Origin: Scolanthus callimorphus | Taxonomy: Eukaryota > Cnidaria > Anthozoa > Actiniaria > Edwardsiidae | Direction of reading: 5' to 3' | Length of the DNA: 64,000 nt | Assembly: GCA_033964015.1 (NCBI GenBank) | Contig: CM066914.1 | Span: 17,811,637 to 17,875,636, forward strand | In this document: positions 1 to 64,000 of the stretch, in pieces | How positions within the stretch are numbered: position 1 is the first letter of the stretch | How the letters are laid out: every line of letters starts with the position of its first letter | The notes under the pieces: generated by a model | What the model saw: the letters and a program-made list of their open reading frames with translations, nothing else | Told to the model about the DNA's origin: nothing | Databases searched by the model: none | Position numbers and translations under genes: made by a program

Positions 1-153
1 GCGTTATATGAAACCCGCTCGAAAATGGAGTAGAGGAGGGGACGCGTAAATTTACGAAAAACGGACAAAACTTCTGTTGGTTTAGATTAAAAGTTCGTTT
101 TAGTTGGCAAGGAAAGTAGAAGATGTGTTGTGGCATCAATCGAACAATCTTAC

Positions 154-3100
154 TCGGTACTTTCTGTAGCAGCTCATGAGTGTCTGTCCCTATTATCCTC
201 ACACCATCTGGCTCTTCGACCAAGTGAACTTCGCTGTCCATGTAATATGTACACCTTATCGTCAAGAATTAACAAGGCACATGCTATTTGAGGGCTCTTA
301 CTGTTTTCTATCACATTCCATTTACAGTGAAACCTCTAGCGTGCAAAATAACGTTTTTACTTCACTGGTATAAATCCAAACCCCCTTTCCCAAAAAACTA
401 CTTTGAATCTGAACATCAACTCATTTTTACCCCACTGAAAATGATATGAAAAAAGTACGGAACATTCATTTTTTCCAGAAATTTCGGAACAAACAACTGC
501 GGTAAAAGAGATGAAATATATTCTCCTTTTAAGAACTTCTCTAACACTTCCTTGAATGGGATATCCAGCATGAAAGCATTCAATATATTGTTGTATATCA
601 ATAGAAGCATTAGTTCTTTGCTTTGATTAATTGTAAAAATTGCTGTTTAAGGTTTTTAGACACGTGAAGTGATCCACAGTAGTCAGAGGATAAAGAACAC
701 CCTTCTTTGTGTATGTGTGCTTTTTAACAATAAGGATATCTAGTGACATCTTTAGTTGGCCCAATGACATCCAGATAGTCATTCCAGTAGCAAACAACAG
801 CACCTGTACTGCACCTGAAAAAGTAAAACAAAAAACATCAGGTCCTTTATTTACAACAATTAACAATTAGTCACCGAAGACGACGTAAGTATTGGCGAAT
901 ATTCACCGATATTTACGGAGTCTGAGGCGACCAATTGTTTTAGTATAATTACTTTGAGCGATTTTTAAGATTTTCGCGTTTCACGTTTAGGGGTATTTTT
1001 TAGTTCTCTCGTAATAACGTGTGCGCACGATCCACAATGCTTTCAATGTTAAAGCAAAATATGGCGAACGTCTCGACCAATCAGCGCGCGGAATCACTTG
1101 AGTAATTGTACTAAAAGGCAATAGTTGCATTTGGGCATATATTGCAATTAGGGTAGACACCACTATTGTGGAAAGAATCTCTCTGGTAGCTTCAAAAAGA
1201 GTTAAGCTGGGGAGGCTTTGCTGTATGTGACACCTTACCATGCTAGTTGTTTGGGTCGAGAGGGGCACTGAGTGTTAAACTCACAGTAAACTTTCTACAA
1301 CAGAAAAAAAGGGATCAAGTCAACAGAGTCTATGATTGTGATGTGATAGTTTGGAAAGCAGTTCAGTTGGAAAAATCTGTTCATAAATTATTTGCTTATG
1401 TGCGACTCCAAAAAACAACACATATCTCCACTAAGGGGATCAGCAAAGGACCTCCCACACCATAGGAATTTCCAAATCTTTTACCCCTCAGAAAATATAG
1501 GCTAACTGACACTTCCTCCCCTGGAATTTCCAATTCCAAATTCTTCCATGGTAAGGGTTTTGATTTTTGAAGCAGTCATTGAAAAATTGAAATTTCTACA
1601 ATAGTCACTCTCATAATGAACTGCTCCCATTTCCTTAATAAGCTCTGTTAAATTTTAGAGAGCAGTCTCCATCCCTTAGAAAGTCTGGCCTTAAGGTGAT
1701 TCCACAATATCCTCTCAAACTTCACTAGAATACCTGTAAGTCAGCAGATCCGATCCATAGCAAGCCAGTGTCTGTAAACATGGCTAAGTATGATCCATTG
1801 ACTGACAATGCCATCTCTGTGATGGAGTTCACTTGCTCACTAAATGTCACATACTAAGAGAAAGCAAGTAAAATGATAAATATTGAAATGGTAAATATAG
1901 AAACGGCAAATGACTTACTCACATTTTGGTTACACTGCCCCTTATCAATGATATATATTTGGTTGTCAATGGCAACAATAGCTTGTGCCCCACGATCCTG
2001 AGGCAGAATGACCCAGCTAGAGGGTGGTGCATCAAGTCCTGAGAAAAACAACAAACAAAAACCAAGCATACTTGTGAAACTGAAAACTGCAATGTTGGGA
2101 GTAAAACGATTTTAAAGGGATAGAAAAAATTGAAGCTTTCCATGGCTCAATATTTTGGGCTCTTCTTCTTCAGGATTTCTGACTGTCCTGAAGAACACCT
2201 TCGTAGGGGTGGGACACTATGAAATTTGGTGAAAAGTTCTCACCTGGTGGGTCTACAAATCTTCTACTTCTAACATCCTCGACATTGTTAGCAACAAAGA
2301 AATGGTAGTTGCCAGTCAAAACCGCTATGCCTGAACCAGCATCACTACAAAACACTTGGCAGTCAATCACTTTAGACTCCTTAGCATCCTGGAGGAAAAG
2401 GGTTCATCAAATATTGCTAACAACCATCATACTGTATGCCCCTGGTTAAAAAGAAACCTATAAAGCATTAGGGCACAACTTTCTATGACTTGGCATGTTG
2501 TTGGGGGATAAAAGAATGTTGTAATCATGAGCCCCAGGTTATTGTTTTTACAATGGCCTGAGTGTCTCTTCCAACATCACAAGTGCTCTATTTTACTGAT
2601 GTGAATGTGAAATGTGGGATAGTTGACATATATATGTTATCTGGCAATTGACTAGTCATGCAGTCATGTTACATATCCAAGTGAGCAAGTCCATACTTAC
2701 ATGCCCCATGCTGAAGGTCTTCTTGTACATGCCATGCAAGTCATACACAGAGACACTCCCATCATCAGCCACACAAAGGAGGTCTTCACTTGCCGACCAT
2801 GCCATGTGGACCAGTGGACCACCATCCCACTACAGCAAAATATGGGAGGTCAGCAGTGCAGGAAAGGAAAATTTAGGACAGAAATGTAAAAGCTTAAATC
2901 TGGTTTCAAATACATCATTGGCCCAGATAGCTAGTTAGAATTGGCTGATTGCATTTTCAAACCGCACCGGGGGGGTGAGGACCTCTTTTAAAAAGACCCC
3001 CTCCCCGGGAATTTCCACTCGTGAAACAGACCCCCTCCCCTGGAATTTCGAACGTCATAAAGGACCCCCTCCCCTGGAATTTCCATTTTTTCTGGCAAAA

Positions 3101-6042
3101 GACCCATGGAAAATCTATTTTTGGATAAAATGTCCCTGGAAAGTCACCTTTTTTACCCCTCCCCCCTGGAATTTCCAGTCTCCAGACACACCCCCTCCCG
3201 TGGAATTTCCAGAGTCCAAAACAACCATAGGTCCTCAACCCCCCCTGTGTGGATTAAAAATGCAATCAGCCATTATCAGGTCCAAAATTATTCATTGTAG
3301 GTCAAGTAAAGTGGCCAGAATATCTAAGTTTCGGATTGTTGGCCAGTATTTCCACATCACCCATAATGCTCTTTGTTTCCCCCCAAATTCATTGTCTGAC
3401 TATTGTCTAATGAATTTGGGAGGCAAACAAGTGCATCATGGGAGAATACCCCACTTCAGAGGGAATTGGAAATTCCAGTTCGGGTGGCGTGCAGTCCTTA
3501 GGTAAATGCCTTCCTTGGTGGGGGTATATAGATCATTTCTAGAATAACACAATAAGTAAAACCCGAATTCCAAATGTTTTACTCCTTGGAATAACATTGC
3601 ATTAAGTTGGCTGCTTTGTAGAGGGTAGTCACATTTTACCCAGCTGATATTTTTTTCAATAAGAGTCAAATCAGTAGTACAATGGGAAAAGTCAACTGTA
3701 ACACTTCCATCCATCACCCCTGCCTGTGCCAGCAATTGGTTAATCTGTTCTTTTTGGCAGCAAGCATCACCAATAACATTGATTGAGTCAGCCACAACAA
3801 AATTAGTACTATAGTTTATAGCTGTAATAATGACACCCCTTTTATACTGTACATACTTACCCTGAATGAGGATAATTCAGTGCCGGCTGCAGTGTAAATA
3901 TAGACAACTGGCTTGACTTGTACTCTGGCTGGTTGCTTGATATCTCGAATCAAAGCTGAAAATATGGAAAGATATAAACTATGGTACTCTGACTGACATG
4001 CATAAAATGTGATTTACACTTTGAACTTAAGAGTTTTTTTTTTTGACTGAAGAGATTTTTAGGTACTATGCTTGTATCTGGTGTAATTTCAAGCCCTGGC
4101 AATATTTTCTTTGAAAATGATGCGAGTGTTTCCATTTCACTGCATTTACCTATAGGCCCACCATAAGATGCCGCAGCCTTTGTGAAATGTGCCAAGTCCA
4201 CATCCTGTTTCCAGGCCATAGTGTAAAGTTCTTGCTTTCTACAACATGACAAAGGAGAAAACTCACATTAGGTTAGCTGTTCCATGTTAGGATTTTGTTA
4301 TATAATGCCAAGCTATTCTATTCTATCTGAATATAACATATGCATACCTGCCAACCCCGAAATCTCCAAAATCAGGAGACTGTGTTTCAAATTCAACAAC
4401 TGTCGGGAGATAATAATACAGTAAATATATGGAAAGTTTCAATTTTTTCTTGGGATACTTAGGGTAAAAAAAGAGGAAGAGTTGGCAGGTATGCAAACAT
4501 GTACTGTCGGCACGGTCATGTACTTTCATATCCAGTGCTCTAGTGTGGACTGGAAGTTTGGGGGGGGGGGGACTAGGAATAGGCTGGGGGCACATGAAAC
4601 TACCTCCTTGGGCCAATATTTCACGAAGACCATAATGGCTTGTTTTACTGTCATTTGGACCCATGCTGTTTAATAAAAGCTTTCTCGGGATGAGCAACCC
4701 AGGGGGCGCAGGCAAGACCAAGGTAGGATATAAAGTATTAGCTTACTGTCTGATGCACCAGTCAATGTAACCCCATCCCCCCCAGGCCGCGACTAGCGAG
4801 GTCATTGCGAAGCAATTTTCTATTTTTTGACAAGCTATACAAACCCGGGGAGCAAGGTATTTCCATTGCTTTGCTGCGATTTATGTCCCTGGGGAGCGGT
4901 GCATGTGACTTTTTTGAGGAACTGGCGATGGGCCAGAATCTACTTTGTATGCAAAAAGAGAGCATTATTTTTGTGAAAATAGCTGCACGGAAACCCCAAA
5001 CTGTCCCCGGGGTCCCATGCCTGAGTGGTGTTTTTTTTTGTTCCTAACACTTCCCCGGAGGGGAGTGGGATAGACTTGATTTTCTCGGCACGTGGGGGTG
5101 GGGGTGGGGGTGGGGGGTTAAATTGACTGGTGCATAGAGCAGTTTTCACATGACTGTTGTGAAACCAATCGCAAAGTAATTACACCAATTCGGAATAAAA
5201 CGTATAGGAGTAATTACAAACTAAGTGCGAATTACTCACAACAGTCATGTGAAATCCGCTCTAACACTAAAGTTATTAGCACAAAGTAATTGCGAATTAC
5301 TCACGACAGTCATGTGAAATCCGCTCTAACACTAAAATTATTAACTTATGCACCAGTCAATTGACAGCCCTGCACCCCCCCATTCGCGCATTAGCGGGGC
5401 ATTCACCTTTTGGCAAATGAAAGGCAGTGAGCGCCTCGGTTTGCGGGGACAATCAGAGAGGTGAATGCACCGTCCCCAGGGTAATAATTAAGAGTGAATG
5501 CGCTCCTTGCCCAATGAATTTAGAAGATAACACAAAGGATTTTTACTCACTGAAAAGAGTCATGTCAATGGTGCCCAGTTTTCAATGCAGCCGTAGCCGA
5601 TCGCAAAGCGTAATAAAACCCTATTTTTCTACTTGCATGTACTTTCGCTAGTGTAGATTAAAATTTAATACGTGTAATTCAAGTAACAAAAATCTGTATT
5701 TGTCGTGTCTTTTGTGAAGTAAAGGGGTGTTCATATGGAGGTGAAGCAGCCCGGAAAGCGGGCTGGTTTCTGTTGTGTTGTGTCCCGGGGAAGAGAGTGA
5801 CTCCCCGCTCGATGTACTGTGTGGAAGCCGTGAAAGAAAGTGCATCTCCCGACCAACGGGGCAGTAATGTAGTGTGAATTCTGTACGAAAGCCCCGCTAG
5901 TATCCCGCTAATGCGCGAATGGGGGGGTGCGGGGCTGTCAATTGACTGGTGCATTAGCTTATGTGCCATTTGAACGCCTATAAATCACATACCGGTAGAA
6001 CACATCGCCCAGAGGAGTCCAGTCTGCAGTGACGTGAGACAT
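154..6042 (-). CDS. VPS16: VPS16, HOPS/CORVET core subunit (N-terminal 323 residues; 3' part off the left edge)
   Basis: Ten exons are seen on the minus strand: 5993-6042, 4150-4238, 3861-3955, 2701-2829, 2244-2388, 1923-2038, 1734-1853, 1239-1294, 740-814 and 154-248. Reading phase is continuous across all of them. The product starts MSHVTADWTPLGDVFYRKQE and follows the metazoan Vps16 N-terminal beta-propeller, with recognisable blocks ASYGGPIALIR, WSASEDLLCVADDGSVSVY, GSGIAVLTG, FTDTGLLWIG and EEPDGVRI. In the known family this subunit binds Vps33 and is the core of the HOPS and CORVET tethering complexes acting at late endosomes and lysosomes. All introns look GT-AG except the last one (249-739), which is AT-AC of the U12 class. 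The C-terminal alpha-solenoid is not in the window. The 5' end lies 197 bases from the divergent PPIG gene. Introns carry several small transposons. Confidence 0.93.
249..739 (-). other. VPS16: U12-type AT-AC intron in VPS16
   Basis: Read on the minus strand, the intron starts ATATCCTTA at 739-731, eight of nine bases of the AT-AC minor-spliceosome donor consensus. It ends TAC at 251-249. A branch-like site ATTCTTGAC sits at 269-261, with its A 13 bases from the end. Joining 740 to 248 keeps frame (phase 2, codon AGA) and gives DVTRYYMDSEVHLVEEPDG, which fits the Vps16 family. No GT-AG alternative in the correct phase was found. Confidence 0.9.
862..1116. repeat. Inverted-repeat element, family J copy 1 (VPS16 intron)
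   Basis: The element carries TTTAGTATAATTAC near 938 and its inverse GTAATTGTACTAAA near 1103-1116. Between them lies a CTCGACCAATCAGCG block. A second copy with the same order of blocks lies at 41636-41902, and a partial one at about 37955-38010. It is a non-autonomous DNA element with no coding sequence seen. Confidence 0.65.
2942..3268. mobile_element. Inverted-repeat element filled with TGGAATTTCCA units
   Basis: The left end GGCTGATTGCATTTT (2942) is mirrored by AAAATGCAATCAGCC ending at 3268, and a C/G-run follows each end inwards. Inside are at least five copies of a CCCCTCCCCTGGAATTTCC-like unit. The open frames on both strands here are products of this repeat and are not genes. It sits in VPS16 intron 3. 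Confidence 0.7.
4341..4494. mobile_element. MITE with TGCATACCTGCCAAC termini
   Basis: The 15-base inverted ends TGCATACCTGCCAAC and GTTGGCAGGTATGCA bound a 154-base A/T-rich element. It lies in VPS16 intron 1 and carries no reading frame. Confidence 0.75.
4754..5134. mobile_element. Diverged MITE related to the 605-base TTA element
   Basis: It starts TGCACCAGTCAATG and ends AATTGACTGGTGCA, the same termini as the elements at 5349 and 17447. The subterminal C/G runs differ, and it is shorter (381 bases). The flanks (TGA on the left, TAG on the right) do not match, so the target duplication has decayed or the insertion is complex. Confidence 0.65.
5135..5327. mobile_element. Foldback MITE, TAGAGC family, with a duplicated right half
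   Basis: Bases 5135-5263 form a foldback: TAGAGC plus TTTCACATGACTGT at the left, and ACAGTCATGTGAAATC plus CGCTCTA at the right. The right half is repeated at 5279-5327. Full copies are also at 54417-54540 and 61641-61769. Confidence 0.75.
5349..5953. mobile_element. 605-base PIF/Harbinger-like MITE, copy 1
   Basis: The element has inverted termini of about 50 bases that start TGCACCAGTCAATTGACAGC and end with the inverse. TTA flanks both sides (5346-5348 and 5954-5956), the three-base target duplication typical of PIF/Harbinger. A near-identical copy in the opposite orientation lies at 17447-18053. Reading frames inside are shared between copies but resemble no transposase, so it is non-autonomous. 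Confidence 0.88.
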
Positions 6043-6239
6043 TTTGTATCATAATCTTCAGTCTAAGACAATCATCTAAAAGGAATCAGACTTCAAATAC
6101 AAGAAAACATGAGAAGAAACTGCAACCTTCCGTGTCAGCCGCCATGTTTGAAGGTGCCCACGAAGTTTGACAAAGTGGCGCAGCGGCTGCTGATAAAGAG
6201 ATGTATCCCACAATCCATTGGGAGGAGGGATAATCCAAG
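6043..6239. promoter_or_regulatory. Shared VPS16/PPIG promoter gap
   Basis: Only 197 bases separate the two divergent start codons. The gap and the PPIG start contain GCCGCCATGTTTG (6138-6150) and CCAAGATGGCGCC (6235-6247), both matching the YY1-type AAnATGGCGGC element, the second overlapping the ATG. No clear TATA box is seen. Bidirectional use is inferred. Confidence 0.7.
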
Positions 6240-9200
6240 ATGGCGCCGGTGCCGCGAGCGAAGGGCTATCGACCGAGGTGTTTCTTTGACGTGGAAATAA
6301 ACTCAGTTAAAGGTAAAATATCGTTATTATATTCCATTCGTAAGCAAATAAACCCCTCTCCAGCCTTGATACAGCAGCTTTTGATCATAGATCTCCGTAA
6401 TGTTGTAATACAGATACATTTCAATCTTGGCTTTTGTCACAGGTCTGTTTCAAAGCGTGACAAGCCGTCGATTTGCTTGCACGTGCGGAGCGGTGTTTTA
6501 TGGACTGCCAAGAGAACTGCTAATGCACGCCTTGCCATAAATTATGCCTTTTCTAAGGTTAGACAGGAGCAAATTTTTCACAAAGAATTTGGCATTAAGA
6601 CGTCACCACTTTGATGGTCTTGCCACAGCAACGCTGTCTTCCAAAATTCTAAACTTTGTGTAAACGTGGGCAAAAAACATCATGCCGAGGTTTCATAAGT
6701 GAATCATTAAAAGTAAAGTAACCGTGCTTATATAGCGATCAAAGCGCTTTACATTAACGGATAACTCATCCTATAGAACCAGCTTTATAAACATGAGTGT
6801 GTGTTAGCATTGTGAGTTCTGTGACACTGAGGCTGGGCAACTTCCGACGGTCCTTGTGGTTCTTTAACGTCCCTCTGGTTCCGGTTAGTGTAGTGTATGT
6901 GAGAGACGGGGCCTACGGTTTAACGTCCTTATCCGAGAAGACGCGAAGGTCTAACCATTTGCAGATGTTAGAGCAAAGGCAGCACTTTCTCCTCAATTAT
7001 TAGAAAAGACCATAAGTGTTGGCCCGGCCAGGGTTTGAACTCCCAACCTCCCGAACATAAGCCCGGCGCTCTACCACTGCACTAACCGGTCATCGGTAAG
7101 TAGCAAACAGAATTCCACTGCCAGCCAGGTTATGTTGAAAGCCTTTATCTTTGTGTTTTTGTTTTCTCCACAGCTGGAAGAGTCATCTTTGAATTGTTTG
7201 CTGACATCTGCCCCAAGACTTGTGAGAATTTCAGAGCACTATGCACTGGTATGAGAAAAAATTTGTAGGAACAGACTCTAAAAATCTAATCATTGCAACC
7301 GGCATTGTAATCCAAGGGAAGGACCCCCTCATAAAGATAATACATTTACTGTATTTCTCTCGGTAGAAAATTTAGGACGACGCTATACACATTTGTCCAG
7401 GGCTGGAAATTAATGTTTTTTCTTAGTCGCCATCTGGCGACCAAGTGCACAAAACTGATCCCCTGAACATAACTTTTGGTCGCCAGGTGTCATCAAGCTT
7501 GAAAAGAGTACCAAAATATTTGGTCGCCAGCTGGTGCCTAAGTTCAAATTTTTAGTCGCCTAGCCCTTATTTGTAGTTGCCCAGACAACCAATTGTTTGC
7601 AATTTCCAGCCCTGTTTCTCCTGGAAGAATTGCAGGAAATTTGGGCTTGCAAGGGGTCAGCCCTAGGGTTGGCGTCCCTGTTTTTCCAGGAAAAGCAAAA
7701 GAATTATAGCTTGTTAAATCAAATCTCAGTATCCATTTATCCAGGGTACCAATGTTTCAGGCTTATTCCTATATTATAAACTCCTATTTATCGCCCAAAA
7801 CCTCCTATTTTTAGCCCGATCCACATATTTGGTTGTTTTATTCAAAACTAGATAACTGTAATAATTTCTGAAATTAAAGTTTCTTTTTTGTTATGAAGTC
7901 TGCTGAATTCAAAGAATGAACTGTTACATGCACAATGTTTTTACAGGAGAAGAAGGCATTGGGAAAATGACAGGCAAGCCTCTACACTACAAAGGCTCTC
8001 CCTTTCACAGGGTTGTCAAGGATTTTATGGTTCAAGGAGGAGACTTTTCTTCAGGTATTCACTCATCATGCCTCTGCTAACAAAAGTAGGAAATGCTGTT
8101 AGTAATCACTTAGTGGCTCAAATTTGTCTGGAAGTTCCCCATTACCTAAACCAGAATACAGAAAAGTCAAAATCCCAAAACTGCAGCTCAAAATTCAGCT
8201 GATCAGCCACATCTTGTGCTTTCAAAATCTGTCAATCTATGTTAATAATATCTGTGAAACTAAGTAAAATTGTGCCCATTTGATCTGTGAACCTACGTAC
8301 TGCTGTCTTCCCCTTAATACATCATCTAGGTTTCTTTGCAAATTTACTTGAGAGCTTGTCCATATTTAATATTTTATTTGCTCATTTATTTCCAGGGAAT
8401 GGAACAGGAGGGGAATCAATCTATGGTGGCACATTTAAAGGTACAACATAGTAAATCCATATTCTAAAGAAAGAACAAGAGAACTAGAAAAATATCTGGA
8501 CTCCATGTGCTTGAAATTGTGTGTAGATAATCTCTTGGAATATGTTTATTTCAGATGAAGATTTCACTCTAAAGCATGAGAAGCCTATGTTGTTGTCAAT
8601 GGCAAACAGAGGCCCAAACACTAATGGATCCCAGTTCTTTATGTAAGTGTGAGAAAACGCAGATGTAGTTGAATGAAACAGTTAAAATGCGCTAGAAATT
8701 GGTTGTGGTATAGTTATTTGATTTGAGTGTGGACCACGGACACTGTGAATTTGTTTGAGCTTCAGGAAAATATGTTTCCAACACAATACTTATCTATGTT
8801 GCTTTCGAGATGCTCCCATTAGGGCAACCCAATCAAAACAAAATAATTTCAGCAAATCAAAAGGCAGATTTCCAATGCCGCACACAACCATGTGGGTGGT
8901 GTGAGAAAGACAAACCCACATGGGCGCATGCTGTAGGAAATCTACATAGCAAGGGGGGAGGGGGCAGTTTTCTGACTGCCCATTGAAAGGTAACACTATC
9001 AGCACTTGATTTAAGAAATAGAAGTAGTATTTCTTATCTTGTATCTTTTATTTTAGCACCACCAAACCTACTCCCCATTTAGATGGGTAAGTAATTACAA
9101 AAGTATTTTATTATTTAACCATCTCATCCTTTACAAGCTTTATCATTATGTCATTTGCCATGGGTGCAAGTTCATTTTTCTCACTTCATTTGATACATTC

Positions 9201-12200
9201 CATTTCAGAATACATGTGGTGTTTGGCCATGTGATACAAGGTGTTGAGATTGTGGAGGAGGTTGAAAATCAACAGACAAATGATAAAAGTCGTCCACTTG
9301 CTGATGTCAGGATTGCTAATTGTGGAGAACTCATTCCTAAGTCTAAGGCAAAAGGTGATTGCTCTATGAATGCCCAGCTAACTGATGAATAGGCAATCAA
9401 CAAAATTAGCTAGCCAACAGCTGGCTTGTTATGAAAGGCCTGTATTATTGCCCTGCAAAGTGTTCAAAATATTTATCTTCAATACAAAGTATGATAAATT
9501 CTGTTGATCCATTTTAGAACAGGTTTGGCAAGTACAAGATTGAACATACCAAAAATATGATGAGAATGATATGTGACTGTCTCTGATATACTTTCTTGCC
9601 TCTTATGGGGATCCTGGCATTGAGATACCAAAGGTGTGGCTACCTGTTGTTTGGAAATATAAGCCAGATGGTTGAACAAATGACAGCATGGTGCCATCCT
9701 TAAATTTTGGCATCCCAACAGCTATAATAAGGGGCTCCATTTCCTGTCTACATCTGTCTGATGAAGACTAGGAGTACAAAGCTGACACATTGTGGTCATG
9801 CGACAATCAAACTTGATTATTATTAGTATTTCTTGCTGTTTAACATTTCAGTGGACAAGGCAAAGAAAAAGAAGCATGTCTCTTCCTCTGAAAGTTCTTC
9901 CTCAGATGCATCTGATGAATCAGACAGCAGTGAGTCACAAGATGAGATTGTAAAGAAGAAAAGCAAACAGAAAGCCAAGAAGAAAGAGAAGAAGCCAGTA
10001 TCAAAGAGAAAAGAGAGAAAAGCAAAGACTGGGTAAGCTGTTTGCAGATGATTTCAAAGAAAAATCTCACAATTTGTAAAGCGCTTAGAGCCTATGGAAT
10101 TACAGGGATTGTGGAGCTAGGGCGTTTAGCCCCCAAATATTTCGTCAAGTTTTCGTCACTTTGAAAACTGTCCCGCCATCGCTGAATTGACAGTTTTCAC
10201 AACGTTTTGAGAACAATACCCTTGAGCAATACCGACCCGTTCTGGCGAAGACAGCTTTTGTTATTCAAAACAGACAAGCATTGTTCTCATCCCATTTATG
10301 TTGCATGTGCAACATCTTGAAAACTGCCAATTGAGCGCTATATAAACACATACATACATACCCCAGTTTACCAGGCTATTGACCATAGCTATTTCAAGCT
10401 ATACCCATGTAGTTGGGCCCTCATTCTTAAACTGCCATTTACAAGTTTTTAAGCTAGAAAAAAAAGATGGCACATTTAGTAATTCTAGATAACCTTGAAC
10501 TAGTGTAGTTCGGAACAAGGTTGTTTTGATTCGAGCCATATTAAAGGACTTGCATTTGCCTGCAGATCAGAGACAGAGGACAAAAAACAAGAAGCTGAGT
10601 CAGCACCATTCTCAGAAAACCCCCTTTACATGCAGACGGTGGTAGTGGAAGAAATCCCTGATGTACCAACTAGTAACTTCCTGCGAAGACGAAGCCGGAC
10701 ACCATCACCAGTGCGTGAGAAACGCAACCAGCAAGCCAGACGGTACGGTACCCTACCCCTCACTTTTTTGTGCGCACCACAGGAATCCTGACACACTTGC
10801 ACTTGCCATGATTTTGTAATGACATGGAACCCCGTGTAGTTGTCTTTTCCAAGGAAGAGCCACATAATTTTTATTCATGCTTTTCTAATTAATTTTCAAA
10901 TTTTCAGACAAGGTCGCTCGCCCCCTGGTTACAATGCTCCTCAACAGACCACAGGAGCCCCGATCTCTCGTCCAAGAGTAAGTATCAATCGACGTGGAAC
11001 AGAAGATGAAAAAAGTGTTGAATTTAGCCCCAGCCTAAAACCAAGATGGGTGACCTTTGTACACCCATACGGCATCTCTGGGTAACCTTTGTACACCCAT
11101 ACGGCATCTCTGAAAATGGGCTGCAGCTATCAGTGTGTAAAGTGCGTTTTCCTTGTCTCTTCAGATATCAAGTTCTGGTAGGATTCTACGAGGACGTGGA
11201 ACAATGGTACGTATGGCCAATTTTTATGTTTCTTTTTCCTTCAAAATGTAGTATTTTTAGTGGAATAATTTCTTAACCTTCCTGTCCATTAAAGAGGTAC
11301 AGAACACCGCCGCCCGAATCGCCTTCACCTGAACGCCGCCAGCGTAGAAGTCGTTCACGAAGCAGATCGCCGCAACGTCGTCGCCGTTCGGGATCCCCTC
11401 GGCGCTCACCCGACAGCAGGCCGAGAGGTCGCCGGCAGAGATCTCCGATGCGCCGGCGCCGATCAGTTTCGCCAGTGGGCCGCGCTCCAGCCAGAAGCCG
11501 CTGGGAGCAAAGCCCCCGCGATCGCAGGCGCAGCGACCGCAGCCCAGTGAGACAAGACCGCGACCGAAGACGATCGGATGAATTACGAAACAAGCGTGAC
11601 AGGAGTCCTGTGTCACGCAGTCAACCTGAAGTCACGCAAGGCGAACCAGCGACTGTCGGCAGAAGCAAATGGGAACATGACCAAGATCAGCAAGCCAGCT
11701 CGGACGAGGAAGCGGCAAAACAAGGAATCTTGAATGGTGAAAATCAATCCGAAAAACAGAAAACTAGCGTCCCTGCACCAGTTACGCGCTTTGAGGAAAA
11801 CCCTGTACCTTCAGAACAAGAAGAGACCGAACAAGGGCGTGAACAGGCAAGCATAACGGATGAGCGCCAAGATATCGGGGAAAAGGAACCACCTACTGAA
11901 GGAGAACAAAGTCGACAAACAGACCATGGGAAAAGGCCACTTAGCTCGGACAAAAGGCCTAACAGGAATCGCAAAGATTCCGCTAAAAGTAGCTCGGACG
12001 GCTCTCCCGAGCGCAAATCGAAACGGGACCGAAGAGCTAAAAGTCGTTCTAAAAGCCGGAGCCCTTCCGAACGACGTAGTCGTCGTGCTAAGTCGCGCAG
12101 CCGAAGTACATCTCGTTCGCGGAAGAGTTCGGATCGTAAAAGGGATCAGAAAAGTGGGTCACGTGATAGAAGACGCAAGAGCAGAAGCAGAGAGAGAAAA

Positions 12201-12458
12201 AGAAGCCGTAGTAGATCACGTGACAGGTCGCGTCGCGGCAGAAGCCGAAGTCGAGAGAGGAGACGAAAAAGTCGCAGCAAGTCACGTGAAAAGAGCGTGG
12301 AAAAGAAACGAAGGAGCCGCAGTAGATCACGTGACCGTCGTCGGAAAAGCCGAAGTCGTAGTCGGCAACGTCGCTCTCGTAGTCGCAGTCGTGACCGAAG
12401 AGCACGGAGAAAACGAAGAGACAGTTCAAGCTCCGACTCGAGCTCAAGCTCGAATTAG
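6240..12458 (+). CDS. PPIG: PPIG-like nuclear cyclophilin with RS-rich tail
   Basis: Twelve exons are seen: 6240-6312, 7174-7248, 7947-8054, 8396-8440, 8555-8642, 9057-9086, 9209-9354, 9852-10032, 10566-10742, 10908-10977, 11165-11206 and 11295-12458, giving 732 residues. Residues 1 to about 185 are a cyclophilin peptidyl-prolyl isomerase domain: [52 protein letters not shown]. The catalytic Arg, Phe and Gln of the FHR...FMVQ block are present. The Trp that cyclophilin A uses for cyclosporin is His (PTPHLDG), as in human PPIG. A Ser/Lys-rich linker follows, then an RYRTP motif and an Arg/Ser-rich tail with many RS and SR dipeptides from about residue 350 to the end. The family acts in nuclear speckles and binds the C-terminal domain of RNA polymerase II. 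Its length is close to human PPIG (about 754). Confidence 0.95.
6712..7093 (-). mobile_element. tRNA-derived SINE
   Basis: On the minus strand the head (7093 down to about 7021) has box A TAGTGCAGTGG and box B GGGAGTTCAAACC of a tRNA-like polymerase III promoter. A body with repeated GGACGTTAAA motifs follows. The tail has AAAGCGCTTTGATCGCTA, a GCGCTATATAA-like end. It is in PPIG intron 1. The acceptor stem does not close like a working tRNA, so I call a SINE rather than a tRNA gene. Confidence 0.72.
7398..7614. mobile_element. hAT-like MITE (CAGGGCTGGAAATTA ends)
   Basis: The termini CAGGGCTGGAAATTAA and GCAATTTCCAGCCCTG are inverted, and the interior repeats TAGTCGCC or GGTCGCC blocks. CAGGG ends suggest hAT, but a clean eight-base target duplication is not visible. 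It is in PPIG intron 2. A similarly ended element is at 33752-33908. Confidence 0.6.
10185..10332. mobile_element. Inverted-repeat element, family I copy 1
   Basis: The ends AATTGACAGTTTTCACAA and TTGAAAACTGCCAATT are inverted. The core CTTTTGTTATTCAAAACAGA is shared with the copy at 42457-42574. It adjoins GCGCTATATAAACACATACA, a SINE-like tail. It is in PPIG intron 8. Confidence 0.65.
11046..11112. repeat. Two-copy tandem repeat of about 33 bases
   Basis: The unit containing CCTTTGTACACCCATACGGC followed by ATCTCTG occurs twice in a row inside PPIG intron 10. Confidence 0.85.
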
Positions 12459-13620
12459 ATATTTTTTTAATTATCGGTCTTTTTATCTATTTTAGCTAGC
12501 TCTGCATTTAATTTTACCGGGTCATCCTTTAGCGTAGTTTCAAAATGAAAAGGGCGCGAGCTATTGTGCAGAAATTGAAGGCAGAGTAAGTTTCAGCGCA
12601 TTCTCGTCCCCAAAACTCCAACTGGCTGTCACCAGATTCTCCCGCGCGAGGTGACGAGCCGACGAGCTCCGGGGTCGAGAATGATGGCAGCGGATTTTTA
12701 AGCCCCGTCTTTACTAGGACACATGTAGCGCGCAACTTTGTAGCCGAACACATGTTTCCTTCATGTTTCCCAATTAAGCCACGCAAGAAACATTGTTGCG
12801 TGCAACACATTTTATAGCCAGGACACAAAAAATGTTCTTCACCGGACAACAAACATGCTGTGTTTCCGACTCGGGGAAACATGCAGGACTCAAATGTTGC
12901 GCGCTACATCTGTCCTAGTTTAGCCAAAGCTTTAGGGATTTCCTCTGACGTAGATCGTTCTTCAAGGACTAAACCTTTGTCTACATCTTGGAATACCGTA
13001 TGATATAAGATGTAACAGCAGCTAAATTATCTTGAAATTTTAAGAAGCCGTCTTATTTCCAGTTTGCTTATCAGACTAAAAAATACTTTGAAAATGTATA
13101 CCCCGTTAACGAGAGTGCCCGTCCTGTTGTCCTATCTGTGTTTCCTCGCATGCAAAATGTAATGACTGTACATTCAAACACATAATAAATACAGTTAAGT
13201 ATGTGTAAGAGTGAATGTTTCGTTGGGAAAATGTACGGCGTTGAGAGAAATCCATATGGCAGCCGTGGTATAAACAAGTCATTTGGTGTAACCATGTCGT
13301 CAGTGGATGAATAAGGTGGTACATCTAATTTAGCGATGTCCCGAGATGTTAATTAACGCTAGAACATGTGGTCAAAGAGTAATGGTCTAGTCAAGAAACA
13401 GAAAGGAACAAATGGATTGCAGTGTATGATTATTGAGCTTTTGGGCAGATTACGTCATATTGCTGGGTGCTGCATGGCGCTCTTCCACCATGCTTCACCA
13501 AAATACAATCATCCTTTTTAATGTTTTAACCTGTTGCTCTAGAAATGATGAAATCATGCAGAAACACTGCTCAAATACCGCAATGTTTTCAAAATTCTAT
13601 AAGCCTGTTTCTTTCTAATG
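12459..13620. other. Convergent gap between PPIG and TSN
   Basis: No gene is seen. It holds both 3' untranslated regions, a degenerate copy of the CTCCCCGGCTCGTCA repeat near 12628-12675 (reverse orientation), and a MITE at 12713-12919. An AATAAA at 13184-13189 could serve PPIG, but the assignment is uncertain. Confidence 0.6.
12713..12919. mobile_element. MITE with ACTAGGACACATGTAGCGCG ends
   Basis: The left end ACTAGGACACATGTAGCGCG is the inverse of the right end CGCGCTACATCTGTCCTAGT with one mismatch. TTTA flanks both sides if the element is taken to begin CTAGGAC. About 207 bases, no reading frame. Confidence 0.75.
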
Positions 13621-16600
13621 CTATCCTGACTTATCAGCATCCGTGTTTGCCTTGAGCCCTCTGATCGATAAATCATACACAACTTCTTCCACTTTCTTCA
13701 TGTCGTATTTGAGTCCATCAAATCTCTTCCTAAGAAAATCATTCTTGAGATTTAGAAGCCTGAAGCCAGCGTCCAACTCAGCAATGAAGTTTGCTATCCG
13801 AAGGGGTCGGCCATAGTCCTGGGCAGTTACACTGTTGACTGCTAACCTTGACTGAAATAGAAGAGTTAAAGTTGGAGATCAGAAAAAAATCGCCTTGAAA
13901 CTAGGCCCGGTGGCATTCAAGGAGGAACATTTTAGTGAGAGTGCAGAATATAATTTGGGAAATGCAAAAAAAAGCATTCATCAGACCCAACTCACCAATT
14001 CTCCAGCCAAGGAGAGAATTCCAACCAAATAGTCATCAAGATCAATATGGAAACCTTCATCCCTTGACTTTTTTACTGTAAATCAGAAAAATAAAGGTTA
14101 AAATCCTCTCTAAAAGATATGCTGTAGAAGACGTACTTGCTGAAGGAGCCTTCTTATCCTGGGGGGACCCCTATTTTTGGGGCAGGGGTACTCGTCGTAC
14201 CTTTTAGGGTTTAAAATCATGCCTCTGGTTCCTCTTAGGGGTCCATTCTAGCAAATGCAATGGTTTTATCAATATCACACTACCAAAAAGAGCGTGGATT
14301 AGTTGATTTTGACCCCTAAAAGGTACCAACAAGCTTGAGTGTACTGAAACAGACGAAAGCTTGCCACCAATAGAGTTGATTCACACAGCTTCTTGGGACT
14401 GTCTCCACTGGTAGCAGATAGGGCTTGCATAGGGCATAGTGTATGTCATCAAAGACAGACAGGAAAGACAGTACAACTAACCATCTAACATGGAAGCAAC
14501 ATCTTCTCTTGAAATGAGGGTTTCTGTCTCCAGATACAAAATGTATGCCACTATGAAAGCAAACCTCTGATTCACAATCCTCCAGTGATCACAAAACCTA
14601 AACAGAGAAACAATTAAAATACAATTCTTTAGCTGTAATTTTTCAGGTTCAAAGAGACAACCATTGGTCCGGCAGATTAGAGCAAATTTTCTAGGAAATG
14701 TGTAGTTACAGAAAATACCCCCCCCCCCATTTAAATGGGAGGTGGGGGGTGGATATATTTTCTGGAACCACACAATTGCACATTTTAGGCTAAAAGGCCC
14801 AACATTTTGCCTGGTGATATATTTTTACATCTTAGATTTGGAGCCATGCTAGAATTTGTAGCGAAAGCTAGAGAAGTTTTGGAGGAACAATTGTTTTGCT
14901 CAATAGCAGCCATTTTGAATGCTTTGTTATTCATGAGGTTTAGAAATCAAGGGTAAAAGTAAAAAAAATTTTTTATTGTGGCTTGGTATTTCAAGGGTGC
15001 TATTTTCTGCTTTCCCAACAAGCATCCCTATCACTTTTACCAGGAAGAACCCCCAGGGACCAATGCCTTAATGTTAGATCAACAATTTTACCTGTAGTAT
15101 TCTCCTGATGGGACTTTTCCTGCTAACTCTCCATATTGTCTTCTAGCCACAGGTAACAGATCTCTGCTCTTTGCACAGACGTTCTTAATAACTGTGTGAA
15201 ATCAACATGAATGTCACTACATTGGAGACATCACGGCAGCAGGATAAAATAATTCCTATATTCAAGAGCCATGGGGCTTATAAAAAAGAATATGTGACCA
15301 TGTTGTAGTAATAGGTTATAAGCCCTACCAGCCCCTTCCCCTCCATGGCCATATTCACCTTCTGCTTGGGGTTTCTGGTGGACACCTTGTAGAATAGCTA
15401 CTATCTCTCTTGCTGTCTGTTCAAGATTTCTTACAGCTGTTTTGATGTTCTGTTGGATAAGATATTGTGAAAGGCACAATAATTTTATTATGGTATTCTA
15501 GTATTTTGAGAGCAATTTGAGAAAGGGAGCACTGAGTAAAATGGCAATAAATGAAAAAAATTCACGTTCAAATTCATTTTTCAACAAGCACCTTAGCCTG
15601 CGAAAGCCGACACCACTTAGCGCTCGTCGAAAGAGACTCTCGCCAAGAGGCGTCTGCGCGCTCAAGCCAAACATTCCATACTGATGACGTATTTTGACCC
15701 AGATCTGGTCAGAAGTATTACGCAGCCAGTTTAACTGTTTGATATTTAATGTTTATAGCATACAAAGCATTTTATGGTAAGGTATTCAAATAAGACGAAA
15801 AAAGATGCAACAAATTTGAAATGGCCACGTAATTCTTCTGACCAGATCTGGGTCAGAATACGTCATCAGTATGGAGTGTTTGGCTTGAGCACGCAGACGC
15901 CTCTTGGCGAGAGTCTCTTTCGAAGAGCGCTAAGTGGTGTCGGCTTTCGCAGGATATAAGCACCTCTGCCTGAAAAATATTGGAGTACCCCCTGTGGTGG
16001 CTGCAGTATCGCTGTACGATGTTTCTGGGTGACTTGTACAGATCAAAACAAAAATCAGGGTACAGAGCCCCAACATTTTAATTTTATGCTGTCAGTTGAC
16101 TCCTAATCTAATCTCCGGGACAATGCGGCCCTGACTTGTCCCCAGTTGTCTCTAGTGGTGGCACGCAAAGAACTCTAAAGAAAAAGCATGCACGCTAAAG
16201 ATCACGGCCAGGAAGAGGGAGACAATAGGAACCGCAAAGCATCATGGGCATTCTTTGCATGCCGCCACTAGAGACGACTGGGGATGAGTGAGCAACGCAA
16301 CCTCATCCCCAGGGTCTTCTCGGTCATTTTTCAAAATGGCAGTTGACTCGGGAGAAGACCCTGGGGGTGGCTGAGTCACATGACTACTGTTTGAAAACAT
16401 GGGAACAAGGTTTGTCCTTTGTTTCGAAATGGTCCGAGTCAATCGCCATTTTGAAAAAGACCGAGAAGACACTGGGGACGAGGTTTGTCAGCAACGCGCC
16501 CGACAAAAAGAAACGCGGTAGATTACTCTTAATCATAAACTCGTAATGAAGGTGGTTTCTAAGAAGAAAAACTTGGTTGCCAGAGTATTTTTTTTTTTTC

Positions 16601-16849
16601 TAGAAAGATAACAGATAGCGACTGGACTGGCGAATGAAATTAGTCTAAAACCCAACCGCGAACACGTGCGCGTGCAAAAACTCTTCGATTGTTACTGCAG
16701 CATTAGGAAAATACTTGTAACGCAGATTGCTTCATGATTGCTTCTTCACTAACCTCTCGGATGTCTTGCTCTTGAGAAAAGTAAGTCTGGAAAGAGGAAA
16801 ACACCGACGAAAATGAGGAACTTTCTGCCGAGGAATTGTCAACTTCCAT
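13621..16849 (-). CDS. TSN: Translin
   Basis: Six exons are seen on the minus strand: 16754-16849, 15359-15449, 15092-15191, 14482-14597, 13996-14075 and 13621-13851, giving 237 residues (human 228). Diagnostic blocks are QEQDIRE, LEQTAREIVAILQGVHQ, YYRFCDHWRIVNQRFAF, YLETETLISREDVASML, VNSVTAQDYGRPLRIANFI, and RFDGLKYDMKKVEEVVYDLS. Translin is an octameric single-stranded RNA and DNA binding protein that forms the C3PO ribonuclease with TRAX. It acts in passenger-strand removal and tRNA processing. The first 20 residues are a Ser-rich extension less conserved than the rest. It is head-to-head with the RNF32-like gene (189 bases between start codons). Intron 1 contains three inverted-repeat elements. 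Confidence 0.96.
14690..14780. repeat. Short copy of the TGTGTGATTCCAGAAA family
   Basis: A C-run and a G-run face each other around CATTTAAATG, and the right end TTTTCTGGAACCACACA matches the family terminus. It is in TSN intron 3. Confidence 0.65.
15594..15957. mobile_element. Long-TIR foldback element (MULE- or hAT-like) with eight-base target duplication
   Basis: Arms of about 118 bases (15597-15715 and 15835-15953) are nearly perfect inverses: CCTGCGAAAGCCGACACC through to GACCAGATCTGG. AAGCACCT flanks both sides (15586-15593 and 15958-15965). The 364-base element has no transposase. Long arms suggest a Mutator-like origin, while eight bases would also fit hAT. It is in TSN intron 1. 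Confidence 0.85.
16139..16284. mobile_element. Inverted-repeat element with CCCAGTTGTCTCTAGTGG ends
   Basis: CCCAGTTGTCTCTAGTGGTG followed by GCACGCAAAG on the left is mirrored by CTTTGCATGC plus CGCCACTAGAGACGACTGGG on the right. No reading frame. TSN intron 1. Confidence 0.7.
16296..16499. mobile_element. Inverted-repeat element with CCAGGGTCTTCTCGGTC arms
   Basis: Arms CCTCATCCCCAGGGTCTTCT and its inverse AGAAGACACTGGGGACGAGG are each joined to an AAAATGGC / GCCATTTT block. It directly adjoins the preceding element. No coding sequence. Confidence 0.65.
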
Positions 16850-17038
16850 TGCTGCGCCTTCACTACTCGTGGTCAGCAAACTGCTTCAGTTTGGTATGCG
16901 TAGCTCGAAATGCGCGGGATTTTCAAAATGGCGGACGCAAGTGCTGCCTTTGAGAAAGATACAATCTGATGATTTTGTCAAGCATTTTCAAGTAGTTGCG
17001 TTTTGTGTAAGCCCAAATGAATTACAGGGAGCCAAGAA
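16850..17038. promoter_or_regulatory. Shared TSN/RNF32 promoter gap
   Basis: There are 189 bases between divergent start codons. It contains AAAATGGCGG at 16926-16935, a YY1-type match. No TATA box was seen. Bidirectional function is inferred. Confidence 0.65.
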
Positions 17039-21474
<4,436 letters not shown>

Positions 21475-21896
21475 TGTGACAAGAGGTAAAACTACATTGC
21501 ACAAACAGTGATCAACTTGTGATATGGTATATCATCCACGAAGGTCATGCTGTATGAGAAAAGTGACAGGCTGTATACATCAGAAGCGCAGGCTGCAAAA
21601 TTGTAGTTGAGCAGATGAAAGCCATATCATAATTCTCTCATTTTAATGATGTACTGGTAAACAGGTCTAACTATTTCACTGGAATCTGTTGTTATTAGAG
21701 AATTTTAACACATTTTATTATACACCAATAATTTTATTCTATTGTTTCACAACCTTTTAGTTGATATTTTGTTAGATAAAAATCCAAGTATTCCTCCCTC
21801 TTATTTTCCAATAAATAAATAAAAGAATTTGTATTTCATTCCTATATGTTCTTGGTTGTCCTACCCAATACAAAGAAGACTAAGTTGGTAGTTTGA
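21475..21896. other. Tail-to-tail 3' ends of RNF32 and the LisH-WD40 gene
   Basis: Stop codons are 422 bases apart. On the plus strand three overlapping AATAAA signals start at 21810. On the minus strand an AATAAA lies at 21719-21714. If both are used, the two 3' untranslated regions overlap by about 100 bases. No gene is seen. Confidence 0.65.
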
Positions 21897-24800
21897 TCAA
21901 GAATGTTCAAGCTGTGTAGAGGAATGGGTGTCATTGTGCCAGATACGAACTGAGCCATCAAAGCCACAGGAGACAAGAACGTCTAGTGGTTCACAATACC
22001 ACAAGTCACGCTGAAACAAGAAATAGAAGGGAAAATGACAACAAATTTAATTCAATTGAATTCTTACAAATTAGAAGTTACAATTATAACAACAACAACA
22101 ATAACATTTGTAAATAACATCTTACCACCATGGCTGTATGGCCTTCTAGTTTAGCAACAATGACTTGACTTGACACCTCCCAAACTATGATACATTTATC
22201 TTGGGATGTCTGTCGCATAAAACAAATACCAATTAATGCAGTTACCAATACACACTGTCTAAGAGACTGAATAATAATCCCATGTTGTTTAGGCCACCTA
22301 CCGAATATATATACTGGCCTGTAGGATGCCAACAGTTCTTTGGCTGACTGTACTCATCATTCAAAGAGCCATAAAAATTGGTAATCTGGATATTATATAC
22401 AAGAATATTATTTATTAATATATAATTATAATATTTTTATTATAAACTGTATGATGACTTATGGCTGGTGAAATTTCAAAGGAACATTGTGTGATTCCAA
22501 ATCATTGCCGTGGAAGGGTTTGTGATATGACCCCCCACCCGTGAGAATTTCCAATCCCTTCTGTGGGGAAGGTATCGATTTTTCTGGAATCACACATTTT
22601 GCACAAACTGCTTTTACAACTTTTCTAGCCTCCTACAAGGGTCTTTTCTACCCCTGAGTGAGCAAGCTGCACTTGATATACTGCAATAAGTTTGAGTGGA
22701 CAAAATTTCATTCATGAGCCATAAGAAACATTTCTTAAATTTAAAAAATATCTGCACCCACCCTGCATTAAAAACTAATACATCTTCTCACCTGTTTTAC
22801 ACTTTCAATATCAAATATGATGAGCCTGTTTTTATCTAGTGCAAATAAAATAAGGTTAACATATAAGTGGTAGATAAAACCTACAGTATAAAATAATAAA
22901 TACATGAAAAAAAAAACTTGTGAAAAAGGATTTTACCAGTTGACACCAGAATATGCTTGTCAAAGGGGCAACAGTTAATATCCATGGCAGTAAAACTGAC
23001 ATAGTCATCCCCAAGAGCATTCATGTTTAACAGCTGAACCTGTAAAAAGATAACATAAACTTGTTAGAAATTATTTTGTAAATCAATTACAAATGTTTAA
23101 GGGGGAGGGGGGATAACCTGAGGGGAGGCTGGTTGAATACCAGAAAAATGTATGAACAGTGGGTAATAGATATCACTAAAAGTTTGAATAGAAAAATATT
23201 TGACTATATTTGTGTACAAATGCTTTAAAGCTAGAAATGAAAAACAAACATTGCCATAGGCTCAGTGACTGAAGCATAATTCACTAAGGCATTAAATAAT
23301 ATATACATGTGTTATATGGATATTTGTGAAATAAAATATGTCTATACATCTATATAAACATGTCTTGCAAAGTGAGGAACTCTCTGCAGGGCATTGTTTA
23401 TTGTGACTAAGGTAATAAAAAAACTCACCTCTTTTGGATCCTTTTCAGTTAAATCAATGACATGAAGATTGTTGTCATTTCTAACTGCCACAATTAAAAC
23501 ATCTTTACCCTGTCACAAAACATGCACATGAAGGGCATGAGTTCCATCTGGATCTCAAATTGTGCCTCAATGGGGGTATGTGAAGTAGAAAACTGGGTAT
23601 TGTTTAACAATTGAGAAATTAATGTCAGGAGAAAAATTCATGCAAACAACAGACAGCACCATGATTACTATGGGCATCTACAGTAATGAAGAATATTGAA
23701 TAGTCCATGGATAAAGATATTTTTTATTCCTGTTTTGGGAAAGTTGCTGTAGAACATAATATAAATTCCCTTGTCTCTTCCCCTTCAGTGCTTGTATTTG
23801 TGCTGAATTCCCTATCTAGGCCTTGTGATTGCCTGTTATGCTTTTAGACAAACCATTATGATGCAAGATCAATATGAAAAAATAGCATGAATATTAACAG
23901 CTGCAAACAAGAAGCTAACCACAAGGAGCTTGCAGTTTAAATCCAAAAAAATAATAAAATATTTCCATTTTTCGCCAAATAATGTGAAAGAAAGTTTTTT
24001 TGCACTGGGTCCTGGTCTTTTCTGATCGGCTAATCAAACTACGTCCCTGACTTCACCCAGTCCACCATGACATTGCTTTGATTTTTAGGCTTCAGCCTAC
24101 ATTTTTCCAAGAGCTACAAATTGCTTTACTGTAAATACCTTTCTGTATGTAATGGCCTCTACTTGTCCTTTGTACTTTAGCTGCTTGGAAAGTTCAAACT
24201 TTAGTTCATCTCCTTCAAGCTTTCTACAATAAAGGCATTATCATGTTTGGAAAATGAGAAAGATATTTGCATCATATTTTGTGTGCCCACTGCTTTATCA
24301 AACAGGTCTTACCTAAATATACATATGGTGTTATCATAGGATGCAGTTGCAAACCAGTTTCCAGAGGGGGACCATCTCACTCTAACCACAAACCTGTAAA
24401 CACCAGTCAAATATTAATTTTGTAATCGAATTGGTTCCCAGGCCATCACAACAAATCAGGCAAAAAATACATTTTCTGCGAGCTTTGTTTATCTTACTTC
24501 CTGTGGTGAGTGAATGTTTGCACCACCTTGTGTTCCTGGTCATTGAGTCTTACTAGACAGGTCTTTCTATCCATACTTCCAGTCAACACAAGGTCACTAC
24601 AGAGGAATCAATCACCCACTTAAATAAGATTTCAAGCATTGGCTATGGTAATGACATGGATTTAAAATCCTATAGCTATGGTTTCCTGGAAAAACAGGAA
24701 AGAAACAGGAAAAACAGGCAGACTTGCTATAACAGTTCAGTTCAGTTTCTTAAAATTTAAATATATTATTTACAAACATTACTAGCCTGCAAAGGGTGAC

Positions 24801-26950
24801 CATAGCTGCCACCAGGGTCCTAACATTGAAATTTTTCTAAGGGGTGCCAGTGGTGCCTAAATAAAAAATAGTGAAGTTGGTTGCCATAATAGAAATCTGG
24901 TCTTGAAAACGATGTAAAGACCTAAAGCCAAAAGATGTTTTGATTCACATACTTTTGAGTTGGATGACAATCAATGCTGATTACTGCTGCTGAGTGTATA
25001 GTGGATTCTGCTGGCAGTGGAAGGATGTCTGTGCTGCTGGTAGGCAGAGGGACAGGCAAGTCCAACAGAGTTAACAAGCCACCTGAAGAACCTAAAATTA
25101 AAGCTGAATGCATAGATAGAGAAGAGGCATTAGAATATGGTTTACTAAACATATTGTGTGATTCCAGAAAGCAACTCCTCTCGCTGATAAAAGGGGCCAG
25201 CAAATTCCTGACCAAGAGGGTTGAAGGTTATTGTCAGTATTTCCAGGAAGAAAAACTACAGTCTCCCTCTACTATGCATACATACATATATCTTCTACTA
25301 CTGTTGCTCTCAATGATAAAACATATTAAAAAATACATTTCGCTCCTGTCTTTTGGCAGCAGATATCTACGAAATTTTTTATAAATTCAGTTTTTCCAGA
25401 AGCTAATACTACAGAAGGCTGAAATGTCAAAATACATACCACCTTGCTTTGTCAGTCTAACAGAAAGTATGTTTGCTCCTCCTACAAGACACTCCAGACA
25501 AAGACGACACTGTAGAGAAAATAGAAATAATATGAACCAAGCCTGTTAATAACATTTGCAAGCTTATTGCAACATTACAAAACAAATCAAAACTTGGCAA
25601 AAAATTATAAAAAAAACTGGCAAACCATTTGTCTGTGTACAAAACATAGTCCTTGCAGGTCTTGAAATTGAGCCCAACACAGCAGTAAATACGCCTAAAA
25701 AGTTTCCTTTTACGCCTAACTTTTTAGACTTAGGCATAAAATAATGACTGTGTTTTCAGTTTCTACAGTGTTCTCTTAGTGTATTTACGACTAGATCTTT
25801 GATTAGTTACGCCTGTGTTTGGTACAAGGCGTAAAATTACGACTATAATTATTTCTTAATTTCAAGCCCTGCCTTGGTCATCATCATCAGGTCGAGTCTC
25901 CTTGGGGAGACTGCTTGGTCATCAGTTAGACATGAACTTGGTATCACTGGATTTAGAGGCCAAATCTCTTATCATTGAACTATGTTCAAGCCTCCCTGCA
26001 AAGACTCCTAGATACTTACAGTTTTGACAAATGATCCATCACCTTTATTCTAAACGAAAAATAAACTTATTGTTACTATAACCCCACATTCCTCCAGATA
26101 GTACAACAATTCATACAACTCCAAAAAGTATGTCACCTCATCAATTGGGATGAATTTATTAGTTGCCAGGAAATCAGTCCAGATTGTCTCAAATGACAGA
26201 ATACATACCACTGCATGGCTTTTGGTAAGCACTTTGTTTCTTGTTATTTCATGGTGATCATCTTAAAAATAAATTTATGGAAGAGAACATGATCTTTTTC
26301 TCCCCTTTAATTTGAAAGGAAATATAAGTTTTGGTAGTTAATGGAGGGGGCCGGGACAATAATAAACTCTAAATAATTATTTTCACAGTCAAGATTCCAG
26401 TGATCCAGCACCAAATTTTGATGCACTTCTGGATGTTCGGAGCACTGAAATCTTGGAGAAGAATGCTTGAAAAAGAAAAATTACAGCAAGGGGGAAAGGT
26501 GGTGGCCAATTTTTTTTAAAGTACAACAAACAAATAAATTTGTTATTGTTGTTGTGCAAAAAATAATCCCCTTCATTACTACCTAATACCTACTACATAC
26601 CTAATATGGAAAGAAGCTCTCCGGATTTTCTTTCCTCTTGCCTTGTAAACGTGTATCCACTGAGGAGTGAATGTAAAGTATGCTTTAAAGCTAAGTTTTT
26701 TTTATTATAGATCTGTCACAATCGAAGGATATCTGGCACCCGGGGTGGGTGGGTGGGGTATTTTTTAGGGTGAAAATTTGGGCTTCTCGACGGTCATCCA
26801 TCCACACCATTTTAACCTTGTCACTCCGGGAAAGCAGGCAATAATAACACGAGCAAGCTACCTTTCGTGCTCAAATGCCGACAGAGCTGTCGTATAGCCA
26901 TTCTCGTATAGAAACTGGCAGATAAGATAATTTACTTTGTCCGTTTCCAT
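21897..26950 (-). CDS. LisH-WD40 repeat protein of unassigned family
   Basis: Sixteen exons are seen on the minus strand: 26862-26950, 26601-26659, 26412-26444, 26209-26261, 26020-26049, 25440-25509, 24953-25091, 24498-24596, 24313-24393, 24139-24223, 23429-23509, 22937-23039, 22792-22835, 22302-22385, 22126-22209 and 21897-22010. All phases agree, giving 415 residues. Residues 1-30 (VNYLICQFLYENGYTTALSA) are a LisH dimerisation motif. From about residue 130 there are WD40-like repeats: IDCHPTQNDLVLTGSMDRKT, VRWSPSGNWFATASYDNTIC, WHPTGQYIYSTSQDKCIIVW, and SCGFDGSVRIW near the C-terminus. Such proteins are usually adaptors or E3/dynein-type scaffolds, but I could not match this one to a named family. 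The full set of exons argues that it is functional. It is head-to-head with the kinase gene. Confidence 0.88.
22482..22605. mobile_element. MITE, TGTGTGATTCCAGAAA family
   Basis: The left end ATTGTGTGATTCCA and the right end TTCTGGAATCACACA are inverted. C/G runs and GAATTTCC lie inside, as in the copies at 30033, 42745 and 60761. Intron 13 of the LisH-WD40 gene. Confidence 0.75.
25656..25871. mobile_element. hAT-like MITE with CAGGTCTTGAAATT ends
   Basis: CAGGTCTTGAAATTGAG at the left is mirrored by CTTAATTTCAAGCCCTG at the right, with repeated ACGCCTAA and TACGCCT blocks inside. About 216 bases, in intron 5 of the LisH-WD40 gene. CCTTG flanks both sides, shorter than a full hAT duplication. 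Confidence 0.6.
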
Positions 26951-27542
26951 CGTCGTTTAGCAATTTTACTCGTCTAACCCCTCGAGCTCTATTCGTCCGC
27001 CATGTTGGCCGTGCGCGCTATCGCGAGGCCTGGGTCCCATTGCCCTGTAGCCAGGCCTGGAGGTTCGAATCCGTGTTTTGGCGGGAACTTGAACAAGAAG
27101 ACGAAGGCGGTAAACTGAGGTAAGTTTGAATTTCTCTCAAGATCCAATGAAATAACACTTCGCTGTGACTCGCTATTCCCAGGCTATTCAATATTAACCA
27201 TCACACGATCGAATGTTGTCGACATTTTGCAAAGATCGCGGCGCAAAATAAGGGAAAACTGCTCATAAATCAAGTCCGAATCGAGTCGAAGAAATGATAC
27301 TCACTCGGCGCCAAAATTTACAAAGTTTATTCATCGCACGTAGGAATCCCCACGACCCTCAATTGTTTAGGATACTTTCGCTTTCGTTTTGATGGTGTTG
27401 TGTTGCTACAAGCCCTCTTGGGATCCTAGATATCAGATGGGTTTGCATGTGTGGAAAACAGTGACTGATTTGAATCCCTAGCACCTTGTTGTTTCATTCA
27501 TTGAATGCGAATTTCTAGAGGCGAGAATGCTTGAAAGGCTTA
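26951..27542. promoter_or_regulatory. Shared LisH-WD40/kinase promoter region
   Basis: GTCCGCCATGTTGG at 26996-27008 is a YY1-type match. A likely noncoding first exon of the kinase ends with CTGAG/GTAAGT at 27119. The distance between start codons is about 590 bases. Bidirectional use is inferred. Confidence 0.55.
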
Positions 27543-30500
27543 ATGCATTGCAAACTTTATAATTACATGCTCACATCTTACATACGGAGGATTTTGCCTA
27601 TCATGTTTACTATGATTTATAGAGGAATCTTTCGCTTGACAGTGTCGCTGGTTAAAGTTCCACCAAGAAGAACGAAGAAAATGATTGGTTTGACGAAAAA
27701 CTCGGCACTTTCAACTTCGGCTAAAGTGATCATCTTAGAGGGAAATATTGGAGTAGGAAAGACTACATTGGCTTGTCAACTGGCAAGGAAGCTCGACTAC
27801 AAACTCTTTTTGGAACCGACGACAAAAAATCCATACCTAGCAAAGTTCTACTGCGACCCGAAAAAAATATGCATTGAAGATGCAGTTGTGGCTGTTTCGT
27901 CAAAGATTTAGGATGTATGTGAGGGCAACGACTCATCTACTTGAAACAGGTTGGTGATTAAGATTTGCATCGGGCCACTTGGTCATTTGGTTCAACTGTA
28001 GAAAAAAAAGGGGGGGGGGGGGGGGGAGATAGGGGGTGGTAGAAAATCAAGGTGTGGGGAAATAAGTAAGTAATATTTTTTTGAGAAAAAATTGAGAAAT
28101 AAATATAAATGAAAATCTTACCAATAAGTTATTGCTGAAGCAGCTAAGAAAATCATCATCTTTATCTTTGAAGGGGAATTCCCAAAACATATCAGGTTTC
28201 ACTATCATAATTTACAGATCTCATCTTCTATGAAAAGTTCATAATATGACAATAAGGGATTTCCCCCTTATTGCTCTTTGTAGATGTACCTACTTTTAGA
28301 AGGTTGCAACATGATAAATGAATTCACCTTTGCCACACAAGCGCCATCTTGAATTTTGCAGCCGATTCATTCAGCATGGAAACAAGGCCAAGCAGGGCGT
28401 ATGTTTTGCTCATGTTGGAAAGTGAACCCTGATGCTGGGATTTATGCTACAAAAGTTGACCAAGCTACACAAAAGTACTCCATTGTTTTCGAACCAAAAA
28501 GTTGATTGGCTCATTGCTTTTTTTCTGCTTTGCCGGGTCATTCTGGAAACAAAATGGTGGCGTGTGACAAAGCAAATTCTAATTGTGTTCTAAGTGGCAG
28601 TGCATCATGGGAGAAAGCATTATATCACAAAATCAAATACAATTTGTACCTCTCAAATAAGTCGGTCAAAGCTCTGACACATTTTTCTGTGTCTATAGGA
28701 AAAACCCTTCTTGTGACTTCTGTTGAAATACTTATACAAAGACATACATGTCCTGTCACCCATACAATTGTGTTCTGTCTCCTGCAGGGTAGCAAATTTG
28801 ACAAAAGAGTATGTTTTTCACCTTACAGGGCAAGGTGTGCTATTAGACAGATCAGTGTTTAGTGACTGTGTCTTTGCTGATGTAAATTATAAAGAGGGAA
28901 CCATCTCTGATGAAGGTAAGATGAAATGGAAACATCTGTAAGAAATAGGATATGGTCTCCATGCATTCTCCAAAATTTACCATATGTAGATCAGTATTTG
29001 GTACAAGCTCAGTAATAGCATATTTGTTATTGTTTTTTGTAGGCTTTGCTTACTATAATGAGCTCAAAAGCAAAGCACTGACGGTTGTCCCAGTTCCGCA
29101 TATCATGCTTTATGTTGATGCTCCACCAGAGGTCTGCTTTGAGAGAATCCACGGAAGGGGCAGGGTGAGGAAAAGTAGTTTTTACTTTTTTTGCTATATG
29201 TTGAATCAAGCCTCTGTCACTGGCTCCAAATTTGTACTAGTCCTGAACTATTTCTTAATAGTCCAGAAGTACAGTAGTTGACTATTGCTAAGATTGGGTG
29301 CTGCAAAGGGAAAGGACCAGGATTCGATCCCAGATCAAATCAGTGAGAGGTCATCTCAGTCGTGTAAAAAATGGTTGGACATACATATTCTCATTTGCAG
29401 CAAAATAAATAAATAAAATAATCAAACCTCTTGATTATCAGACATTATGATCAACCATATCACAATAAATTGTGGTTCTGTCATGTATTGATGACTGACC
29501 AAAGTGTCCAAAGATTGGCAACAATTTCCTGCTTTACTTTGATGTCACTAAGCACAGTGCTTAAAGTATGCATTTTCTTATCTGATTTCAGGATTATGAA
29601 AGTGGCATTCCCTTATCATATTTAAAGGGTTTAGATGCAGCATACCACACAATGCTTGTGGACATGAGGTATGTGGAATTTTTAAAAACCCATTTTTGCT
29701 AGAAAAGTTATAATAAAAAAACATTATTTTGGTAAATTTTTTCAGGAAGCGGGGTACACATGTACTAGAGTATGACTGGTCACACTTTGGTTATCAGTTT
29801 GAGGTTTGTACAAAATGTGTCCACTCTAAAAAAAACAGTTTGTTTTAAAAGTCAGTTCTTCTTGATTTAGTAGCAACGGTTTTTTTGATTTATCTATTTG
29901 TTTGTTTTCTCATAGATTTGTAAAGATATCAAGAATGCACCTTGTTTAGAATGGAGCCCAGATCTTCTAGAGCATTTTAAAAACATGTAAGTCTGATAAT
30001 ATCAGACTCTAATATTATTAGATAAGGGAATAGTGTGATTCCAGAAAGAAATCCCTATGGTGTTTTGGTAATGATGAATTTTGTTATTATCAAGATCTAC
30101 TAATGCTAACAAATATATGTATGGATCTGAATACCTCCCCCATGGGAGGGAATTGGATCATGGAAATTGTAGATGGGTGGGGGTCAAATCTTTTATTTCC
30201 CATACAATTACTGTATACCCGGAGATGTGGGGAGCCATATCTCAAACCGCTTTGGTGGGAGGGTATGGATAATTTCTGCAATCACACATACAGAAAGGAG
30301 ACCAGAAGTAGCCAATTAAAAAACAACATAACACTAGCAGTTGCAGGGACTACCAAAGGAACATTTTGATGGAAAAGTTTTGAGATTCCTCTCATAATCA
30401 AATCAAATGTTAAGCCAGTTATGAAGAATGTCTTTCTTGTTGCTACTTTGTAGTGCATCAGATGCTGATCTTCTAAATGATGCTATGACACTGAGCTATA

Positions 30501-32019
30501 GTATACCAGAGACAGAGTTCACCGATGAGGCTGATATAGAGGTAAGATATTTTATACTCAGTAAATAACTGTAGTATAGGTGGTATTTATAAAACGAGCT
30601 GGAGTGTTTTATTGGGTGATATAAACACGAGGTGAAGCCGATAAAACAAGACATGCACAAGTTTTATAAATCACTTCTGAAATTTATATTACAAGATGTG
30701 GAAATTTATAACTTGAATTAGTCAATACGAAATTAATTTTACGAGTAGGAAGGACTAGGCGCCATACATAGTGTATGCCGTCATGAAGTCAACTAAGGAA
30801 CTAGTCATCTAATTCGACAGAGTTTGACAATTTTCTCAAACAATTTTCTCAAACAAAATAAAATGTAGACATGAAAAAATTTCGACACCCACAGAGTATG
30901 GCTTGTGTGACGTAGACGCCAAGGATGCACAGATACAGAACCAAACATGTGCAGATACAGAATAAGCATCCCACATGGATTAGGGTTGTGGTTTTGGCGA
31001 CCAGTGTTCATGAAATCCTAAAAAATTTCACCAAATGCGTAGGGTCGGAAATAGAAGTGCATAACTAGCACTAGTTCCGACCCTGGGTTGGCAAGGGACC
31101 ACCCTTGTACACCCATATGCGCTTTGAAGTGTTGAAATAGACGCTTCATCCGGGGTACCGTGTCTATAACTACGATATAGACACTCATTAATTAAACATG
31201 TCTTTATCGTAGTTATAAAAATGGCACATGACCACATTGGTCACAGACCTTATGAATAATTCATGAATTTTAGAAGATATTTTAATTTTCGGCTATCTGA
31301 TGATTTGTGAGCATCGTCTTTCCAGAGGTGTATAATATTCAACAAAAAACCTTTTATACAGAAACTTACTTACGGCAAGCTTTGGTATTGAGCTCCTGTC
31401 TTGTTAAGTGTGGTTAAATGTAGCCTTGCTATTATTAGGAAGCCCATGGCAGGTGCTAAGATCCCAACCAGGGGCAGTGTTTTGGTGATCATGAATCTCA
31501 CCGTTAGTTAACCAGGCCGATTTCTATATATTGATCGCGAGTCTCGTCATTAGTTAAAGGCCAATTTGAAAACCCATATTATTTTTTACTGATCGCGAAT
31601 ACCGACGTTAGTTAACAGCCGATTTCAAAATAGGAAGTATATTATTGTTTTCTAACCTAAAAAATATATACTGATCAATCTAATGCTGATTTTGAAATCA
31701 CATAGGTATACTGAATTGATAATGAAATACGTTATTACAATAATTCCCCACCAGGGGCATTCACCATAATGTGCCAAAGAAAGGCCTTCACAAACAATGT
31801 TTTTCCTATCCATCCACTTTCATTATTCCTCCAATCTGAAAGTGAGGGTACCTTGGAAGGTGTCCTACTTTTCAGTAGACTGGAAAACTGTTATTTTGCA
31901 TGTTTCAGTGTGAAAGGTTACAGGAAGAAGAAAGAAGAGGTCATATTTTAGAAGCCGCAAAAAGAAATGCACAACAGAAACTTAAAATGCTACAGAACAC
32001 ATTAAAAATCGAAGACTGA
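27543..32019 (+). CDS. Deoxynucleoside kinase (TK2/dGK/NDUFA10 superfamily), frame broken by one base in exon 1
   Basis: Eight coding exons are seen: about 27543-27949, 28829-28915, 29043-29164, 29592-29668, 29746-29803, 29916-29986, 30454-30541 and 31909-32019. The N-terminus is Arg-rich and nearly acid-free (IYRGIFRLTVSLVKVPPRRT), like a mitochondrial presequence. Then come the Walker A loop ILEGNIGVGKTT, LFLEPTTKNPYLAKFY, LLETGQGVLLDRSVFSD (the ERS-type motif with Asp for Glu) and a lid-like RIHGRGRDYESGIPLSYL. The family phosphorylates deoxynucleosides with ATP, mostly in mitochondria. In the A7 run at 27861-27867 the frame has one base too many; removing one A would continue into YALKMQLWLFRQRFRMYV and stay open to the stop. 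All downstream phases agree. A sequencing or haplotype indel is likely. The exact start codon is uncertain. Confidence 0.88.
28007..28028. repeat. Homopolymer tract A8-G18
   Basis: A run of A passes straight into a long run of G in kinase intron 1. Length is likely to vary between reads or alleles. Confidence 0.9.
30033..30290. mobile_element. MITE, TGTGTGATTCCAGAAA family
   Basis: AGTGTGATTCCAGAAA on the left is the inverse of TTTCTGCAATCACACA on the right. GTCAAATCT and CCATATCTCAAACC blocks are shared with the copy at 60761-60950. Kinase intron 6. Confidence 0.8.
31162..31220. repeat. Hairpin with ATAACTACGATA stem
   Basis: CTATAACTACGATATAGACA is mirrored by GTCTTTATCGTAGTTATA. It is in kinase intron 7 next to a degenerate tandem array (31498-31640) of GTTAGTTAAC..GCCGATTT units. 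Confidence 0.6.
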
Positions 32020-33019
32020 GGTCAGTGTTACATAGTTTAAAGATTAGCTACATTATACTTTTTGTTTTGATTTAGTGAAAGTGTATTTGAAGCACTAAAA
32101 TTGCATTTCTGTTGCATAAAATTAGTATACATCAGGGTTCTCCTGGAAAGTCCTGGATTTTTATTGCATTCCTGTAAAGTTCTTGAAAATCCTGGAATTT
32201 TTAGAAAAGTCCTTGAAAAATGAAATGAATTTCATCATTCACAAAATCAAGAATGTAATCATTCTAAAAATTGTTTTCAAGCTGGAAACGTTATAGATAA
32301 TGGACTGACAAAGCTGAAATTATCCTGGAAAAACTCCTGGAAAACTTCTGAAACGGCTCCTTGAAATTTCTTGATTTTTTTCCAATTTCTGAGCATAAGA
32401 ACCCTGATACATCTGCTTCGAAACAAAAAAGAATGAACATTCTTTCCTCACAATACATTTTTAATATTTGTTATTCATCAGAAAAAACGATTGTAAAACA
32501 ATCCGATCGTATTAACAATCTTTTAGAAAACGGATTGTAAAACAATCATTTTATCAATTTGTTAATATTGGACATCTCTACTAGATCTGATACTGTTGAT
32601 CAAAGTCAAACAATGATAGGAACATTGTTGAATTTTTAATTGATTTTATTCCTAAATATTTAAGCAATTTGACAGGCACACTTTTGTTGCACAAGGACAG
32701 GACACATTACATTGTACCTGTGAATGGCAACATTTGAATCTTACTTTCCATTCATCTGTAAATCGATTTTATCTGACATTCACTTAACGTTCACAAAATT
32801 ATCTTTTGTGTCCATATTTGGGTCTTACAGTGGTTTAGCTTATTTATATTTCATATTATTGTAAATAGCACATTTCATCCTTTTACATATATATTGAAAT
32901 AAATACTTTCTAACACAAAATCAGTTTGCCTAATTTTGAAAATGATAGTAAAACCCTTCTTTTCTCTTTTGCAGCACAAATGAAATATTTATTTACTTGA
33001 ATAACCTTAGAGTGTAACA
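32020..33019. other. Tail-to-tail 3' ends of the kinase and GPCR genes
   Basis: An AATAAA at 32898-32903 (plus) can end the kinase transcript, and one at 32993-32988 (minus) the GPCR transcript. The two 3' ends therefore meet within about 100 bases. Apart from the MITE at 32133 there is no other feature. Confidence 0.6.
32133..32406. mobile_element. MITE with CAGGGTTCT/AGAACCCTG ends
   Basis: The termini CAGGGTTCTCCTGG and AAGAACCCTG are inverted, and ATACAT flanks both sides (32127-32132 and 32407-32412). The interior repeats TCCTGGAA and CTTGAAAA blocks. A right-end fragment recurs near 43905-43945. It lies in the kinase 3' untranslated region. Confidence 0.72.
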
Positions 33020-36000
33020 CTAGGTACTTCTTTTACGATGCCTCCTTCCTTTCTTTTGCCGTAGCTTTTCACTCTCCTTGTTATCCTTGCCATTTTCATA
33101 ACCCTTCTCCCCTGTGTTTGTGACTGGCTTTTCATGTGCTGTAATGTTATTCACAAGAGGTGATTGCTTGTACTTGTGTTGTCTAGTAGTGTTATCTATA
33201 GACACAAGATGAAGGGGTGGGAGGTGCAGAGGGTGACTGGAACACGGTATATCTGTTAGAAAGACACAACAGTAACAGTCAATCATAGACTTACCATAGG
33301 TATTCTCTATAAGTATTTTTACTTTCATAAAGAAGCTAAAAGAATGTTTGTTTTCAAGAAAACTGAATTTATTCAGGTTTATTCAGGTTTGTGCTTGACT
33401 GTAAATTTTGTATGGTTCACAATTTTTTGCAAGGGCACGGACGTCAATCCCAGGACTTAACAAATCTGGAGACTGCCTTGAAATGGCGACATTTCCTTAA
33501 ATTCTCCGAGAGAAATACAGTAAATGTGTGACAGGCGTCTTCAATTTTTTCCGGGAAACAAGGCGAAAAATCTTAGACTCCCGGCAAAAACAGGAGAGTT
33601 GACGTCCCTGTAAGGGGACCTCCTCTTTCAAGCCTTCTCGTCCTTCTGCCTTTATTTTTAATTTCTGTGAAATAAACTGAATTGAACAACAACAAGGAAT
33701 TATTTAGTGCTATGCTTCAGGCTTCAACACAGGAAGAATACAAAATTTAATGGCTGGAAATTGCGCCTGTAAGAGTCACATTTGCGACTAAACGTTTCTA
33801 ATTTGCGACAAAAATTTAAGCGATTTACGGAACCCACAGTCTGTAAAATTCCACCAAAAATTGAAACTATTGTCCAATGCGACCTCATGTTTTTCTTAAT
33901 TTCCAGCCTTTCTTGTATAAAGATGTTAAGCCATGGCCTTGCGCATCCCTAGTTCTGTTCAGCCGTTTTAACAAAAAGAGCACGTTTTGAGCACTCACCT
34001 ATGTGAGGGTCAGCTTGGAGGTCACGCCCATCTCTTTCAAGCCAACTATGCACTTTATCTGATCACGGAGAAAAAACATTCAGATTCACTGATAAAACGC
34101 TCTGAGAGCGCTACAAGTCAAACTTGTAGTGCTTGTATAATACCAAACAGTCGCAAAAACAACCTCTCTGCTAAGGACCCCTTGGTGGGGCGGGTATTAA
34201 ACTTAAATTTCAGGTCATAGAAGTATATCATTCACGTAAGGCACAATATGAGCAATAGGCTCGTTTAAACTCATAAAAATTCACTGCAATTTCAGGGTGG
34301 CTAGGAATCGCTTGAAATGTCCAGGGTTAGCTGAAACTGGGGTCCTGGGTGTACGGATATTTTTGGAAGTGACCAATGTGCATTGCCCGTTTTGAGCCAA
34401 CCTTATTGTTTCTAAGACACATTTAGGAAATTGGCGCGATTGTCGCGTTGTACCCCCAGGGGGGTACTCGGGTCAAAAAATGACGGAGCTCCAAGTTTCA
34501 TACCCAAAAAACTACCTGCTCCCAAATTTGATACCCAAAAAACTACCCAACTTTTTAAGCCTAAAAAGGCTATTTAATACCAGCATACACATGATACCCA
34601 TCCCATTATGTTTCCCCCAAATAGCTTCAGCTTAAAGCAGTATCTTTATGATCAACTAGCCTGTCAGCAGAGGTTTCAACCCTCCAAAAATACCTGGTAG
34701 AATTTTCAACCCCAAAAAATACAATTTCATACCCCCCAAAAATACGTCGATCCAAGTACCCCCTGGAGTTGTACCTTGCTGTGAAGCTGGCTCAAGCATG
34801 TCCCCATCCAGTGACGCTCTATCAGACGCAACAGTCGTCTGCTCAGCCTCCGTGTACAGCGTCACTTTATCAGCATCAGAATAGTCGCTTGATACCCGTG
34901 GCGGTAGACTGAAGGTGTTTTCTTTGACTAAGAGGAAGCCTGGCGAAGGTGGCTGGGATTCGAGATCATGATCACTGAAATACGAAGATGTCCAAGACAG
35001 ACTTCGGTTGAAGTCGCGCCTCGTTCGGAGGTTCATCGGTGAAGATTCGGAGCACTCGGTAGCAGTCGATCCTCTGCCGATGTCGCCATCGTGTATGGGA
35101 AACGTTAACGTGGGGTGGAGGTGCGTGGCACTCTCTCTAGAATAATCTCGTTTTACAATTGTAGGAATCGATCTATGTTTGTCTGGACGTTGCAGCTCTA
35201 CAGAGAAATAAAGGAAATGATCACAGTCATTTATTGGTTCCAGCATTAATCTAGATTTAATTTCCGAAAGTATCTGCGAGGAACTACGTTTCAGAATTTT
35301 TCCCGCCAAATTTGGCGCGCGCGTGATGACACAGGAAGCCCGCAATATTTACGAAGCCTGCATTACATTATTTTTCTGTAACGGAAAATAAAGCGAAACT
35401 TCAATAATAGGCATGCTTAGCGTGCTGTTACGGCCTTAAATACCACTGAGGGCGAAGAGGATAAGTAAGTTAGCGCGCGCTTTTAACATCGCAAATATCC
35501 GCCATGCGTTCAGATGCATGCGAAATTTGACTGGAAACTCCGACTACTGAGCTTCACCTAACAGGTCTAACATTTGGGCGTTAATTTCATTTGACAATTT
35601 CTGTCCGTAGATAAGTTATGGTAACAATAACCCTGAAGGCATTTTTTACTGAGAAAAAGAGAGTTTCTATGAGCAGGCAGCTTATGCCATGCACCCACAA
35701 GCAGGGGCAACACAAGCTAATCTGTTCCAGTGTAGCAAAAGTGGGAGGGTCGTGCGGCGCCTCGCAAGATCTAACCCTATTGGGTTTATGCACCTGACTT
35801 GAAAACAATGGAAACACAAGAATACAACGAGAAAACAATAGATCATCAATGAGGTACATCAACCCAATAGCGTTAGAACTTACGAGCAAGCTGCTACACT
35901 GCTGGAATGATATCTTTTGTACCCCCCGGTCAGTGTCACATTCAACTGATATGATAAAGCATACCACAGGGTTCCCATACCTTCGTGCACAGCTTTTGCT

Positions 36001-39000
36001 TTCCTGACTTTCGCTCTAAAGCGTGTGGTCGCCAGTGCAGTGACGCTCAGCTCTCGTAGGGTCAGTTGCTTCCGATCAAATTCAGATACTTCTCGATAAT
36101 CTGCATCTGAGAGATTACGAAATTTGATATAAATTACTCGCGGCAAGTCTAGCACTGTTACTGCGATTTTCATAATTCTGCGAACTCTACACCGACCAAC
36201 CAACCGCGGTTTGGCTTCGTCGATCAAACGAGTGAACAACTCTGTGATTTCTAAACAAAAATGGCTAGTTTTAAAAGTGTCGAAAAGTCGATTGAACAGT
36301 CGCAAATTATTTCGGCACTCTTTCGAACGAACAGGATCTACTGTAGCTCCGTCAGGTTTATTTTGGATTCCTTAACGGGACTTACCGAAATCAAACTCAC
36401 TACTGAAGGCTTCACAAATCACCCTGGGATGGCGTAGAATGAACCAATAGGCGCGTCGATAGTGCTTACGTATAAAGGCATGGAGTAGAGGGTTGAGGAG
36501 CAAGCTCACCACGCCCATATGGATTTGGTAATTAGCTAGAACGTCCGCCTCCAGGGCTGTGTTGCCTAGGTGATGCAGAGCTATCACGAGCTGAGGAGAT
36601 AAGAGTCAAAAGAGCTTTAGAGAAGCATGGCCGTGTGATTCGCTTTTTGAAAAACGTATACCTGGTATACGTATCTCTGGCTAAATACCAAAATGTGCTT
36701 GCTAATCGTCTTTTCAAACTAAGCCTTCGAATTCTATGCTCTATACAAGTAATTCATTCTCGTACTCTGAGCTCCCCGGCTCGTCAACTCGCAGAGGAGG
36801 CTCTGGTGACAGCTACTGACGCATGTGCGAGATTTGATACAGAGCCGCTGAGAAAAACAATCTTTCTGCGCATGCTCCAACGTTCAAAATCAGCAGAGCC
36901 ACCCCCGCGAGGTTGAGTACGAAAAATGTTACCAGTCTCACTCGCCACTCGGGGTCAGAAGAGCGTCGAGGTCCTGGGTACGAGAGTGGAGTGGCGCCAA
37001 TTTCGACAAGAGAACATGAATCAAAAACACACTCACAATTGTACATTTCATTCCCAATTATTGATCTTGGAGTCGTTTGATAACCTATACAAATAAGTAT
37101 TTCCTGTAAAGCGTACTCCAAAGCAAAGGTAATAAAAATACTGATGGTGTTTGTGATTCCTCTTGTCCATTGCGGCACTTTAAAGACGATTGACTGACGA
37201 TCTAGACACCAAAACAACCTTGTCTCACGGGGAGCTCACACCACGCCCGACAAACGGCGCATTGTTTGACATCATGTTTATTTTAATTTATTGATAAACA
37301 AACTTCTAATGGGGCGTCGTTGTCTACAGTAAAAGCTAATTAATTCATAGCGCGGGGGATCAGAGAGACTCGGTGGTGATTTGGGCGAAACAATAGCCCC
37401 TCTTGGCTATTTCCGCTAGACTTCCGAGTACATATTTGTTCATTTCACTGATAACTTGGGGTCTCGCGATCTGAAATAGCTCGCCTGTTAAATATTTTAC
37501 TTTCGGCCTTTTTGTGATCTTTACATAAAAAAGAAAATATAAAGATCAATTATTGTAGGCAGGGAATTTGCCGTGCTTCCTGTTATTTTTAGTTTTTCGC
37601 TTCCAACTATTTTTAGCGTTTGTTCTGGTTTCCATATATTAGCGTTTGTTCTGGTTTCCATATATTTGAATTTTAGAATGCATTTTAAGGCCTTTTAAAG
37701 CGTTTTTATGTGAGTCAACATGGACCTGCTAAAACCATCAGTTATCCGACGACATTTTCTAAGAGGCCCCGCCCATTCCTATTAGCAATTGACATACTGA
37801 ACAACACTGTTGACCTTCTAATTTTATTTCTCCGTTAAAAAAGCCCTTTGGTAACAGGCTTATTAATGGCTAGAGATTGATAATTTATTGGAGTAATTCA
37901 GGTGAAGGGCAGCTCCTAATGCTTAGCGGTGTGTCCCTGATCATGGTGGCAGCTAGATAGCAAGAGAAAACACCTCTTGACCAATCAGCGTGCGGAAATT
38001 CATAAGTACGATTGCAGTATTTTTGCGCTCCATTGCCAATCTGCGCACAACCACCTTAATTATAATTTTCTGCGCAGCCAAGCAGATGAATTAAAATGAC
38101 ATCCGGCTCTCTTTCATCAATATGATATTTCTAAAATGGTGCTTTGTATAGAGCTTAGATGTCAATTAAATTCGGAGTGAAATAACGTGATACAAAGCTT
38201 TTGTGTTCTTTGTAAAAGCTGTGTTCGTATGCCATGAAGGGAATCCGTTATTCCTATCACGTTTAAGGTGCAATTAACGTCTCGTTTTTATAAAGATATC
38301 TCTTTTATTTTGAAATTAGTTCCTATTGGCGCCGATTGCTATCTCTGTTTTAGTCCTCCAAGCAAATATTGCCTTTTGCGAAGAACAGTCAAGGCTCAAA
38401 TTTAAATTTCCTGGCAAATGGCGTTGTAATTTCCTAAAAAACAAAACGGATAAAAGTTTTACAGAGCATGGTGCGAGCAAACGACAACTGACTTTAAAAA
38501 TAGTTGAGTTTATTACTCGAAATCGCCCCTTTGCCTTGAAACACCGTCAATTCCGCTTAAAAAGAACTCGTTTAATTTGATAGCTAGTGTTACCGAAAGA
38601 ACTTTTCGCAAGACTCTTCAAGACGATTTCGGATCTCAAATTTTACCGCAAACTGACAAAGGTATTGGCCCTTGTGGTTATAAATGAGTTTTAGAAATCT
38701 GCGCAGAAAGAAAATGAGATTTTCTTTTTGCCGCCAAATTACATAGCATATTTCATTTTTTCTGTGGATATTTGAAAATAAGTAGGTTTGCGCAACTTCA
38801 AGAGTAACTTGGCGCCCACAGTGGATCATTGCATATTTACGAACTCACCTGAACTGGTAGAAAACAGAGAGGAAAATAGCACGAGACTATCACCATAAGT
38901 TTCGCATATTTCATATCACTTCTTCGCTGGATACTGTTTCGTGATAGTCGCAGTTTGTATGTGGCCGCGTGAGGTTTGTTCACGACGGGTACAACATTTT

Positions 39001-39700
39001 TTCCACGTTGAAACCTTCTCTTCATAAAATATACTACCACCCCAATGTTGCAAAATAAAACCAAGGCAACCATTAAGGTTGTGTCTACAGCGCAAAGTAT
39101 CACGTAGATTCGTGCTGCAGTTGGCGCTTTGCGGGCGGCCAGCCAATGATACAGACATAGCGACCATTCGTTAAAAATACAAGTCTTGAAGTCTTTCGAG
39201 TGGAGACCAGTAGAGGGGATCAGCGCTAGACATACACTGTATAATCCTGAAAAACCTATAGCCAAAAGGGTAGGCCGAATTAGAATGTTTGATCTGTAGA
39301 AAAATGGCTTGGAGATGGCAAGGAATCTGTCTATGGCTACTAGAGAGGCTAGTAACATGGAGAACTTGAATAAAAACGTGGATAAGAAGGCGGACATGAA
39401 GCAAGTGGCTTTCCCGCCAGGCCAAGTCTCTGCCAGACCGTGCACAACAAGTAACGGTAGAACTAACAATGGGATTAATAAATCTATAGCTGCCAGAGCT
39501 GCTAGAAGAAGATCTGTGGGTTTTCTTCGTTTCTTTTTCCTGACTACACACAAAGTGAGAATATTCCCCATGATAATCAGCAAGGAAGCCACTGCAAAAT
39601 ATACTGCAGATGTTCTCCTCCCGACTGAAGGCAAGATAGACAAACTCTCATTCCCATCGATGGCTTGACAAGTAGCATCCATCTTCAATTCACAATTCAC
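33020..39700 (-). CDS. Rhodopsin-class GPCR with a cytoplasmic tail of about 300 residues
   Basis: Five exons are seen on the minus strand: 38849-39700, 36386-36590, 35981-36250, 34775-35197 and 33020-33252, phases consistent, giving 660 residues. Exon 1 encodes TM1 (IIMGNILTLCVV), TM2 (LAALAAIDLLIPLLVLP), TM3 with a DRF in place of DRY (ASLVAIDRFLAISKPFF), TM4, the second-loop Cys (KTCIFNEW), TM5 and most of TM6 (CYFPLCFLPVQ). Exon 2 supplies TM7 with NPLLHAF in place of NPxxY and helix 8 (RKHYRRAYWF). A sequon NES is near residue 18. Exons 3-5 encode a Ser/Thr- and Arg-rich tail ending in basic KKGRRHRKRST. The ligand is unknown; the DRFLAISKPFF block is vaguely prostanoid-receptor-like, but I would not name it. 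An alternative start Met lies six codons in. The long tail suggests arrestin or scaffold binding. Confidence 0.85.
33437..33609. mobile_element. MITE with GGACGTCAA ends
   Basis: ACGGACGTCAATCCCAGG and GGAGAGTTGACGTCCCTG are imperfect inverses around an A/T-rich core. GPCR intron 4. Confidence 0.55.
33752..33908. mobile_element. MITE with GGCTGGAAATT ends
   Basis: GGCTGGAAATTGCG and CTTAATTTCCAGCC are inverted, and the interior repeats TTTGCGAC. GPCR intron 4. Confidence 0.6.
34449..34774. mobile_element. Element with GTACCCCCAGGGGGGTAC ends abutting a GPCR exon
   Basis: Left TTGTACCCCCAGGGGGGTAC and right GTACCCCCTGGAGTTGTAC are inverse-like. Inside are repeated AAAAAACTACC and AAAATAC blocks. 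Its right end supplies the GT of the splice donor of GPCR exon 4 (34775). Confidence 0.65.
36750..36905. repeat. CTCCCCGGCTCGTCA repeat, isolated copy
   Basis: GAGCTCCCCGGCTCGTCAAC, then GAGGAGGCTCTGGTGACAGC and TGCGCATGCTCCAACGTTCA, in the same order as in the array at 51880-53470. It is in the GPCR intron 1; the minus-strand frame through here is not a gene. Confidence 0.75.
37612..37672. repeat. Two-copy tandem of 26 bases
   Basis: AGCGTTTGTTCTGGTTTCCA followed by TATATT is present twice in a row in GPCR intron 1. Confidence 0.85.
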
Positions 39701-42101
39701 CTGCTAGTCGTTTCGCTAGGTCTTCAAACCCATCCTTCTCCAGAATGTTTTAAGCCCGCCAACTAGTCAAAAACAGTTAGTTTATGCTTAGTGTTTGCTT
39801 GGAACCCATATGGCACACATCTGGTATTGAGTTTTTTAACGATAGTTTCAATATTTGGAGATGTTTTTGTCGATGACTGTCATTTCGCTCATGGACGTGC
39901 GATATAATAAAGAAAGCAGAAGAGGTTGTTCAGATCGGTCTTTCATGAGCAGTATTGTGTGTTAACTCTAGGTACATATGACGTCAGAGCTGGCCTCCAT
40001 AAAATCTAACACATGCTGGGACGGCAAAAACAGTCCATTTGAACACGACGCCAGAATTCTCTCGTTGTTGATAATAGTATCAAATCATTCCAATTCTCAC
40101 CTTTTGACGTTCCTCTAGGATTCAGAACGCGAAATTAAGTTTTCAAGTGACAGCCGAGGATCTCAAAGCATCTTTTCACTGTGACAAAGGGCATGATGTT
40201 TGCACAAGTTTTAGAGTCGATAGCCAATGCGGGCGTGTTCGCTTATCGCTCGCCACACCACTGTATACAGATTATAAGCACCGTTGCAAAATCTTCGATA
40301 GCGTGAGGTTATTTGTGGTGTTCAAAGAACCAGGTGCCAGACTGTTGTTGTTCACTCATTATATGATATTATTGTACACATTCTGGAATCTAAAACACAC
40401 GCCTCGTTATGGCAGAGGCGTGTTATCCGCAAAGTCCAGTCTCTGGATATTGTCTAGTCTCTTAAGCCATACAAGGTCAGAGAAACAAGCTGGTTTTTGG
40501 TTATCTTGACTGACGAACAATGCGCTATATCAGTTTCGAAACCCTGATTTTAGTAAAAAGAAAGCTTTTAGAAGAAAACCCTTTTAGAGTGACCTCACAG
40601 ATAGTCTTTTTTCGCTGCTTAGGGTTTGGGGAGATTATCTCGGGAACACACACGACTCGCATATCGCCCTTCTGACTTTATTTCTTACTTTTTCAAAGTG
40701 CCTTGAGCAAACGAATTGATCGATTTAACCCAATGATGGAAGATCGAATTGTGTCTCTTGGTTTCTTGCTGTCTTGTAATATGTCTGGTGTCTGCCTTAG
40801 GGGCAGATTAAACGAGATTTAATGGAGATTTTCGTGAGCTCAGACTAACGATAGCGATATGCCACATTCCCGCGTCTGTCGGGCTTTGTTCAGTGGTACC
40901 AGTAAAAAGCATAAATGCTAGCTTTCACTCTTGCGATCCAGGGTCCTCCCACCACCTCTCTAATGCAGAGTTTCTACTACCCCTACTTGGGAAATGTTTC
41001 TACTACCAAAATCTGGGAGGCACGTGACCAGTCTAGGTACTTTCTCTCTCTCCCCTAAGGGGGAGGTGAGGGAGGACCTTGGCGGGAAAGGATGGCATTG
41101 CTCTGTGTAGACAAAGAGGAAAACCCAGCTCGTATTTACTCTGGTAACAAGAAGCCACAATCACTAATTTTTGTGAGCCCCTAACTTCGTATTCCGCGCT
41201 CCTTAAAAAATAAATTGCTCGTTTTTTGGCTCATATCATAGGCTCCCCAAGCTACTGATTTCTGCGAAGAATTAACGGCAAAAATACTGAGAATGTATGG
41301 ACATGTAAATCACAAGAAAAGTATACGATGGAAATCACAAATAAAGAATTGTTCTATAATAATATATAGTTGTACATTTTCACTAAACTCCCCCCCCCCC
41401 TCGCCCCCACCTTGCCATACAATCTTACTATTGAGCCCTCCCTACTTTGAAAACTGTTCCGCCGTCCCTGAATGCTTGGCACTAAATGTAGCATTTACAG
41501 TGTAGTATTTTCTTGATGCCTGTTGCAGCATTAGCTCTCAAACTAATAACTAGGTTGCCCTGCAAAAATCATTTTAATTCCCATTCTGCAGTGTACAATA
41601 GTAGTTTGTATAATCTGCATTGTTATTCAACAATAAGTTGCCAAAGGCAATGTGATTATTGGCGAATACAAAGACAAGGTGACTATTCGCCGATAATCAC
41701 AGAGCCTGAGGGGACTAATTGTTTGAGTATAATTGCTAAAGTGATTCATAAGATTTTTAGCCAAAAAAGCTTGTTTTTGTTGGATTTTTTCACAATCATA
41801 ACAAAACTTGTGCACGCTCTCCCAATCCTTTCAGAGAAAACAAACCTCTCGACCAATCAGCATGTGGAAATTCTTATAATCACTTGAGTAATTATACTAA
41901 AGAATGTTTATAGAGTTTTTAAAATTTTAATCTTCTTTTACTTGATGGAGTCCATGTATGATAGTTTTGTGACTATACTTGAGTATGCAGTTAAATGACA
42001 AAGTTTGTTTGTGGGAGGAACAATGCAGCCAACCTAACCAAATAATGAACCCACTAAATTGAAAACCTAGGACCCCAGCATAAATTTAACAAGCCTTGAT
42101 T
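39701..42101. other. Gene-poor region upstream of the GPCR
   Basis: No gene is recognised. A 120-codon open frame at 40147-40509 has no family resemblance and no splice context. It includes inverted-repeat element J copy 2 (41636-41902). The GPCR promoter and any noncoding 5' exons should be here, but no clear signal was found. Confidence 0.5.
41636..41902. repeat. Inverted-repeat element, family J copy 2
   Basis: It shares GGCGAATA, GAGTATAATTGCT, CTCGACCAATCAGC and the terminal AGTAATTATACTAAAG with the copy at 862-1116 in the same order. Confidence 0.65.
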
Positions 42102-44214
42102 CTATTTGAAGTCTTCAGCACTAAATAAACCCTGAAAATGAAAAACAAAAAACAAGTAAGAAATGTAAGAAAAATATAACAACAAATGGGGAGTTCTCCT
42201 AAAAGTGAGCATGTATCCTGTTTACATATACATAACTAAATATTTCAAGAAAGTCAGTCGAACAATAAACACACAGCTACAATCCCATACATTGGGCTGT
42301 TCCACTTTATGTTTCCCTCTATTGAGGAACCTGGAATTTCCACAGGGGTCTTTGTGTCCGACTGTGGAACTTCCACAGGAGCCATTGTTTTTGACCCTAG
42401 AATTTCCAAAGGGAATTCACTTGCAACGTTGGGATTTCCAAAAAGGTCACAAGAAGAATTGACCGTTTTCACAATGTTGTGAGAATAATACAAGATGGCT
42501 TTTGTTATTCAAAACAGACAAGCATTGTTCTTATCCCATTAAATGCATGCGCAACATCGTGGAAACTGCCAATTTCCCTAGGAGTTGCTTCAAATTTTAA
42601 CAGGGGTTGTGCCAGAGCCTAGAATTTCCAGGGTTGTGCAATTTTGGAAACTGGAGTTCCTCGACTGGTAGGGTATGCCAATTTTTTTAAAAAGCCCATT
42701 CATGTCACTTCTCTTTGTTGACATGCATGCCTGCCACAAGAATTGTGTGGTTCCAGAAAATATCCATACCCCCCCATGGAAGGGTGTTGAAAAGTGACCC
42801 CCCCCCACCCCTCTGGAATTTCCAATGAAAAATACAGTATTCGTATGGAAATGATCAGGTCAATTGACCCATCCACCCCTCCGGAATTTCAATTGCCTTT
42901 CCGTAGGGGGAGTATGGATAATTTCTGGAACCACACATTTGGGATAAAACATCTAGTCCAAATAAATGAAATAGGAGCATGTGCATTGGCTAGGTAGAGG
43001 ACTGTGCCATCCCTAGGCTGCTCACAGGCACTGAAGAGTAGTTTTGAGGTCGAGAAACGTGAGTCACAAATACAAGATGACGGCCATGTGAAAGCGAACT
43101 CACGTTTCTTGACCTAAAAACTACTCTCCCACGCCTGCCAGCAGGCTATGCCGTATCTGTCGGACCAATTTTGTTGGCACTCAGGACAACCATCATCTTG
43201 CGATATTTTTATATTACCTTAGCTCTTCTCAAAATAGAATCCTTAGATGGATCATAAGGCTGTTCCTTGGAAGGAATTTCTAGGATGGATGGGATTGCTT
43301 GGTCGTAATTATCAAGTACATGCCGGATTTCCTCTGCAATCTGGAAAGATTCTTCATTCATTAGTAAATCTGAGTATGACTCTCATCATAAATCCTCATA
43401 GGAGTTCTACAACTCTCTTGAGTGCTCACTGTGTTCCGAACAAGGTGGACGTAACGCCATGGAACCTGTCTTTATCATAGTTTTTTGTAGTTGGTTTGTA
43501 AACAAACCCATGATTTTCTTTATTTCTTCCACACATCACAATAGAATTTCTGATGGAGCTTCACATTTTCTATGCGGTTTCCGATTCTGACCAAATTCTT
43601 TATGAAATCATGCCTTAATATACTGTATATATTTTTGCCACTGTGGAAAGTGTGCAAATCCATTAATATCATACATAGCACTTACATTTTGATTAATGAG
43701 AAGAATTGCAATGTCTGTTCTGGTGACAAACTGATTAAAGGCTGTCTCAATTTCACTCACTGATGTTTCTGAAAAGAATAGATGCATGTGTAAGGTGCAA
43801 TGGGAGTTCCTCATTCTTTCTGAATATAAGTTAACTTATAACTTAATGTGAAAAATTGATTTTCAATGAATGCCGGAATGGTGAATATCTAAAATAAACT
43901 GTCAGGATTGATTTTTTTCCAACTTCTGAGCGTATGAACCCTGTTTTCATAAATAAGTTATCAGTGGCAGTCCCAAGGAGAAGGCTAGCTTACCTTTGTT
44001 GACAACCAGAAAGTTCTTTTGCCGCTTGGCATTTATCTCGCCAATTCCACCTAGTAGAAACCCTGTACACGTATCCTGCGGTCATAAAATTTAAGATTAG
44101 TACACTTGGATGATCAAACTAATTGTAAGAATATACTATTTGTCTTACTTCGTCTCCAATAACCGCTATTAGCCGACCCCTCGCACCAGCAGTTACAGCC
44201 GAATGCGCCGCCAT
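42102..44214 (-). CDS. ATP6V1F: V-type proton ATPase subunit F
   Basis: Five exons are seen on the minus strand: 44149-44214, 43994-44075, 43686-43768, 43218-43340 and 42102-42131, giving 127 residues (human 119). Blocks [89 protein letters not shown] match the family along its whole length. The subunit belongs to the V1 central rotor and couples ATP hydrolysis to proton pumping at endolysosomal and plasma membranes. The start codon lies inside a YY1-type GCCGCCATCTTGG element (44207-44219). The last exon is only 30 bases long and follows a 1.1-kb intron loaded with MITEs. Confidence 0.97.
42300..42660. repeat. Degenerate TGGAATTTCCA-rich repeat with a nested family I element
   Basis: Repeated CTGGAATTTCCACAGG, TAGAATTTCCAAAGG and GGGATTTCCAAAAAGG units flank an inserted copy (42457-42574) of the element seen at 10185. 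V-ATPase F intron 4. Confidence 0.65.
42745..42950. mobile_element. MITE, TGTGTGATTCCAGAAA family, best-preserved ends
   Basis: TTGTGTGGTTCCAGAAAATA plus TCCATACCCC on the left is mirrored by GGGGAGTATGGATAATTTCT plus GGAACCACACA on the right: inverted ends of about 30 bases. Confidence 0.85.
43013..43149. mobile_element. Foldback element with GAGTAGTTTT arms
   Basis: GAAGAGTAGTTTTGAGGTCG plus AGAAACGTGAGT is mirrored by ACTCACGTTTCTTGACCTAA plus AAACTACTCTCC, and the outer ends TAGGCTGC / GCAGGCTA pair too. V-ATPase F intron 4. Confidence 0.72.
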
Positions 44215-46099
44215 CTTGGATTCTTGTCACATGAATAACTGCTGACCGTGAACATCTTGTGCCCGCAGTTCGTCACAGAGAAGGGTGCGCGCGGCAACTC
44301 GACGGATAAGTGCGCATGTACTCTTTGTTCTAGTATATATTTACGCACCCACGAGCCTATATTAGAATATTCGAGAGGCTTATCATTATATTATCACCAG
44401 TTAATCCCTTCTAGAGTCAGGCGTCAATGAATAATCGTTCGCTGGATCCCCCCCCCCCCCCCAAAAAAAAAAAAAAATTATACTATGCGCCGAGGCAGCA
44501 CCCCATAAGTAGGAGCTTTCATCTAACCTATATAGTTGAGGCAGCACATTTCCTGACCTAGTTATTTTTAGATGCAAATTTGCATTTAAAATTTGTTGCT
44601 GGTTCCCCAAGAGGTCCGCGCAGTGCCGAAACAAGATATTGCGGCGGAGGCCAAAACGCTATTTTTCGGGGTATTTTGAGGTTAGAACTTCTGCTATATT
44701 TGTTATCACAGATACCGAACTGAGTAATGAACTACTATAGACATTTACGAGGAATTTGACTCGTAGACAGTCTTCGCTTCTTTCCACCATGTTTATTGAT
44801 AGAGATAATTTATACAATATTGAGACTTGGAAGCTGACTGGTCGCTCATTGGACAATTTCTGCAACGTTTCACGCCAAATGTGTTCTAAAAATAGATAGG
44901 TCAGGAAAACGCTGCCTCACGGACCCAGCACCAAAGATGAAAGCTCCTACTTATGGGCTCCTGGCCGAGGCAAATGATAATAAGCCTGAAAAATAAGTAG
45001 CACGCTGTTAGATAATCTATACATCAGGGGCTCCTGACACATCCTTGATTTGATATCCTCGGACGTTTTATGAACTACTTTGTTGACCATAGTGGTTCAG
45101 AGTATCAAAGAGCAAATCCTACAATTTTACTTTTCGGGATAAAAATAATATATGCACGGTTATCCAGCATTTCCCTGCAGCAGAGGCCTCTTTTACCGAA
45201 ATGCAGAGAAAAGAGGCCTCCGCTAGCAGGGAAATCCAGCGTTTGTTTTTCGACACGAAAAACTCTGGACCCTAAAAGAAACTTGTTTTAGGTAAATGAT
45301 AAAAAAAACGTGAAATAAAACACTTTACAGGCAAAATAAAATAATTTTAGACGCACTGCGAAAATAATGAAGTCTCAATCTCTAACGATTGAGGGCGAAA
45401 CAAGTTCAACTGGTTTCCCTTCCCAAACAGGTTTTGCTCGTCAAACAGGTTTTGTCTGTGGGTGGGCAGTGGGCCGTGGCGCTTCTCGATCTCGAGTTCT
45501 CGACCGTTTGTACAAAATGTACAATGGAAACAAAAAAGTCCGCCAAAAACGATTTTATCGATACCTTTAGTTCAGTTTTGCTTTGATGTTAGCTGATGAA
45601 TCGAATTTGTAGTTGAAAATAAATTCCTTTCTGAAAAGAGCAGAAAAGGCCTAACAGAAAAGGATTGAAATTCTTTACTATCAAAGTTCATTCCGCCATG
45701 AAGCACTCGACGTGTGGTAAAATAAACTAAAACTTGGTAGCTAAAATCGCGTTTGGTGCGCGTCATGTGTTCCACACACATTCAAATCTCCTTTAAACTA
45801 GAAAATGATTCATTATTCACACGCTGATATGTATTTTCTCAAATGAATTTTAATAGTTTACGGCTGTAGAACGATAGAAAAACTCGATGCCACGCGGCAT
45901 TTGTAAAGCGAATCAAAATTCAAAGGACTTTGAACTTCACGTGGGCTACATGCATTTCCCGTCACGATATGTTTAATCGACCAATCAAAACGCGAGCTTG
46001 GACAATGGGCCCTTTTCTGATTGGATAGAGCTGAAAATGACGTCATGGAATGTTGCCTCAAATTCAAAGTAATGAGCCGGCGAAAATCAGTACTGCAAA
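44215..46099. other. Gap between ATP6V1F and SLC34
   Basis: No gene is seen. It holds a C-run/A-run tract (44449-44477), a 484-base foldback element (44489-44972) and a hairpin at 45168-45234 with TTTCCCTGC / GCAGGGAAA and AGAGGCCTC arms. Open frames near 45367-45586 have no family match. Confidence 0.55.
44489..44972. mobile_element. 484-base foldback element
   Basis: GCCGAGGCAGCACCCCATAA plus GTAGGAGCTTTCATCT is mirrored by AGATGAAAGCTCCTACTTAT plus GGGCTCCTGGCCGAGGC. A second paired block is TGAGGCAGC..TTCCTGACCTA / TAGGTCAGGAAAACGCTGCCTCA. Arms together are about 100 bases. No transposase frame. Confidence 0.8.
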
Positions 46100-48431
46100 A
46101 TGGCGGACCGCTCAATATCTTTTTCCAATCAAAATAGTGAAGAAATGCTGGCTGTTCGTAATCCTGAGCCATCGGTACGTGACTTTTCAGTATTATCGAA
46201 TATTCACTTGGTATAAGAGACCTTTTAGTTATGTTTCTTTGTGTTCCTTGCTAATTTGGCCCTTATTTTGTGTTTAGAAGAAGAGTTTGGTGTCTGTTGA
46301 AGTTGGTCTCGAGGGGGGAAGTCAAGCGGTGTTGACTGAGACGAGCGACGAATTTGATCCTTGGGCGCTACCAGCGTTCCAAAGCAATGGGCCAAAGTGG
46401 TCAGGTGAGTATTTTGGTTAGTCTTTGACTGTTAGTTTGGCCTCCTGAGTTATATTTATTAAAATAAACGGTTTCTCACTCGTAATGTTTCGACGGTTTA
46501 TTTGCCCGCCAAAAATTTTGGCGCGCGATTTCTAAATCCTGAATTTTCTTTGTCTTCAGAGCTCGACGCTTTTGGAAAACTCAACCGAGTGTTCTGGTTC
46601 GTGGCCAAGTTCACGTGTCTGGTTGGCTTGCTTTACCTGTTCATTTGCTCACTCAGTTTTCTGAGCAGCGCTTTCAGGCTTCTTGGTGGCAAGGCTGCCG
46701 GTGAAGCGTTCGCTTCGAACAAGATCCTGACCAACCCTATTGCCGGACTGATGATTGGAATCCTTGCTACTGTCCTTGTACAAAGCTCCTCCACCACCAC
46801 GTCCATTGTTGTGGCAATGGTTGCCTCTTCAAGTGAGTATTTTAGTTTTTACTAAGCCAGTAGTTTACCCATGTTCGTTTCAGCACGTGAAGTGATAAAC
46901 TCAAATGTCTTGGTGATTTGTGTCTCAAATCTTCCCTGCTGAAGAGAGTTACAAAAAAATATATTATTTGGCCCTCGCTGTACAAAAAGGGGTTATTTTG
47001 GCCACATCCTGGGGATGGGGGGAGGCGCTTGTTCTTTTAATTGAAATTGGCTCTTTTCTTTCAGTTTTGGATGTGAGACCAGCCATCCCCATTGTCATGG
47101 GTGCCAATATTGGAACATCTGTGACAAACACCATTGTGTCCCTTGCCCAAGCTGCTGAGCGAAATGAATTCCGACGAGCCTTTGCTGGGGCCACAGTCCA
47201 TGACATATTCAATTGGCTCTCTGTGCTTGTGTTCCTCCCACTTGAAGTTGTCTCCCACTACTTGTTTCATCTGACAAGTGTGATTGTCAATGTCATGAAT
47301 ATCAAGACCAACAAAGGGGCAAAGACAGAGCTTCTCTCCAAAGTCACCAAACCATTCACCAACCTCCTCATCCAACTGGACAAGAAAGTCATTACTGAGA
47401 TAGCTTTGCAGAAGAAGGGTGCCGAAGAAATGTCTCTTATCAAGACCTACTGCAGCAAGGAAACTGTAGTTGTTGTAGAAAATGTAACAATGCTTGTGAA
47501 TGAAACTGTCAATGGAGTTGTCACAGAGGTTAATAGGACAATGCCTGCTAATGTGACCAAGGTTCTCAAGACCCCATGCAATTTCCTGTTCCATGACTCA
47601 GGACTGTCAGACACTTATGTTGGTGTCATACTGTTGGTCATTGCCCTTGCCATCCTGTGCACGTGCCTGATCCTCATTGTAAAGCTGCTACACTCCATGC
47701 TGAGAGGCCAGATAGCTGTGATTATCAAACGGACAGTCAACTCTGATTTCCCCAAACCATTCCACCACTTCACTGGGTACTTTGCAATTCTTGTTGGTGC
47801 TGCAATGACCATATTGGTACAGTCCAGCTCCATATTCACTTCCGCACTCACCCCACTTATTGGTGTTGGTGTTGTAACCATAGAACGTGCCTATCCCTTG
47901 ACCCTTGGTGCAAACATTGGAACTACTGGGACTGGAATCCTGGCTGCTCTTGCAAGTGATGAAGGAAAGTTGGAGAACGCCCTACAGATTGCCTTGTGCC
48001 ATTTGTTCTTCAACATCTCTGGTATAGCACTGTGGTACCCCTTTGCATGCCTCAGACGTGTGCCCATCAACTTTGCAAAGACCCTTGGAAACAAGACAGC
48101 AGAGTACAGATGGTTTGCTGTGGCCTACCTCATCTTTGGGTTCTTCCTCCTCCCTGCCTCTGTGTTTGGCCTTTCCCTTGCTGGTTGGCAGATCCTGTTG
48201 GGTGTAGCTGCCCCAGTACTGTTGCTCTTCTTGTTCATACTGGTCACAAGTCTACTCCAACGCAAGGCTCCAAGTGCATTACCTGAAGTTCTGAGAGACT
48301 GGGAGTGGGCACCAAAATGGACACGTTCATTAGAGCCCCATGACAAAGTGATAGCCAAAGTGTGTGAAATTGGCAAGGGGCGGTGTGGTATTAAAAGGAC
48401 TAACCTGAAGCCTGTTGAAACCTGCGTATAA
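46100..48431 (+). CDS. SLC34A: SLC34-type sodium-phosphate cotransporter (NaPi-II)
   Basis: Four exons are seen: 46100-46174, 46278-46404, 46560-46832 and 47065-48431, giving 613 residues. The two inverted Na/Pi repeats each carry [24 protein letters not shown] and [20 protein letters not shown]. Conserved flanks are [48 protein letters not shown]-type [38 protein letters not shown] and [17 protein letters not shown]. The large extracellular loop between repeats has four N-glycosylation sequons (NVT, NET, NRT, NVT) and a Cys pair. The family moves phosphate into cells using the sodium gradient. The C-terminus ...VETCV could bind a PDZ domain, which is inference. The start codon sits in AAAATGGCGG (46097-46106). 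The in-frame extension upstream of 47065 is intron read-through. Confidence 0.96.
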
Positions 48432-50681
48432 CAACTAGCTATATATCACGTTGGTAATGCATTTAAATGTGCATCCCCAACACTGATTTGGTAGGGTTTA
48501 GTGTTTCTTAACATTTTACATGGTGGCCTAATCAAATATTTGGTTAATTATTTGTTAGGATGGCTGATCATTTGCTACTATAATGTTTATTTATACCCCA
48601 TCCTGATAGGAATTGCAAATGCTTGATTATTTGAAGTATTTATTAATTTTCCTGCTTTGCTTTCTTTATAGGATTGGTTAATCGTGTGCTTGGCAGTCTG
48701 AATGCCAAAGAGACATTTCACATTTACAATTTAGCCTTGGCAGTAAGCGTGACTGGCCATGGGCTTTTGTATCTTTGAAATGTCTTTTTTGCATCAGGTG
48801 CTACCGGTAATGTATGTATTTATAGAAAAATATAAAGAAATAAAAAATAAAACACTTTATAAAGCCAGATTGGCTTAATTAAATACTATTAGTATTTAAG
48901 GTAAGTAAGAATAGTTAACATTATTGGTAGAGTATGATTTAAGTGCAAGTAGTACATGTTTATAATGAAATAAATTTATTGTAATAAAATTGATATTGTT
49001 GGAGTTGCTAGAATTGTAGATGTAGTATTTGCCCCATCCAAGTTGTGATGATAATCTGAAAAATTATGCACATTGACTACCCCTTATTGGTGTTCTGTAA
49101 GAGATCTTCACTTACAATGTGGTTCCCTAGAAAATGTTTTTCATTGAAGCTTCAGTATTTTTTTAGAAAAATAAATGGGAACTTTGATTTCCTTGCTCTT
49201 TCTACATTTGGATGCTTCATTTGGCTTTTGTGTTCCAAATTATAAATACTTGGATGTGACTTGTACATGAAATCACTTTAAGATTTTGTTGTTGCCAAGC
49301 CAAGAGGAATAAAAATTGGGACATTTTGTTGACAGAAAGGCCAAGCATTTTTTGTTTAGCATTTTTTGCTTCCCCTAATTGATTTGACAGCCAAATTTCT
49401 GATGTTTGAAAAATGCAAATGCTTGGATGTTCTATTAGCTAAATAAAATCTGGCTGGTCATCTGTATCTATAGTGTGAATGGTTGTTTAGGAACTGCCTG
49501 TGGAGAAATATGTGTGGAGGTGATCAGTTGTTTTTTTATATTGGCATATGGAAACGAAAATATTTTGGTTTTAAAGGCAGCGGCCTTTCTGTTGATAACA
49601 AATGTTTAGATAATTTTGATCTGTCAGTACTTTAACACTTTTTTTGTGTGTGTTCCTTGTTTCCTTTTGGGTTTGTGACGCCAGTATTTCCTGATAATCA
49701 CTGTTAGCACTAACCTTGAGATATTGTCGATTATCTCAACAGGATGGGGTTCTAGCATAATATATTCACAATTCTATGAAGTATAAATTATAGATTTCCA
49801 TGAATAAGTGTTACCTTGATTATATATTTGATTTTCATGAAAAGATGTTTTATTTGAGACATTTTAATTGTTCAAGTAAATGAAGGCAAATATTTTGAGA
49901 AGAATATTCTGGGAATTCAAAAGAAAACTGATCTGTTATATATAAAAAAAAAGCATTGAATTATTTTATCATTGTTTTATTTAGGCATCAGTTTGTACGT
50001 TTTTGGAGGGCTGTTCATTGGTGTCTGTACATATAATTTACTTCCCACAGCTTAGAGTTTTATATTTACAAGAGCAAATTGTTTTGCCTTTGAATATCTG
50101 AATATTTGGACTTCTTATATAAATTACTGCTGAGTAGCTCTGAGTGCTTACTATTTTAAGTCCTGTGTCCAATAGGTTACCTTTCTAGATGTGCCATGAA
50201 TTTGTAACAATATCCCCTGGGGTGTGGTGTCAATTGAATGGAGTTTTAACAAAAATTGATTGGGACTAAGAGGTATATTAAATAGGGCCCTAGGGTTGTC
50301 GTTATATTTTTAAAACCACATTTAAGAACCCATTTTATGTTAATGGTTCATATTGTAGCAGTAAATGTTTTAACGTTAGAAAAGATGCCGCTTTTAGAGT
50401 TGCATAATACCATACCTCTACTTACTATGATAATACCGACAAAACAATATTGTCCGAGCTGACCGCCAGACACGACTCAGTTGCTGCGTGATGCACAATT
50501 ACTTGGACATTTAAAAAGCAGTTATGCTTTACTTATAAGATTTTAGAGTGATTTCTAGGGATATGGCGGGGGGACAGTAGAGGGGGTTTCGAGTGGGTTT
50601 CATTTAAACCATGGATATACTTTAGCTTACATGTACTTGCACTTTATTGCGTTCTAATTCCTTTATTTGTGAAAAACACTC

Positions 50682-50745
50682 TTAAATTTCAGCCGTCTTT
50701 TCTTCTACACTCATGTAGGAAGGAAGAAAAGACGGCTGAAATTCA
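50682..50745. repeat. Perfect hairpin of about 21 bases
   Basis: AATTTCAGCCGTCTTTTCTT and its inverse AAGAAAAGACGGCTGAAATT are separated by about 17 bases. It could be a short foldback or a structured RNA; no family recognised. Confidence 0.75.
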
Positions 50746-51879
50746 GGCCAGAGTTCCAAAATCTCCATATATTTATGTGTAGTATGCACTCCAATTTCAT
50801 GATGGACTCACTAGTCCCTCTCCCAATAAATGCAAATTCGCTCCGTGATCCCTATATGATAACGGGATTTCCTTAGTTTATACGAAACAGATTTAGACCT
50901 TGACCGGTGTATGCTGACGGTTTTCGAACGGAAAGCCAAAACAGTCATAAAAAACACCGGTGTAAAATGGACGCCGTCTTCCCTTTTCTGTGCCATTTAG
51001 AGTGTTTTTCTTATATAAACCCGTACTAATAATGATGTCTTTATTGCACTCGTAAATTACATGTTTTTGCTAAACCATTGTCAGGATTTACTCTGTTTGC
51101 TAAACCATTGTCACGGTAATCTCGCAAACAATAAAGCTTTGTGTAAATGAAATTCGATTGTGAAATCCGAGGACATGATTCTTTGTTTGATTTTACAGGT
51201 TGACGCACAAGGGCAGGAAAGGACGTCACGGCTTCACATTTTTGCTAAGAAAAAAAGTCGAGTTTTTCCTTTTTTTTATCGTTCCTCTTCTCAGGTGAGT
51301 TATGTATGGTGTGAGTTTATTGAATAAAGGCAACAAGATAAACAGTTGTGTCGTTGTTTCCATACAATACACGGGATTCGAGTTACTGCGCCACGTGCTT
51401 TCAGACCCTCTATGAAATGACTGCATATATTCTTTGCGTGTAATGGAAATGTCTTTCCGACCTTCACCAAGGGTTTTTAGCTTGTTAAACGTGCCTCGCC
51501 GCACGAACAGTGCTACTCGGAAACAGTCCGATACTTTTGTTCATGGCCTTGGGAGCTCTTTTAACTTTGAGGCTTATAAACAAGTGTATTGATAATGTGT
51601 TTCCCTTCTAAAACCGCAAATATTCACATTTTCTATTGTCGCTCAAGACGCGAATACTCCTGACCAAATAGCAGGTGAACTGACATGCTTCGCAGAGCGA
51701 AAGCGCATCTAGGTAACCATTGCCCCCGTAATCTCCGCAATAAGGATTCTCTTGGTGCACGAACTGGAATTGGTTGCTCTCAAGATTTCGGGAGATAAAC
51801 GAAAAAAAAAAAAACCTTGATTATTGCAAAGTGTTTTATCCCATGACTCAAAAATCGGGAGAGTGGTCCTAGCCATATC

Positions 51880-53470
51880 GTACCCAGAGTTCCCCGGCTG
51901 GTCGCCGCGGGGGAGGCCACTGGTGACGGCCACGGATGCATCTGCGAGATTTGATTGAGCGAGATCCGCTGATTGAGAAAGATCTTTCTGGGCATGCGGT
52001 AGAACGTTCGAAATCAGTGAAGGTCCTAAAATGGCTGCCACCGTAGCTTCCCTTGCGAGGTGTGACGAGAGAGGGGGCAATAGAGGCCTGCGGTTTATTA
52101 GTGGCGATATTACTTTTCATTATGAATGCGAGGCTTTCTCAATCTTGAACCCAGAGCTCCCCGGCTCGTCACATCGCAGGGGAGGCTCTGGTGACAACCA
52201 CTGACGCAGCGCGAGATTCGATACCGAACCGTTGAGAGAAACACTTTTTTTTCTGCGCATGCCCCAACGTTAAAAATCAGCGAAGGCGCGAGCAGACTCG
52301 GTACGAGAATGAGGCGTTCTAATCTATAGTGAATGCGCGCGCTGCTTGTCGGTAGTTGTGTTGCATTTCACGAACCAAGTCATTCTCGTACCCAGATCTT
52401 CCCGGCTCGTCACCTGGCCGGAGGCAGAGGAGGCTCTGGTTCATTCTCTTACCCAGAGCTGCCCGGCTCGTCTTCTCGTCTTCTATGCTCTATACAAGTA
52501 ATTCATTCTCGTACCCTGAGCTTCCCGGACATCCATTTGAGGCTCGTCGCTGATTGGCTGATTTTGAGCGTTCGAGCATGCGCTGAAGGGTCTTTCTCTC
52601 AACGGCTCTCAATCTCGTACCCAGAGCCCGTGCATCTTTGAGCCAGCGGCAAGATACAGGGCTCTGGAATAATCAATTTTTTTATACCCAAAATCTGGGT
52701 ACTCCTCAGTGCGCATGCGTTTGACCTTGACCGTTACTAAAATCATGGATTTATCACACAGTTCTTCAATATGTTATAGGAATTTTTCACATTTTACAGT
52801 CGTGGTTATAAAACCAGCCAACAAGAGCTTTAAAAACATGAATTACTGATATATTTCACTAAGTTTTGAGCAGGTTTTGTTTTTGCAAAACAGCGCGCGT
52901 TCTGTTTGACATTGAAAGTGGCGTGATCTTCGTCAGCAGCGCGCGCGCGACAAATTTTGTCAACAACTGAACATTTGCCTCAGAATCAAGACTTTTGTTG
53001 CATGATTTGTCGTGTTATAACGCTAGTTTTGGAAAATTGATCTTAGAAATGCTTACGAAAATTCATAACAATAGATCTACAAGTGGAAAGACTTTGAAGC
53101 GCAGCGTTTGATACCGGAAATATGTTTTCGCCCAACAGGTGATGCTTGTGTGAAAAATATTTTCTGTTAGATTTCCTCCGAATTCAAATCGCGCGCATGG
53201 GCAGTGGAGAGGAATGACTAACCAATGAAAATCGTCGCACGACTTGATTATTCCAGAACTCCGTATCTTGGCGCCATCCTCGCGCGCCAGGGTCCTTCCC
53301 TCACCTCCCCCCAGGGGACAGAGGATGTCTTGGCGCTGGCCTAAAAGATACGCGGGCTCTGGGAACGAGATTGAACGGCCCTGTGTTAAATCTCGCGCAT
53401 GCGTCAGTGGCTGTCACCAGAGCCTCCCCCGCGAGGTACGAGCCGGGAGCTCTGGGTTCGAGAATGCCAA
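51880..53470. repeat. Array of CTCCCCGGCTCGTCA repeats
   Basis: Copies or pieces occur at about 51885-52080, 52145-52300, 52375-52450, 52450-52520, 52490-52640 and, inverted, 53340-53470. Each runs through CCCAGAGCT(T/C)CCCGGCTCGTC, GGGGAGGCTCTGGTGAC, GATTTGAT and TGCGCATGC..AACGTT. Isolated copies are at 12628 and 36750. Confidence 0.8.
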
Positions 53471-54315
53471 GTGCCATGTAAGCGCACGCCTGCGCATTCC
53501 AAGGGCATTTCTGAAGAAAAGAGGGAGTGCACTAAGCTGGAATCGTCCATTCTCATGCAATGTACGGAGCTAACAAAAGTAACATGTTGTTTTTCAAGCG
53601 CGATCCAAATGCTTTCAATTTTATACTCACCTTTAGGGGACAAAAGCGCGCGAGAAAAAAAACTCGAACCAATCATTAATGCGCGGAATTTCTTATAGCG
53701 ACAATTTGGTCGATGTGATTATTAGCTAAATGCACGGAGCTCGAGGCGGGCGTCTAGTTGACAATACACTAATTCTAATACAGTAGAAACCCGCGTATAA
53801 GAACCTGTATTTTAGGCTAAGATTGTCCATATTTCCTTGCATTTCTAAATCAAATAAGAAACTGTTTTAGGCTAACATTCTATTCACATCAGAAAGTGAT
53901 TACAATCTGAATTCTTAGGGTAATTTTTACTTTCTTAAAATAAATTCTCAGAGACGGTTACTAAAAGGCGGCTTTTATTTGAAAGTTGGCGTTTATTAGC
54001 TCATTTTCTGCATCCCTTCAAGTCTAATCGCCTCCTCGATCTTTCAGGCCAGGTAAGGAGGGGGTCGCGCGAGCGCACACGGATAAGAGAACAAGGGCGT
54101 ATCCGACCTCACCGCACTCCCTAACAGATCTGGCTATGAACAGATGAACCATATTCAAAACCTAGCCGAAAACTCAATAAACCTGTATGTACACTACGGA
54201 ATGGTTAATGTCAACACGCAGTTGTTCAAGGTTTTCAGTCCAGCTTTGGCTGTGTGAGTTTGATCTTGATCTTGAATGGTAGTAGAAGCCTCTATCTCCG
54301 CGCCCATTTTGTATT

Positions 54316-57300
54316 TCACATGAAGCCAAACATCTGCATTAACGAATTGGAATATGCCATAGGTTTCACGTCTGGATGAGGCTGAAATGGAAATAATTCA
54401 GTGTAAATACACCTTATAGAGCCGATTTCACATGATTGTGGTAAACCAAACGCAAAGTAAACACACCAATTCTGAACAAAACGTATAGGAGTAAACACAA
54501 AGTACGAATTACTCCGGACACTCATCTGAAATATGCTCTATTCATCTTCTAAACACACTCCACGCCCTCTTACTAGTAACACTGATAACATTTTCTCATT
54601 GCTATTCAATAGTAAGTAATATGACCACGCCTCAAATTGATAAGACCTACAGGGGCGTAGCCAGGATTTGAGAAAGGGGTGTCACATCTGTACAAATGTT
54701 TGGTGCCCTTTTCGAGCTTACCGATATTTTTCTTAATGTTTACCGATTTTTCTTCTAAAATGGGGGGTCACATGCACCCCGGGACCCCCCTCTAGCTACG
54801 CCCCTGATCTATACGCTTGAACACTTACCACAGCTTCGTACGTCGTGAATTTCGGTTTCAAATCCTCGCCCATGGTGATGAATGCCCCTTTATTCTGCAT
54901 TTGATCGCTAAAAACAAAAGAAAAAATATATATAGAACTGTAGCAGGGTAATAGAATTCCAGAATGCAAGAAATCTACACGGTCGCATTCATTCCCTTTG
55001 TTTTACCATACGACTATGCACCGTCCTCACGCTCGATCTCTCGAATGCTTTTTCTATTCACGGTCTTCCTGTGGTGTCAAAATGTGACACTCTACACCCG
55101 TGGAAAGCATTTACCACAGAAAACCTGAACGGCTGGAAAAAGTAGGGTTGTTGAGGCTCCCATGTTTGATTAAAAAGAAGACATGAATACAAGCGTACGT
55201 ACCAGTAGTTTGGGGCGGAGAATATTGTGATACACTTCCCATCGTGCATGACTTCGTAGCCTTCGGGTTTGACTTCGTGGCTTCTTATGATATACTCTAG
55301 AAAAATCCACACACATATATATATATATATATATCGTAATTCGGACGTGTGAAAAATTACGATAATCCCCACTATCGCGAATTCATCCAATCGAAAAATT
55401 TTCACATAAAAGTTTAGATAAACACAATAATACATGGGCTCTTGGAGATATGAAATTTATCTCCCCCCAACATAATTTTTCTCCCGTCACCCCTGCCATT
55501 TTAATGCAGGGGATGGCGCGGAATTGGGCGCCGCGCCGATGACCATCAGTTATTCCAGGCTCTGTACTATATAGACTGTATAGTTTGTACAGGAAGCTCA
55601 CCTAGCCCATTGTCGTTGCAAAATTTCTCTGTCACATCAGGACCAAACTGAATCCCAACTCCTCGTTTACTGGTCGATCTACCAGGCTTTTAGAAAAGAG
55701 AACAAAACCACACCAGTATGACAAAACCTAACCATCACGACTTAAAATATTGTCAGTCACGTTCTACGGCGAATGTTAGTGTGATCCAGGTAATATGTTG
55801 TTCGCCGGTCTGCAACTGAACAGTAATTACCCACATACACCTAACTCAATTACCGTCGCTCTGGGAATAGGTCATGGACGCACGAAATACAAACCAAAGA
55901 ATATCGCCCGAGGGCCAAAGACCTTTTCCCAAAGCAATCTTTTTAAAAACAGGTGTATAAGAACCTCCGATTACCGTATCGTGTCTAAATGTAAATATAA
56001 ATGCTGGAGGCCGATCCCCAGACTTGCGGCTCGTAAGCTGAATTACGCTGGGTCACAACAGCGTTTCTGACAGCCAAGTGGCCACAAATACAGACACTGA
56101 CGGTGGTCACTGACTATCGCTTTTATAGAATATGATCTCAGGATTCTACATTAGTGTACCTGGGGTTGCGGGTCTGACCACAGCAAATCACACATTGGAC
56201 CTGTACAGAAATGGAAACCATATCATCTCAATAAATAGACTGCTTGCAGTCCTTTATTTTGCGATCTTACATAAATACAAGAGAAAAGTCGTTGCTATGC
56301 GCGCTTTTATTCGCCTACGCGTCTTGTTTGGGTCTCGAGTTCGAGTCACGCTCAGCGCACCACGGGGGACTCACCCACCAAATGGGTGTAGCTCCTACAA
56401 GAATTATACTCTGTTCCCATAATGATTGCATTGCTTCCAAATGACATTCTAGTACCTTCTGAGGGAGGCTGCTTGTTCCTTGATATGCTCTTTAACTCTT
56501 CTAGCTTTACATTATCATTACTGAACAACCCACCATGCATAACCTGAAACAAACATTATTACAGGGTAATCTGGCAAAGTGCTATCTCGCACTCTACATT
56601 GACTTCCAGAGAGCGCACTATTTCACACTTCTATGATTTTCCGCATATTATAACTTTGCTAAAAGAATCCTTATTTTTACTACCGAATACTGTAAAGCAC
56701 ACATTTGTCTGATTCTCTTAAACAATGGAATTGTTTTTCAAACAGGGCACTTTTTTGCACGAAATGTTAGCTAAGATTGTTCAAAGTTTCAAGTCAATTT
56801 TCTGATATGAGAATACAACACTGTGATGTCACCTTGTAATACATACAACTCATTTTTTTTATAAACGTTTTAAAATAGAGGAAGAAATACACAAGATTTA
56901 TTTAAGCAAATCAAAAATGGCGACACAATGAAGTTCAACAGAATACTTACTAAAACTTTCTTATTTATAATATGACACAGAGGCAACCAGTTGTACACTT
57001 CTGTAAACAGTGCTACCATATCTGAGGTATATGTAAGTAGTGAGTTAAGGATTAACAAGCACTGTCCTATGTAAACTGATAAAAGAATAATGATCATCTA
57101 TGCATAGTTAGTCCCCTCTACTAACTATGATCTATGTTTTCTATGGTGGTCGAAAATGATTAAAATAATTTATGGTGGCTCCCGTATTTCGGAAAGGTCT
57201 CTCAGTTTGTTGCTAAAACTAGTGTGTTTCCTATCAGCTTATTATTATCATAACTTCTCAATCATTTATCATACCAAGGTTAGGGATATACAAAACTTTG

Positions 57301-60300
57301 TCCTGCACTTGCCCCTCCAGTCCCTTTCCTAATGCCTTTAATTGAAAGGGGAAAGAAAGAGGGAAGAAGAGGCAAGTGCACCAACGTTTCGCATTTGATT
57401 GCAGTACAAAAAACAACAATGTCCTCTTCAATTCTGAATTTTGAAGTTCATCCAACTAGCTAAATGTTTGCCGCTACACACAATAGCGCTTTTGTCTTCA
57501 TGTCTGTGAAGATAACCGGCCTTCTTGTGTTTGTTCTGTTGGGTTTGCAAGTTTGCAAGTCAATCACAGTCATAAAAGGATATTTGGCTCTCACTTCACC
57601 ATCAAAACCATACATCTGGTTCATGGAACTACTTTCATGGTTACCTGAAATCAGAAAAAAGTAAAACTACTAGAGTGCCAGATGTTTGCAAGGTTGATAA
57701 ATATAGGGGCTATTCCACCTACACATGATGAAATCTTTTACTGCAATTTTCATGATTCTGCAAACACTACTCCACCAAATTTTCCACCATAAAATGCAAC
57801 TGAAACAAAATTAGAAAATACCTGTGCTTGTCTTAAAAGTTTGATGGAAATGTAAGGTGGAAGTTCGCAAAATTATGAAAATTGCAGTAAAGAGCTGTGT
57901 ATCAAAGTTAGAGTTAGAGTGAAAATGATTAGTGCCTCTCTGGGATTGTTCTTATATATTAATGTATTACAACTGCATGATCTTACCTCTTGACATGAAG
58001 AAATGGTCTGGATACAAAAGTTTGAAGCTAAATAAAGTAAATATGACTTCACATGAAAAAGATCCTCTATCTACAAAGTCACCATTAAATAGCTTTTAAT
58101 ACAAGTTAAGGAAATTAATTAAATCTTATTTGGCAGAAAGAACAGATAGGAAGGGGAAAATGGGCAGGAAAGGTGTGGCATGAATGAAAATGGATACTTC
58201 CCACAAAAACGTAAACTGCACCGTGAATAAAAAAAAACTTCCATGGATACTTCCCACAAAAACATAAACTGCACCATACATATGTACTGAGTTCTGGAGA
58301 ATTTTGGCAGCAAGTCAAAAGGGCAAAAAGGTTTATGATTTATACATTCTTCACCAATTGATCTTATAAGATCTTTATATAGGATCCTGCTAAAGATTTT
58401 CACCAGGGCAGTTCAAGACAAGTTTATACAGTTGGTTGATTATTGAACCTAACACCATTGTTACCTAACACCGGCGTTATTGTACCATCTCTTTGTTCAC
58501 TTGTTTGTGCACAGTGATGGTAAATAAGTACCAACATTGAGCTAGTAAGATTCAGAGAGCACTCAGACATGTAAATAAATGAGCACAAAACAAAATATTA
58601 TGATTCTAGCTGTAAGCCTTTGCACTCTACTTTCTTCAAAAATGCTTTTGGGATGTAACACAACTACCGACATGCAGCACATGCATGAATTCATTATAGC
58701 TGGAATCATCCATTGTGGGCATCCTTTGAAGTTTTTCAGAGTTTCTGAGCCATTCCACTTTATTAACTATGCTCAGGACTAATGGACTACTGCTAAGAGT
58801 GAGTACTATGATGATATTGTTGATCACAGCAAGGATACATATGGGTTATCTTTAGATGGAAGTCCATTCATCTCAAAGATATTTAGCAGATCATAAAATT
58901 GACCATGGATATCTCCACAAACAGTAAATGTCTTTCCCTGATAGTACAAAAAGCCATTAGCTGTATACAGTAGGATTAACAAAAGTTTAAGACATGTATA
59001 GTTCTCAGAATTTGAATCTTGGAGTCTAGCAATTTATCCCATTTCATACATTTTACTCAACTATCAAAAATCTGAGTTTCCAAGAAATAAACAAAGTGAA
59101 TTTTATGCACATGAATGTTCTGAGCATGAGATATACATTATATAATAAATTTACTGAGCAATCACTACATTTGATTTCTTGCATCAATAGGGCCACTAGG
59201 CTCAAATTTGAACACAGCCAAATCCAGAGCTTTCAAGCATGGACAAATTCCAAATCTTTTTATCTAATTTGAGAGCCAAAGTCTTGACAGAGCTGAGCTT
59301 GAATGTATCTTATTTTATTGACAATTTTCTACTGTTACATACCTGTGGAATTGTAATGTCTATTAGAGATGGCATCTTTTCAAACATACTTTTCACTTCC
59401 TTCAGTATCTGTAACAAAACACATGAATAAATGTAGAATCTCTAGGAATAGGAACCACTCTTTGATTTGCATAGATGGAAACCTCCCATGGGACCCATGC
59501 ATTGTTTACAAAGAAATATTAATATTTGTGTTTTCAATTTATCACCCTTCTGGTAATATCAGGCCCGTAGGCTGAGGGCTTCGGGGGGTTAGTATGAACT
59601 CCCCTGCCGGACTTAGAGGTCCGCTCTGTGGTAATGAAAAAAGAAAAATATCAAAAATTATTAAACAGATAGTCTGAAGTCATAAGTCTTTATCAGTATG
59701 AAGATGATGACTATGGTCCGTCATTTTCTATAAAAAAAAAACGTTTATGGGCCTGAATATCGTTAAGTCAGCAAACTTTATTTTATCAGGATGATTTAAA
59801 GTGCCACTTTAATTAATATCATTATTACCATATAGGCATATTTCTTATGAATTCTCTTCTGGTCTTTAAATCTTTCCATCATCTGTTTGATGAACTCTGC
59901 TGAGATGCCATTCTCATCAATTCTAGGTCCATCATAGTCTTCTTCAACAACTGTAATCAGCATAATATATTGTCAGAAGGATGAAATGCTTACATACATG
60001 TATGAATGCATATTTGTGTAGGTAATCACATGGTTTGTAGTGATATTTTGCAGAAATACTAGAAGTGATTATGTCTAAAATGTTAGACATTTCACAGGTG
60101 TTTACAATGATATACCATACAAACTAAATGACTGTTTATTTAAAATATGACCAAAGACATTTACTGACTTTGAAATCACACTGGTCAATTAAAAATCACA
60201 CTTGTTACACTGGAATCACACTCCTCTTAGCCAATACGAATATAGAAATGTTTTGGGTCATGGGGTATGACCATTCTATTATTTGAGAAAGAATAAAATA

Positions 60301-63087
60301 TCCATGCCCTTATCACACAAAAAAAGAAATTATTGAGGGAATGGAGGGTTGATTTGCCTTTTTTCAGGGAACAAAAACAATATTATGAAATCCTACAGCC
60401 TCTACTGCTGTGGAAACCTCATGGCCCTGTCCGTTACAGAGGCCTCTCCTACCCAGACGCCATCTCAGGGCCCCAAGGGATGCCAGATGATGATGATTAT
60501 TATGTTAAACACAAACAACTAGAGGTATGATGTGTACAAATAAACTTTTCATTCTTACCTATAGAATTGATGTTGATAGTATCTGATATTGGCTTTTCTT
60601 CTACAGCAATGGCACTTTCAAATGCTAGTCTCTGTGATATTTTCTTGCACTCCAAATACTTAGCTTTAGCATCTTTATCATTTGGTCTGTATTTCACAAC
60701 CTAAAGTAACAAAACATACAGTACAAACACAAAAATTAAAATCCAAATTGCAATTTCTGAATGTGTGATTCCAGAAAAAAACCCATACCCCCCATAGAAG
60801 GGATTGGAGAGGGATCCAGAGGGATGGAGAGGGGGTCAAATGCCTTTTTTACAATCACTGTAATTTTCACTGGAAATTCCAGAGGGACAGAGGGTCATAT
60901 CTCAAACCCTTCTATGGGAGGAGTATAGATTATTTTTGGAATCACAAAATAAGGAACACAACTATCTGTTGCATGGAGAATACTTAATCTGCTGCATTTT
61001 GGAGTATGAGTTTCAGCTTTTGAGTGCTCATTAAGTGGATTATTTTATTGATTTTTTTACTTGTTTTATTCCAGAAAAAAAACATACCCCACTACACAGG
61101 GAAATAAAAATTCCAGGGGGATGGGACTGGCTTAATTATTTTCAGCCAAAGCTTGAATTACCTTTATGGTAGCTACAAAATCTGCCCATATTTGGCATAA
61201 TAAGGTTAATGTAGGCCTAGCTTTACCTTTGCTCTCTCAACGATAAAATATGAGAGCCACACTCGTATTTTGTTATCTCTAGGGGGTGAATTTCATTGTT
61301 CCTGTTGAGCATCCACACTTGTGGATATGAGAATCCCCTTCCCCCCATGATATTAATATCATTTGCCATACTTAATGTCAAACTAGCAACTTGACAAAAG
61401 GTCAGTTCTGGCAGAACAACCGAACAAAATACTGTCACTTGCTTACCATTTCAAAGTCTTTTATGCTAAGTTTGAACTTTCCTAAAGCCATGTTTGCAGA
61501 AGCTCTTCGGTAATATCCCTGTAATAAAAAGTGTATAATATCATAAGAGCTGCTGTGATTAAATAAAGTTACAACTAAAAATAGAGACCTGGCCTGTCAT
61601 GACCAATCATCAGTTGTGATGCTTTATCCTCCATTTCTAATAGAGTGGATTTCAGATGACTGTCATGAGTAATTCACAATTGCTTTGCAATCCCTCCTAT
61701 AGATTTTATTCAGAATTGGTGTAATCACTTTGCAATTGGTTTCACTAAAGTCATATGAAATTCACTCTAAAACCATCATGTTGAAATTACTGCTGTTTCA
61801 GGTAATACGTGACCCAGCGCATTCAAAACATCGAGAGGGCTTTTGGCAGTTGGGTTTTCCTGTGTAGTCAATCAAACCATGTGAGCCAATCAGATCCTTG
61901 CCTAGTGCAGTGAATTGGCTTTGTTGCGACATGTCTCGCAAGGGAAGCCAATCGAATGCACTGAGTAAGGATATGATTGGCTCACACGGACATGGATTGC
62001 ATTGATGAACAGCACAGTAAACCCAACTGCCAAACTCTGGCAGCAACGGCAAAGTCGTGTGTTACCTGAAACAGCTGTAATGTTGTTATCTTTGCTGTAA
62101 TTCCATATTATTGTGAAAAATATTCTCAGATACTGGTATTTTCAATCTTCTATTAGTTTCTCTAGTCTTCAAATTTTTAGGCTAATTCAGAAAGGATTTT
62201 CTCAATACCATCTGATGCGTTCCTTGTTGCCTAAATCAGATGATATTCTGCAAAATCGAGCAGGATAATTCTGTTTTTTTTCAGCGAATTGATAGCACAA
62301 AAGCATCCTAGAAAAGATTTGCTTTTTGCATATTTTTGTACCAGCTCAACATATCAAATTTCACACAGATGACAGGGCAGAACCCCCCCCCCCCCGATTT
62401 GAATATGAATAGATATTTTGTTTTATGCCACCTCGTTCTATAAGAACTTCAGAGAGATGCAAATCAGCAGGGGGAGGTGGGATTCACAAGATATGTGCAG
62501 AAGAAAGATATCACAGTTTCCAGGGATGTCAAGCATAAGACTTCAGAAATTGGGAGAAACCATGGGATTTCAGATGAAATACATTAAGATTATGAGAAAA
62601 TTCCAAGACAGAAAACCAGGAAATAAAGTAATGTGGCACCTCAGACTTCCCTGGGTTTCAATGACCATACTTGGGCAGTGCATCTAGTACGGTTGACTCT
62701 ATCTCACCTTGATGTACTTCTTGTCAAGCTGTATTGCTTTAGTGGCATCCCCTAAAGCTAGCCCATAATATTCATTCTTCAGGTAGCAAAAGCTACGATT
62801 CCCGTAATACGCAGGGACAGACGGGTTAAGCTCTATTGCCATGCTGTAGTGGCTAATGGCTTCAGTATACTTTCCCTCTGAGAAAAATAACGGAGGTCAC
62901 GATTGATAAAATCCTCATTTTCTCTATGAGATCTTCTCTAACATTTTCCCAATTATTTCAATCAAATTCATTGTTCTGCAATAAAAAAGAGATTACCTTT
63001 AAAGTAGCCATTTGCGATCGTCTTCAATCTTTCCGCTTCTTCCTCTGTTGAAATCTTCTCACCTTCACCTTCACCGTCAGCCGCCAT
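54316..63087 (-). CDS. PPP5C: Serine/threonine-protein phosphatase 5
   Basis: Sixteen exons are seen on the minus strand: 62997-63087, 62708-62877, 61447-61518, 60559-60700, 59829-59950, 59343-59408, 58839-58937, 57987-58092, 57584-57644, 56951-57032, 56456-56543, 56160-56200, 55602-55686, 55203-55296, 54829-54907 and 54316-54381, giving 487 residues (human 499). Residues about 15-130 are TPR repeats ([40 protein letters not shown]), which bind Hsp90. The PPP catalytic core carries [51 protein letters not shown] and FSAPNYCDQ, so the metal ligands are present. The C-terminal helix [15 protein letters not shown], part of autoinhibition, is kept. Two introns are U12-type. The start codon is in a CCGCCATTTTGG element. 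Confidence 0.97.
54417..54540. mobile_element. Foldback MITE, TAGAGC family, copy 2
   Basis: TAGAGCCGATTTCACATGAT at the left and ATCTGAAATATGCTCTA at the right, with the shared core ACGTATAGGAGTAA. PPP5C last intron. Confidence 0.7.
55311..55334. repeat. AT dinucleotide microsatellite
   Basis: An (AT)n run preceded by ACACAC in a PPP5C intron. Confidence 0.95.
57033..57583 (-). other. PPP5C: U12-type AT-AC intron in PPP5C
   Basis: On the minus strand the donor ATATCCTTTT (57583-57574) is a perfect AT-AC minor-spliceosome match. The branch site ATCCTTAAC lies at 57052-57044, and the intron ends TAC at 57033, 12 bases from the branch A. Joining restores codon AAA and the conserved VRAKYTSDM (human VKAKYTAQM). 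GT-AG alternatives break the frame. Confidence 0.95.
58093..58838 (-). other. PPP5C: U12-type GT-AG intron in PPP5C
   Basis: The donor GTATCCTTGC (58838-58829) and a perfect branch site TTCCTTAAC (58113-58105) lie 13 bases from the terminal AG. Phase 0, joining DNPY to [10 protein letters not shown] across the conserved phosphatase motif. Confidence 0.95.
60761..60950. mobile_element. MITE, TGTGTGATTCCAGAAA family
   Basis: ATGTGTGATTCCAGAAAAAA at the left and TTTTTGGAATCACAAA at the right. Inside, AAATTCCAGAGGG and GTCATATCTCAAACCC are shared with 30033-30290. A fragment follows at 61065-61120. PPP5C intron 3. Confidence 0.82.
61641..61769. mobile_element. Foldback MITE, TAGAGC family, copy 3
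   Basis: TAGAGTGGATTTCAGATGAC on the left, GTCATATGAAATTCACTCTA on the right, and a TCCTATAGATTTTATTC core. PPP5C intron 2. Confidence 0.75.
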
Positions 63088-63569
63088 TTTGGATGTTGGA
63101 TGGCGCCAGGTCTCCTCGACAATAAACCACAGGTAGCCTGAATTATGAACGGGCGTGATTTTGCTGTGGCGTGGTCATTTCTCGCCTTTGTCTAGACACA
63201 GTTAAATTTTATGACCATGAATTCTACCTTGAAACTGTCATGAGGAAAATATGGGAATGGATAAACAACAACCGAGGAAAAGAACGATGAATAAAGAGAA
63301 CTTTTTGTGTTTCCTGGCTGAAAACCAGAACACACCCTAATTGGACAACCCATAACAGATAATAAAACATATTGTTTTTTCATTTTTCCGAAAAATTCTG
63401 TACTAAATGCAGGTTTGATCTCGAAACACGTGGCACGACACCACGTACATATGCGTCGCCTTAGCACGAAGTCGAGGCTCAGCCTCGTTTTCGCGCCTCC
63501 GCCATTTGTAATGCTTGCATCACATGGACAGAGAAAGTTTAGTGGGCCGACATGGAGGGTTGAGCTTTC
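63088..63569. promoter_or_regulatory. Shared PPP5C/MSL1-like promoter region
   Basis: CCGCCATTTTGG (63081-63092) overlaps the PPP5C start, and a second CCGCCATTTG (63499-63508) precedes the MSL1-like start. Both are YY1-type. Bidirectional use is inferred from the head-to-head arrangement. Confidence 0.55.
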
Positions 63570-64000
63570 ATGAATTTGAACAATTCTTTTCGTGGTGTGT
63601 TCGATCGAACCTGCCGAATAATTCTCCAGATGGTAATGGCAACAGAATTACCTCCAAATGGCAGTCTAAACTCGCATGACGTGAAAACTGCAGCGTTGCC
63701 GGCAGACATGAAAGGAGCGCCGAACCAGAGCACGCGTAGCGAAAGACAATTCAAACGGACTTTGCGCTCAAAAACATCAACCATTTCGCATAATTCAGTT
63801 AGCAAAGAAGGTGTACAAGATAGCAAAATATTAGACAATGAAAATGGTACGTCGGGGAAGCAATCGGAAGCGCTATCAAACGTGGAAGCTCCAAATCTCA
63901 AGAACGATTCCTCAGCCTGTCAGTCCCAAGTGGCCCATCTCAGGCAACTTCTATTATTACATTTGGAGCTTATACAACAACAACAGGAACAGCTCCAGCG
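63570..64000 (+). CDS. MSL1-like protein, N-terminal part (runs off the right edge)
   Basis: The frame is open from an ATG at 63570 (second ATG at 63630, preceded by TCTCCAG) to the window end, 123-143 residues. Most of it is polar and low in hydrophobic residues. The last part, AHLRQLLLLHLELIQQQQEQ, resembles the start of the MSL1 coiled coil (human block roughly LKEILLLHLDLIEQQQQQL). MSL1 scaffolds the MSL histone H4K16 acetyltransferase complex in the nucleus. The diagnostic PEHE domain lies beyond the window, so this call rests on a short block. A coding start at 63630 is also possible. Confidence 0.6.
   Translation, partial: MNLNNSFRGVFDRTCRIILQMVMATELPPNGSLNSHDVKTAALPADMKGAPNQSTRSERQFKRTLRSKTSTISHNSVSKEGVQDSKILDNENGTSGKQSEALSNVEAPNLKNDSSACQSQVAHLRQLLLLHLELIQQQQEQLQ

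What the first reader, a model, noticed from the sequence alone, without database searches (positions are those of the whole stretch)
57033..57583. Second U12 intron in the same gene, of the AT-AC subclass
PPP5C has a GT-AG U12 intron and, only one intron downstream, an AT-AC U12 intron with a perfect ATATCCTTT donor. Two minor-class introns of different subtypes in one gene would make its expression unusually dependent on the minor spliceosome.
Basis: partly seen in the sequence, partly recalled or inferred. Interest (0 to 1): 0.8.

Follow-up and report, generated by a model that had tools for sequence, protein, structure and literature searches.

The report
Conserved AT-AC minor intron in PPP5C
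A sea-anemone-like animal's gene for the enzyme PP5 contains two rare 'minor-class' introns of different subtypes; the odder one looks old and shared with corals, mussels and a spider, but genes with two such introns are a known kind.

Summary
On the minus strand, PPP5C (PP5, 487 aa, 16 exons) has intron 9 at 57583..57033: 551 nt, phase 2, AT-AC, donor ATATCCTTT (9 of 9), branch site ATCCTTAAC (8 of 9). Intron 7 (58838..58093) is a GT-AG U12 intron; intron 8 between them is U2-like. Of 15 introns only 7 and 9 score high on both signals. No GT-AG or GC-AG pair tried restores the conserved protein. New here: listed database proteins of five species (octocoral, stony coral, spider, two bivalves) break at exactly this junction with the text K-Y-P-F or K-Y-P-L, which is a phase-2 RTATCCTTT donor read as codons. 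Two Mytilus records agree at 494 of 495 aligned residues and differ internally only there. The intron therefore probably predates the cnidarian-bilaterian split. 'Unusual' is not supported: 53 human genes hold two or three minor introns (PMC6717393), and clustering is significant in 21 of 21 genomes (PMC7367187). Extra dependence on the minor spliceosome is untested. Real; new member of a known kind.

The parts
54316..63087 (-). PPP5C (PP5) coding region, start codon to stop codon, 16 exons, 487 aa
   Evidence: Exon model; phmmer to solved PP5, E 1e-210; 85% identical to Nematostella vectensis PP5
57033..57583 (-). Intron 9: 551 nt, phase 2, AT-AC, U12-type
57574..57583 (-). U12 donor ATATCCTTTT of intron 9 (9 of 9 to RTATCCTTT)
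57044..57052 (-). U12 branch site ATCCTTAAC (8 of 9); branch A at 57045, 12 nt from the last intron base by coordinates
   Evidence: one search prints the distance one lower
57033..57034 (-). 3' terminal dinucleotide AC of intron 9
57584..57644 (-). Exon 9, 61 nt, ending ...GAA GTG AGA GCC AA
56951..57032 (-). Exon 10, 82 nt, starting A TAT ACC TCA GAT ATG
57645..57986 (-). Intron 8: 342 nt, phase 1, GT-AG, U2-like, between the two U12 introns
   Evidence: donor 4 of 9, branch 5 of 9 to U12 consensus
58093..58838 (-). Intron 7: 746 nt, phase 0, GT-AG, U12-type
58829..58838 (-). U12 donor GTATCCTTGC of intron 7 (8 of 9)
58105..58113 (-). U12 branch site TTCCTTAAC of intron 7 (9 of 9); branch A 13 nt from intron end by coordinates
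   Evidence: one search prints the distance one lower

Best explanation
57583..57033 is a genuine U12-type AT-AC intron (intron 9) of PPP5C. U11 pairs with ATATCCTTT and U12 with TCCTTAAC; U6atac then replaces U11, and the minor spliceosome joins ...GCCAA to ATATACC..., making the conserved K-Y-T of the PP5 catalytic domain. It is an old animal intron, inferred at the same place and phase in Cnidaria, Mollusca and Chelicerata. It sits two introns after a GT-AG U12 intron, with one U2 intron between, so exons 8 and 9 each have one minor-spliceosome and one major-spliceosome border. If intron 7 stays in, the frame stops after four extra codons; if intron 9 stays in, it stops after 41 codons counted from the split codon. 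Either product lacks much of the phosphatase core. Shown: sequence, frame, signals, junction errors in other species' proteins. Inferred: the snRNA steps (general knowledge of the minor spliceosome), splicing itself, and any regulatory effect.
For: Donor 9/9 and branch 8/9 at protein-fixed borders; the other 13 introns score donor 3-6 and branch 4-7, and only introns 7 and 9 are high on both. Joint chance about 2e-7. Only AT-AC and its four shift-equivalents (TA-CA, AT-AT, TC-TA, CC-AT) give the exact conserved protein among all pairs tried. Junction gapless against PP5 of other animals and the PDB PP5 sequence. Direct count over the listed proteins: P follows the conserved K-Y in 1 of 120 proteins and 4 of 90 further proteins, always as Y-P-F or Y-P-L: P0010 Paramuricea, P0176 Acropora, P0121 Caerostris, P0147 Sinanodonta, P0203 Mytilus (phyla). 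P0203 against P0061, same species: 494 of 495 aligned residues identical, the only internal difference in length being six residues here. P0010 against Dendronephthya P0008: the only internal gap is the 23-residue insert here. Control with a vertebrate probe that also carried YPFL: 0 of 119 listed proteins with a readable anchor (120 listed) have P there. Molluscs, arachnids and Acropora are reported as relatively rich in minor introns (PMC10639083, section read).
Against: No RNA was seen for this species. The errors in other species are read from proteins, so the first base (A or G) and the 3' end of their introns are unknown; some could be GT-AG or AT-AG. In Paramuricea and Sinanodonta the codons at the 3' side fit an AG end at least as well as AC (inference from the protein text). 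The Y of Y-P-F is a conserved exon residue anyway, so only P-[FL] is diagnostic. The second search carried YPFL and so favoured such hits; the first, without that bias, gave 1 (P0010) of 120. All three lists were capped at 120 (of 7955, 577 and 364 hits). Most proteins, including those of Nematostella and Actinia, simply show the clean junction, which says nothing on the intron class. Intron 7 is in phase 0, against the reported bias of minor introns away from phase 0 (PMC10639083). Minor snRNAs of this genome could not be searched: the tool did not complete.
Confidence: 0.93

Rival explanations
1. The intron is removed by the major spliceosome through GT-AG sites nearby (for example the GTGAGA at 57594 inside exon 9 or the CAG ending at 57022), and the AT-AC signals are a coincidence.
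For: There is a fair GT donor (GTGAGA) 11 bases before the end of exon 9 and a CAG 11 nt inside exon 10. Some AT-AC introns are of the major class (PMC2831892 and PMC6717393, passages).
Against: No GT-AG or GC-AG pair in the tested region gives the conserved protein; all open ones change residues of the catalytic core. Joining GTGAGA to that CAG gives GAA ATA TGG TAG, a stop (by inspection). Major-class AT-AC introns of the sodium channels have G at +5 (PMC2831892, passage); here +5 and +6 are CC.
Confidence: 0.03
2. The segment is a real U12 intron but is often kept or alternatively spliced, acting as a switch that limits PP5.
For: Retention of either U12 intron brings an early stop. A-type minor introns show higher basal retention and depend on CENATAC (PMC8280824, passages). 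The abstract start of PMC3728624 (listing) calls minor introns embedded molecular switches in its title.
Against: No expression data for this gene. PMC7367187 states that excision rates are too similar for a meaningful general effect on expression.
Confidence: 0.15
3. The gene model is broken at this place (pseudogene or assembly fault) and the U12 motifs are accidental.
Against: All 16 exons join in one open frame of 487 aa, and the 11 aligned PP5 sequences of A1 share 70% mean column identity.
Confidence: 0.01

Closest known systems
U12-type (minor) AT-AC introns as a class; one named example is human IPO5 intron 21 (PMC8280824 legend)
   Same: AT-AC ends with the long U12 donor and branch consensus of the class (consensus recalled and consistent with the papers seen; IPO5 itself was not examined)
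   Different: Host gene PPP5C. Two full-text searches (PPP5C with U12; PPP5C with minor intron) found no paper on it, but gene lists in supplements were not readable
Genes with two or three minor introns (53 in human and 53 in mouse by PMC6717393)
   Same: Two minor introns among many major ones
   Different: Here the subtypes differ (GT-AG and AT-AC) and one U2 intron lies between. How many of the 53 are mixed was not seen; the Figure 5 legend of PMC8280824 names Morc3 for AT-AC and GT-AG retention, which may be such a case
U12/U2 twintrons (prospero of Drosophila; PMC2831892 table, PMC3564746 in the listing)
   Same: Possible U2 sites lie just outside the U12 sites
   Different: No outer GT-AG or GC-AG pair tested keeps the conserved protein, so there is no evidence for a twintron

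Membership tests
U12-type intron | Donor RTATCCTT(T) at the exon border | tested here: met
   Intron 9: 9 of 9; intron 7: 8 of 9. Consensus letters recalled.
U12-type intron | Branch site TTCCTTRAC a short distance before the 3' end | tested here: met
   8 of 9 with branch A 12 nt from the end (intron 9); 9 of 9 with 13 nt (intron 7). Consensus letters recalled.
U12-type intron | No U2-type splice pair explains the same protein | tested here: met
   No GT-AG or GC-AG pair in the tested region gives the conserved protein at intron 9. Not tested for intron 7.
U12-type intron | Removed by the minor spliceosome (needs U11, U12, U4atac, U6atac) | not testable with these tools
   Needs RNA and a block of the snRNAs
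U12-type intron | Minor snRNAs present in the genome | not tested
   The genome search gave no answer in ten tries; no Rfam match inside the window, which says nothing about the rest of the genome
AT-AC (A-type) subclass | AT at the 5' end and AC at the 3' end | tested here: met
   Five registers give the same protein; AT-AC is the one whose donor consensus starts at the first intron base
Conserved ancestral U12 intron | U12 donor at the same position and phase in distant animals | tested here: inconclusive
   Inferred from protein prediction errors in five species of three phyla; no DNA seen; none in 119 proteins of the vertebrate-probe list
U12/U2 twintron | Functional U2 sites enclosing the U12 intron | tested here: not met
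   No enclosing GT-AG or GC-AG pair in the tested region gives the conserved protein; RNA could still show minor use of one

The most novel reading that the evidence does not exclude
The alternating U12-U2-U12 run in the PP5 catalytic core is an ancient animal arrangement, kept because each of exons 8 and 9 is bridged by both spliceosomes, so that PP5 output follows the activity of the minor spliceosome and, through intron 9, of the AT-AN factor CENATAC.
Probability: 0.1. Interest if true: 0.55.

Novelty: new member of a known kind. Interest (0 to 1): 0.35.

Why it matters
It adds an apparently old AT-AC intron to a well-studied phosphatase gene. Junction errors in public proteins look like a cheap way to find other AT-AC introns that gene predictors miss, and five database entries for PP5 appear to be wrong here. 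The gene also offers a natural comparison: GT-AG and AT-AC minor introns in one transcript, so the reported special need of AT-AN introns for CENATAC could be tested within one RNA.

Tried and rejected
Chance: the donor and branch motifs taken alone are about as frequent as expected in 64 kb, and loose donor-plus-branch pairs occur 14 times in the window (7 per strand) against a mean of 5.9 per random strand. So I relied on the borders that the protein fixes.

U2 alternatives: all choices of first intron base in 57634..57501 and first exon base in 57120..56961 were enumerated. None with GT-AG or GC-AG gives the conserved protein; one GC-AG pair gives the right length (48) but another sequence.

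DNA of relatives: scans of bacterial and archaeal genome contigs and of viral contigs with the protein alignment and with an exon-9-plus-donor pattern gave no animal PP5. One distant phosphatase on a viral contig (L001, 39%) was not followed.

Counting of errors: the script flagged 7 of 210; two (P0037, P0075) are normal proteins with IPL or VPL in place of LPL and were dropped by eye. In one search the script flagged 5 proteins: P0223 ends early, P0278 and P0318 lack a piece further on, P0292 has a frame shift after K-Y-T, P0324 is normal by eye; P0265 had no anchor. Because those tests were loose, I made a direct count of the residues after the conserved K in all 330 listed proteins: 329 had an anchor, and P follows K-Y in the five named proteins only.

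Literature: PPP5C with U12 found two unrelated papers, PPP5C with minor intron none; supplements could not be read.

Full report
What is there. The minus strand from 63087 to 54316 encodes serine/threonine phosphatase 5 (PPP5C). Sixteen exons join in one open frame of 487 residues. The protein matches solved PP5 with E 1e-210. The best listed relatives are Nematostella vectensis (85% identity) and Actinia tenebrosa (81%), so I take the window to come from a sea anemone or a close relative (inference); Nematostella is placed in Actiniaria, Edwardsiidae.

The two introns. Intron 9 (57583..57033, 551 nt, phase 2) starts ATATCCTTTT and ends ACTTAC. It has ATCCTTAAC at 57052..57044, with the branch A 12 nt before the last base. 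Intron 7 (58838..58093, 746 nt, phase 0) starts GTATCCTTGC, has TTCCTTAAC at 58113..58105 and ends in AG. Of the 15 introns only these two score high on both signals: donor 8 and 9 of 9, branch 9 and 8 of 9. The other 13 score donor 3 to 6 and branch 4 to 7. Intron 8, between them, is U2-like.

Is it more than chance? The motifs alone are not: RTATCCTTT is found once with 1.54 expected, TCCTTRAC four times with 4.53 expected. But the exon borders are fixed by the conserved protein. At those borders the joint chance is about 2e-7 for intron 9 and 3e-6 over 15 introns (rough). Of all donor and acceptor pairs tested, only five give the conserved protein: AT-AC and its four shifts, TA-CA, AT-AT, TC-TA and CC-AT. 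No GT-AG or GC-AG pair does.

Evidence from other animals. No animal genomes could be read here, but predicted proteins could. A gene predictor that does not expect AT-AC introns must do something wrong at this place; errors at non-canonical sites in ab initio prediction are described for Arabidopsis in PMC5716242 (abstract start). Reading a phase-2 donor RTATCCTTT as codons gives K-Y-P-F, or K-Y-P-L if the next base is A or G. Five proteins break at exactly this junction with that text: Paramuricea clavata K-YPFLCRQ, Acropora digitifera K-YPFNTIF, Caerostris darwini K-YPLKIFF with the protein ending at residue 317, Sinanodonta woodiana K-YPLTITF, and Mytilus galloprovincialis K-YPFYFSK. They belong to Octocorallia, Scleractinia, Araneae and, twice, Bivalvia. 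A direct count over the 330 proteins listed by the three searches found P after the conserved K-Y in these five only: 1 of 120, 4 of 90 further ones, 0 of 119 with an anchor. The lists are capped at 120 of 7955, 577 and 364 hits. The two Mytilus records P0061 and P0203 agree at 494 of 495 aligned residues and differ internally in length only by six residues here. Bias: the probe contained YPFL and favours such hits; one search did not. The vertebrate-type probe carried YPFL as well and found none, so the bias alone does not produce the pattern. The U12 donor is therefore inferred in Cnidaria (stony coral, octocoral, and the window), Mollusca and Chelicerata. The published survey reports relative enrichment of minor introns in molluscs and arachnids and an average density in Acropora above that of most vertebrates (PMC10639083, section read).

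Weak points of this evidence. It is protein text, not DNA. The Y belongs to the exon in any case, so only P-[FL] is diagnostic. The 3' ends of the introns in the other species are unknown. In Mytilus the residue before S-S-K-M is K and not Y, which suggests that the false join lies inside exon 10, as expected if no AG ends the intron; in Paramuricea and Sinanodonta an AG end fits at least as well (both inferences). Most listed proteins show a clean junction, which is silent on the intron class. Vertebrates may lack the intron, have a U2 intron there, or be well annotated; this was not resolved.

Transcript-like support. Four full-length relatives (P0003, P0005, P0006, P0007; 73 to 75% identity) have longest contigs of 1861 to 2533 bases. 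That is short for a gene with many introns, so they are probably cDNA (inference), and they show K-Y-T-[SA]-D-M without insert.

How it works. By established knowledge of the minor spliceosome, U11 and U12 recognise donor and branch site, and U4atac/U6atac with U5 carry out the reaction; none of this is shown for this gene. Retained intron 7 would stop after V-S-L-L (CCA TAT GTA TCC TTG CTG TGA). Retained intron 9 would stop after 41 codons counted from the split K codon. Exons 8 and 9 each have a minor site at one end and a major site at the other, the setting for which bridging between the two spliceosomes is reported (PMC8034651, abstract read). AT-AN minor introns depend on CENATAC, 92% of A-type against 24% of G-type introns being affected by its depletion in human cells (PMC8280824, passages). 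The prediction is that intron 9 rather than intron 7 is retained without CENATAC.

Is it new? Two minor introns in a gene is a known pattern: 50 genes with two and 3 with three in both mouse and human (PMC6717393, passages), and significant clustering in 21 of 21 genomes (PMC7367187, section read). [quoted passage not shown] No paper found by two searches links PPP5C with U12 or minor introns, but supplements with gene lists were not open to me, so it may well be listed. I rate it a new member of a known kind.

Noticed in passing
57583..57580 and 57032..57029: The four bases ATAT stand at the start of intron 9 and at the start of exon 10, which gives five equivalent registers. It may be chance or a trace of how the intron arose.
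   Followed up: partly
58275..58190 (intron 7, read by eye): A direct repeat of about 33 bases, roughly GGTGCAGTTTAYGTTTTTGTGGGAAGTATCCAT, in two copies; each holds GTATCCAT, which resembles a weak U12 donor.
   Followed up: no
P0001 (Nematostella vectensis, 704 aa): The Nematostella PP5 record carries an extra N-terminal part with a helix-loop-helix domain (PF00010) that resembles MAX (name recalled). Its first 215 residues have no match in the window, so it may be a fused annotation of two genes.
   Followed up: partly
P0121, P0147, P0176, P0203, P0010: Five public PP5 proteins appear mis-predicted at the intron 9 junction.
   Followed up: yes
38843..39703 (-): Open frame matching the rhodopsin-type receptor family 7tm_1, E 7.8e-27.
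   Followed up: no
46917..48425 (+): 503-residue open frame matching a sodium/phosphate cotransporter family, E 1.3e-17.
   Followed up: no
11277..12452 (+): 392-residue open frame rich in R and S with no Pfam match; may be part of an SR-type splicing protein (guess).
   Followed up: no
L001:2244-2972: A viral-collection contig encodes a phosphatase 39% identical to the PP5 catalytic domain.
   Followed up: no
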